A DNA stretch of 64,000 bases. Origin: Selaginella tamariscina (Eukaryota > Streptophyta > Lycopodiopsida > Selaginellales > Selaginellaceae). Both the position numbers and the translations under genes were made by a program. Below, piece after piece: positions 1 to 64,000 of this stretch (positions within the stretch are counted from its first letter, which is position 1; every line of letters starts with the position of its first letter). The notes under the pieces were generated by a model. That model made no database searches and was not told the origin of the DNA. It was given only the letters and a program-made list of their open reading frames with translations. The DNA lies in NCBI GenBank assembly GCA_003024785.1, contig PUQB01000183.1, forward strand, positions 124,001-188,000, written 5' to 3'.

Positions 1-244
1 ATTTGTATGAGATATGCACTTTACATACATACACTCAGATACATATGGTATAAAGCTAGATTGACATAGCTTTATCATTAACGCATGTAACTGTTTAATG
101 CAATTTATTGTGTCTGTTTCCTATTCACATTACATCGCACATCCATTCAGATACATATACATACCCACCCACCCGTCCACACACACACACACACATGTGT
201 GTGTGTGTGTGTGTATTCGTGACACGCCAATTTGGCAATTACAG

Positions 245-3200
245 ATATCATCACCGTCGACAGTTGTAGAGCGATATGGGAATTGTGCATGGACACACAA
301 GAACTGGAGAGTGCGTGAGGAGTTTGCACGCACAGCTACATCTGCAATTAATCTCTTCAACGATCTCTCATTTCAGCGAATCGTGCTTCCTCAGGTGTAT
401 TCTTAATTATAAACTACTATATAATTTGTTTTAGGAATTTATTTTATTGTAAAGTATTAATTTGATTATAGAACAGATTCTGGGCCTGCTGGAAGACTCT
501 AACAGCAGCGTCAGAGAGGCTTGCATGATGTCTCTAGAGGCAAGCACCTTATTTATATGAAACATTCTGAAGTTGAATATAAAGTTTTATGTAATTAATA
601 TTTGACTTGGTGATACTTTATGGATTTGACGGTACTTTTATCATGCATCGTTTGAAACTGAGACTAAATGTGCAGGAAATGTATCGACAAGGTGGTATGC
701 AGTTTAAGGAAGAACTGCAAAAACATTCTCTGAGACCCAGCCAGGTCAGTAGATTTTCCTGGATTCAGACACATCCGTTTATATGTATATACACATAAAC
801 AGGTGTTGTGTATATATATATATATATATGCATATGCGTGTTATAAATGTCATACATACACATACACACATTAAAGTAGTGATTCTTATTTGCATATGTT
901 TTAGCTCAAGGAGATCTCAGCTAGATCTGAAAAGATTATTCCAAAAGTACGGACATACGAAAATGCGACAAGTACAGACACAAAACACAATACAACAGGA
1001 GTCAGCCGTAGAAACAGTCCTAAGTCAAAGTCCAGTTTTGAGCTTCCCAGTACTGGTAAGGTATTTCTTAACTTTGTTAACCTCTTACTGAATTTATATT
1101 TGAAACCATACCTTATAACATAACAGGTATATATACTATCAATTATTCTGTCCATCGTATCCTCTATTCATTAAAGAAATCGAGCATATATTACATGTGT
1201 GTGTGTGTGTGTGCACAACACATCAGACGTGTGTTTTGTAGCTGAGATGGATGCTAGCGAGAAACCAATGGAGCCTCTCAGGGTTAGCTCAGAAAGGGAG
1301 TTAGCGAAGGAGATAGAAAAGCTGGCAACCATGCTTACACCTGAACAAGATTGGTCTGTCCGTATTTCTGCTATGCAACGCGTGGAAGCACTTGTTGCTG
1401 GAGGTATATGCATAACACCCTTATACATTTGAAATGTATGAATATATAGTATATATGACTTGCCGAACAGGTGCTGCGGAGTATTCTTGCTTTCCTTCTT
1501 TGTTGAAGCAGCTCGTCGGTCCTCTATGTCTGCAGCTATCAGACAGAAGATCGAGTATTGTGAAACAAGTCAGTATCACGTATTTATATATCTCGTTTTC
1601 TTACAATAATTCTTTGCAGGCATGCCACTTACTAAATCTTTTGTCTAAGGATTTGCTCTCAGATTTTGAGCCTATAGCAGAAGCTACTATACCTGTGAGT
1701 ATCTTACTATCGCCTTACCATCATCGTCATCATCATCAGCACGCACACGCACACACACGCACACACACACACACATACACCACGCACGCATGCACGCACC
1801 CGCACGCTTATACCTTTTGCAAGAATTCGATATTCTAGATAAGAAACACCAATGTTGTTTTACAGGTACTTTTCAAACTGGTGGTGATAACTGTGTTAGT
1901 AATAGCCGAGTCAGCTGACAATTGTATCAAAACGGTGGGTTTCCTATACCTAAACATACTCATTTGCATGCCTGTTTATGCATAATATGTATAAACATCA
2001 AATATACGTATACTCGGGTATATAACACGTCCCTGATTGCATGCTGCAGATGCTTCGCAACTGTAGAGTATCTCGTGTGCTTCCTCGGATTGTTGATTGT
2101 GCGAAAAACGATAGAAGTGCTATTTTGCGAGCGAGGTAGGATTATATGTGCGTATGGCGTGCGTGCGTGCGCGTTCATGTGTGTGTGGTATAACAGGGTC
2201 AAACACACAGGTAGATGTACGTACAGGTGTCTTTATTGCGTGCGTGTAATGTTCCTAAACACTTGTTTTTATAAGGTGTTGTGAATACGCCTTGCTGGTG
2301 CTAGAGCAATGGGCAGATTCACCAGAGATACAACGCTCAGTCGATCTTTATGAGGATCTTATCAAGAGTTGCGTTGGAGATGCCATGAGTGAGGTAAATA
2401 ATCAACAAAATATCTTATTATATATGTGTCTGTGTATGTATGTTTGTATGTATTGTTGCAGGTGAGGTCTACAGCCAGGTCCTGCTACAGATTATTTGCA
2501 AAGACGTGGCCAGATCGCGGTCGTCGGGTATTCACAGCTTTTTGATCCCGTTATTCAAAAGGTTAGCAACTTTATTATAATCAAGGGTTGATCGTTAACT
2601 AATCAGTTAATGTGTATTCAGCTACTTAATGAAGAAGAAGGGAACTATGCAAAACGCTACACTTCTCCTGTTCGGGAAAGAGTTCATCATGTGAGAAATT
2701 CTGCGCCTGTAACTGCAAGCACAGTTTTGCAGTCAGCAAACGGTACATGTGCAGACGTACATACACGCCTTGATGTATATAATACATGTCACATTAGACA
2801 CAATACACACACAAGACCGTGCTTATATATATAAATATGTACATTCCTCCTCTCTGTACATCTTGCGAGTCAAAATTGCATTCATCATAAGACTTGCACA
2901 CACACACACACACACATATATATAAGTAGTTGTTCCTCTATATATACGCACACCCTAGATATGTATACACCATCCCGGGCGCGGCCGTAAGCCGCCCCCG
3001 CCCGGAGGTGTGGTGTGTGCGCGCAGATATTGCACACACATATGTGTGTATGCATGATATTATTGATCTGTTTTGTATTGATTTAGAGACTCAAATGGAG
3101 AGAAACCTCAGCAGTTCTGCAACAAGCACGAGCTTTTCGAGTCAACGGAGACCAGCGGATATTCCATTCGTTGACCGGAATGTGGAGAATATGTTCCAGG

Positions 3201-3313
3201 CAAGTCAACAACAAGTCACCGCTATTGAAATTATGCTTAAAGGAATGGACGTCCCTGATAAGTCAGTGGTCTCGACTACTTCACGTTTAATTGGAAAAGA
3301 TCCAGGTATCTGT

Positions 3314-3385
<72 letters not shown>

Positions 3386-4242
3386 TGTGTGTGTGTGTTC
3401 GCTGTATGTATATACATGTATGCATGTGTATATAGGTAGATATGTATAGATACATCATAATAAGCCTAATTGTTATATAGTCAAATATAGAGTTATGTCA
3501 CACAATGAATATACGTGACACATGTATACAGAAAATAAGGGTCATATACTACATGAAATGCAAAAGTTTTTATGTCATTAAGGTATACTAAAGTGATATA
3601 TTGTGTCTAAAACAAGTTCAGCATGTCATCTATCGTGTTTTACAATATTGTACTATCATGCATAATGGATAAGTTATGAACATACATGCACAATATATGT
3701 AGTTCGTAATTAATTACTATACATAGATGAAATGTATAATAATTACTATAGTCATACAGAAGATAGACCCAAAGGTCAGTGTATATTTACATATACATAG
3801 TTGTTATATTCTTATTGTATATATACATGGTACATAAATTATATTATATTGATATGGAAACGATGTATTAAAAATGCTATAACAAGGTATATTTTAGTCT
3901 AAATATTTACTAATTGCCCACTTCTATACAGCGGGTGGGAGTTACAGGAAAATACATGCACCGTTGATTGCTGGGCGTGTAAACGTCGATCCACCGTCTG
4001 CACGTGATGCACCTCATCCAGCATCTGCTCCTGCTACAAACCACGTGAATATCCCCAATCACACGAATATTCCCATTATTCGACCTCCCGCGAATATGCG
4101 CAATGCACATTTCGAAGCATCGACACCGTCGATCTCAGAATCTGGGAGATCTGCACACATCGCTAAGAGAGTCCCCATGACTGCTGAAAGGTCTAGTCAA
4201 ACACTATCTGTCGCAGAGGTAATCTCTTGACGACTATACTAT

Positions 4243-4278
<36 letters not shown>

Positions 4279-5958
4279 ATATATATATTATATATATTAT
4301 ATATATATATTTCTAACATTAGATATGTACATACGTGTACTACAAGGTCCTGAAACATTTATATACAAAACAAATATATCCAGTGAATAGTTGGAGTTGT
4401 CGTGAGTGCTATTTGCATATAAACACACACACACACACAAAGAGGCAACATTTTATTATACAGTATATCAAATAACAATGCTTTATCTATAATGTTGAAT
4501 CGCATAATGTAATTAGAATGTAGTAGTATACCCATTTCACATATATGCTAAACAAATTATTCTCTTCTCATTTACATAATATTATATACAACAAGATAAT
4601 ATGCCCTAAATACTCTACAATTCTGCGTTATACTGCATATATCTAAATACAAGTCTAGCTCATATGCTATAGGCTCTGTATTCATTCTTGAGCTTTCAGG
4701 TGGATACGAAGGGACCAAAGAGGGTGTTAAGAACAGATTCTGAGAATATTCCCGGCTTCCAAAGACCGTTGATGAGAGTATCCGTGTCCGGTAAATCATC
4801 GGTCAGCAGCAGATGCAGCAGTATGGAGGAACCACAGTCATCCTCACACAACACGGAAGACATACAGCTGCTTAGACGGGCTTATGTCCTTGAACGATGC
4901 CTTGACTGAAGGGCTTAGCGTGAATGCAGATTGGTCCGCTAGAGTATCTGCATTTACATATCTCCGTAAGGTTTTACAGCAGGGACCTCGAGGCATGCAC
5001 GATATAAATCAGAACTTCGAAAAAATCATGAAGCTCGTAAGTTTCCCAAACTTATAAAAGACATCATTAATGTGTACATAATGAACTTATAAATGCATAC
5101 ATACATGTGTGTGCATATATATGTGCACACAATTAATTATCTGTAGCTATAAACTTCTATAATCCAGCTAGATGCCTATAACAGGATCTCTCTCTCTTTC
5201 TTTCTGTACGTGTGCGTGTGCGTGCGTGTGTCTGTGTTTGTGATATTCAGAAGCCCTTACCTCAGCATAAATGTATTATAGCTGTTTGTGCAACGGTTGA
5301 AGTTCCTTTAGTCTAATTATATGCCAATGTTAGTTTACGGTTAGTTCCAAGAATTTTAGTTTATAGACTTTGTTATCAAGACTTACCAGTGAGATCGTTT
5401 TATAGAATACTAAATTGTATATAACTGTGTTATTCATCTATAAGGGCATGTAAATATTTACATTAATTTAAGTCTTTATGCACTTATGTGTAGAGACTAT
5501 GGATATACTTTATATATAATTATGGCAGTTTTATACAACTAATTGTGTAATTTGTGATGACAGTTTTACGAGCATTTGGACGATCCACATCACAAGGTGA
5601 CACACGCGGCATTGTCGACATTGGCAGAACTAGTGCCACCATGCAGAAAGCAGTTTGAATCTTACCTGGAGAGGATCTTGCCACGTGTCTTCTCCAGGCT
5701 CATTGATGCTAAGGAAGTGATACGTCAGCTTGGTACTTCTGCTTTGGAAATTATCGGGAATATCTACAGTATCGACTCTCTTCTTCCGGCTTTATTAAGG
5801 TCCCTAGACGAGCAAAGGTTGGTATATCTTATATATAATGAATGTGTGTGTGTGTGTGTTCATATTTTATGTATGTTGCTGAAACACAAACGTATAACCA
5901 TGTGTATGCAAATCACCTCAAGTATTATATAGCATATAAATCTGTCTGTCTGTCTCTC

Positions 5959-6022
<64 letters not shown>

Positions 6023-6798
6023 GGGCGATTCTCTAACTTGGTCCCTTCCAAAAGGTCTCCAAAGGCGAAGATGGCAGTGATAGAGTTTGCAATAGCGGCG
6101 TTTGCAAAATTAGCACTAAACGGGGAAGCAGCTGGGGGAAGTGGTTTGCTTAAACTCTGGTTAGCTAAACTAGCTCCATTAGCAAACGATAAGAACCCGA
6201 AGCTCAAAGAGACAGCAGTAACAGGTATCATCTCGGTATATTCTCACTTCGACGCCACCACGGTTTTGAATTTCATACTGGGACTCTCCATTGAGGAACA
6301 GAGTATACTTAGACGGGCTCTTAAACAGTATACGCCGAGGATCGAGGTTGATCTTATGACGTGTTTACAGAATAGGAGTCAAAGTCAACGTGGGAAGAAT
6401 TTGACCAAGTCGGAGGAGACCAGTCAAGGTCAGGGTCAGATCCAAAACCAGAGTCAAAGTCCACAGAACACAGGTGAAGGTGGGAAACGGAAGAATGTAG
6501 AAATTGCTAATACTTCTGAAAACCAAGTTGGGGCTGGGGTGTTTGGGATACAGCTGGGATTCATGGGAACGTCAGGGAGTTTGAGACGAGTCCAGAGAGG
6601 TGTGTACAGAGTACGGATGCGAGGAGTATTCCGTTGGGCATTGGATATGTGGAACCGTATGTAAACGTGGATACGAGAACCGGTTCGAGTAGTGAAGCTT
6701 ATAAGAGTCAGGGTGGTATGAGTATTTGTATGAGGAGAAGGCTATGCATCGTAAGTTGCATAAGGGTATGGACTCTGGTTCAGGCAGGCTTTTACATA

Positions 6799-6831
<33 letters not shown>

Positions 6832-7481
6832 TCATACATTACTCACATACATAATCTATATTATATATATGAGTTTAATATTTGATATGCTATACAGTTT
6901 TTGAGTTGGAGTGAAGTTCCTGAGCATGACAAACGGGAAGCGCTTCAAGAGTTTCCGCAGTTGTTGCGAGCTAATGATTCAACGCTGTTATCTCAGGTTT
7001 ATATCTTACTTATTACTATTTACTTATGTGTGCATGTTTCGCGTGCGTGCGTGCGTGTACATATATATACAAGAACTCTTCCCTGTTCTACTTATACATG
7101 TACGTTTAATCAGTAGGTAGTTTATACAATTTTGGATTTTGTTTGCAGTATCCGAACCAGATATTGGCAGTCATACTTGAGGCCTTTGACGATCCTGATC
7201 CGATCTTGAGAGAAAACGCTGTAACAACAATTCCCGAGATTGTCTCTACGCAGGTTTGTTGTAACACACGCCCACGCACACATTTGTATATGCATGGTGG
7301 ATGCTCACATATATATGCTATTGCTCATATCTTACGAATGGTATCTATTTAAGTAGTTTAGCCTCAAATTTATTGTTGGTTTTGCAGAGAGGAGTCATAG
7401 ATGATACTCTAGACGTAGTTCTTGAGAAACTTATTCGTGCTAGTAGGGACCAGTCAGTGAAGGTGCTCTCTCTCTCTCTTC

Positions 7482-7516
<35 letters not shown>

Positions 7517-8663
7517 TGTGAATAATATCGCATGTGTGTGCCTATGTATGTATGCATGTGTATATATTATATATATGTTTTTGGACATTCAGACATAAAC
7601 AACGATCACATCTCAGGTTTCTACTATGGCGGATCGCTGTCTAAGCGCTGTTTTATCTCAATGTGATCCCCGGCGGTGTCTTGCTGTAAGTTGTGTGTGT
7701 GTGTTAGACACATCCCGTATGTGTTTACATATATATAAAAAAGAAAGCATATATATATGTAGATAGAGGGAGTTGACACTTTCTTTTGCAGGTCGTGATT
7801 CCTCTATTGGTTAGTGACGACGATAAAACTCTAGTCACATGCATTAGCTGCCTAACAAAGGTTCTTCTCTTCTTTAATTTTATTTTTTTATCACGTCGAT
7901 GTTTCTCTTTATAATTATAATAATTATAATTATTATTATTATCATTATCGATTGTATGTATATGACACACTGTATAACATATATAACTGTGTGTGCATGC
8001 GTGTGCATGAATACGATGCTAATTTAAAACTGTTTATGCAGCTCGTCACACGGCTTCCTCAAGAAGAGCTAATGGCACAGCTTCCTTCTTTCTTACCACC
8101 ATTATTTGACGCTTTTGGGAATAAAAATGCGGACGTTCGGAAGGTAAACTATGCACTTCAACTATACATCATACACATAGACACAGTTATGCATATATAC
8201 TTATATAACTAGTTATGTAACTAAATACATGCATCTAGTTGTCTGGTTATATATGTATGTATGTATGTAATATATATTGGATTGAACTGTTTTTGTTTCT
8301 GTAGACTGTCGTGTTTTGTTTGGTTGATATTTACATTGTGCTTGGGAAAGCCTTTGTTCCCTATCTCGGCAGCCTTAGTAGCACACAATTACGACTTGTG
8401 ACTATTTATGCAAATCGGATAACACAGGTAATCCCATCTTCATCAGCAATAATTAACTATTAACTTACCATTCACTAACAACGATAATCTATTAATGAAT
8501 TCATCAACGGTTAACTTAAATATTTGATCTAATATATTTTTCTTTACCAATGCTTTTTTACTGATAAGTTTATTATATAATCTATATAAACATTTTTAGC
8601 TTCTAATATGAGGGTTGTATATCTGTACAGGCCAGGACTGGATCTACACTGGATACACAATAA
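245..8663 (+). CDS. CLASP: CLASP, microtubule-associated TOG-domain protein (5' partial)
   Basis: CLASP binds microtubule plus ends and the cell cortex through TOG/HEAT arrays and stabilises growing microtubules. Twenty-five exons align in order with Arabidopsis CLASP: 245-394, 477-539, 676-744, 905-1055, 1242-1403, 1471-1568, 1620-1694, 1866-1934, 2050-2135, 2276-2393, 2462-2561, 2622-2742, 3087-3305, 3932-4218, 4700-5036, 5564-5817, 6055-6800, 6898-6996, 7149-7253, 7388-7462, 7617-7685, 7792-7860, 8042-8143, 8305-8427, 8631-8663. Landmarks are WRVREEFARTATSAI (TOG1), ESADNCIKT, EHLDDPHHKV (middle TOG), ALKQYTPRIEVDL and the C-terminal VVFCLVDIYIVLGKAF. The stop is TAA at 8661. The first exons lie outside the window. 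Intron 2 has a GC donor at 540. The frame shifts by one base near 2545, 4885, 6545 and 6725 while the protein similarity continues, so either the assembly has indels or the copy is broken. Identification is firm; the linker exon 6055-6800 is the least certain. Confidence 0.95.
3316..3399. repeat. Compound (CATA)n(TA)n(TG)n microsatellite in CLASP intron
   Basis: It starts within about 10 bp of the 5' splice site after exon 3087-3305 and runs for more than 80 bp. Confidence 0.95.
5941..6022. repeat. Compound (TC)n(AC)n microsatellite in CLASP intron
   Basis: TCTG/TC repeats pass directly into AC repeats about 30 bp before the 3' splice site of exon 6055-6800. Confidence 0.95.
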
Positions 8664-8998
8664 CTGGGAGCCTGAGGGGGTTTTAGCACCCCCAAACAAA
8701 CAGCACACAACATGTACAGTAAGTGTAACAGTTAAACATGTCTATCTAACAGTTAACCACGGAGTGCATCTTTTCTGATGCAAAGCAGACATTTTGTTAA
8801 AAGGCTCAAACCTGAGCCAATTATTTCATTTCAATAGCAAATTTAATTCATTCACACATGTTCCGAGTGTTTGTGTGTGTGTGTTATAATATACTACATT
8901 ATCTAACATGTTGCTATATTATACAAGAGCTTTTTCTCTCTCACTCACATAATATATAAATTATATCATAATTAAAAGTGTAAAGGTTTAACATAACT
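8664..8998. other. Intergenic region between convergent CLASP and WSD ends, with 3'-UTR hairpin
   Basis: This 335-bp stretch separates the CLASP stop from the stop of the minus-strand acyltransferase. A compact hairpin lies just after the CLASP stop at 8676-8693, with five G, an eight-base loop and five C. A (GT)n tract lies near 8873. No gene is visible. Confidence 0.5.
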
Positions 8999-11531
8999 TC
9001 ATTTACTTTGTTGAGATGATGCTAGCAACTCCTGGAATGCTTCATAAAAACATTGAGACAGAAATTCTAAGTCAGGAACAAGTTTCTTCTTCACTAAGAT
9101 TGTTATCTTCATTGTTCCCATGTAACTTGTCATGTGTAGAATTAATCCCTACATTAAGTAGTACATTATTTAAGGTATTAATAATATTTTCTTCTGTGTC
9201 ATATGTTAATTATTTGATTAAAATGTTTAAATATATACATTAGGACAATTAACAAATTAGTTTATAATTAATTAGTATACCTGTGGCAGTAGACCAGAAA
9301 AACAAGGAACCATATATAATATAGGATTTCCTGCAAAGGCCACCTGTTCCAAAGGTCCAACTACATTGGACATTGAGAGTGTTGTATGAAGTGCAGAATT
9401 ATAAGTCATCACTACCCCAACCTGGAAATGTTCAAATAATTTTCTTATTTTATAGGTCCTAAGTAAACTTAATTATTTATATAAATTAATTAAAATATAT
9501 ATATATAATAATGAAGTTTACCTTAGGACCTAGCAATTTCATTAAAGAAGAACCAGCATAGTAACTGAAGGGTGCCTCAAATGAGAGCTTTTTTCTCCTT
9601 GTAATATCTGTTGCTCTTTTAACATACTCTAGTGGGTTATCTAAGCTGTTTGTCATTAATGGGATTAACATATACCCCATATTGTTTCCCCATCTTGCTT
9701 TTGAGCCATATTTCATCATCTCTGATAGCTCCTATATAGTAATATTAATAAATTAAAATTAACATTAAAATATATAAATAAATATTATAATAATATAGAA
9801 ATGTATATTTACCTGCAGGCCTGCTGAAGGTCTTGTGTTCACCATAACCAGCGCTCTCACTCTGACAGCTGGAAAACTAACATTGTTTAAATGTTACTAA
9901 TTGATTAGTAATGTTATTTAGTATTAATTATTAAATACCTATTATTAAAATTGTTAAAAACATTAAGAACTATGTCAATAAAATAATTGACTTACCTGTA
10001 TACTTGTTGTATACAAGTATAAATTTATACATACACGCCTATCCATGTGTTATGACGTATACGAATATGTGTGTGTGTGCGTACTCACACGACCCATGCT
10101 TCTGCTGCATGTGATACTTGAGATATCTCTCGAGGGCAATTGATGTAACTGCCAATAGCACGTCATTTATAGTCTGGAAGAGATAAATAAATAAATAACT
10201 TTCTCTCTCTCTCACACACACGCACACGCACACACGCACACACACGTACTGCATGTGTGGCGTTTCGCACTGTCTTCAAGTCTTCAAATTTGAAGTCCAG
10301 GATGGAGAGTTTACTCGGCTCGTGTTCAACACCACGGTATCCTTTAAGAACGGTCTCACTATCGCTTTGGAAAAACTGCATTACTAAGAACTTAATTATC
10401 TCCGTAATAGAGTACCAAACCACCAGTATCATAGTCCATATTGCAATTAACCCTGAGGAATATCTGCGGAATCCAGCTTTCCTGTAGTATAATTATCAGT
10501 GTGTGTGTGTGTGTGTGTGTCTATATATATATATATATAATAGTTTTATTTAATACGTAGAACTTGGGACTGTTGGAAGCATGTCTGGATTATCAGCCCT
10601 CCTTGTACAAGCCAGAAACAACGACATTAAAGATGTACCATCTGTAACGCATATGTTATATAATGTGTGTTAGATGTACACACCGCACGAACACACGCAC
10701 GCACGCACACATGCACACACACCTCCAAGAGAGTGATGGAAAACAAATATTCCGACTCCCTTAGCTTGTCCATGCTTGAGATTGTTTAAAATATGGATTT
10801 CCCACAGAGGTTTGTTTACATCGAGTCTATAGTTGCTCAACTCGGCAGCATATTCCTCCACAAGATTCGGCGAATCTAGCCAAGATTCTTCAATCTCCGG
10901 AACAATAACATGGTCGTCGATATTCACCTGTAGACAACGTGTGTATGTATATACACACAGTGCTATATGGTGTGTGTATGGACAGGCAATCTCTACACAC
11001 ACGCACACAAACATTCCTATATGCATGTATATGTAAACATATCCATCTAATAGTATGCCAGCCGAATTCCACCTCGGACAGTCCGAGTTCATCTCAAACA
11101 GTTCGACCTCTGACTTACCTGTGTTTTGACCCAACACTCTCTGCCCTTATTGTTGAGCCTCTGAATAAACACACACAGACGTCAATACACACATACATAT
11201 GTGTGTGTGTACGTGCTATGTGTACACACATACGCACACGCACCATGAGACTGCAGAATCGCTTGTGTTTGGTAAGAGTGTTCATTAATTCCTTCTTGCT
11301 CGCCTGCACATCGATTGGCATCTCAAACCCAATTATACATAGAGCTCCGCAGTAAAACTCTGGCTGCATAAACACTCTACCTGCAGGTGTGACTGGTTCA
11401 TCTTCTTCCTCATTGATTTCTTTATTAATCTGTCTAATTCTTTCAAATTTTATTTCATTTCTACTTATTTTCCCATTTCTTTCTTCTTCTATCTCAGATT
11501 TCCTAGTGCGTATACTATTCAGCAGCGACAT
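8999..11531 (-). CDS. WS/DGAT-type O-acyltransferase (WSD family)
   Basis: Members of this family esterify fatty alcohols or diacylglycerol with acyl-CoA at the ER to make wax esters or triacylglycerol. Minus-strand exons are 11531-11244, an uncertain exon near 11130-11040, 10927-10723, 10641 to about 10552, 10481-10250, 10172-10089, 9868-9813, 9731-9522, 9421-9281 and 9148-8999. The catalytic HHxxxDG motif is split by an intron and reads HHSLGDG (10723/10641 junction). Other family landmarks are NKPLWEIHIL, TINDVLLAVT, NTRPSAGLQ, WGNNMGYMLIPL and SMSNVVGP. The start codon at 11531 gives an unusual N-terminus of about 45 charged residues before EEDEPVTPAGR, where family homology begins. The stop is TGA at 8999. 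Family identity is firm. Wax synthase versus DGAT preference cannot be told from sequence, and exon 2 needs transcript evidence. Confidence 0.9.
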
Positions 11532-12374
11532 TTTGCTCAGAACCGTTCTTTAACTAAGATTTATTCAACAGGAAAGCACTTACACACACACATGCGTGTG
11601 TATGTGTGTAAGTCCACCCTACTTAATCAAATCATTAAGATAAAAATAATAGTTAATACTAAATTAGTAGTTAAATTAATGTTAAAATAAATAATTTAAG
11701 CTTATTAATCCTAGTACGTGATCTACACGTAATAATAATATACAAAATATGTACGTACTTAAAAGATTATGTGGATATTATCTTGTTGAATATGCTAGAG
11801 AATACATATGCGTGTATTGACCACTCTACAATTGATACGTCTAGATCTAAACTTTCCGAGACTTTATAAGGTCGTTTCGCACCACACTTAGCAGTCAAAC
11901 CCTGTAAGTCTTTGTGCATTTTATAAAATTTTAAAAATTTATATAAAAAAATAATAATAACTAAATTTAAGGAGAGATGAGATTATTGAAAATGTTTTTG
12001 ATAATGGTGTGAGTTATCTATTATGTGAAAATATAATCATCATCAAATAATAAAAAAATCCAGTAAAATGAAATTTAATTAAAAAGTTAAACATAATGGG
12101 CATATTTAATTGTATTTCAAAAATAAGTTAAAATTAAATGTAACGCTTGTGTTTATGTCAATATTAATCTTAATAGAAAATTATAAAAATAAATAAATAA
12201 ATTGTAATTACTAGATGCACCACACTTCAATTCCAACCTTTAAAATAATATAGCAAGTATGTAAAACATGATAAGACCATAATTAAGTGGGAACAAAAAA
12301 ATGTTATCAAGTACTCTTTATATTTGTCTTTTTCAATATATTATTACAAAGTCAAAAAGATGAAAATAATGACT
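11532..12374. other. AT-rich intergenic region upstream of WSD
   Basis: This AT-rich stretch includes the presumed promoter and 5' UTR of the minus-strand WSD gene. Apart from a (AC)n tract near 11582 and A/T runs, I see no coding or RNA gene in it. Confidence 0.5.
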
Positions 12375-12546
12375 TGTAAGATACTATATATATAACATAC
12401 TGTATATACGCATGTGTATATACACACATGCGTAGTGACACATGGGTGGTGATCTGGCCCCATGTGTCAGTGCCACGTGTGCATGTGTGCCACGTGGCAG
12501 GGTCTCCTGTATATAAGCAGGGTTTTTGTAGCTAATACATCTGACA
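12375..12546 (+). repeat. 5' LTR of the degenerate Ty3/gypsy element (truncated by gap)
   Basis: This segment matches 17220-17446, including the shared near-palindromic GCATGTGTATATACACACAT block and the GTGACACATGGGTGGTGATC block. The remainder of the LTR falls in the run of N. Confidence 0.8.
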
Positions 12547-12657
12547 NNNNNNNNNNNNNNNNNNNNNNNNNNNNNNNNNNNNNNNNNNNNNNNNNNNNNN
12601 NNNNNNNNNNNNNNNNNNNNNNNNNNNNNNNNNNNNNNNNNNNNNNNNNNNNNNNNN
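12547..12657. other. Assembly gap (111 N)
   Basis: Unknown bases run from 12547 to 12657 inside the 5' LTR or leader of the degenerate element. A repeat copy is a typical place for an unresolved join. Confidence 0.99.
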
Positions 12658-12659
12658 AC

Positions 12660-15600
12660 GGCTTTTAACATTATTGCTACTGTTATTAATGCACAAGCTA
12701 AGTTGTTGGAGTGCTTTGTTGAGGGTCCGTCCTCCTCTTCCCGCTGAGCCTCCTGCCGGGGGATCTGCTTCTAATACTCATTCGTCTTCTTCACATGCCA
12801 CAAATTTGAGAGTTCGACCCTGATCTTTTTGTGGTGATCTGGGAGATGATGTATACCACTGGTTTGATCATTTCCAAGTTATTGTTTGTTACCATGGTTG
12901 GGATGAGGCCCATGCTCTCAGAGAATTTCTTACATGTTTGGAAGGCCCTGTGCTCAAGTGGTATAATGGATTGGCTACAAGATTTAAGCCAATAATAATT
13001 GGTTGACGAAATGCCTCAAATGTACGTTCGGTAAAGTTGAGGATTCAGATGATGCTTTCCAACAACTGCATGCGATACGACAATATCCTAATGAGTCTGT
13101 TATGCAGTTCATATTAGGTTCAGGGATTTAGCTCGACGTGCATATCCTAACATGCCTGAGCCCATTAAGCTGGTATCTTATGGCCGACTATGACCCGAAC
13201 TCGTTCGATTCATTCGGGCTCTTCATTCTACCACATTGGAAGAAGCTTTTGCACTAGCTCAATGATTTGAGTTGATGCCTGGTGAGGGCCGTGGTCCCCT
13301 TGGGTTACCTATCCTAATGGAGGTTGACGCTGCTGCATATGTGCCCGCACGACAAGCCCTTCGTGGTCAACCTCGGGGCCCACCCCGTGGACCACCTCCA
13401 CAAAATCGTCCTGCACTTGCTCCAGTTCATGAATGTGGTGGTCAAAATCCACAAATTCGTGACAGAGGAATCGGAACAATGCATGTCGACCCAATCAAGT
13501 TCATTGTTGGGCACCTGGACATACTTGGCGGGCATGTGATGTGTATCTTGATTAGCTCCACCACATCCAAGCTAGTGACCATATGTTCTAGATGGTGTAC
13601 TTGTGGTGGTCATTATGTCTGATGATGAGCTTTAGATGACGAGCCTCTCTTGCGGTGGATTTGTTGTGGAAAATCAGTAATCGTACAGGTGATGGAGGGA
13701 TCCCGTGAGATGGAAACTCCATCTCCATGCTTTTTCTGTTATGCATATCAAGGGTTGCAAGTTCCACCAAATCATCCAGTTTTCACATTTTCTACACGAG
13801 TGAATGATGTTTTAGTCACAGTGCTTGTGGATACATGATCTAGTATGTCTTCCATAACTACTTCTCTGGTGCGCAGTGCTCATTACCCTTGAGACGTGCA
13901 GATAAGGTTTTGCACATTTTATATGGTAATGGGCAGTCTCGTGCAGTATCACAGTACACCACTTCGATTACACTAGTTATGGGTGCAACTGTAAGTTTCC
14001 TCTGGGTCTCTTAGGGTTGTCCCTTCCCAGGTCTTTGACATTATTTGGGATGTGATTGGTTAAAGCAGTCGAAAGGTATGTGTGATTTTTACTCTCTCCT
14101 CCTTATTACGCTTGGAGTCTGTGTCTTACAGTCTGTTCCTTTACGTCCAGAGAAGCTTGTTGCTATTTGTATCACGCATACAGCTCCTTTGATTCCTGGT
14201 CTTGGGGTGGTGTTCATCTCAACAGGTTCAAATGCCGGATCTGTCACCTGAGTATCAAGCACAAGCATCAAACAACTTAAAAGCAGTATGCAAGTTTGTT
14301 CAAATTTATCTGTCCCAAGGTGTACGTGTGAAGACTCGACACTATATACCCACGACAATGCAAAGCCTTTCAAAGTCTCGGTTCAACGTAGGTCATCAAA
14401 AAGTTATCAGCCATGCGAACAACTGTTACAATATGATTGGTAAGCGAGTGTGTCGTCTATCATGGAGTCCATGGGCATGTGAACCTCATTTGGTTCTCAA
14501 GCCTGATGGATCTCTCTGATTCTGTGTGGATTACTGACCTCTCAACGATGTTACCATAAAACCACTTCCGAACTCTGCTGATCTATTACATTATTTAGGT
14601 GAGAGTCGATGGTTTACTAAGTTAGATTTGGCATCAGGATATTGGCAAGTTCCTATGGCTGAGGAGGATATTCCAAAAACGGCCTTTCGGACACCATTTG
14701 GTCTTTACAAGTTTTTGGTTATGCCCTTTGGATTGATTTCAACTCCTGCTACCTTTCTGCCGGTGTTAACCTGCGACTTGCATATAGATAGGATGATCCT
14801 TGCCATCTTCCTGAGTCTATGTAAGGATAGAGGTTCAACTTTAGTGTCACGATCCGATACACAATATAGGATATGCTTATAGGATATGACTTACATTTGT
14901 TGGAATAGCAAAGTTTAAATTATTTAAATTTCATATTAATAATCATTATTTTAATCGTCACTTTCCTTATCTTTCAACGCATGATGGATGAGCTCTTTTC
15001 AGATATGCCCGATATCACTGTCGATTTCATTGATGATGTGCTAATTCATGGGTCTAGTTTTTGGGAGGATCACATTCGTGATGTACACGAGTTCTTGATC
15101 GATTTAAAAGTCGGCTTGAAGTTAAAACTTGAAGTGTATTTGGATCGACCGACACCACTTACTTGGGTTATCGTATATCTTGAGAGGGTTTACATGTGGA
15201 TCCAATGAAGTTGCGAGCTTTGAGAGTTCCCTCGTCCCTGTAGTACAGGAAGTCCAGCGTTTCTTGGGCAAGGTGCAGTACTTGGGTCGATTCATCGATC
15301 ATCTGCTGATCGAACTGCCCCTCTTTGGGAGTTAGTTCGTCCACAGGTACCTTTCAGTGGACTAGGTGTCACAGGCATTTGACCAGTTAAAAGAGTTTTG
15401 ACAACTCCACCATTGCTTCAATACCCAGATTTTACTCGTCCGTTCATTTTACGAGTAGATGCCTCAGATGTTGGTATTGGTGGTGTGTTGATGCAAACGA
15501 TGCTGTGGATTCTTCAATTCGACACCCGGTGGCTTACATTAGTCGAGTACTCGCCTGCTGAGCAAATTATTCCACTACTGAAAAAGAATGCCTTGCTTGT

Positions 15601-17120
15601 TTGGGGTTTTGAACGACTTCATGCCTACTTACATGGGAGTGAAACACTTTTGGAGTGTGATCATGCTGCTGTCACTTCCTTATTAAAACGGAAGAATTTA
15701 GTGGGTTGTGGGGCATTACTCTCCAGTATATAACTTTAAGGTGGTGCACAGGCCTGGGCGAACAATGGTGGATGCGGATGCACTTTCTCGAGCACCCCTT
15801 TTGATTCCACTTTGCCTGCTCATGCAGTAGCTGCAGCGTCGGTTTGATACAAGCCCCTCAGGTATTCGATGCCGACTTACCATCCTTGGAACAGTGGCAG
15901 GATGCTCAAAAACATGAACCATGGACGAGGCAATTACGCATGCGTTTGCAAATCCGTCTTCCGAACCTCGGTTTCGACAATATCATGCTCAGTTTCGACT
16001 TCAGGATGGTTTATTGTATTTTATTGGGACAAATCCAAGACAGATGGCGTTTGGTTGTACCCTCTACATATGTTCCACACCTTCTTCGAGCATATCATGA
16101 TTCACCTATTGTTGGAGGTCATCTTGGTCACCAACGAGTGTTGGAGAAGCTCACCGATCCTTTTATTGGCCCAGCATGCGTGGTGATGTGATCAGGTATA
16201 TTCAAAGCTGTCCCATTTGTCAAACTCGGAATTCCTCTACGACTCGGGCCATGGGGTGTTAGAATCCATCAATGTCTCTCGCCCTTTTGAGTTAATTGCA
16301 GTGGATTTAATGGGACCTTTTCCACGTTCTTCTCAAGGTAACCAGTACATCATTGTGTATTGATTATTTAACTCGTTGGGTGGAGGTTGGTGCTTTCCGA
16401 TGCAACTGCCATGTCAACAGCTTTGTTTCGTTCGATAATGTGGTTTTGCAGCATTCTTGTCCAGAGCGGATGTTATCAGATAATGGCCCCGCTTTCATTG
16501 CAGAGGTATTCCGAGTGTTGTGTGAGAGGTTAGGGGTAAAACACTCATTTGCCTCTCCATATATCACCAAAACTGATGGTTTGGTGGAGCGATTGAATCG
16601 GACCTTAAGGGTATGATCTCGAAGTATGTGAACTTCAATCACACTGACTGGGATTGGTATTTGCGATGCTTGAGATTTGCTTATGTAACAAACATTCAGA
16701 GTTCGATTGGTATCTCTCCATTCAAGGCATTGTATGGATATGATCCTAAGTTGCTAGTGAATTGGGGTTATCATCAAATCTGCCACGTGCCAAGGATGCA
16801 AAGATGTGGCTCGACATTTGATGTTGTTTTGCCTCTTTTATGTGCAAGTTTGCTGAACATCTTGGTCAAGTTCAAATACGGCAGTAATCTTTTATAATAC
16901 ATGACATTAAATTCCACAAATTTTACTAATAGTGACTTAGTCATGGTACATTTTCCTAAGCTGACTACACCTGGGCTTGCAACTGGCTTATTACATAAGT
17001 GGCTTGGTCCCTACCGAGTACTTCAAAAGGTTGGTCCTCAGGTGTATTAAGTACAATTAGTGGGATCTCATGAGGTTGAGATAATTCATGTAGTTCGAAT
17101 GAAATAGTTTGTCGTTCGAG
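12660..17120 (+). pseudogene. Gag-pol remnant of the degenerate Ty3/gypsy element
   Basis: Reading across frames, gag shows EGPVLKWYNGL near 12940-12975 and LREFLTCLEGP just before it. A retroviral-type protease trace (VLVTVLVDT followed by a stop) lies near 13805-13840. Reverse transcriptase shows KTAFRTPFGLYKFLVMPFGL at about 14675-14735 and, after a 218-bp insertion, MMDELFSDMPDITVDFIDDV from 14981. RNase H shows FTRPFILRVDASDVGIGG (about 15430-15485). Integrase shows GGHLGHQRVLEKL (about 16115-16155), LSDNGPAFIAEVFR (about 16470-16515) and TDGLVERLNR (about 16573-16602). The C-terminal LHKWLGPYRVLQKVGPQVY follows near 16995-17050. Many stops and frameshifts make it non-functional. No chromodomain is seen. 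Confidence 0.88.
14758..14975. mobile_element. 218-bp insertion inside the reverse-transcriptase remnant
   Basis: The conserved reverse-transcriptase sequence is interrupted after ACCTTT at 14756 and resumes at AACGCATGATGGATGAG (14976). The interruption is flanked by the direct repeat CTTTC at 14753-14757 and 14971-14975, as expected for a target-site duplication. The insert is AT-rich, has no coding capacity, and its class is unknown. Confidence 0.6.
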
Positions 17121-17219
17121 ACCATTGAGTATATTCGGTCATACCTTAGATGAGCCAACTCACACAGATCTAGGAGCATCAGATCCATCACCATCTACAA
17201 GCCGCAAAGGGGAGGATAA

Positions 17220-17446
17220 TGTAAGATGTTATATATTGTATATACGTATGTGTATATACACACATGCATAGTGACACATGGGTGGTGATCTGGCCTCATG
17301 TGTCAGCACCATGTGTTGCATGTGTGCCATGTGGCAAAAGGTCTTCAGGGTTTTGTACATGAATAAAATATCACATTCTGTGCATATTTATTTGTTGTAT
17401 TATGTATATGTAAAAGCCACGGGCAAATGAAAATTGCACCTTAACA
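17220..17446 (+). repeat. 3' LTR of the degenerate Ty3/gypsy element
   Basis: It begins TGTAAGATG directly after the purine tract and ends near CCTTAACA (about 17446). The segment resembles 12375-12546. The exact 3' boundary is approximate because the matching part of the 5' LTR is in the gap. Confidence 0.75.
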
Positions 17447-17866
17447 ATTTATTTTTTAATTCAATTAATTACTATAATGCAGATGCATAATGGTAATTAT
17501 TATTAATGACACGACAGTTTAAATTTATCAGGACCAAATAACCACTCACTACTCATAAGTGAGCTTTATAAGTAATTTGCTTTTGCCTTTGTGTATTATA
17601 ACCATTGATTTTATTTAATGAAATCATAAGAAGATTGTTATATTATATGTATATTAATTTTATAACTCAATGATTATTAAAACAATAACTTCTTTCACAC
17701 TAATAAACGAATAAAAATGAAGACCACAGATCTCTGAAGTCCGTGTAAATTCACGCAACAATGTTACAAAGAAAAAACTGATTCAAAGAGAAAAAGGAGG
17801 CCAGTATAAAGAAGCAGATTAAGCAGCACCTATTGCTACAAAACTTCACGCACACCATTTCTTCAC
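17447..17866. other. AT-rich spacer between dead retroelement and LSM4 3' end
   Basis: No ORF, RNA gene or clear repeat is visible. It presumably includes the 3' UTR and polyadenylation region of the minus-strand LSM4 gene. Confidence 0.4.
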
Positions 17867-18912
17867 TTAAACACGGCCCCTACCTCCAGCTTCACAACAA
17901 ACAATGTCAGTATATGTATGACCGTATATATACACACAACATGTGTGTGCGTTCACGCGTGAAGACTCTTACCTCGACCACCCCTCGGAGCTCCACGGCC
18001 TCCACGGCCTCCTTCTTGAGGACCACCTGTAGATATAAGCCTTATAGACGGCACACACACACACACACATGACCATTCATTAACACAATATCTTATTAAA
18101 AATGAGCTTACCTCTACCTCCTCTGCCACCCCTTCCTCCAACTTCTCCTCGTCCTCGGCCGCGACCCACCATTGGAGGCTTCCGGTCTGTACAGGAAACG
18201 ATTAAAAACTTTCCTTTATACGGTGTGTCGATATATAATTGTATATATGTCAGTATGTTATTTGCAAATGATATCATATACATATATAGAAGTCAAATTA
18301 CCTGAACGTTTTGTCTCGTCTGGTACTTTATCAATCACCTAGATCACAAAATGTACACAGGTCAGTGCAGTTAAAATTGATAAACAACTCTCTCTCTCTC
18401 TAGACACACACGCACGCATACATGTGTGTGTTTATGGGAAACGAGAGATTTGTCACCTCATCGGGAACACGGAGGTACTTAATAGTATTGCCTCTGATGT
18501 AGCATTCGGGCATCCTCCAGAACCGGTCTCCATCCTACAAACGGAAGCTCAAGTCACTGCAAAGTTAAACAAGAAACTAATTTCTAGATACAAAACAAGA
18601 AGACCCAAGTCGGAAATTTACCTTGGAGGTGCAGATCACTTCCCGTAAATGGATGTTCATCCAACTATCGCAACTTAATAAGTGCCCATTGTAAGTCTCT
18701 CCATTCTTAAGCTCTACTAACTGTATACAAGATTAGAATCACAAAAACAAGGGAAATAGCAGCAATTTGCTTACCATGGGATGTCCTGTTGCTGTCTTCA
18801 GAAGCGAAAGCGGAAGCTGCATACACAAACAGAGATCAGTAAGCAAAGGAGTAGAAATTGAACAAGAAAACGATTAATTCATGGGATTTGTCGGGTGAGA
18901 CACACGCACCAT
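17867..18912 (-). CDS. LSM4: Sm-like protein LSM4
   Basis: LSM4 is a subunit of the LSM1-7 (cytoplasmic mRNA decay) and LSM2-8 (U6 snRNP, nuclear splicing) rings. Minus-strand exons are 18912-18910 (ATG only), 18816-18775, 18720-18622, 18534-18457, 18338-18302, 18186-18112, 18026-17973 and 17889-17867, all with GT-AG borders and compatible phases. The Sm fold is almost identical to Arabidopsis LSM4: [67 protein letters not shown]. The C-terminal tail after [13 protein letters not shown] is RGG-rich, as in plant and animal LSM4, and ends GRAGGRGRV. The frame is intact throughout, unlike most neighbours. The first coding exon holds only the start codon. Confidence 0.96.
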
Positions 18913-18946
18913 TTTCAGTAGCCTCCGCTCTTCTCCCCTCCTCAAC

Positions 18947-18966
18947 AACCCTAACCCAACCCTAAA
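18947..18966. promoter_or_regulatory. Tandem telo-box motifs upstream of LSM4
   Basis: Two AACCCTAA-type motifs (18947-18954 and 18958-18966) lie 35-55 bp upstream of the LSM4 start codon. Telo-boxes of this kind are known in promoters and leaders of plant translation and RNA-processing genes. The regulatory role here is inferred. Confidence 0.5.
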
Positions 18967-19150
18967 GAATATGCTTAGGACATGTGCTTTCAATGGCAAA
19001 TGACGACCGTCGAAATTACAAACGGTTGATCTGGCCGCATCAGCAGAATCCTTCTCTATATATAATAGTGTTCCTAAAGAATATGCTTAGGACAAGCTTT
19101 TAATTGCAAATGACGACCGTCGAAATTAGAACGGTTGATCTGGCCGTATT
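18960..19150. repeat. Two diverged direct repeats of about 75 bp
   Basis: The segment starting CCTAAAGAATATGCTTAGGA near 18961 recurs near 19073. Both copies share GCAAATGACGACCGTCGAAA and GGTTGATCTGGCCG and are about 112 bp apart. They lie in the interval upstream of LSM4 and downstream of the O-methyltransferase gene. Confidence 0.75.
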
Positions 19151-19261
19151 CATATACAAATGTATAGGTACAGTGTTACTATATATATATATATATATAT
19201 ACATACATGGGTGTGTGTGTACGCGTGTGTGTGAGAGAGAGAGAGTTCAAATTCTACATTA

Positions 19262-20392
19262 TTAAGCTTTAATAGCCTCAACAATTGAGAAAGGTGTACC
19301 AATATCATAAAAACTAATCCTCTCGAACCCACCGGAAGCAAGCAACGACTCCCACTCTCCGCGGGTGCGTTCGTAGCGTTGGTTATTAAGGAACTGCATG
19401 TCAAGCAGCAAGTGCAGCTCCTTACTCTCGTCCATTACCATGTCGCTTATTATAACTTTGCCATTGTTCTCAAGCGCCTCGTAACAGTTAGCAAGTATCT
19501 TTAATGCGTCCGAGTCCGAAAACATGTGCAAGAAGTTCTGCAAAATCAAATCTCATCTTCAATTTTCTTCCAACTCTTGTCACTAACCTTCATGAAAATT
19601 CCATCTGCAGAAGGTATACTCTCCATTGCATTCCCAGGGACATTCTTCACACCTGATCGAGCACACAATATGAATCAAATAAAAAATGGATGGCAAACCT
19701 ACTTGGATAAGGTTGCGCATTCGCAAATGCCTGAGGAAGGTCAAAGTTGAAGGCTTCAATATGAGGATGAACCTTGACAATCTCAGCGACGAACGATCCC
19801 GTGCCGCCCCGACGTCAACAAGCCTTCTAATGCCTTCAAAGCCGTGGTAGCATCTCATAGTAGCTGTAAATTCGGCGTCCTTCACAGCCACCCTGAACAT
19901 CTCAATGAATTCACCGAACTCGGGATGTGATCTAACGTAACTGCCCGGATCCATACCGTGGGCTCTTATGAATGGGTTTGAATCTCCAGGCATACTGATA
20001 GCACTGTCTATATGTTGCCAGCAGAGCTGGTTTACCTCCGATGTAAAGAACGACAGAATGGGAGCCACAAAGAGGTTGTTGTCACCGCGAACAAGCATCT
20101 CGGACATTGGAGTGAGTCCATAGCGAGAATTACCAGTGTTTAAGGTTAAAACATCCTTAAACACCAGGAACCTCAACAGTCTGTACAGCTTCCCACCTTG
20201 TGGAACATGTCCGTGGAGCTCCAGCTGCTTACTGATGTCCTCCAAGGTCGCTCCCTGTTCGGACTCCGACTTGGAGATTATGTCGAATATGCCCAGCTTG
20301 AGTGCGGCATTCACTGCGAATGGTGCAGCGAATTCCAGTGTAAGGCTCCAGATCTGATTGTATGCTTGCATGCTCTCTCCGGCTTCCGCCAT
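19262..20392 (-). CDS. COMT-like S-adenosylmethionine-dependent O-methyltransferase
   Basis: Plant class II O-methyltransferases methylate hydroxyl groups of phenylpropanoids, flavonoids or related compounds as cytosolic dimers. Minus-strand exons are 20392-19703, 19652-19588 and 19537-19262. The N-terminal dimerisation domain is clear (AALKLGIFDII, KLYRLLRFLV). The SAM site should read VDVGGGTGSF, but a run of four G at 19807-19810 appears one base short. The frame therefore breaks there, and the expected protein (GGTGSFVAEIVKVHPH, FNFDLPQAFANA) continues in another frame. The last exon has NFLHMFSDSDALKILANCYE, where the usual HDWSD catalytic signature is altered although the His is retained, followed by GGFERISFYD. 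The substrate cannot be predicted. The frameshift is either a homopolymer assembly error or a disabling mutation. Confidence 0.9.
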
Positions 20393-20696
20393 TCTCTCAA
20401 ATTACAGTAGTCAAACACAACACTTCGACATGTGTTTGATTGGCGTGTGTGAGTTTGATTGGTGTGTGTGTGTGTATGTGTGCGCGTGTGCGTGTGCGAG
20501 AGAGATGGTACACGAGGAAGTATTCGTACGAGAGTATGTTGCATCTGGACTTCACGTGGGCCTGATTGTGGTGTATGTGTGTGTGTGTGATTGAAAAATT
20601 TCAATAAATTTTTTTTAAGCACATTAAGCAACAGCATATTACACACAAAGAACACACACTTTCAACGTGTAAATGCATGTGTATTGGCCGTATGTA

Positions 20697-21090
20697 CTAA
20701 GCCTTAGAACTATCAAACAAAACACGTTCTTGTGCAGTACTCACATCCTCACCCTCGACTCTCACCCACGTCTCAACAATGTTGTGCACTTTGTTATTCA
20801 CCATCTCCACCACAGCAAACTCCCTCTCGCGCTCGGAATCTCGTGTTCTTGGAACCACTGCGCATTTAAGTAGACTGTTCCCTTGCCTCCAACTGCAGTC
20901 ATCTCCTCCACCCTTGATTTTTCGAGAGTTTGTGGTGCATGTGACCGAATACTACCAGTGGTATCCCTCGTTTGCCTTCACAAAACTTCAATGCCTCCTC
21001 AAAATCTACATAAAACAAACGCAGAAAATGGTTTTGTAACACACACAAACACAGATCTGTGCACCTGTATCTATAGCAGAGGATAAGCAG

Positions 21091-21124
<34 letters not shown>

Positions 21125-21879
21125 CAGAGAGAGAGAGAGAGAGAGAGAGTGACTGCCTGTAACAAGGAATAGGCTTCTTTAGCTAGTGACGAGCATGTAT
21201 GTGCCTGTGTGTCTGTGCGTGTAACAAGAAATAAGTAGGGGTATGGACTTCAGAGTCTGCTTATTCTTTATATGTAACAATATTCTCCTATATACATGAA
21301 ACAGAAGATATCGCGCGCACACACAAACGTGGATATATAACGTATAATGTATACATGTATAATGGTTTAATACTATGGCGGCTTACCAGGATCACCATGG
21401 TCACCAGCTCCTTTCTCAAAGTCTTTCCCACATATATCATCCGCATTTGAGCCCAGTCCTGGTTATAAAGTATTCAGAATTCCCCAACTTTACGGTGCGT
21501 GCGTGCGTGCGTGCGTGCGTGTGTACCAGTTGGTCCATTGTGGCCAAGAAAAATGATAGAATGGTCTTCAGGAGCGCCAAGTGCAGCCTCTGTTATCCTT
21601 TGAGCACTGGAGTTGAAGTCTGTAACACCATAACTAGTTGCACAAAAGAGAGATTAATTAGCTCAACCAGGAAAACATAGAGATATCCGTGTATGTGTGT
21701 TTTGGTGTGTGTATGAAAACCACTTACAATGAGGCAAGGTGTTTGTGACCAAACATCTTAGAACCACCGAGTGAGAATGGCCTTCCACCCACTACACTCA
21801 GTTTAAGAAGGGGATAATCTACACGTCTGAATCCTACATGAAACTTCCCAAGTCTAACAAAAATCAGATACATATCTCG

Positions 21880-21944
<65 letters not shown>

Positions 21945-22811
21945 TAAAAAAGAAATTACTCTGATATTTGCTCCTGTACTGCATTTGGCTTGATCAGTGG
22001 CTCTTGAACTTTATAGCCCCTCTCCCTGAATAATATGTACTTAATAACTCAATATGTGGCCCAAGCAGATAGTTTCATGATTATTATGATAAAGTTATAT
22101 ATAGTGCACACACATACACACATGTTATACCTGAGACCACTCCACCAGCAGTCATGGTTTCCTAAGATAATAGCTTTTGGCATGTCAAGCTTAGCAACTT
22201 CTTTCACCAAGTTAACATCTTCGTTACCAAAATCCCCTTAAAAAGGTAAAGCAAATTAAATCCGTGTGTACCTATAAGTATGCACACACACACACACACA
22301 TATATATATATGACACATGTTTGTATCATATAAACTTAAAACTTAATAATAAAAAAGAAGAAGAAAAACTTACCCGTAAACAGCACCAGATCCGGCTGCA
22401 CAAATAAATAATTTCATAAAACATACATATATAGAACGATAGATACACACGTGTCTCTATATATGTGTGCGTGGTATTAAATTAATTAGATTATTTCTAA
22501 CCTGGATATGTTGCAAAGCTTTTTGGTCTGTTACATGTTTCCATTCTCCATGCTGAGAAAATAAGATAATAACACATAATTGATATATGAAATAATCATT
22601 CTCCATGCTTACCACATCCCCAACGACGGCGATTCGAACGGGCCTCAGTCCTACTGTCGCCATTCTTCGCATATAACCTAAAATCATTACCATATAAAAC
22701 GTATATATATACATGTGTTTGTGTGTGTTTGTGGTGCGTGTAAGTACCATTTCGCAGCTGAAAGCCCACTACCAAGGCGCCCACTAAAACAATGAGATGG
22801 AGAAACCTCAT
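20697..22811 (-). CDS. Calcineurin-like metallophosphoesterase (TIGR04168-like)
   Basis: Ten minus-strand exons are supported: 22811-22748, 22677-22613, 22552-22502, 22395-22374, 22239-22131, 22025-21960, 21853-21728, 21619-21527, 21458-21387 and about 21012-20697. All five metallophosphatase motifs are present: GDVHGEW (GDxH, split across exons 2 and 3), TGDFGNE (GDxxxE), GNHDCW, GHNGP and FGHMHH. The closest family I recall is the cyanobacterial/plant group described by TIGR04168, whose substrate is not established. The N-terminus is hydrophobic (LHLIVLVGALVVGF), which could be a signal or transit segment. In the last exon the frame shifts twice (near 20903 and 20861) while conserved MTAVGGKGTVYLNA and AVVPRTRD segments follow in adjacent frames. 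Single missing bases explain both. The stop is TAG at 20697. Confidence 0.82.
21092..21150. repeat. Compound (TG)n(AG)n microsatellite in metallophosphoesterase intron
   Basis: About 30 bp of TG repeats are followed by AG repeats in the intron between the last two exons of the metallophosphoesterase gene. Confidence 0.95.
21884..21942. repeat. Compound (TC)n(AC)n microsatellite in metallophosphoesterase intron
   Basis: TC repeats run directly into AC repeats between exons 21960-22025 and 21728-21853. Confidence 0.95.
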
Positions 22812-22939
22812 ATTTTTTAAATTTAGACCTAAAACACACACAATGTTGCATTTATGTGTATTCCTGAACTGTATTATACTTATCCACTGAGTTTAGACAC
22901 ACAGCACACGCACACGCACACGCACACAATATACTTATA

Positions 22940-23581
22940 TTATACAGTTAAATGAGAACGGCAATAAGGACAGGAGCCATTGGTCTGGACCCACTTAGTC
23001 ACACACTGCCTGTGGAAACTATGTCTACAAGGAAGTTTCAACACAATGTCATGGCCGTGCAAAAACGTCTCCAAGCATATCGGGCACTCGGACACGTCCA
23101 GTTCACCCCCTCCATTTCCTTTCTTGTACACTTCTTCTGTGACCAACATTGGCTTTCTCGTCTCATTAACTGGCATCAGCTTTCTCGCTTCCACGTTTCT
23201 TGTATCTCCCCGAAACACCATTAACGCCTCTACAAGATCAAGTATCAAACACGTGTGCGTGCGTGCGCGTGTAAGTTTATATTATTACCTTAATGAAGTT
23301 GCTCGAAGACGGGCTTCAAGACGGATTCGTGCTTCATTTGCTGCTGCTTTCCTGGCTGCATGATCTTCTCTTTGGGATGTATATCGTGCCTGAAGAGTTT
23401 CAAGTGCAGTAGCAACCGCTAATTGCGTCTACAATTGAAATATATATATGAAGAATTATCTATAAAGCTGAGAAATTGTTACAAATATGATACATACTTC
23501 CCGTGATGTACGAGCGGCGGAGCGAGATCTGTCAGAGTAGCTTATTCTCCTTCTACGAGCGAGCTCAACACCAGGAAGCAT
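22940..23581 (-). CDS. RING-H2 finger protein, probable E3 ubiquitin ligase
   Basis: Three minus-strand exons are supported: 23581-23498 (MLPGVELARRRRISYSD), 23428-23289 (an Ala/Arg-rich helical segment including LQARYTSQREDHAARK) and 23229-22940. The last exon carries a complete C-terminal RING-H2 domain: CPIC, then C.HSFH..CV, W and CPYC, eight metal ligands with the H2 pattern. RING-H2 domains recruit E2 enzymes for ubiquitin transfer; the target is unknown. The exon 2/exon 3 phases do not match by one base, so one border or one base is wrong. The stop is TAA at 22940. It is head-to-head with the small plus-strand ORF at 23921, leaving about 340 bp for a shared promoter. Confidence 0.8.
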
Positions 23582-23920
23582 TCTTCAAAACTCGGGGTTG
23601 TTGAAAAACTCGTACACATTTGTTCCAGAAGATGCGCTCTAAAATCCACGGCTGATCTAGCGGCATTGAGTTCTGTCCGTTGGATCACGCACGAAAGTGA
23701 CGTGCATGCCCTAATAAGTTCAACGCTCAATTCTGGTGGCCAACCGTGAAAGTCACTGCATTGAAAAACGCGGAAAAGCAGCGTAAATATGTAGATTCTC
23801 AGCATATATATTTTATTGATTTGTAGTCTGCTTGATCGATTTATAGCTCTTTTGCAGTGATCTTGATTGATTCACAGCAGTTTTATATGTGGGTATAATC
23901 AAAGCTTTTCGATCGAATAC

Positions 23921-24322
23921 ATGGCTACTCTATGCAGGAAAGCGATGTCCCAGAGCGGTGTGCTCGCATTCCGATTCATGGGTCGCTACCCGCCGACTGC
24001 AAGAACGTTTTACAAGCCACCCAATTCAGATCAATCGAGTTTCGGTCACAGGAACGACATGCTTTTCCATGAAGAAAATAGCAGCCTGTCGCATCTGTAC
24101 AAACAGGACATGGTATTGAATTGGCACGAAAAGCCTCTGATTTTCGGTGAAGACGGCATTGAGATCGATCTGGAGATGCTCTTAGAAGAAATGTGGGATC
24201 TAGAGAGAGACTTGGAAATGATATTGGTGCTTATAAAGTCCATGCTTGTTGCTGCGGGAAACATGTCATCGGCTGCTGTGTATGTGCTGCTCTTTAAACT
24301 CTTTCTTCTACAAAGACGCTGA
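23921..24322 (+). CDS. Small hypothetical protein, possible membrane or organelle protein
   Basis: This is an uninterrupted single-exon reading frame of 133 codons starting at ATG 23921. I do not recognise a family. The N-terminus (MATLCRKAMSQSGV, then RFMGRYPPTARTFYK) is Ser/Arg-rich and lacks early acidic residues, as in a mitochondrial or plastid presequence. An acidic amphipathic stretch (DGIEIDLEMLLEEMWDLE, about residues 84-101) follows. The C-terminus is hydrophobic, with two possible membrane segments (about residues 104-115 and 117-131), ending LLQRR. It is divergent from the RING-H2 gene. It could instead be the first exon of a longer gene or a chance ORF. Confidence 0.5.
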   Translation: MATLCRKAMSQSGVLAFRFMGRYPPTARTFYKPPNSDQSSFGHRNDMLFHEENSSLSHLYKQDMVLNWHEKPLIFGEDGIEIDLEMLLEEMWDLERDLEMILVLIKSMLVAAGNMSSAAVYVLLFKLFLLQRR

Positions 24323-24392
24323 AAAATTTATTCATATGTAACTGAGAAAAGTTTAAACAAACCCGATAACTCAACTATCTGTATAATATGTG

Positions 24393-24427
<35 letters not shown>

Positions 24428-24769
24428 TAATGCTCTCTCTGTCACACACACACACATCCACGTAGATCAAATATGACTCAAAATATCTATTGGATGTGTA
24501 TTGATTTCAATTGTACACCGTTAGATGTAGAACTGAATTCACGGTAAACTTGATAGATTATACCACTTTGAAAAAAGGAAGTAAGTAATGTACGTATACA
24601 CATATTCTTAGAATATTCTAAAAATATAATAGATGATGGGGGTATTATTATCCTTTGTCTAGATTTAGGGTACATATTTTTGCTCTAAAATCGCACCTTT
24701 TTAAGTAATCGGGTACAGGTAGAGACCGGTTATGGCGTGGCTCCCTCCATGCGTGGCGCCCTAGCCTCT

Positions 24770-24776
24770 TATATAT
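24770..24776 (+). promoter_or_regulatory. TATA box of the CLE preproprotein gene
   Basis: A TATATAT motif lies 49 bp upstream of the CLE start codon, in GC-richer surroundings than the flanking AT-rich DNA. This spacing would give a leader of roughly 15-25 nt. Confidence 0.5.
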
Positions 24777-24818
24777 TCAGTGGTTACTTAGGAAAGAACT
24801 CATAGTCAGTTGTTAGAG

Positions 24819-25373
24819 ATGGCGTCTTTTATAGTCTTGAGCTTGCTGCTCCTATCGGCATTTGTATTCGGTTGCCAAGCGAGAATACTCATGGAGCAGG
24901 ATGTTATTCAGGTGCCGCCCAGCGGTCCGAGTCCGGGCGGTAACATGGTAGGCGCTTTCGAAGCCTCGAAGCCCAAAGTCGATTTGCCACCCGGCGGTCC
25001 GAATCCTGTACATAATGAACTAGGCACGTTTGAAGTATCCAAGCCCAAAGTGGTTAGTCCACCATCTGGTCCCAGTCCCGTACACCACGACGTACCTATG
25101 ATGTTTGAAGTATCCAAGCCCAGAGTGGATCTGCCAACGTCTGGTCCCAGTCCCGTACACCACGATATTCCTTTATTGTTCCAAGTGTTCAAGCCCAAAG
25201 TGGATCTGCCACCCTCTGGTCCGAGTCCCGTCCACAACGAGTTGCCCGAGTTGAGAGAAGTTCCTTCTGGACCTGACCCGTTCTACAACTGGGGCGACGA
25301 TCTCCACGAGGTTCCGACGGGTCCCAACCCTCTTCACAACTCCACCCCCTTCCCTAATCCCAGCCACAACTGA
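24819..25373 (+). CDS. Secreted multi-domain CLE-like peptide precursor (seven dodecapeptides plus a partial eighth)
   Basis: CLE genes encode secreted precursors processed to 12-13-residue arabinosylated peptides that signal through CLV1/PXY-type receptor kinases. This intact 184-codon single-exon frame has a clear signal peptide (residues 1-21, MASFIVLSLLLLSAFVFGCQ). CLE-like 12-mers occupy residues 31-42 (QVPPSGPSPGGN), 55-66 (DLPPGGPNPVHN), 79-90 (VSPPSGPSPVHH), 104-115 (DLPTSGPSPVHH), 129-140 (DLPPSGPSPVHN), 146-157 (REVPSGPDPFYN) and 163-174 (HEVPTGPNPLHN). A degenerate tail ends NPSHN. The last two fit the consensus RxVP[ST]GP[ND]PLH[HN] best, and the seventh shares its HEVP start with TDIF. 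Spacers repeat the theme FEVSKP[KR]V, putting basic residues just before each peptide, a likely cleavage zone. Copies 1-5 recur every 24-25 residues. Most plant CLE precursors have one peptide; multi-CLE precursors are known from a few plants and cyst nematodes. An IDA- or PIP-like peptide is a weaker alternative. Confidence 0.85.
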   Translation: MASFIVLSLLLLSAFVFGCQARILMEQDVIQVPPSGPSPGGNMVGAFEASKPKVDLPPGGPNPVHNELGTFEVSKPKVVSPPSGPSPVHHDVPMMFEVSKPRVDLPTSGPSPVHHDIPLLFQVFKPKVDLPPSGPSPVHNELPELREVPSGPDPFYNWGDDLHEVPTGPNPLHNSTPFPNPSHN

Positions 25374-26629
25374 AGTTCTTACCAACTTGTTTTGTTAAAC
25401 TGAATTATATAAGTCATTTTTGTACTCGTTTTGCTATTTTAATTGTATTATGCTTACAATATGAGATTTGATTATGTTCTTAGTTACACATACAAGCAGA
25501 AAGAACTATAGGTTAGACAGATATCATATTAATATATATAAGCTGATCAGTACATATGGTTACATAAAATGATGAAGAAAACAATAGAAAGTAACCATAT
25601 ACAAATAATAAGAAAACAATAGAAAGTAACCATATACAATAAAATAACAATGTAGCTTTATTTATGAAAGTTATGTTTAATTTTGAGGGTTTGTCAACTT
25701 AAAATATATATTAAAAATCATGAATAATTAATCCAAATGTATATTTTCAAAACAATTATAACATTATTAGATCAGCAATCCCATGAACAGTTTATCTAAT
25801 ACTACGGATATACCAGTATAATCTAAATCGTTCATTGCCACATGTATCAAAAATTGAATGGAAATTTAATTTCCCCTTCAATTTTTAATACACGTAGTAA
25901 TGAACGATTTAATATTTTCCATAATTTCAAAGGTTTTCATAGGTATTTCTTTTTAATCTTTTTAATTAACATGCACAAAAACACATTCAATAAGAAAACA
26001 TATTAATTCAAAATGCATTAACATTAACGAAATTTATTCATATTTTATTTTAATATTCCTCCTTATGTCATAATAATAATACATCTTAAATCTCTCTTAA
26101 AATGTATTGACCGGCAAACTAGCCGCGTATGTATAGGTAATACTATTATATTAATATCAATTTAAACAAGATTATACATAGTATTTAAATAAAAGAACGC
26201 TAATTTAAGTTTGAACTCGTATAGAAGAAGATTGTATCTTTTGTGTGTATAATGAACAAAGAAACGATTTATATACTAACTTAAATTAGCACTGTTAATT
26301 TTGAAATACTGTGTACATGAACAATGATATATTTTACAATGATTTCTTTTTAAAAGGAAAAGCTAGAGAGACTGAGAGTGTGTATAAATGCCTGTAACAA
26401 GGCATAGCTAGTTACGAGCATGCATGTGCCAATAAGTGTGTGTGTGTTGTGTGTGAGAGAGAGAGAGAGATAAGTGAAAGACCTCATATGCTTAGAGAAG
26501 CCATAGACACATACACAAAAGAGGAGAAGAGATGGTAACAATATAAATAATGACTCGATTTGCAGAAAAAAAAACAAAGAATTTTTCACTTTGCAATCAC
26601 ATACTTACAAGCGGAGAGGAAACTCTTAC
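25374..26629. other. AT-rich intergenic region
   Basis: No coding sequence is seen. Besides the foldback at 25824-25911, a short duplication (GAAAACAATAGAAAGTAACC) occurs at about 25575 and 25612. A (TG)n/(GA)n tract lies near 26437-26471. Confidence 0.5.
25824..25911. repeat. 88-bp near-perfect foldback (43-nt arms)
   Basis: The left arm TAAATCGTTCATTG...GGAAATT (25824-25866) is the reverse complement of the right arm AATTTCC...CAATGAACGATTTA-like sequence (25868-25911), with about six mismatches and essentially no loop. It resembles a tiny MITE or a footprint of an inverted duplication. The loop is too short for a normal pre-miRNA. Confidence 0.75.
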
Positions 26630-27779
26630 TCAAACTGGTATGCCATCGACCTTGGAAATTTCATCACATGTTATGATGAGGCCGTCTAAGTTGGCTGGTA
26701 GTAAGCATTTCCGCCATTGACACCCTGTTGACACTGGCTCCGGTGGTGGCACTATCATCAGTACGTTCTCGTGCCTCTGGACGACTCCCAACACTGTCAC
26801 CGTGCTCCCTTCCTTGATGTATCTGTATATCACGAGTTCAACTACACACCGATGTCATATTTGTGTGTGTGTGTAAGTATATCATGGGTTTGTCCACCAT
26901 ACACATATACACCTATAGTCACGAGAAACAACATGGGGCTGAATTATGTGAGACTGGGAGCGTCTGTGCATAAGTTTGCGTGTGCCTGCATAAACTACAG
27001 GCAGATAAAAGTGCATCATACTTTAGTGCGTGTGGGTGGGTATCAACGGCAATATCATTCGAATGTTGGCTGCGGGTGTACGAGTTTGCGTGTGGAAGAG
27101 TACATAAAGGAGAAACAAAGTCAAACGTATATGATTTAGTACTTTGGACGTTAACATGTGTCTGTCTACACAATGCATGCGCATACAAACACATACGGAG
27201 TGGTTCATAAGGTGCACACAGAGAGAGTGATATTAAAGTAAGAATATATTGCACAACAACAATACCTGTGAAACTGACATGTATGTGTATGTTTTTTATA
27301 CAATACAAAAACGTATCATTCATATGCATACACTAGCAGAGACAAAATGTGTACTTTACCATTTTTACTTACTGTGAACGTGAATATACTTACTGCTGCT
27401 TTGACGTTGTATGTGTGTGTAGACATACGTATGCATATGGATATATGACGTATCAGTATGCATAAAAAACATCCATAAATAAGTATATACATGTATAAAG
27501 GTATACGCGTTTGTGTATAGCCGACTACTTCAAAGCATAAACATTGAATTTAAGCATACGTACCCCCTGTGAGTCGCATTATTCTATCCTCCCTGGAAAG
27601 GTTCCTCTCGGACAACCAGCGTACGAAATCCTTTGGTAGTTCCTTTGTAGTAGGCGCAACTTCCACTATCGTGTTCTCTTCAACATATGGCGTAATATTT
27701 GCACCATATCCAGCTTTGACTTGTGCTCTTAAACCAGATTGGAAATCGGAAATGTAGAAATCCACCACATGCCTCTACA

Positions 27780-27866
<87 letters not shown>

Positions 27867-28948
27867 GCACAACCGAGTGCGCACTATACTTACATCCATA
27901 TGCCTGATAGCCCAGGTGAACCTCCGTTGCTTCTCATTGATTGGCTTTGAATCAACTCCTCTGTATTCTTGAAGGCACGTTGACGTATATATGCACCGAT
28001 TAACCTTTTGATAGGACGACTCTAAAGGAACACTTCCACACGTTACAACCTGGAATTCAGCATATTGATCAGATAAATTCACACACACACACACACACAA
28101 ACCAAGCTTACCCCGGTAATTTTTACGTACTGCCCGTCCTTGGCATTGCTCAGCTGAGCATCCGGAAAGTTGCCAATAAAACCCAGAACGGACTTAGTCC
28201 CCCAGCAAGTATTCCAGACGAGGAGCATCATCAATGCCACGAAGAGTGAAGCAACCACGATGAGCAGTATGGGATTGTGGACGGCAACCAAAATGAATCC
28301 ACCGGCAATGAATCCCATGATGAAGAGTGGTATCACAGTCCAGAGTATAACTCTTGGAAAGTTGCTCTTGAAAGAAGAGTTCTGTTCGTGGCTCATGTTT
28401 GTTACTGCCCCGCCGTGCATTGATGCGGTTCTGGGAAACCGTCCAGATGCCCCGGGTTCTAGAGAGCCTGAGAATCCCTTACGAGGAGCTCCAGTTGATG
28501 AAAGCGGTCCAGACGTAATAAGTCCCGTTGCAGGCAGATTCGGTGCAAGTGGGCCGGAAGTCTTCAGAACATTTGGTGTAGCTCCACCTGATAAAGGGCC
28601 TGAAGTCTTCAATCCTGTGACCTGTGGTCCCGTGAGTGGTCCAGATTTCGACCCATGTGTACCCGCGAATCCCGCTCCGGAAAGAGGCCCCGAATTCGAT
28701 TTCTGCGAATACGACTTGCTCATGTTGATCGGTCCGGAAGCGGGAAAAGCTGTCCGAGGAGCCCCGGACGGGAGCGGACCGGAATGAGACCGCGACAGAA
28801 CGACACCCACTTGCTTCGGCTGTGGTACATTTCCAATCGGACCAGATTTCTTCGATTTGGGTGCCTCGACCGGGATATCGAACATTTTTCCCAGCTCACC
28901 GGATTTCTTTATGTCCCCTCCTGTGTACGGCATTGCTGTAGAGCTCAT
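26630..28948 (-). CDS. Two-transmembrane 'C19-related' protein, homologue of At1g16860/At1g78880
   Basis: Homologues are annotated in Arabidopsis as ubiquitin-specific protease family C19-related, but no protease signature or activity is evident; the function is unknown. Minus-strand exons are 28948-28112, 28049-27894, 27774-27564 and 26822-26630. The N-terminal half has many S-G-P repeats (KTSGPLSGG, LITSGPLSS, KSGPLTGP). Two membrane helices follow (VILWTVIPLFIMGFIAGGFI and ILLIVVASLFVALMMLLVW). The conserved soluble part includes TCGSVPLESSYQKVNRCIYT, HVVDFYISDFQSGLRA, DFVRWLSERNLS and EGSTVTVLGVVQRHENVLMI, ending DGIPV. The family N-terminus (QLSNGLYVS, GRPDPHKERLPT) is visible upstream at about 28950-29020, but one G is missing near 28982 and no good ATG precedes it. 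The 27564/26822 splice phase is also off by one G in a GGGGG run. Confidence 0.9.
27777..27866. repeat. Compound (CATA)n(TA)n(GA)n microsatellite in the C19-related gene
   Basis: The tract fills most of the 119-bp intron between exons 27894-28049 and 27564-27774. It begins only about 3 bp from the acceptor site. Confidence 0.95.
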
Positions 28949-30144
28949 GGTGGGCAGCCTCTCCTTGTGTGGATCCGGCCGGCCGAGACATAGAGCCCAT
29001 TGCTCAGCTGATGACGGGAAACTCGTTGCCGGTATACTGTAGCTGTGTTGTTGTAGTCATGATTTATCCTCCCTTTTATCCAAATGTCCCCTGTTGCATT
29101 CAATCCTGACTAGATCTATTCAACATTGCTCAGAATCCTCAAATCCATCTCCTTTCTTGCTCTAGATCTAACCGCCAGACTTGAAACTCACGGAAGGAAG
29201 AAACTGTTCACCTCGGCAGCGATTTCCCGTGCGTTACAACAGATGCGGTGATACAGCTGCTGCATTTCGAAAGCCGAATGGATTCTTGGAAGGAAAGATT
29301 TCTCTTTTCTGCTGCGGAATCGCTTCCCTGTGCTTCTAGAGATGATTCGGAAAACTTACAAGAGAATGCCGATGAATGCCGCCCCGATTGAAGCGCCGTC
29401 ACAGTCCGAGCTCCACATTGTCGCGTGGCAGATCCGAGGTGCAGTCCGAGATCCGACTCCGTGTCGCCATAGCCGCCATCTCGGGAGCCGCCATCGCCAT
29501 CTCCGAAAAACCTCTGCCGAAAATGAGGAACAGAAGAGAAGAATGAACACAACTATACACGCACTAGCTGGACATCGCCGGTAGTCCGGTGACACATTTC
29601 CGGCAACCTAAATATAAGGCCCGCCGGCAAACAGGCATCACCGTCGATTCCAGGCGCCGATCGGATGGCTCAGATCACTACCATATCAACGGCTGATTAA
29701 TCATGCTCATTTATGCTTCGGTTAGTGGAGCTTAGTGGTCCGTTTAACTCTTAATTAACTGCTAAATAGTACAGCTTTACATGACGAATATACCTGAGTG
29801 GTTAAATAAGTATTATGGCGTCTTCAAGCTCGGTAAATTTGATTATGGAACTTGATTAGTACTTACGTTATACTATCAAGTTATCTATTCCGATTATATG
29901 TGGTACTTCATTGCAACTCTATTAATTATAAATTATAGCAAGAATATGAAAATGAGTTTGAGAAAGACTATGAAGATGAGTTTGAGTAGCATACTCAGAC
30001 TCGCCAACATAATCTAGAAGAAACCGTCTAAGGACACTCATCCTCACGTCTCCTGTATATAGTATTCATTTATACATATCAAATTCTTTGTTTTCTGGTG
30101 TGTATATATATATATATATATATTATAAAGTTTTCTTGGCAGGG
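28949..30144. other. Upstream region of the C19-related gene; no further gene seen
   Basis: The first about 80 bases encode the frame-disrupted N-terminus of the neighbouring minus-strand gene. About 29050-29600 is GC-richer than its surroundings and probably holds its 5' UTR or promoter. From 29600 to 30144 the DNA turns AT-rich. A short acidic frame near 29940-29985 (EYENEFEKDYEDEFE, then a stop) is too short to assign. Confidence 0.4.
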
Positions 30145-30885
30145 CTGGTTTACTGAGAAGTGGGAAGGATATCTAGAGTTGCCTGTTGACAATGCTAAAT
30201 CCTTATACCCGCTTTTATCACAGTGCATGGAACGTGCAGGTATATTGCTATTATTATTATAATAACCATATGTATATTAATAATGTGTGACTATTAATAT
30301 TTATAAACATGCCATGTTTCACACTGATACGACTTAGTCCTCGGTCTCAACACCTTAAAATATCATATATTGTTTGTATTTATGCAGATGGGAACTGTGG
30401 AAGATATTTGCGGTGACTTACGGCATCTTCGAGAATATAAGACAGAGAGGTTGGCTCCAAACTCAAACTCTCACAGAAGATGTGTGTATACACCGGAGTC
30501 GGCACGCTGCTCGCAGTACTTCCCACGCTTCACTACAGTCAGTATATGGAGAGGTATCTTTCACCGCTGTCTTATCCGACTCAGTCATGGATGTAGAGCC
30601 CATGGAGATTGGTTTAAGCATAATGTTGATGCGTTAAAGAACCAGAACCAGGACAGTGTCGTGTGAATGGGAGGTGTTCGGTATCTTTCAGAACTATCCA
30701 AACGGTGTCCGGCGTGGAGATTCCACAGTTAGAGGTTGCCGGGGTTTTACCGTATTTAGTACGGCCAAGGCGTGGTGCATGGACTCCAACATGGCAGGTG
30801 AGATTGTTAGTGCGTTGGAATATGCGGCTGCCATTCTTGTGGAGATTCCTCATTGGAGTCTGAGAAGGCCAACAGGATTTTGTTA
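30145..30885 (+). other. Unidentified spliced-looking coding fragment
   Basis: An AG-GT bounded segment at 30145-30239 encodes GWFTEKWEGYLELPVDNAK and continues to CMERA. After an intron, protein-like stretches recur in different frames: WKIFAVTYGIFENIRQRGWL, then LLAVLPTLHYSQYMERYLSP, then DVEPMEIGLSIMLMR, then SGVEIPQLEVAGVLPYLVRP. The pattern resembles the indel-broken neighbours rather than random DNA, but I do not recognise the family. It could be a real gene with assembly indels or a decayed gene. Confidence 0.35.
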
Positions 30886-30899
30886 AACAATCATTATAA

Positions 30900-31954
30900 A
30901 GGTGGAGATCATGCGTTCAATTCCTGGCAAGTATGACAGAGACAATTTCCCTCCGAGGAAAGCTAGAGCAAGTTATCAGCATCAACAAAGCTCAATAGAT
31001 CCTGCGAGCCATCTTTCTTATGGATGCTAATCTTCTTCCTTGTTGTTCTCATCAATAAATGGACTAAGGCATCTGCCATATCACCTTGAAGGCAACTGGA
31101 GCATTCACAATAATCATCTTCCCAAGGTACTCTGGATAATACTGCGCAAGAATGTAGGCAAAATTGGATAAAGTCCTCTCAGTTTTGCATTAGCAAATGT
31201 AGAAATCCCCTGAAACGTTATCATTTTTAACTCTGCGTGTGTGTATGTGTGTGTAGATTATAAGTACCACGTCATTGAGATCGATTATGATTGTAGCACG
31301 ACCTATGTAGTGACCAGCAGCTTAGAACAAGCAGGAAGCCTATGCTCGTGAAGATCCTCTAATACCCATATCCCACGCCGTAGTAAACGTTCCTCACTTG
31401 TAGCATTAAACAGAGCTTCAACATTTAGCCTGTACAAGCTCAATCAAATTTACATGTTGCAAATATATATAACATCCTCTCTGATACAAGTGTGTGTGTG
31501 TGTTCGTGCAACTATGCATGCGAGACACTACCTACTAAATATGGATTGTGTGTGTGTGCGTGTGTGTAGAACCTTGAGCAAAGCTGAATATTGACGGGAC
31601 GACCATGTTTGTCAACTTTTATGCCATGCTTGAGGCCATGCTTTCAGGACTGGATGAAGTTCTGGATATGAGAATTCCTATGGATGCCTGTGTTAGAATA
31701 TGTCCATATATACAGAGAGAGAATAAAACTATGCTGACCTGAAGAACAGATTGTACAGAATTTTGTTGACGCCAGTGAATATACTCCTTGTACATGTGAG
31801 ATGCCTTGTTGAGATCCAATAACCTGGCTCTGAGGAACCTGAGGAGCAGCTGATCGTCATCACGGCCTGGGCAGTGCAATTCCTCCTCTGAAATCCGTGC
31901 CCTGAATTTGTTCAATGACTCCTCCTCTGCTGCTGAGATCTCATCCTCAGACAT
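30900..31954 (-). CDS. SEC14-like (CRAL-TRIO) phosphatidylinositol transfer protein, frame-disrupted
   Basis: SEC14 proteins exchange phosphatidylinositol and phosphatidylcholine between membranes and tune phosphoinositide signalling. Exon 1 (31954-31739, 72 codons) encodes MSEDEISAAEEESLNKFRA and the CRAL-TRIO N-terminal signature DDDQLLLRFLRARLLDLNKA with YKEYIHWRQ. Exon 2 (about 31690-31573) contains IKVDKHGRPVNIQ, the conserved GRP segment, in a shifted frame. Further minus-strand segments show IGRATIIIDLNDV (about 31310-31270), NFAYILAQYYPEYLGKMIIV with NAPVAFKVIWQM (about 31165-31080), KKDGSQDLLSFVDADNL and a terminal FLGGK (about 31015-30945). Each step needs a single-base frame correction, so the gene is either a pseudogene or damaged by assembly indels. 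The 3' end is approximate. Confidence 0.75.
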
Positions 31955-34081
31955 GCTTCACAGGTTAAGGAATCTAGGGAACCATGCTCTTGGATATTCG
32001 TATTGACACAGTGGCTACGTGTAGTTGATTTGTTGGAGAGTGAAAGATTTTAAGGGTTTAAAAGTTAATTGAAGAACTGCTTAATTATTTAATAATAATT
32101 AACGAATGAATGAATTTTTAATTCAGTTATTACATTTTTATTAATTTAATAAGTTTATTCTTAAGCTAGACTTTAAATTTAATTATTATTTTTAACACAA
32201 TAAGTTTATTTTTGAAATTCGTATTGTAAGGTTCCTTCACATGTTTAAGCTTAACTATTAATTCAGTTATTATTTTAAATTTATTCCTAAGTTGGATTTT
32301 TATTTACACATGTTTAACCCAAATCACCTTAAACCTATTAATAAGTTTATTCCTTAACTTAATTGTTTCATGAGTTTATTATTAACTCAATTGTTAACTT
32401 TAACATAATAAGTTTTTTTTAAGTTCTTATGAGCTTAACTATATAAAGACCTATAACCTAGTTATTATTCTTAAAATGATAAATTTATTTTTAAATTAAA
32501 TCTTTATTTACATGTTTGAGCTTAATTATTTAATGACTATTAATTAATTCACTTATTATCCTTAAGTTACTTTTAACTCAATTATTATTCTTAATATAGT
32601 GAATTTATTTCTAAATTAGACCCTTAATTTAATATATTATCCTAAGTTTATCCCTGAGTTAATCTTTAATTTAATTATTATTTTAACTTAATGAATTTAT
32701 TATCTTTAACTTAGTGAATTTATTTTTAAGTTGACTAACAATTAATTGAATTTAAACATTTAGCCTAATATTAAGGATAATTTAAATAACATTATCTATA
32801 TATTGAACTTTTTACCCACTTAGCCCCTTTATGATAACCACTAGGATCACTATTGGAAATAATTTAAATTAATTTATCAAAATGAATTCAAAATGGTGAA
32901 CAATTTAGGATAACCATTTAATACGACCCATCAAATAAAATTTAAGATGACTGTTGAATAATATTTAAAATGATTAAATAGGATTCACAATGGATATTGA
33001 ATAAATTTAAAACAACCATTGATGAGTGCGATTTAGGATCGCGATAATACACACATGTAATAAACTTATTATAAAAGATATGTTTTAGTTAAATATTTTA
33101 GTCTTAATTCTATTTAAAATATAATAATAAATATTGTTTACTAATAATGTGGTTTAAACTTTCATTAAGTATAAAAAAATTATATTAATAATATAATATG
33201 CCTTAATAAAATGGTTTAGCTTTTATTTAAACATTAAATTATTTTAAATGTAGATATTTTAAGAATATGTCCTACTAAATGATTTAATTTTTAATTTAAT
33301 TTTAAAATTTGAAATATAAAAAGGTAAATGTAAGTTGAATAGATTTCAATTTTAAGGAAATTATAATTTATAAAAAAGTTAAAAGATATTGGTAATATCT
33401 TATATCAACAATTTAATATATGTTAAAGATATATTATTACTAGAGCCATAATAATAGAATATAATAATATGCTATGTTTAAGGGAAGGGCTTTACATCAA
33501 CTATATTAAAAATGTTTTAATTGAATGGTTAGATTTTATTTCAATAAGTAAAAGAATTAAAATAAATATTAATAATATCTTATGTTTTAGAAACAAAAAT
33601 AATTAAAATTTATTTTAATGGTAAACATTATTTAAAAATAAGAAAGGCTTTAGTAAAAATGGGTATGTTAAATATGTTTAAAGATATACCATAATTTGAC
33701 TAAAACATGTTTAGAAACTGAGTAATGTTATTTTGGCAAAATAAATTGTTATTAATCATCTTTTAGAAAGAAAAATTGGGTTTCAACAACTTATTTCAAA
33801 ACATATTTCATTTGTTAAGACCTATTTCTGAATGAAAGTTTAGTAATTGTTCCATTAATATTTAAATATGATCCACTGGTGTATAATAAAAATATTTAAT
33901 TTTAATCATTAATTTGAACTACTAAGATTTAGATCTAGTTAAGACAGTTAAAATAAGAGCTAAAGAGCAAATTACAAGGATAAGGCAAAGGTGAGTGAAT
34001 GTGTGTTTACATGTGGCTGTGTTAGTGAGCTAAATATATATGCACATAGGTTTTCTTGTTATTAATCATTTAAATCACATC

Positions 34082-34115
<34 letters not shown>

Positions 34116-34841
34116 TTGTGTTTGTGTGTGTGTGCATCAACATATTGTTAATCTTGCATATTCCCTCTTTTATTTCATATAATACTAATTTTTATATGTA
34201 TTATATGTATACTATATGCATACAATATTAAGGTTACTACTAGTATGGGCATTGGGCATGCATATGCCATGTTCTATATAGATTATATTTATATATATAA
34301 CATATATAGGAAGACCTACTTGATTAGATTACAAGAACGCTTTTACAATTTAGCCCGCTTTTGTATTAGTGGTAAATAATTAACCTTAATTAATTAATAA
34401 ATTAAAATTTAGAAAAACAATATGTATTTAAAGAAAACTTATATATTCCAACTCGTGTATATAGATGTAATGCATTAATCCCGAAGGTCGTTTCAATTTA
34501 TCCTCTTTATATATAAAACCATTAAAATAATTAACTTAAATAATTGTGATTAAAGAAGGATTAAATGTGAAAACTAATTACATATATCAACAAATTTCTT
34601 ATATTCATTAGAAACACGATGACTTAATCAAATTTCCTATGATATAAGCCTTTCCACATTATCAAAAATAAGTGATTTCTTACCGTCCTAAATACGGTAA
34701 AACCTCATTGCCAATGATGGGTTTAGTACTTAAGAAGTCCATCCTTGGCACTGAGAATGGACTTGTTGATTGTAATATAATATTAATATATTGTGTGTTG
34801 GAGATATTGCAAACAACATTTTTTCTTTTGTAGGATTAAAA
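31955..34841. other. Long AT-rich region without recognisable genes
   Basis: Very AT-rich sequence with many TTTAATT and AATTTA-like words and no coding frame worth reporting. A (TG)n tract lies at about 34087-34133. It may contain ancient, unrecognisable transposon remains. It marks the switch from the gene-rich to the transposon-rich half. Confidence 0.5.
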
Positions 34842-35959
34842 TGTCACAACCTTTCCCTCTCCCTTTATGCCAACTAGGCAAAGGGCCAATTGGTATTTAT
34901 GAGAAGGCCCTTGGTCATGATAACTCAGTTACGCTTAAGTCTTTTTGCCTACATATCCTACATATTTCATAATCTTTAAAACTATGACACTCTCTACCCA
35001 TTTGAGAAAGTGGATGCCCTCATCCATAGACTCAAGAATTCCTCCATACTCCTCACCCATTTGAGAAAGTGGATGCCCTCATCCACAAACTCAAGAGTTG
35101 CTACTATGGAGAAAGGCCCATGAGTCTGTGGTTGCTACTATGCCTCAGTTACGCTTGAGTCTTTTTGACTACATATCCCACAATCTTTAGAACTATGACA
35201 CTCTTCACCCATTTGAGAAAGTGGATGCCCTCATCTACTCACGCTTGGCTGTACACAATGCCTCCCAGAAGGTGCAGCCAGAGGCGTTTATACTCACACT
35301 TGGCTGTACACAATGCCTCCCAGAAGGTGCAGCCAGAGGCGTTTCTACTCACGCTTGGCTGTACACAATGCCTTCCTCCAGAAGGTGCAGCCAGAGGCGT
35401 TTCTACTCACGCTTGATTGTACACAAGTGGTGGTTGCTACTATACCTTCCTCCAGAAGGTGTAGCCAGAGGCGTTTCTACTCATGCTTGGCATAAGGTGT
35501 AGCCAGAGGCGTTTCTACTCATGCTTGGCATAAGGTGTAGCCAGAGGCGTTTCTACTCATGCTTGGCTATACACAAGTGGCGTGAGTATTCTACCCACGC
35601 TTGTGTACTTCTACTCATGTTTGGCTGTACACAAGTGGTGGTTGCTACTATGCCTTCCTCCAGAAGGGTAGCCAAAGGCGTTTCTACTCACGCTTGGGTG
35701 TACACAAGTGGCGTGAGTATTCTACCCACGCTTGGATGTACATAAGTGGCGTGAGCTTTACTCAAAGTTCATTCTCTCAAACTCGGAACCGCTCCGATAC
35801 CAAATGTCACAACCTTTCCCTCTCCCCTTATGCCAACTAGGCAAAGGGCCAATTGGTGTTTATGAGAGGGCCCTTGGTCATGATGACTTAGTTACGCTTG
35901 AGTCTTTTTATCCACATATCCTACAATCTTTACCCATGTAGTCAATTAGAACTATGACA
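34842..35959 (-). mobile_element. TRIM-like non-autonomous LTR retrotransposon
   Basis: Two near-identical terminal direct repeats, each starting TGTCACAACC on the plus strand and ending AACTATGACA, lie at 34842-34989 (148 bp) and 35805-35959 (155 bp). On the minus strand the right copy is followed, after two bases, by TGGTATCGGAGC (35802-35791), a primer-binding site for initiator Met tRNA with one difference from the usual plant sequence. A pyrimidine tract (CTCTCTACCC) adjoins the left LTR, consistent with a minus-strand polypurine tract. The 0.8-kb interior has no gag or pol and is filled with a minisatellite plus a partial third LTR copy (about 35148-35200). Flanks show a weak A-rich duplication. 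Confidence 0.75.
35243..35760. repeat. Minisatellite of about 55 bp inside the TRIM-like element
   Basis: Units begin CTTGGCTGTACACAATGCCT and include GCAGCCAGAGGCGTTT. The first two are exactly 55 bp apart. Later units vary in length by small insertions (CTTCCTCCAGAAGG) and truncations. All units are in the same orientation, with roughly eight to nine recognisable copies. Confidence 0.85.
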
Positions 35960-38257
35960 AAAAACTTCTCGCATCTAACTTAAAAGAAGTCAAGACTCAC
36001 AAGCGGGGTTTGAACAAGCTATTGGAACTTAAAAGGTCCTTGAGATGGCCTTACCTAGAGTCGTTTCTTAGTCAATATGTAAATTGAGGTTCCTCATGTT
36101 TTCAAAATGTCTTTTGTGAGGATGAATTCAACTTGCATTTTATGAATAGGATGTGTCTTGGGATTGACCTAGAATATGTGTATTTGCATTTTGATCATAT
36201 ACATAAAATTGTTGATTGGGTTATTATGAACATATTTATTTACAACCACATATAAGTATTATTAATGCATTTATTCTAAACACTTCTATTGTTGAATTTC
36301 ATTTAGACGGTTGTAGTATGTAAAATGGTTGCAGGATGTTGCTATGCATGAAATAAGTTGGAACAAGCTTGTTGGTGTTGTCATGCATTTAAGATTTAGA
36401 GTACCACAAATCTGTGGTTTCATGAATGATGAGGCTGCCGCTGTATAAACACACACACACACATATATATATTGCATGTAATAGTATAAAATAATCTTTC
36501 TGTATATGAGAAAGTCTTTGGTCACGATGTTGTATATGAATGTGGTTACTGTTTCCATTACACACAGAGAAGTCGTCAACAAACGAATAAATATATAATT
36601 TCGAAAGCACGTAATAACATTAGTGCTTATGTTAAAAATTAACAAATAGTACGAGTCCAAAGGAGCAACATAGACTATGTGAGGAACTTATAAGATTTTG
36701 GACATTTAATAATGCAACAAAAAACACTTATGTAAATTCCACACATAGCTTGCTCGATGGATGGTGAGAAAACATCATTGGAGCTAACATAGTTTACAAG
36801 TAAGTACATCATTAAATAAGGTCTAACTATATCCAATACAGGGAACTTTGGAACAACAATTCCTTGTGCCTAATGTAAACCTTGCGAAATCATAACACTC
36901 AAGATGGAAGCAATATTCAAGCGTAGGAGGAAAGAAACTTGATATTGAAGATGCTACTAAGCTTGATATCACTAATGCTTTCAGGCAATGTGCAAAAGCG
37001 TATGTTGCTTCTTTAGGTTGACATTTGAGTACAGGTCCATCATCAGTTGACTTCTTTACTAGACACATGAGTAAACCCCTATGTTCACTAGGGATGTTGT
37101 GTTGCTAATCGAGGAAGCCTCTCATGGGGTTGGCATTCAGCTTAAGAAATAAGTAATCGACAAATAAACAAAAGTGACTCAAGAGGAAAATATGGCTTAG
37201 ATATCAACAAGTGATTCACAAAAATTAGACTACATATACTACATAGTGTCCATGAGGTCAAAGAAAGGAAAAAATATTGTAACACCTTCAAATTTGAATT
37301 TTCACAAGGTTGACCATGTGAAGGAGGAACTGATACATGGCAAAGATTAGTCTATACGATGATAAACTGAGAAAGCAAGTTCTCAAGGAATTAATCCTAA
37401 TTCGTTAAAGAAATGCGATTTTTTAGTTTGTCCACCTAGACTGCAAAACGTTTTAATTCTTGGTTCTTTGGTGTTATTTAAATTAGTGCAAATGAAAAAG
37501 TCACTCAACTGGTCATACTTGCCCAGGTAAATTAACTTTCAATTGCATTGAGTATTCTTGTAAAACTTGCTTCACTAGTCAAAGTGTCCATTGTTTCCTT
37601 GACGCGAGGATGAATTATTGTTAAGTCATCACACTTTAGTCAATCTGTTTTCAACTCAACCCTAAACCTTTTGCAGGAAACATTTTGCATTTTTACATAA
37701 TTGCTTCTAATGTATCTCAAATGTTCTTAATCCCTTCCTAGTGGCTTTCAAAATTCACACTTGTGTTTGAACTTAGATGTCAAATTGGTTGACCCATTCT
37801 TATGTTTCCTTTATTTTGGAATGTCCCTACAAATAGGGAAGGGTGTCAGGTTAGGATGCAAAGGAAGCCATAAGAACATGAAAAGTCATATGTTAAGAGG
37901 TGACTCTTGATGAACATATTGTTATTATTGTTTCACTTGTGGAGCAATTGTTTTTTCTTATATATCTAGAGGTTAGAATGGAAAAAAATGCACAATCACC
38001 ATATCGTAATATCTTAAATGTAGTTATGAAATGTTTATTTCTTCGACATTTTCAAGTTATGAATACACTTCCTACATGCATATGTACTGCTTCATGTGTA
38101 ATGTTCTTGGCAATAGATGTGGAGAAGGACATTTTTATTCACTGCCTTGTGTTATTAGAGTATAAGATTCATGTTATGTTCTCCTCCACAATTATAGGAA
38201 GTTGAAAAGATATATTTTCTGTATTATTTAAATATAAACATTATGGTTGTCAATGTG
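35960..38257. other. No recognisable gene
   Basis: AT-rich DNA with scattered short reading frames that match no family I know. It may be old transposon debris. A frame at 37900-38205 (+) is open for 101 codons but has no recognisable motif. Confidence 0.4.
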
Positions 38258-39243
38258 TGTCAGAGTTTTATCTGGTGCCACAAAGGCGGCTTGCCAGGTG
38301 CCAACCCTGGAATCCCCTCTCTTGGAAACCCCACGGAACCTGGTAAAGTAACCCATATTAGGAACCCAAGCCTTAGGAAGTCAAACCCCTAGCTGACTAA
38401 GTCCACAAACGAGACTCACCTTGTGAATCAGGATACACGGACTAGCCGAGCTTTAGGTGTCGTTCCTAGCTTGGCGTGGTTGAGGCGGCCGGAGCAAGGC
38501 CTCAACCACTATTTTGCGGAACGTGAACTCGGGCAATGTCTTTGAGCTTGCGGGCAGGTTTTCGGACCAAGGAATCTGACTAACTCCTTGGAAGTGACGT
38601 GCCCCTATCTCAAAGGCAAGATCCTGCCAACGATAAGGATAGTCTAACCCTAGGGTGGGTTGTACCCCTGTCGTGTGGAAGTTTGGGCGGCACAACGGAG
38701 GGTTGCACCTTGACGACACAAGCTTAGCTTGCACCGGTAGGAGGTTAACGAGCTCTCTTTGAACCCAGGAAGCCTCACTACATATACTCTACCTTATTTA
38801 TGTGTGACGGACCCCCCCCCCCCCCCCCTGTTTACCTAAGTGAGTAAGTGGGCTGGCACGGAAATGCCAGCCCTTAGAGAAAATGGTTGTCCTAACCTAA
38901 TCCTAAACCTAACCCCTAGGGGGGGGTTTAGGACGTGGGGTTAGGGCAACCCTAGGGTTAGGTCAACCCTAGGGGTGTCCCTAACCCTTATTTTGACAAG
39001 CTATAATTTGCGAAGAACCCTAACCTGGAACGTCAAAACGGGGGAGGGTTCTCTAAATGGAAGTGCTAGCTTCGCCTAGAGTTTCTTGCAAATACCTAAC
39101 GACACCCGGCCGGACCATCACTAGATACCCAAGTGCACTATGCGGGCCTGTTTCTTCTACATCTAGGGTTCGTCACATAATCCAGTAGGTAACAACAGTC
39201 AAACCCCAAAGTAAAGGGTCGAGTCATAGTAAAAACTATGACA
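38258..39243 (-). repeat. 3' LTR of the 38-45 kb chromovirus
   Basis: This 986-bp LTR contains a poly-C run at about 38811-38828. It also has a telomere-like block (CCTAACCTAATCCTAAACCT and related words) at about 38890-38995. Both have counterparts in the other LTR. Confidence 0.93.
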
Positions 39244-39621
39244 CACTCCCCGCCTTTGAAAATGTCAACGTCCTCGTTGACGTCTAACTCCAAGACTAGA
39301 CTAGGTTAGGAAAAATTAACTGAAAACTAACGCTAATCACTCTATGCGGAGTCAGCAAAAAGTTCACAAGTTTTATTACCCCCCTTGCATTACGCGAAGC
39401 CAAATACTTCAGAACCGTCGTTCACTGAGTGAGAACTCAGCTGCCGGAGGTACCACCTGCGACAAGAAGTCATTTGGAGACCTTTTGCACGTCTGCAAAG
39501 TCTGTCACCCGACACAGACAACAAGTTAGTTAATTTTTTTAGTTAACTAGAATTTATATCGGAGGCCTCTAGTTAATGTTGTCTGTCGGCCCCTAGGTTA
39601 AGAAGAAATAACTTTATTCCT

Positions 39622-42600
39622 TAATTAGTTTGAGACCTTGCCTCAAACTCATTCACCAACTCCATCGCGTTTTGTAGATTCTCCAATGGTTCCCATGTCG
39701 ATTCGCACGCGGATAGCCTTTCCATTTGACGAGATACTCAAACTTACGTTTTCGGTCCATAAACCTTCCTTTTGCCCAATATGGATTCGACTTCGTACTC
39801 CGTACCTTCATGAACCAGCTCAGGGGGCGGACGTAAGTTTTCATATCTTTGCGGATGTTTCTCATCTTTGTGGAATGGCTCGAGCAAATTGACATGAAAC
39901 ACATTGTGTATTGTTCCCAACTCTGGAGGAAGATCCAACTCATAAGCCACTTTCCCTACTTGCTTCACCACCTTGTATGGACCTATGTAGTGCGATAGAA
40001 ACTTCCTCGAAAGAGTCGTTGGAACCTTCAGGTTTTTGGTACTCAACAATACCATATCCCCAACCTGATACTCTACATCCCGCCGATGCTTATCGTACTG
40101 CTGACGATACCTTTCCTGTGCTGCAGCCATCGCTTGACGAGCAGCTTCCCATGTTCGATACAATTGTCCCGTGAACTCTGCTACAGATGGAACTCGATTG
40201 CTATCGTCTTTCGGTAACACCATACTCTGAGGAATACCACCCTTATTCCCAGTTAACACTTCCATCGGGCTACATCCGATTGCAGTGTGTCGAGTTATTG
40301 TAACATATCTCAGCCATATCAAGTGTTCAGCCCAATCAAGTTGATCACCTTGAACATAGCATCTGAGATAGTCCTCGACTTGTCGGTTCACCCTCTCCGT
40401 TTGACCATCAGTTTGCGGATGGTAGCTGTACTGAACTTGAGCATCGTACCAAACTGCTTAAACAATGTTCCCCAAAACTTCCCGTAAACCGAGGATCCGA
40501 TCTGAGATCATGGTTTCCGGTAGTCCGCGCACTCTTATGACTTTGCGGAAGAACAACTTCGCTGCTTGAATTGCATTCACTGTCTCTACAGTTGGAATGA
40601 AATGAGCAACCTTTGAAAACCGATCGACTACCACCATGAGCGCATTAAAACCACAAGATTTTGGCAATCCCATGATAAAGTCCAAAGTAACACTTTGAAA
40701 TGGCCGCTCTGGAATCGGTATACACTGCAACTTCCCAGCTCGTTTTTGCGATCGGCTCTTTACTTGTTGACATGTGGGGCATGTCTTGACATATTTGGCA
40801 ACATCATCTATCATACCCGGCCAATAGAATCCCTGCTTCAACAAAGCCAACGTCTTATGCCTTCCACCATGTCCTGCCAAAGGAACATCGTGATGCTCTC
40901 TTAACAGCCTCTCCCTCCATGTCCCTTCTGGAACATAGAGTCTCTTTTCTTTATAATAAAGAACTCCATCTCGTACCGCAAAATGCGCCTGTTTGAGTGC
41001 ATCCATTCGACTTTCTATTCCTGCTGGAATATTACCATCTCTTCGTAACTGATGAACTTGTTTCCTCTTTGCCACCAGGCTCAAAGCCTCCTTAGCAAAC
41101 TTGTCCTGAGGATACGCCGTCACAAATTCATCCACAAAGTTGAACATGGGTGCTGACATAATCGAAGATGACCCTTCCTACTGAGTGCATCAGCTACCAC
41201 ATTGTCCTTTCCCGCTTTATGTTTGATTTCAGGCTGAAATCGTGCCAACTTCTGCTGCCATCTAGCATACTTCGGCGATAGCTTCGGCTGCGTTTCAAAA
41301 TACCTTAGAGTTACACTATCTGTCCAAACCACAGTACCATGACTTGGAAGATAATGACGCCAATACTCCAAGGAAGCAACAATAGCATACATCTCCTTTT
41401 CGTGAGTAGGCCATCGAGTTTGCGCGGCATCTAACTTCTTCGAGAAAAAGGACACTGGATGTCCTTTCTGTTGCAATACACCACCAATTGCAAAGTCGGA
41501 AGCGTCACATTCTACTTCAAAGGGATCTTCAAAGATGGGCAACTGCAAAACTGGCTCAGAAGAGATAGCCTCTTTGAGTTTGACGAACGCACGTTGGCAC
41601 TCTGGAGTCCAATGCCATGGAATGTTTTCGTAAGATCTGTCAATGGGGCCGCTATTTCCGAGTAACCCTTTATGAATCTTCGGTAATACCCTGTCAGACC
41701 AAGAAATGATCTAACTTCATGCACATCTTTTAAAGTCATCCACTCAGTAATAGCTTGAATTTTCTTTGGGTCCATGGCAACCTCCCCACCTGAGATCAAG
41801 TGTCCCAAGAAATCTATCTTGGTTTGACCAAATGCGCACTTGCTTTCTTTAGCATACAACTGGTTCTCTCTCAACCTCTGAAACACTTTTTCTAAGTGTT
41901 CCACATGTTCTCAATTGTCGAACTGAAAATCAGAATGTCATCAATATACACCACTACGAACTCGTCTAGATAGTCTCTAAACACATCATCCATCATTGTG
42001 CAAAAAGTTGCTGGAGCATTGCACAACCCGAATGGCAAGACTAGAAACTCAAATGATCCATAACGCGTTCGAAAAGCGGTCTTCTCAATGTCATTCTCTG
42101 CTACCCGAATCTGATGGTACCCGATCTCAAGTCTATTCTTGAAAATACTTTGCTTTGATAGTCTATCAAATAAGTCGTCCACTCGTGGAAGAGGATACTT
42201 ATTTTTGATAGTTATCGCGTTCAGCGCTCGATAGTCCACACACATTCGCATCGTACCATCCTTTTTCATTACAAACAAGATAGGTGCACCATACGGTGAT
42301 CGACTAGGTCGAATGTGTCCTCGACCAATCAATTCTGTCAGCTGTCTCTTCAATTACTAACTCTTGAGGATTCAACCGATATGGGGCTCTTGCCGGTGGA
42401 GACGAACCTGGCAAAATCTCTATCTGTGGTCCAACTCGACGTGGAGGTAACTCGGGCGGCAATCTTCTGGCAACACATCCTTAAACATGTTCAAGACTTC
42501 CAAAATAGGTTAGGAACAGATTCTTGACCATCTCCTATTTTGACTTCACCAGTATCCAAAACCATTGCAAGAAACACACGTTCCCGATGTCTAACTGCTT

Positions 42601-44293
42601 ACGCAACTGAGTAAGGTAAGGAACATAGGATTCCAATCCTTATCAGTTAGCGTTTCCATTTGAGCGTGTTTTTCTAATGCTTCTTTATCTGCTGCAAGCG
42701 TGATTCGATTATCTCCGGAACCCCTCATTTCGATTACATGTTTATGGAACCATTCCATACCCAAACAAAGTCAAACCCCGTCATATTCAAGACAACTAAG
42801 TCTAGCTTAGCCTTCCAATCTTTGATTTGGACACTGCCCTTGCTATATTATTAGTATTTTGAGAACCTTTGCCAAAATTGATCTTTATTTCACACATCTT
42901 TATTACATCCAAATTCAATCGACGAGCTAGACTAGTCGATATGAAGTTGTATGTTGCTCCAGTATCGATCATCATTCGGACTCGGTCCCCTCGTATCCTT
43001 CCTGTCAAATATAGCAAAGGGTCAGTTTTGTCTTGAATAGCGAATAAGGCAGGTTGTGTCTGGCACAACATTACCTCTTCTGACTCATCTTCCGGATCTT
43101 CAAGCGTTTCTGGTTCAGCAACTTCCTCTTCTACCATCGCCTTGAAATGTCCTGATTGTTGTGAGGGTGCCGGACACTCTTTAGCAAAATGACCAGGCTT
43201 GTTACAATTATAACATTTCACGACCCCGCCTGCGGAACGCGGGGGAGCAGACTTTGGAGCCGATCCTTTGGTCTGCTGAGGAGGTGGTAACGCCAATGGT
43301 TTCCGAAATCCGGTGGGTCTTGATGTGTCCGAAAACTTGGAACTGCCAACAAAGGGACTTGCACTTCGAATTGATGGCGATTGATCTGGTCGCCTATCAA
43401 ACCTTCTGAACCCAGACTTTGGAGGAAACCTCCTTGGTTTAGGTTTTGCTTCCTCCCCTTTGTACAAGTCTTCTAACGACATGCCATAAGCAACCTTTTG
43501 AGCTGCCTCTTGACATTCCCGATAGCTTGTGGCTTGTACCTTAAGATTCCTCTTCGCGTTTCTCATTCAAGCTAGCCATGAAGCAACTTCGAGCTTCATC
43601 ATCGCTCATATTTGGCACCAATCGCCGTACACTTTCGAATCGATAAACGTGGTCCATAGGACTTCCCCGAACTCCCTGTTGACAAAGTGCCAGGTCAGCA
43701 CGCAATCGCAAACCGAGATCATCCGGCATATACTGCTTTTTGATCTCCTTTTTCATGTGCTTCCAGCTGTTTCGGTATCCACGTTCACCTTCAACAATTC
43801 GCCACCAAGTCTTAGCTTCTTCTTTAAGAAACTGCTTGGCACATGCAACCTTTTCTGTCTTTCTCACGGAAGCAGCCTCGAAATAGCTTTCCATATCATA
43901 CAACCAGTCATCCAAAACCTTGTAATCCTTTGAACCCATGAAATTCGAAGGCTTTACCGGTTTGAATTTACTGGGACCTCCACCAACTACTTCCGTCGAA
44001 GAATCTGATTCAGAGGAACCTGACTCTGAGTCATGCTTCTTCTTTTTTCCGTGTGTCTGGTTGCGGAATCTGGCACTGCGTATTCGTTGGAATCCGAACG
44101 GCAACATTATCGATTCGGTCGTTCAACCCAAACATCCCCTCGAAGTTCGTTTAGGGCATCCATCATTATTTCTCGCCAACCAGGTCGTTGTCTAACCTAG
44201 GGGGTCGACCTGGATCAGCTCATCCATCTCCTCATTTTGAGCCTCTGCGACAGCCCTCTCTGCCTCAGGCTCTGGTTGCTTTCTTTTGCTCAT
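39622..44293 (-). pseudogene. Gag-pol of the 38-45 kb chromovirus, frame-disrupted
   Basis: Gag starts at 44293 (MSKRKQPEPEAERAV) and continues after a frame break with FMGSKDYKVLDDWLYDMESY near 43940-43880. A CCHC knuckle CYNCNKPGHFAKEC lies near 43220-43178. The protease active site is IDTGATYNF (about 42972-42946). Reverse transcriptase has [16 protein letters not shown] and [12 protein letters not shown] (about 41960-41925). RNase H has VECDASDFAIGGVL (from about 41515). Integrase has an HHCC zinc finger (H..H then CPTCQQVK, about 40780) and LDFIMGLPKSCGFNALMVVV. A C-terminal chromodomain reads YLVKWKGYP then TWEPLENLQN, ending at a stop at 39622. Frame breaks occur in gag, reverse transcriptase, integrase and the chromodomain, so the copy as assembled is not functional. 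Confidence 0.92.
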
Positions 44294-44602
44294 CGTATTG
44301 AACCCTAGTTTCAACACTCGGAGAATATGCTGGAATATTCCCAATGTAAGTTGGAAACACCCTGCACAGGTTGTACACCCACACACATCAGCTTGAACTA
44401 GCATAAGACTTTCGGACATACCTAGAATCTCACGCCGACTCACTGAGCAAGTGTTCTCCGAAGTTTGACAACTCACAGGATCAAACTCTCTGCGCAGAAT
44501 ACAGACATGTAACCAAAGCGATAGAGTATATCAAGAATTTAGAGTTATCTAAACATTGAAACACCTATGACTTAAGGCAGTCCTACTGACCGCAGAGAAC
44601 TT

Positions 44603-44614
44603 GCTCCGATACCA
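44603..44614 (-). other. Primer-binding site (initiator Met tRNA type) of the 38-45 kb chromovirus
   Basis: The minus strand reads TGGTATCGGAGC, two bases inside the 5' LTR. It differs by one base from the common plant TGGTATCAGAGC and is identical to the site in the TRIM-like element at 35791-35802. Confidence 0.8.
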
Positions 44615-44616
44615 AT

Positions 44617-45585
44617 TGTCAGAGTTTTTACCTGGTGCCACAAAGGCGGCTTGCCAGGTGCCAACCCTGGAATCCCCTCTCTGGAAACCCCACGGAATCT
44701 GGTAAAGTAACCCGTATTAGGAACCCAAGCCTTAGGAACAAACCCTAACTGACAAGTCCACGAACGAGACTCACCTTGTGAATCAGGATACACGGACTAG
44801 CCGAGTTTAGGTGTCGTTCCTAGCTTGGCGTGGTTGAGGCGGCCGGAGCAAGGCCTCAACCACTAGTTCTGCGGAACGTGAACTCGGGCAATCTTTGAGC
44901 TTGCGGCAGGTTTTCGGACCAAGGAATCTGCTAACTCCTTGGAAGTGACGTGCCCTATCTCAAAGGCAAGATCCTGCCAACGATAAGGATAGTCTAACCC
45001 TAGGGTGGGTTGTACCCCTGTCGTGTGGAAGTTTGGGCGGCACAACAGAGGGTTGCACCTTGACGACACAAGCTTAGCTTGCACCGGTAGGAGGTTAACG
45101 AGCTCTCTTTTGAACCCAGGAAGCCTCACTACATATACTCTACCTTATTTATGTGACGGACCCCCCCCCCCCCTTTTACCTAATGAGTAAGTGGGCTGGC
45201 ACGGAAATGCCAGCCCTTAGAGAAAATGGTTGTCCTAACCTAATCCTAAACCTAACCCCTAGGGGGGGGTTTAGGACGTGGGGTTAGGGCAACCCTAGGG
45301 TTAGGTCAACCCTAGGGGTGTCCCTAACCCTTATTTTGACAAGCTATAATTTGAAGAACCCTAACCTGGAACGTCAAAACGGGGGAGGGTTCTCTAAATG
45401 GAAGTGCTAGCTTCGCCTAGAGTTTCTTGCAAATACCTAACGACACCCGGCCGGACCATCACTAGATACCCAAGTGCACTATGCGGGCCTGTTTCTTCTA
45501 CATCTAGGGTTCGTCACATAATCCAGTAGGTAACAACAGTCAAACCCCAAAGTAAAGGGTCGAGTCATAGTAAAAACTATTGACA
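44617..45585 (-). repeat. 5' LTR of the 38-45 kb chromovirus
   Basis: This 969-bp copy of 38258-39243 is 17 bp shorter. Most of the difference is single-base deletions in short runs and a shorter poly-C tract (about 45160-45173). Confidence 0.93.
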
Positions 45586-45590
45586 ATGTG

Positions 45591-47978
45591 AGTACATATT
45601 CATACAATTGACTTTAAAAACTAATCCCTTCTTAATTATTTTTTTTCATTTCTAAACCAATGTTTAAGGTAATACATTTTCATCTTTAGCATCAAGGACT
45701 ATTGGGATTTAAGTAAAACACCTTAAATTAGTTGCAAAATACAATGTCAAAGACCATGAATATGTCCTTGGTCCCAAAGACAACGGAACTATACAAATGA
45801 AAATGTCAGTGTGCAAAACTAGCCCTCCCCTTTAAACTACTATATTTTAATTTATTAAACCTAAGTTTTTGTATGTAAAGTTGAAAATTAACTCATCATA
45901 TTTTATTTTAGGAAAAATAAATAAAAAACCCAATTTAAAAATAATATGGGCCCACTTTGGACTTGGTATTCAACTTTAAAAAATGATAAATCATACTAAA
46001 AAGTAATTTTAAAACTTCAACGTATAGTCTAAATTATATATTAAGGTTGCTTCACAGCAAACCAAGTTTTTTCACCATTGATTTTTTTAAATGAATATAC
46101 ATGTGTATTTTATTATAATGCTAAATATAATATTAAAATATAGGATCGTTATTATTTTATAAATAATTATTAAAAATACTTTATATTAAACAAAACTAAG
46201 ATGATGTTATTTAAGTTGTCAAAGTTAATTGAACACTAAATTATGTTTCATCATTTAAAGCCTTAATATGAATATTGTATACATATTAATGCTTAAATAT
46301 GTTATGTGTATAAAATTTATTTAGAATAGAAATTAAATTTTAAGTATAATATTAAATACAGATATCTATGTAATTCAAACTGTGTGTGAAACTTTCAAGT
46401 AGTTTGTTTCAATTATCGAAAATTGGTATATAAAAAGTAAATATAATTATTTGAAAGGTAAGGGGGTTTAGACATGATAAAGAATATGTTAAAATTAGAT
46501 GTCTTAACTTAAGCTTTATTTAAATGTTTTAATTATATAAAAATTGAAATATATTAAAGGTTATGTTTTATTTAGTTATGTATTAAGCAAATGCATCACT
46601 TAATTTGTATATGAATTTTGTGTTTTGTATATGCGTGTGTGTTAAGATTAAGTTCTATCTAAATAATAATAATAATGACATATATTTATAAACATATAAA
46701 TTAAATTATTAATTATTTAATTCACTGCTTCAAATTTTAATATAAATACATATGTATGCGCTTCAAAATGTTATATGCACATAAGTTCTATTTAAATAAT
46801 AGTAATATACATGTGTACTATAAATATATTATATGTGCATAAGTTTTATTTAGAAATGTTATCATACAAAATTAGAGTATATTAACAATATAAACATATC
46901 AAATAATATTTTTTTTTATTAATTAATTATTTTACATATAACTGAAAAATAAGGTGGGAGAGGGTGTAGTCTCAAATTTTAGTTTAGTTATTTTGTTAAT
47001 AAATAGTAATTAGAGTATACGAATATATACGTGTGCTTCAAATATGTTGTAGGTGCATAAATTTGATTTAAACAATAATTAATTTCAAAGTGTATATATA
47101 CACATAGGACTATGCATTAAATCATAATCGTCCCCATTAAATAATTATAAATTAAGTTTAAATATATTATTTAATTTAAATATATGCTTATAATATTCCA
47201 CTATACTATTTGTTTTTACACTCTTGCAGGGCGTGAAAAACGTTATACAGATCTCTAGCCTATACAATAATATGATAAACATACAGGGCCAAGCGGAAGA
47301 CCGTATATTGTAGGGATCTTTCTAGTCTTTCTTATTCAAAACTATCACGTCATGTTTGATACGTATTAAAAATCCCTGATGCATACAAAACAACAACTGC
47401 AGCATATTAATTTAATTTTTATAATATATTAAAATTTCCAAAATGTACATCCTAACTTAAATGAAATAAAAAATTAAATAGTTGGACAAACTTATTATTT
47501 GCCACATGGGGAGCATCTCCTGATGGAATATGTTGCAGATATTTAAACACTCACAGTTATAAGTATGATATTTTAAAGCACTCTAGTTATTATTTTAAAT
47601 TAAAATACTCCTATTACACAAAAAATTCAAACCTATACTAAATGTACAAACAAAAATAAATTGTTATTTAAAACGTGTATACAGATTTTCCTGTACGATG
47701 TGCATGTTGACACCCATTATACGTTGTCTGAGCTTTCTCTGACTTTGACAGTTTGGTGAGATTCGACTTAAATAACACATGACGGACGGCTGTACATAGT
47801 CGTCCGTCAGCAGCCATTCAATAAACCGGTTATCTATTTCCACGGTACACTGTGTAAGTGTTTGTAATAATTAACATTGTCTTTTTGAAATTTAAACCCT
47901 TATCTATTATTATATAATGAGCAACAATCTGTTTAGGGTTGACAGAACAAGCAAGCCGAGAAAGAAGAGAAAAAGGCT
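45591..47978. other. AT-rich region upstream of HMG-CoA synthase
   Basis: No gene is seen between the chromovirus and the HMGS start. The last about 250 bp are less AT-rich and form the presumed promoter. They contain a dyad TGACGGACG...CGTCCGTCA at 47780-47809, about 170 bp upstream of the start codon. Confidence 0.5.
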
Positions 47979-50271
47979 ATGGCTTCCCGGCCGGAGAATG
48001 TTGGAATTCTGGCGATGGAAGTCTACTTTCCGACTAGCTGTATCCGGCAGGTACGGATCAGATCCACATTGCGTTCCGATTTTGTTTTGTAACTGATTTC
48101 AATTGTCAGGAGGATCTCTGAGAAGCACGATGCGGTACCCTCCGGCAAGTACACAATCGGCTTGGTCAGGAGCGGCTTGCGTTCTGTACCGATTTAGAGG
48201 ATGTGATCTCCATGAGGTATGCGAAACAAATTTAGTGTATTTACTGTCTTCTAATGCGTTTATAGTTTGACTGTGGTGAAATCGCTGCTTGAGAAGCACA
48301 AGGTAGCTCCGGAGAGCGTGGGGCGGCTCGAGGTCGGGAGTGAACAGTGATCGATAAGAGCAAGTCCATAAAAACGTGGTTAATGCGGCTTTTTGAGGTT
48401 TGTTTGTTTAAGAGGCGTGGTTTGGATGACTTTGTTCTAATTTCTTTTAACAGGAGTCGGGAAATTCGATATTCAAGGCGTTTGACTCGAGCAACGCATG
48501 TTATGGAGGCACTGCGGCCTTGCTAAACTGTGTAACTGGGTAGAGAGTAGCGGATGGATGGCCGATACGGGCTGTGTAGCTGCCGACAGTGCTGTAAGTA
48601 CTTTGCGTATATATATGTGTGTGTACTTAACTATGTTTGGGACAGGTTATGCTGAAGGACCTGCTAGACCGAGTTGGTGAGCTGGGCTGTTGCGATGCTT
48701 ATTGGTCCAGATGCCCCTTTTTGTTTGACTGTAGACACATTGGAAACACATATGTCTCATACATACGACTTACAAACCGAATCTTGCTAGTGAATATCCG
48801 GTACATTATCAATATAATATAAACATAACCATTTTGTATGTGTGTGTGAGAGAGTTATTTCTCTCATTAGAGTATAACACAGTGTATGTGATTGGTTTTG
48901 AACTTTATCAGGTAGTCGAGGAGGTTGTCACAGAAGTGCTACTTGATGGCTCTAGACTTGTGCTACAACCGGTTTTGTCAGAAGTAACATCTCTCTCTCC
49001 CTCCCTCTCTCACACAAACACGCACACACACGCACTGACTGTGTTTTTTTATGTAGATATGAGAAACGAAGGAAAATCCTTCTCTCCCTGGACGATGCTG
49101 ACTACGTGTGTGTTCATTCTCCTTACAAAAGGTTGATTTTACCCATAGACATAAGTACACACATGTGAAAAACACACATATACACGTACATGCACACGCA
49201 CACCATGCATATACGCTCTTTTAACACGGTTTTCTGTGAATACAGCTTGTACAAAAGAGCTTTGCACGGCTTGTCTACAACGATTTCAAGAGGAATCTCA
49301 GGTACTTATTAAACAATATTATTACAACTTAATATATTTATCTGAATATATATTGGTTTATGTATAGACAAAGACAAGAATGCGGAGGAGAGACTGAAGC
49401 CATTTGCAGACCTGTCTCTGAACGTAGTACAACACCGACAGAGAACTAGAAAAAGTAAGCTTTTTACATTTCTCGATTATAGATCATATAATGATATATA
49501 ATTTTACTCTTCACAGGTGATTCAGGACATTGCTAAGCCACAGTACAATACCAAAGTTGGACCAACCACTTTGATACCCAAACAAGTCGGCAACATGTAC
49601 TGTGCTGCATTGTATGCTGGAGTGCGTCTCTCATTCACAACAAAAACGATGACCTTAAGTAACACACGCACACACCATCTATACACATACACACGGCAAA
49701 AGATATAATTAAGCTTTTTTGTAGGTTGGTAGAAGGATATTGATGTTTTCTTACGGGAGTGGACTTGCCTCAAGTCTGTTTCTATCAATGTACGTGAGGC
49801 GCCAGCACCCTTTTACTGCCTCTAATGTTGCCAAGTGCATGCAAGTTTCTACCATACTGGAAACGCGTTGCAGGTGAGTGCCAGTGTGTCACTTTGCTGA
49901 GATCAACCATGTTAAACTATCAAACATGTGCGTGTGTGTCCGTGCAAACTGGTAAAGCATGTTGTCTCTAATATTTCTTCTGATATATCCATGTGTAGAT
50001 GTATCCATGTGTGTGGTGTAGATGGCACGTGTTGTGCGTGTGTGTGTGAGAGAGAGAGATTATTAATATGGGTGTATCAATACAGGTTCCCCAGAAGACT
50101 TTTGTACACACCATGGAGCTTATGGAGACTAGATATGGTGCCAAGAGTTTCACACCTATAAGTGATATGGCTACTATTCGACCAGGAACATACTACTTGA
50201 CGAGGGTGGACGATCTATACCGTCGATTTTATGATAGACTTCCAATCCTACCACCAATGGAGCATGTTGAT
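47979..50271 (+). CDS. HMGS: Hydroxymethylglutaryl-CoA synthase (mevalonate pathway), with frame breaks
   Basis: HMGS condenses acetyl-CoA with acetoacetyl-CoA to HMG-CoA in the cytosolic mevalonate pathway to sterols and terpenoids. Exons: 47979-48050, 48110-48216, 48266-48397, 48454-48593, 48646-48800, 48912-48983, 49057-49131, 49246-49301, 49368-49454, 49517-49658, 49725-49873 and 50086 to about 50271. Landmarks are [46 protein letters not shown] (catalytic Cys), [22 protein letters not shown] (catalytic His), [26 protein letters not shown] and the C-terminal [20 protein letters not shown]. About ten single-base indels are needed (for example near 48120, 48160, 48350, 48535, 48557, 48680, 49435 and 49632), more than in any other gene here. 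It may be a young pseudogene or a poorly polished copy. The last exon may read through to a stop at 50404 or splice onward at 50272. Confidence 0.93.
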
Positions 50272-50406
50272 GTAAGATTTCAGATTATTCTTTTAAACTT
50301 TGCAATAAAAGTTCATGTATTCGAAGATGAGTATAATAATTATTTAAGAGTTAGAGAGATATGTTATTATTTAATAGCTTATCCATCGACATGGATAATC
50401 CTATAA

Positions 50407-50671
50407 TTAAACACTTATTAAACTATGTCTTTAACTATTGAATAATGATTTTCACATTGCCTTATGATGTATCATAGTTGGTGTTATTATCGGTCATTGT
50501 GATATTAAGATCGATCTGAAGTTAAAAAAAAATATTTAATATTTTATCTTAGATTATTTTGACACATAATAGTCTCTCACACTTAACATGTGTGTGTGTT
50601 ATGTGTATAGAGGATATTTTAGATGAAGCTCTAACATATATGTGTAAAGTTCTATATAAATCGCTCTCTCA

Positions 50672-50703
<32 letters not shown>

Positions 50704-52864
50704 TATCATAGAATATTCTAATCGTACATTACTTACTACTGGATGGATAATATGTAGACGCGTGCTTACTCTCTCTCTCACACACGCTTGATTATATGGT
50801 AATTACAGTTAGTTGAATACACTTATGGCAGCAACAAGGCCAGTAAATAATTTTAACATTAACATTGAAGTTTTAACCATTAAATAAATATAAATAAAAT
50901 TAAAAATGAGAAAAATCTAGAATGATTATAAATGAAACAAAGTTTTAAATTTATTGCTATATTTTGTTATTATTTATTTTATTTGAGATAAATAAAATAA
51001 TATCAATTATATATATATATAAAATATAAATAATATATCTAATTTATAGAAAAAGTATACTGAAATACAGTAACTATATATAGTCAATTTAATTAAATAA
51101 AATAAAATATTTCAAATAAGAAAATATTAATAAGTGTGACAGAAGTCTCTAAATAATTATATATATTGCAATATGCTGTATTTAATTGATTGTTAAATAT
51201 TACAAATATAATATAATAGTAATTTATATATTTTTTAAGAATATATTTATTAAAGTGCAAATTGAAGTTTCAAGAGTAAAAATAATTTTAAAATTCGATA
51301 ATCATATTCTTTAAACAAAATTTATATTCTCTAAATGCATTATAAAAATCAAATTAATTAACTTAATTAACAATGATGAAGGACGGGGTTGGATTGGAAA
51401 CTAGCCTCGGAGCCTTGTATTAACCATCGAACGATTTTAGAAACATGTGTCACTATAGTACATGATAAAATATTACTTTTTAATATGAACAGTCACATAT
51501 TCATTAATTTATGGGTTAATAATTAAGAAAGATTCTCAAATCAGAATTTACTATACTACTATATGAGTATGCATATTTGTTGAAAACATAGCTTGATTCA
51601 AAGGTCTATAATGGTTAAATTTTAAAAAACTAGTAGAATAAACCTCATAATTAAATAATTTTATTAAGTTATCTGCTTTTACACCAGTTACAAAGGGTTA
51701 CACCATTATTATTGCTTGACTTCACTATTTATTTAACTTTATTAATAACATGTGCTAGCACTAGCAATGTTAACGAGCTTTCTCATATTAATTTTCCTAA
51801 ACTATAAGTTTCACTAATAACAAGGCTAGTGCATACCTTCACTTTAATGTCTCCATCTCTCCGAGGTTGGATGCATTTTGTGTTATCAATTTGTTTTTAA
51901 GAGTTCTAAGTTAAGTTTATGAGTCAAAGTTTTTAAGAAAATAATCTAGTTGTGATTCATAACAAATCTAAAAAATGAAGAGTGAAATTTATTAATAAAA
52001 CTTTATATTCATAAGTCACTCAGAAACTTCGGCTTCATAATTAATAAGTGGGCTTTGCTATTAAGGTTTGTAAATTTAGCTTCTTTCTTCTTGTTTCCTC
52101 CTCACAATCTGGCAATTTGAAATGTTTATTTAAGAAACTCCCATATGACTCGTCACTGAAGACGTCGGTGAAAATGTCTGTTAAATTCTTCTTATAGAAA
52201 TTAAAATTGCTCATTGAATCTAGACAATGGGATCAAATTAAATTTATAAATTTACACATTACTAGTTTCAATTATTAATGATGAGTCTTTGTTTTAGGTA
52301 TTCAAGGATCTTAATGAGTGAATATATCCTTTCAATACCATCCTATGGTCACACAAGTTACAACTATATTTGTTGTACCGACTATAAAATTGACAACCAT
52401 AGTGTGTGGTGATGCATATAACTTTAGCAATAGCTACATTGACTTTGGTGAGCACTCCCTATAATTCATGTACTTTGCTCCAAGAGGTACAGTCACAAGC
52501 ATTTTATTGTCTAGAACATTTGGAATAATGTCGGTGTTACTATCGTATCTCGACAACTTGGCAATTAAAAACTCCACATGAAGGTAATTGTATAATATAT
52601 TTTGCATTCTTAGATTCTTATATATTATTTTTCTTGGTGTATGAGATTTGTTGGTAAATCCCACACCAATAAAATTTACTCTTATATCTCCCTTTCATGG
52701 GGTTCACCGACGAACACCATGGATGCAATATTGCTTACATTCATTTGCAAACTACATGTTCTTATTAACCTTCATATTAAATTTTCATTGTAGTTGGATG
52801 CACATCCAGACACCATCCCTGGGATCAACATAATTTATGTTGATTATATTGGAATGGTCAATGT
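50407..52864. other. AT-rich region without recognisable genes
   Basis: It contains (TA)n near 50672-50700 and long A/T-rich stretches. Frames near 52434-52664 (-) and 52648-52833 (+) have no recognisable motif. The right end is the insertion flank of the next retrotransposon. Confidence 0.4.
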
Positions 52865-53460
52865 TGTCAAGCCACGATCCAGGAACCAGGAAGAAAACAG
52901 GATTCTAAAGACGGGAATGCTTGACTCAGGAACAGGACCGAGAGCAGGACAGGAACTAGGAATAGGAACAGGACGGATCTAGGAGCAAGACAAGATCAGG
53001 ATAGGATCCGGGAGCAAGACAGGAAAGTGCAGGACAAGATCCAGGAACAAGACAAAAGCAGGACAGGATCCCGGAGCAGGACAGGAAACAGGAGCGAGAC
53101 AGGAACAGGACAGGAAACAAGACAAGAACAGGACAAGACAAGATTGATCGTAGTAAGACTGGTGTTGATAGTAACTGATTGTACAACAATTAGGTCGGAG
53201 CTTTTATGCTCACAACTCCAAGAGCTAATCTAGGCATGAATGCTAAAAGTGGTTGCATGCATGCAAAAGTGACTGCATGCATGCAGAGGCTAAGATGAGT
53301 CCACATGTCCCTTATCCTCTAGGCATATCCTGTGGCATATCTTGTAGGAATATCCTGCAACCATATCCTGTGTTCGGAATCCTGGTAGGAATATTCTATA
53401 GGAAAGTCCTGCAGCCCATATCCTGTATTCGGAATCCTGTATCTGTATCGGGTCGTGACA
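52865..53460 (-). repeat. 3' LTR of the 53-59 kb chromovirus, with GA-rich repeats
   Basis: The first about 260 bp are strongly purine-biased on the plus strand and built of irregular AGGAACAGGA and AGGACAGGAT words. The rest is dense in TATCCTGTGG and ATCCTGTA-like words. A duplicated GCATGCATGCA block lies near 53255-53285. Confidence 0.92.
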
Positions 53461-53471
53461 GCACCTCCTCC

Positions 53472-56400
53472 CTAAAGACGAGTTCCACGAGTCTTGGGAC
53501 CTGGTTTAGCAGGATAATGCCGATGAAGGCAGCAACCTTGGAAGAAGCATGGAGTAAGTTGGATGCAGGTTCCTAAGTGCGATCAGTAGGCAAATACCCT
53601 TTCCAATCCACCAAGTATTAGAGTTGGTGGCGATGAAGACGAGAATCAAGGATGGCTGCGACTTCGTACTTAGGTTCAGTGTCAATGACCACAGGAGGGG
53701 GAGGAGAAGAAACATGACCGGGAAGAGAAGAAGGATGATATGGCTCCAACAAGGAGGTGTGAAACACAGGATGAAGTTTCACCGTGGATGGTAACTCGAG
53801 TCGGAAAGCTACAGGATTTACCTTCGCCACGATCCTGTAAGGGCCCAATCGTTGAAAATCCAACTTAGAAGAAGGCCTGTTGGTGCGAATGTGTCGACGA
53901 AGAAGCCACACGAGATCACCAATCTTGTATGTAGGTGCCGGTTGACGGTGAGCATCAGCATGATGCTTGTATCGTTCCTGTGCCTGCTGAAGATGGACCT
54001 GGAGATCATCCTGTACCTGCCGAAGATGCTGAAGACGATCCTGTACTGCAGGAGCGGAAGAAGGAGAAGCGGGAGGAGCAAAGTCAAAACGTGGGTGGTG
54101 GCATGTAAGAGCAAAGAAAGGTGTCTGTCTTGTAGATGCGTGAACGGAGTTGTTGTAGGCAAACTCCGCCATTGGAAAAGGTCCAACTAGTTGTCCTGCT
54201 GGTAATTGATGAAGCAACGAAGATACTATTCCAAGGTCTGAATTGTGCGTTTGGACTGCCCATCGGTTTGTGAGTGATATCTTGAAGAAAGATCCGCTTT
54301 AACCTGTAGACTCCAAAGAAGCTCTCGCCAAAACTTAGACATGAATTGTGGACCTCGATTGGAAACAATGCTCTCAAGAAGACCATGATGTCGAAACACC
54401 TCGCGGATCACCAACTCGGCAGTTGTCTGACCTGTAGCTGTCTTGTTGCAGGGTAGGAAATGAGCCTGCTTAGTGAAACGGTCAACCACCACAAGAACTG
54501 CATCGAATCCACGAGAAGGAGGAAGATCTGTGAGGAAATCCATAGAGATGGATCTCCAAGGAGCAGAAGGAACAGGAAGAGGACGAAGAAGACCAGAGGG
54601 TGCATGATTGGCATCTTCGACCTGCTACAAGTGTCACAACTCCGTACAAACCTCTCCACAAAACCTCGCAACCCAGGCCACCAATAGTTGCAAGTCACCA
54701 ACTCCACTGTCTTGGCCACACCAAAATGTCTTGTAGCCGGGTATCATGACAATCCTGTACCACACGAGTCCTGGAAATACCAACAGGGACGTACAGGAGA
54801 CCTTCTCGGTACAGGAGTCCATCCTGTATGGTGAACAGGTTGTAATCTGGATGGGAGCTGGAGGAAGAGGAACTTGCAACGTCAGGATGAATGTGTGAGA
54901 ACACATTCTTTGCCAAGTCGTCTGTAGCCAACTGCGAACGGACGTCCTGTAGGAGTGTTGAATTTGCTGGAGCCTGATGAACCTGTAGTGCCGCAAGCCG
55001 AAATCGATCAGGACCCAACAACATTGCCTTTGACAGTCAAATGCAGGATCGCCCGGGCTTGGTGCAAGGTAAGAGCGCCTAGACAATGCGTCCGCCTTGC
55101 CATTCTGAAAACCGGGCCTGTAGACGATGACGAAGTCAAAACGTGATAGGAACTCCGCCCACTTAGCCTGTCGCCGACTGAGAACTCGAGCCGTTTGAAA
55201 GTACTCCAGTTCTTGTGATCCGTAAGAACTTGTACAGGATGTGCAGCACTTTCTAGGAAATGCCGCCACTCCTCAAACGAATCCACAATGGCCTTGAGTT
55301 CCTTGTCATGAATCTCGTAATTGATCTCCGCCAACAGGAACTTACGAGAGTGAAAAGCTACAAGATGAAGCAACTTGTCCTCTCCAACTTGCGATAAGAC
55401 GGATCCTACAGCAAAATCCAAGGCATCTGCTTCAATGAAGAAAGGATAAGAAGGGTCAGGATGTGCTAGAATCGGAGCTGTCGTGAAGACGTCCTTGAGT
55501 GTTGTGAACGCATGTTCTGCCTTGTCGGACCAAGAGAAAAGTCCTGTGCGCTTGGTGAGTTTTGTGAATGGATGTACACGCTTGGAGAAGTCCTGTATGA
55601 ACCGCCTGTAGAAGTTTGCAAAGCCAAGGAAACATTGTACATCTCGTACCGACTTGGGCCTCTCCCACTCCACAATGGTCTTCACCTTGTGCATTCCATG
55701 GAAACGCCAGCAGGAGAGACGATGTAGCCCAAGAACTCCACCGAATCCCTATCGGAAAAAACACTTCTCCAACTTCGCGTACAGGCCATGCTCGCGAAGC
55801 CGCTCTAGAACTAGTCGTACATGCTTGTCATGTGCCGCCTGGTCCTTGGAGAAAATCAAGATGTCGTCGAGGTAGATCACCACAAACTGGTCCAAGAAGT
55901 CACGAAAGATGTCGTTCACCATGTGTTGGAACACGGCTGGGGCATTGGTAAGGCCGAAAGGCATTACCGTGTACTCAAAATGTCCATACCTTGTACGAAA
56001 GGCAGTCTTCCACTCATCGCCGGGACGAATCCGTACAAGGTTGTAGGCCCTCGTAAGTCGATCTTCGTGAACACCTTTGCTCCTCGCAGCCGATCGAGAA
56101 GTTCCGGGATCAATGGCAACGGGTACCGATTCCGAATGGTGACTTGATTCAAACCCCTGTAGTCCACAACCAAACGTAAACTCCCATCCTTCTTCTTGAC
56201 AAAGAAGATAGGCGCTCCTGCAGGGGACTTTGAGTGACGAATGAAGCCGGATGCCAAGTTGTCCTCGATGTACTGACGAAGAACCTCCAACTCTGTGGGT
56301 GACAATGCATAAATCGGTCCGAATGGTGGAGTCTTTCCTTCCGCAAGATCAATAGGACAGTCGTAGGACCTGTGAACAGGAAGAACTGCAGCCTTGTGCT

Positions 56401-58431
56401 TGTCAAAAACGTCCTTAAAGTCGTGTACTTGGATGGTAGGGAAGAAGGAGGAGAAGGAAGAAGGAAGGAGAAGGAGATTGAAAAACAGGAGAGTCGGATA
56501 CAGGAAAGGTAGAAGAGGACGTAGGAGTTACTTGAAAGGCAAAAAGGTGGAAAGGAGCAGGATCAGTGGCGAGTTCATGCATGGTAGTGGTAAGAACTCG
56601 GAGAGGAGAAGGAGGGAGCTGTGACTGAAAAAGAGGAAGGATCTTGGGGGTGGAACAGAAGCAGTAACAGAAAGAGCAGGATTGGAAAAAACCTGTGTGG
56701 TGTTGATGAGTGTACAGGATTGGAAGAATCCTGTACAGGAGTCCGTGGTTGCGCAGAGTGGGAAAAGCCTGCGAATGTGCTGACGAATCAACAGGAGGTG
56801 GATCCTGTTGAGGAGGAACCTTCGACACTGATACAGGATTGGAAGAACCCTGTACAGGACACCGCAAACTTACAGGAGTGGAGAGAGCCTGCGGATGTGC
56901 TGAGGAACTGACATGAGGTGAATCCTGTCGAGGAGGAGTCTTCAACACTGGTACAGGAACAGGCACGGTCAATCCTGTAGCTTGTACTGCCTCAGATACT
57001 AAGGATGTATCCTGCACACAGGAAGGTACAGGATTGATCCTAGCTGTGGAGAGGAAAACGTGAGCGTCCTAGACCTCCAGTCGATCTGCGGATTTGCAAC
57101 AACGAACCATGGCATGCCCAAAATGATGGGAGTCGACCGAGTCTTGATCAAGTTGAAGGAAATTGAACAGTTGAATGTGCCATACTGCAGGAGAGAGGTT
57201 CGGTAGCATGGGTAACTGCGCCAGAAGCAATAGACGCCCATCGGCCACCTCTACAGGAACTGCACGCTTCAACTTCACCACCGAAATGCCATGTTGAGTT
57301 GCAAAGTGTCATCCATGAAGCATGCATTTGCACCAGTGTCTAACAAGGCAAACTCCATGAGCTCTCGATTATTAAGATGAATGTGTACAGGAAACTTAAG
57401 TGATGGATGGTATGAGCAGCACCAATGGAGCCTGCACCTACGTCCAACTTCGCGGCTCCTAGACGAAGTGGACATTGGAGTTTTCCGACTGAACTTCAGC
57501 TTCAACTTCACGCGTCTTGAAGTTCCTGGCTTTAATAGGACAATCTGCCACCTTGTGTCCTGCTCCACCACAATACAAGCAGGTTCTCACTGCGACGACG
57601 TTGCTTCTCAGCAGCGGAAAGAGAGCCACGCTTGGATTTCTCAACCTCCATAGGAACTACTCCAGAAGGTGGTGCAGGAACATGTACCACAGCTGCAGGA
57701 TTGGTTTGCAGGAACTGCTGACGGGATCTTTCCTGACGACGCTCGAACAAACGGTTGTCGCAACGAACAGCTTGTTGCATGATCTCCGCTAATGTTTGGG
57801 CATCCGGTAACGTAAGGAGAAGGTCCTTCACGTCATCCCTCAACCCAAAACGGAAGTGTTCGATCAATGCAGTCTCGTCCCATGGAATGTTCGTGCAAAG
57901 TTGCTGAAATTCGGATGCATAGACGGAAGCTGGTCGGGATCCTTGAGTGAGCTTCCGTAACTTCGTGCATGCAGAACGGTACTTATCAGGATCTCCAAAA
58001 CAGGCTTCAAAGGCAGCCACGAAACCTTCAAAGTCTTCCATCAATGGGTCGTCACGCTCCAGCAAGGGGGCAACCCAAGCCCGTGGAGATCCACTTAGTA
58101 AGGATGCCAAAAGACCCACCTTTTGAGCATCAGTCGAGTAGCGCCGTGGTTGCATACGGATCAAGAGCCGGATCTGATTCAGGAAACCTTGGAAATCGGC
58201 ACGATTGCCACTGAACTTCTCTGGCATGCTAACCTTCGGCTCCGAAGAAAAGTTGATGAAGAGGGAACCACCGATGCCTGAGAGAGAGCCTGCGCAGCAG
58301 CCTTGGAGGATGCATCAGCAGCTGCATGTGCCGCATTGGTGGAACCTTGCAGTCGGTGACCACTTGGCGCAAAGTGGCCAGCTCATGAAGTACATTTGGT
58401 GCTCGCGTTGAAAGCGCTCAAAATCAGCCAT
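53472..58431 (-). pseudogene. Gag-pol of the 53-59 kb chromovirus, frame-disrupted
   Basis: Gag opens at 58431 (MADFERFQRE) and, after a frame break, continues as MPEKFSGNRADFQGFLNQIR from 58227 to a CCHC knuckle CLYCGGAGHKVADC near 57595. The protease is FALLDTGANACFMDD (about 57340-57295). Reverse transcriptase has [33 protein letters not shown] and [13 protein letters not shown] (about 55885-55845). RNase H has FFIEADALDFAVGSVLSQVG. Integrase has [39 protein letters not shown] and SRYHSQTDGQS. The chromodomain reads PKYEVAAIL then YLVDWKGY, with a YPAKPGPKTRGTRL tail ending at 53472. Several frames are broken, so it is not functional as assembled. Confidence 0.92.
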
Positions 58432-58515
58432 GATCTAGGAAAGAAAAAGGAGGAAAAAAGAATCAAGAAAAAGGTAGCTGGAAAACGGAGAACTATGAAG
58501 CAGTTACTATCAAAC

Positions 58516-59101
58516 TGTCAAGCCACGATCCAGGAACCAGGAAGAGAACAGGATTCCAAGGACAGGAAGGCTTGACTCAGGAACAGGACCGAGAGCAGGA
58601 CAGGAACTAGGAATAGGAACAGGACGGATCTAGGAGCAAGACAGGATCAGGATAGGATCCGGGAGCAAGACAGGAAAGCGCAGGACAGATCCAGGAACAA
58701 GACAAGCAGGACAGGATCCGGAGCAGACAGGAAACAGGAGCGAGACAGGAACAGGACAGGAAACAAGACAAGAACAAGACAAGACAAGATTGATCGTAGT
58801 AAGACTGGTGTTGATAGTAACTGATTGTACAACAATTAGGTCGGAGCTTTTATGCTCACAACTCCAAGAGCTAATCTAGGCATGATGCTAAAAGTGGTTG
58901 CATGCATGCAAAAGTGATTGCATGCATGCAGAGGCTAAGATGAGTCCACATGTCCCTTATCCTCTAGGCATATCCTGTGGCATATCCTGTAGGAATATCC
59001 TGCAACCGTATCCTGTGTCCGGAATCCTGGTAGGAATATCCTGTAGGAAAGTCCTGCAACCCATATCCTGTATCCGGAATCCTGTATTCTGGGTCGTGAC
59101 A
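58516..59101 (-). repeat. 5' LTR of the 53-59 kb chromovirus
   Basis: This copy of 52865-53460 differs by scattered substitutions and several one- to two-base indels in the GA-rich part. Confidence 0.92.
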
Positions 59102-59106
59102 AATGT

Positions 59107-62100
59107 GTACCATCGTCAAAAGATTTTGGATGACTACCGAAGACTTGGTACATAGGTTAAAAAGGTTTGTGGTAAAATAGGAAAATGTGTGGATTTTATG
59201 ATGTTTGACTTGTTGGACAACCCCTCTCCCGAATAGAACCTTGCCAAGTGGAATGAACTCACGTCACCCATGCACTAGAACTCATCAAAGATTATCTTAG
59301 TCCCATTGGTGTGCTCATCTTTATTCTTTCAATGTTTTTGTATTGGGTTGTGGTCTTCACAAATGCTCTTGATTAAGTACACTTTAGAAGTACAAATCAG
59401 CATCTCTAGTTTGCAACACAAGTGTTCAAGCTTAAGTCAACAACAAATTATAGAAGGTAAATTACATTCTTTATTTAATTGTTTTTCTAAGCTTGCATTT
59501 ATGCTAAAAGTGTTATCTTGGAACTACCATGTCATTTGCCAAAGAGATTATGAATTATGGTGTTTTTGGACTTATTCTCCCTCTTCTACACTTTTATATT
59601 GTTTGGCAAAAATGGTATAAATGTTAATGCCACAATGTTTAAGTCATCACTTTCCTTTGCAAAAAAACAATTACCTATCACATTAATGTCAATTAAATAA
59701 TTTAATGATACTCACATGGAATTTAAAAAGCCTTTTCCTTACTTTTCTTCTCGGCCAAAATTGAAGGAATTTGCAGTTGCAACAACTCTTTATTTACAAT
59801 ATCTTGTATATGTTGTCTAATTGGGCCATATACCTCAGAATTACTTGTCCTCTTTGAGCTTAGCAAGATTCCATGGTGCTTCATGGGTGCTTGAACTTTT
59901 GGTGGTTGAATCTTGTTGGTTGGTAGGAGATGTTTTAGATAGTTGTGGCGCTTGTCCGGGACATTTGTGCTTACTACTATGCTATGATGAATGGTACTTT
60001 TGATAAATGTCATTTTTAAACTCCCCGATTGGTTCCTTGCTCTGTATTTCCAAGTACCAAGGCAATGGATTAGTTTTTCCTAAGGAGTGTACCTTGAAGC
60101 CTTGAAGATACATTTTATAAACTATTGTATTTTGAGAAGAGCATCCTTAAAATGTCCTTCTCAATATCACAAAGTATTGGGTCGGTTGAAATGTGTCGGT
60201 AGTAACATATTTGTAAGTGGCTTGAATTTTAGTCATAAATTTTATAATTATGCACGACAACAATCTATAAACAAATCTATGCGTGAAGTATGGTTGGCTA
60301 GGTTATTTGTTGAAGGGTAAGGAGCCTGAGCTTTTATGGGGAACGGCTTTCTCACCTATTCTTTCCAAGCATTCCAATACATAAGAATAAAAGTGACACA
60401 TTGTGGATCTTTTGTCCTTCATCCAGAGTCTGCTGATAATAGATATGGACGGCAAGGTATTTGTCAATTTTTGCGTTGACTTTTTTTTACATTGTAAAAC
60501 AACTAGTCTTTCAGTTGTTTAAGTGCAAGAGCCTTCTATTCATAAGTAAGTTTGGCCTTGGTACTTATCCCCTCTTGTTTGTCCCTATAGGAGCATATTA
60601 ATCACAAGTACCTTATGGAAGGAATGACTTACTTGAACAGATCAAGGCCAGGGTTGTGTCCCATTCAATTGTGTGATGTGGATTTGCAATTTAGATTAGT
60701 TTCCTTAGTTTCACCCTTTTGTTGGAAGTGATTTGTTTGTCTTTTGCCTCTAATAACTTCTCCAATTCATCACCAAACAAGTGCGGATGTCGATCATGAA
60801 AGTTTGCCTTTCTACATTCAATTTTGATTGTGATGACAACAATTAAGTTTATGTGATTTATTAATGTGACTTTACCTCAATTTAGATGCCTAAAATGAAG
60901 TTGAATAAAATTTGATACCAAGGGGGTGTTTCTAGGTTTTGCTTTTGAAGCTTCAACTCAAGGGCATTATAAACCTCCAGCGGGTAAATGTGTTGCATGT
61001 TCATGCTTCATAAGTGTTTTATATGCTCCAGATCATGCAAAAGGGTTCTAGTTTGGAAAGTGAAATGGCTTAGCCTACGAAAAACTACAATGTAAGTAAA
61101 CATGTATGAATATGCTTGAATACTTACTGGTTTATCTTTATGCTGACCATATGTTTTGGATTCTCTTTTAAGTACATGCCTTGACAATACTATGGAACCT
61201 AGATGTGCACGTGCACTGTGCGAATTGTGTCTCAAGTTGTTCTCAATGACCTTCATTATCACAGTACAATGATGATTACTGTTTACAACATGGAAAACCT
61301 TGTCAACAATAAATTTTCAATTTTCATTAGATGCCAGTTTTTTGTTAAAACATTGTGATTCCTTTATCCAAATGTTGTTCCTAAGATCATTCGACATAAC
61401 ATCTTCTGAACATGTTGGTTTCACCAAACCCATTTTAAAGAAACATAGAGTACATTTGAGGATTCACAATTATGATTAACCTAGTGAAATTTGTAACTCA
61501 CAGTCTACATAGAGGGGTGTACTCCACCGTGTGACTTAGTGTACCTCATATGTTCCAGGAGCTTGTTGATGGTTTGGTTTTTGGCTTGGAACACCATCTT
61601 CCTAACCCTGTCCTTGACATGTCCATTTGTCTTGCTCACTCGCATTATATGTGAAGTGCCTTCGCCAATTGGATTTGTCTACTGACTATTCCATTGTTGG
61701 TTGATGTTGCTAGTAGATTCCTCAAAGGTGGGGGGGAGCTTTCACTAGTTTGATTTTTGTGTTGGCTCTAATTGGTGTTGGCAGTAGGTTTCCTCTAGAG
61801 TTGGTGAGTGATGATTGGATTGTGCTTCTTCAAAATACGTAGGGGAAGGCATTGGTATCAAGAAAGCATTTTTGAGAGGGTGTAATTGAATGGTGAAAGC
61901 GGAGGCAAATCGGTGAATGTTTGATCTGGCATGGTCCCTTGTTTGTATGTTGACCTTCATCTTTCTGATAGATCCACCACTTCACTTTTGCATATTGGTT
62001 GGTCATGTGCCTCTATTTCTGATGTGGGTTGCATAGTTTTCTTTCTTTTGCCTACAAAACTGAGTCAAATAAGCATGTTATTTATATCTCTACCCCAAAG

Positions 62101-62380
62101 CCTACAACTAAGTGAATTATTGTAAGCTACTCTTGGTTTTTTTGTTGTGTATTTCTTCTTAGTGACTTATGAAAGCATCGTTTAAAACTTCAATATAAAA
62201 TTAATTTGCTTAAATTACATTACACACACACAACAACAAGACACACCAAATGATAATATGATAATATTAATGAGGTTCGTTAGATAATAAAACAATAGTA
62301 GAATGCTAGACTCATAACGTATAGAAATAAACTACCACATCACGACCATGATTCACAAACCATACAAACAGAAATTGTGT
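59107..62380. other. Non-coding or highly decayed region
   Basis: Unlike the very AT-rich intervals elsewhere, this stretch has mixed composition and many short frames, for example 59723-60013 (-) and 60087-60320 (+). I recognise no protein family. It continues the interrupted sequence left of 52865, since both flank the same insertion. Old transposon debris is the likeliest content. Confidence 0.35.
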
Positions 62381-62385
62381 AGATT

Positions 62386-63115
62386 GTGGGGTTTCGCTGG
62401 CAAACCCCCATATTAAAAATTGATTTAATGAAAAGCAATTAGGGATAGAATGTGAATAGGTAGAAAAGATAACCATAAGATTATGGGTTCACTAGCGAAC
62501 CACACAATAACCAAAATCAAGAAGACCCTCAAATTATGAATATGTTGATGGAAAAAACATGGATTCCTCAGAAATCCAAAAAAGTTAGCCTTTAAAAAAC
62601 TTCATTACAATGGTAGACAAGCAAAACAATGAATTAAAACTTGGGATTTGATGTAGAACCCCATGTAAAACTAATTTCTCATAACAAATACCAATATAAC
62701 CATTGGGGTTTGCATGCGAATCCCAACGAAAACTATATTATAAATCACAAATATGCAAAATAACCTTGGGGTTCCCTAGCGAACCCTAAGGATATCTACA
62801 TTATATTCCTCAAATTACAAGATAAAACCATGGGGTTTGCTAGCAAACCCCAATAAATATAAATGAGTTAAAGAAAAATAGTGGGGTTCGCTAGTGAACC
62901 CCAGGATATGTACATGGTATTACTAAAGAAAAATGTAAGAAAAACATGGGGTTCATTGACGAACCCCACCTTCAGACTACATTTTATTGGTTGAATTACA
63001 ACAAAAATGTAAGAAAACCCTTGAGGTTTGCCAACAAACCCTAAAGAAAAGAGAATTCTACTGAAAAGAAATACAATTACATGCCCAAAGACCTTTGGAA
63101 TTCACCTAAGAACCT
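62386..63115. repeat. Array of about eleven spaced dyad-symmetric (palindromic) units
   Basis: Units of 19-27 bp with hairpin symmetry start near 62387, 62484, 62559, 62641, 62703, 62765, 62831, 62882, 62947, 63020 and 63093, spaced about 50-100 bp apart. The consensus half is TGGGGTTYGCT followed by its reverse complement. The unit at 62831-62852 is a perfect 22-bp palindrome. Other units keep pairing through paired or wobble changes (GGGGTTT/AAACCCC, GGGGTTC/GAACCCC, GGATT/AATCC). The AT-rich intervening sequences are not obviously repeated. No gene overlaps the array. Confidence 0.85.
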
Positions 63116-63189
63116 CAAAATTTTTAAATAAACCAATGTCAAATAACTAGACATAGTGCAACAAACACATGGGATTTGCATGTTCTCCG

Positions 63190-64000
63190 AAGGCTATAAT
63201 AGAGAATGAATGAAATCCTTTAATGGAAGATATATTAATTACTTAGTATTAAAAGAGATCAGTCAATAATTATATTGAATTGAAATGCTAAAACACTAAC
63301 CCTAGCCTCCTTTATGTACTAGGACGGCCATTGGTATAAATATGAATGGTTTAGATCTGAATCTAGACCTTTAGTTTTGAATTTAAATCTGAACCATCAA
63401 TTCTTTATCTTAAAATATTTTAAGGGAATATTCTAGTGTTGACATATACAACATCAACATCAACTTGTATATTTTGCTAAATTATGACACCATCCCCTCT
63501 CTTCGTGATGAGTTTCACAAGTTGGACTAGAATTAGATTTAAGCTTGTCTAGGTACTGAGCATGTATAAATATATTTAAATTATTTTGTTTCTAATAACT
63601 GTTTTATGTTTATTGAATAATAAAAGATAATGATTAATCTCTCTCATTACATATATATATAATATCTATAATTAATTAATCAATCATACTCTACTTTATT
63701 ATTTCAATGTGGATGGCCCTCTCACACACAATTAATTTGATTATATGGTATGGCAAGTAACAACAAAATATAATGGGCTAAATTATAAATAGTTAACATT
63801 AATATTTAAGATTTAACAATTATAAATTAAAAAGAATTAAAAATTCTAGAATAATTAAGAATAACAAAATTATTTTTAAAATGTCTATTTCTAAGTATAA
63901 AATTCTTATCTAAGAAAATCCAATATTAGTCACTTTATTTAAAATTATTTTTTCTTATTGTTAGGAACCAAGTTGAAAAGATAGAAAACAAGCTGAATTA
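63190..64000. other. AT-rich end of window without recognisable genes
   Basis: No coding or RNA gene is evident. A (TA)n tract lies at about 63650-63662. Confidence 0.4.

Follow-up and report, generated by a model that had tools for sequence, protein, structure and literature searches.

One gene of Selaginella tamariscina carries, within a single small reading frame, seven 12-residue units of peptide-hormone type. As judged from their sequences, units 1-5 stand between CLE and IDA, the degree of IDA likeness depending on the reference set, and units 6 and 7 are assigned to the CLE class. The gene lies in the window (the whole 64,000-nucleotide stretch of DNA analysed, part of contig PUQB01000183.1), its coding sequence is under purifying selection, and paralogues of similar layout occur in the same genome. 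We put at about even the chance that it encodes a secreted peptide-hormone polyprotein that would release two kinds of ligand.

Precursor layout and unit classes

The leader, MASFIVLSLLLLSAFVFG, is strongly hydrophobic, its 9-residue mean hydropathy (up to 3.3) marking it as a likely signal peptide (Table 1). Seven 12-mers follow, beginning at residues 31, 55, 79, 104, 129, 146 and 163 of the 184-residue ORF, at spacings of 24, 24, 25, 25, 17 and 17 residues. Unit 7 stops 10 residues short of the C-terminus, at or near which CLE motifs are expected, and the C-terminus itself is formed by a degenerate eighth unit. With several CLE-like domains in repeats of the 24-35-residue class, the precursor answers to the description of a multi-CLE protein; the first four spacings lie within the range given for legume multi-CLE repeats and the last two below it (PMC5570945; here and throughout, papers are cited for the excerpts available of them). 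The 24-25-residue period claimed for units 1-5 in the first-pass annotation is therefore present, but octamers of the FEVSKP[KR]V type, which it also described, precede units 2-5 only, with none before unit 1.

Table 1. Features of the precursor gene, in window coordinates; scores are in bits against the tomato CLE matrix and the IDA matrix.
Feature	Position	Strand	Details
Possible TATA box TATATA	24770..24775	+	consensus only
Multi-unit precursor ORF	24819..25373	+	ATG 24819, stop 25371-25373; 184 aa + stop
Likely signal peptide, aa 1-21	24819..24881	+	from hydropathy; cleavage point guessed
Unit 1 QVPPSGPSPGGN, intermediate, GGN end	24909..24944	+	CLE 12.4; IDA 22.7 with SlIDA11, 15.7 without; 10/12 identical with tomato SlIDA11 PVPPSGPSPIGN
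Octamer FEASKPKV before unit 2	24957..24980	+	conserved; possible cleavage side
Unit 2 DLPPGGPNPVHN, intermediate, CLE-leaning	24981..25016	+	CLE 24.5; IDA 17.0 with SlIDA11, 13.4 without
Octamer FEVSKPKV before unit 3	25029..25052	+	conserved
Unit 3 VSPPSGPSPVHH, intermediate, CLE-leaning	25053..25088	+	CLE 20.0; IDA 18.0 with SlIDA11, 14.3 without
Octamer FEVSKPRV before unit 4	25104..25127	+	conserved
Unit 4 DLPTSGPSPVHH, intermediate	25128..25163	+	CLE 13.8; IDA 15.8 with SlIDA11, 12.2 without
Octamer FQVFKPKV before unit 5	25179..25202	+	conserved
Unit 5 DLPPSGPSPVHN, intermediate, IDA-leaning	25203..25238	+	CLE 21.2; IDA 26.8 with SlIDA11, 22.9 without; 9/12 identical with PVPPSGPSPCHN
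Unit 6 REVPSGPDPFYN, CLE, R-type	25254..25289	+	CLE 26.0, IDA 5.0; LPEL before it
Unit 7 HEVPTGPNPLHN, CLE, H-type start	25305..25340	+	CLE 39.7, IDA 6.7
Degenerate eighth unit HNSTPFPNPSHN	25335..25370	+	CLE 8.5; first two residues common with unit 7

Units were scored with a CLE matrix derived from the tomato set of PMC9670457 (52 CLE motifs, 44 distinct). Of 173 windows, the seven that scored highest in this matrix were exactly the seven units (12.4-39.7 bits), confirming the seven CLE-like 12-mers of the earlier description. The eighth-best window was HNSTPFPNPSHN at 8.5, and the ninth scored -10.7. When the mature part was shuffled 2000 times, the top-scoring window averaged -0.7 and reached 16.9 at most, and windows above 8 numbered 0.03 per shuffle on average and never more than one. 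Units 1 and 4 (12.4 and 13.8) fall under the highest single shuffle, so that the strength of the result lies in the set of seven and not in each unit alone. Pro-4, Gly-6, Pro-9, His-11 and Asn/His-12 of the 12-residue CLE motif are all present in units 2, 3, 5 and 7; the deviations are Tyr at position 11 in unit 6, Gly at 11 in unit 1 and Thr at 4 in unit 4. Arg or His at position 1 combined with Val (or Ala, Ser or Ile) at position 3 is found in units 6 and 7, and units 1-5 have Gln, Asp or Val at position 1 and Pro at position 3.

For the last two units, the CLE consensus noted in the first-pass annotation is borne out by both matrices (Table 1). Unit 6 ends in FYN, and its score of 26.0 is low for a CLE (15.5-41.0 for the tomato motifs left out in turn); the LPEL ahead of it is the counterpart of an FPEL that precedes the CLE unit of the C581 paralogue described below. 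Unit 7 had been labelled TDIF-like. Its HEVP start is indeed that of TDIF, but the closest tomato motif is RRVPTGPNPLHN, identical at 10 of 12 positions, and the likeness to TDIF is partial.

Units 1-5 had been described as divergent CLEs with Pro where Val is usual, an account that is right about the CLE-type multi-unit precursor but incomplete, as it omits the IDA side. Of the tomato CLE motifs (44 distinct), one has Pro at position 3 and three have Ser at position 8; IDA peptides usually have both residues. SGPS, which matches the S[GAV]PS core of IDA/IDL peptides, is present in units 1, 3, 4 and 5, with GGPN in unit 2. Where IDA/IDL peptides continue with [RK][RK]HN after SGPS, units 1-5 carry PVHN, PVHH or PGGN, and for this reason they are not filed as IDA. 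The C-terminal GxGH of PIP/PIPL and CEP peptides is absent from every unit.

The IDA scores were obtained with three reference sets. The first comprised ten distinct motifs, including SlIDA11 (itself intermediate) and excluding SlIDA7, one of 11 tomato IDA motifs; the second omitted SlIDA11; the third omitted SlIDA11 and added SlIDA7, giving 14.3, 12.0, 13.1, 10.8 and 21.7 for units 1-5. On these sets the highest-scoring of the 44 distinct tomato CLE motifs reached 15.4, 12.1 and 11.2, respectively. Without SlIDA11, all of units 1-5 score at least 12.2 as IDA against 12.1 for that best CLE, although unit 4 lies only marginally above it and drops below with SlIDA7 added (10.8 versus 11.2). The IDA score exceeds the CLE score in three of five units with SlIDA11 and in two of five without: across all sets units 1 and 5 favour IDA and units 2 and 3 favour CLE, and unit 4 switches. 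When each unit is matched to its closest individual motif, an IDA-type entry (SlIDA11 or PVPPSGPSPCHN, an IDA-like CLE candidate of the PVPP type) comes first for units 1, 4 and 5 and a CLE for units 2 and 3.

These scores can also be read as those of divergent CLEs resembling tomato CLE14 (HKPPSGPNPNGN) and unconnected with IDA by receptor or descent, and we give this reading a substantial, if less than even, chance. Whichever of the two IDA sets is used, the CLE score is the higher one for units 2 and 3, as it is for three of the five units once SlIDA11 is left out, and restriction to canonical IDA motifs brings all five nearer to CLE. The GGN-ending units resemble HKPPSGPNPNGN (8/12 for unit 1, 9/12 for a unit of the C646 paralogue), units 1-5 share one protein with plain CLEs, and the Marchantia peptide HKNPAGPNPIGN stands on a list of CLE candidates (PMC7552357). 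What the reading accommodates poorly is that the IDA scores of units 1 and 5 exceed their CLE scores in both sets (22.7/15.7 versus 12.4; 26.8/22.9 versus 21.2), and that Pro-3 and Ser-8 are so rare among tomato CLEs.

Sequence constraint and paralogues

Purifying selection was evident between the window gene and a short paralogue on C606, with 11 changes at 92 synonymous sites and 10 at 289 non-synonymous sites (pS 0.12, pN 0.035; Fisher p = 0.0038). Among units 2-5, the 12-mers gave pN 0.167 versus pS 0.484 and the upstream octamers pN 0.111 versus pS 0.460, the pairs not being independent in either comparison. As its pN/pS is like that of the 12-mer, the octamer is as constrained as the motif, and the repeat may really be a unit of 20 residues. 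KP[KR] sits immediately ahead of Val plus motif in units 2-5. Equating FEVSKPKV with the EPIP flank of IDA (F..LPKGV) was dropped as unproven, with shuffle P values of 0.046-0.099 over three IDA sequences. At the DNA level, TRF detected a 75-bp tandem array of 2.8 copies with 83% matches. This repeat is Pro-rich, as would suit a structural cell-wall protein whose repeats merely look like hormones; the presence of two motif classes, the HN/HH ends, the terminal CLEs and the similar order in paralogues make that explanation very unlikely.

Searching the same genome with the window protein returned 22 matching places, which group as the window gene itself, C848, nine short copies (six on C606 and three on C826), C581 with C674, C481, and C646. 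The C848 copy, which has frame breaks, differs from the window by 18 mismatches and 31 gaps in 2352 columns. The idea that it is a paralogous pseudogene was dropped, since over the C848 stretches compared collinearity with the window is kept, at 91.6-98.6% identity per block and with many gaps, as in an allele-like copy. C581 and C674 are near-identical (2 mismatches and 11 gap openings in 2212 columns), C674 being the allele-like copy. Few mismatches and many gaps are common to these allele-like contigs, C848 (L009, L035 and L036) and C581/C674, and sequence errors may account for the frame breaks seen in gene copies of this assembly. Such breaks, found in C848 and in several paralogues, could be taken as signs of a pseudogene or an assembly artefact. 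For the window gene this is extremely unlikely: the excess of gaps over mismatches in C848 is what assembly indels would give, and the window ORF is open and constrained.

Elsewhere in the window, minus-strand features comprise a RING-H2 finger ORF at 22940-23248 (zf-RING_2, E 3.9e-15), an ORF with an O-methyltransferase dimerisation domain at 19583-20389 (E 3.3e-14) and, under the curated cut-off, a piece resembling wax ester synthase/DGAT at 10670-11137. One 337-bp stretch of C848 matches the window twice, at about 38260-38599 and 44617-44950. ORFs at 39744-44107 (minus strand), between the two matches, look integrase- and reverse-transcriptase-like when read by eye, and similar ORFs lie at 53618-58227. 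The 337-bp matches and the ORFs they flank form a probable LTR retrotransposon.

The paralogues have diverged and retain a similar layout, with PP[SA]GPSP[IV]HN-type units first and CLE units last. The C581 gene runs from a leader through ETPPAGPSPIQN, ETPPAGPSPIHN, DTPPAGPSPIHN and LSPPAGPSPIHN to PELREAPSGPDPLHN, and the arrangement of an array followed by PELREAPSGPDPLHN is seen at both C581 and C674. C481 has three PPA[GC]PSPIHN units and then CLE units; C646 has PPSGPNPGG[DN] units and then RDVPSGPNPIHN, after which the frame breaks. The order of array first and CLE last thus recurs at C581/C674, C481 and C646. No convincing leader was found in the ~2.5 kb ahead of the C481 gene, where two weak candidates occur, and a second C481 gene with broken frames lies about 1 kb beyond the first. 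The C481 protein as query found 23 places at E <= 10 in the same genome. Five new places were inspected (three on C636 and those on C1085 and C469; C1083 was left out): the three on C636 carry CLE-like units, and no such frame was found at the C1085 or C469 places. The C636 loci (C636:76149, 198516 and 17392; L049-L051) have two CLE-like units each, for instance RTVPSGANPLHH and RVIPSGPNPVHH, the second being shortened in L050. This genome may be rich in multi-CLE precursors.

Conservation of the 12-mers relative to the spacers, proposed in the first-pass annotation as a check, was found at three places but not throughout. At C581, 41 of 72 motif and 16 of 53 spacer residues are identical (p = 0.0025, aligned residues of alignment A1; p = 0.0001 in alignment A2), and over aligned residues the motif is also better kept in the short copy (p = 0.046) and in the C646 piece (p = 0.026). 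C481 showed no such contrast (39/68 versus 22/46 identical, p = 0.21), and the gaps of the short copy run the other way, deletions having removed 35/84 residues of the motifs and 22/78 of the spacers.

The nine short copies have losses in common, as seen in an alignment of the five intact ones and in the ORF pieces of the others. Unit 2 lacks VHN and unit 5 lacks PSPV; a loss of 29 residues joins units 3 and 4, and one of 17 residues joins units 6 and 7. Units 2-5 are lost as such, and every copy retains unit 1 unaltered. In seven copies the fusion of units 6 and 7 gives REVPSGPNPLHN; the other two end in ..PNPLHI and ..PNPLIT. The ORF is intact in 5/9 copies that lack units 2-5, so the array is not always needed: either it is dispensable in the short copies or these genes have a narrower task. 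The short copies on C606 and C826 sit in duplicated blocks, L027 aligning with the others over ~0.9-4.5 kb at 87-94% identity.

The shared losses in units 2, 3/4 and 5, the fused terminal unit and the five intact ORFs are what would be expected if only the terminal CLE unit or units acted as ligands and units 1-5 were a decaying relic or a spacer. We consider this possible but rather unlikely in view of the unit 1 sequence kept in 9/9 short copies, of pN well below pS among units 2-5 of the window gene, and of the PPAGPSPIHN-type units retained in the diverged C581 and C481 genes. With the first unit plus one CLE, the short paralogues provide a natural deletion series for the array.

Beyond this genome, Pfam gave no match for the precursor or four paralogues, a PDB sequence search none for the precursor, and tblastn against a plasmid collection none. 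At E <= 10, protein searches found no match to the window protein among 180 candidates or to L019 among the 8000 candidates with the most shared words, and alignment A2, likewise scored against 8000, gave five weak matches. The best, P0001 (EukProt, 313 aa, E 0.01), is a multi-unit protein with SGPSPGGN-like repeats and, near its C-terminus, PVPPSGPSPSHN, which is 11/12 identical with the PVPP type. P0002-P0005 (E 0.04 to 9.6) have several CLE-like motifs, and three of them are named as plant proteins. A nematode origin of the DNA (PSGPNPGGN also occurs in papers on root-knot nematode peptides) was rejected, the genome having 26 chlorophyll a/b-binding family matches.

A putative polyprotein with two kinds of ligand

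If the gene does encode a two-ligand polyprotein, the leader would direct the precursor into the secretory route, and the prolines of PPSGPSP and PSGPDP would be hydroxylated. Subtilases process IDA between YLPK and GVPIPP and again behind KRHN, and the Pro at P2 is important for this (PMC13082318). By analogy, subtilase-like proteases may cut ahead of each unit, for units 2-5 probably near the junction of KP[KR] and Val, and a second cut may follow the HN, HH or GN end of each unit. Cleavage at that junction in units 2-5 would yield 13-mers such as VDLPPSGPSPVHN, and two kinds of ligand would be set free together. Units 6 and 7 would serve as ordinary CLE ligands of CLV1/BAM/PXY-type LRR receptor kinases. 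Units 1-5 look like hybrids whose front (PPSGPS) is IDA-like and whose end (P-x-H-N) is CLE-like, and they may be perceived by an LRR-RLK XI receptor, either a CLE receptor at another affinity or a HAESA-like one.

The receptors of CLE and IDA peptides belong to a single kinase subfamily, LRR-RLK XI, and transitional motifs have led to the proposal that the peptides share an ancestor (PMC7552357); the PVPP-type candidate PVPPSGPSPCHN is described there as a CLE/IDA transition. IDA/IDL and PIP genes are reported absent from Selaginella (PMC4526919). A precursor that joins CLE units with intermediates in a single reading frame, among plants said to lack IDA, makes the common-ancestor proposal testable. 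An evolutionary reading that goes further, and that we regard as improbable, is that lycophytes kept or independently evolved IDA-type peptides inside multi-CLE polyproteins, the gene being a living intermediate that co-releases CLE and IDA-like ligands for sister receptors. If true, it would support an origin of IDA signalling by unit duplication and drift within CLE precursors.

Relation to known peptide precursors

The literature searched contained no occurrence of the strings GPSPVHN or GPSPIHN, its coverage not extending to Furumizu et al. 2021 on non-flowering plants, and none of the matches listed for CLE or small secreted peptides names S. tamariscina. Of phrases that pair CLE with IDA, a multi-peptide precursor or a lycophyte, two occur in a single paper, PMC7552357. 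Within the genus, five H-type CLEs are attributed to SmCLE12-15 of S. moellendorffii (PMC4659896), so that one of these Selaginella genes should carry two CLEs.

Multi-CLE precursors had been cited in the earlier annotation as already reported from plants, and legumes, rice and wheat indeed have them (PMC2254619, PMC4526924, PMC5570945). Genes of rice, wheat and Medicago contain two to six motifs (PMC2254619), the Medicago gene of that set being later said to translate one CLE only (PMC4526924); a soybean gene contains six (PMC4526924), and those of Medicago and Lotus contain three to nine domains in 24-35-residue repeats (PMC5570945). MtCLE14, GmCLE37a/b, LjCLE32/33, rice CLE75/76 and wheat CLE30/31 resemble the present precursor in their several CLE domains, with repeats of ~30 or 24-35 residues. 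Their units are reported as CLE motifs, whereas five of seven are CLE/IDA intermediates here, a distinction drawn from descriptions and not from alignment.

Several other peptide families share single features with the gene. IDA/IDL peptides (PIPPSAPSKRHN) have in common with it an x-x-P-P-S-[AG]-P-S core, an HN end and Lys/Arg shortly upstream, but a basic pair occupies positions 9-10 where the present units have Pro-Val, and the EPIP flank match is unconvincing. The CLE/CLEL precursor (PMC4526924) likewise combines two peptide classes; CLEL is not IDA-like, however, and the excerpt mentions no array. PIP2, PIP3 and PIPL1 (PMC4526919) contain two SGPS motifs, and hence more than one SGPS unit as here, but end in GxGH. 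The nearest published kind to units 1-5 is the PVPP-type IDA-like CLE candidate, which shares the PPSGPSP core and the HN/GN end (9/12 identical with unit 5 and 10/12 with unit 1). That type comes mostly from monocots and dicots, with no array mentioned in the excerpt, whereas here the units form an array beside true CLEs in a lycophyte. Multi-CLE precursors as such are known; what is probably new is a mixed array of five intermediate and two CLE units in a lycophyte, a group reported without IDA.
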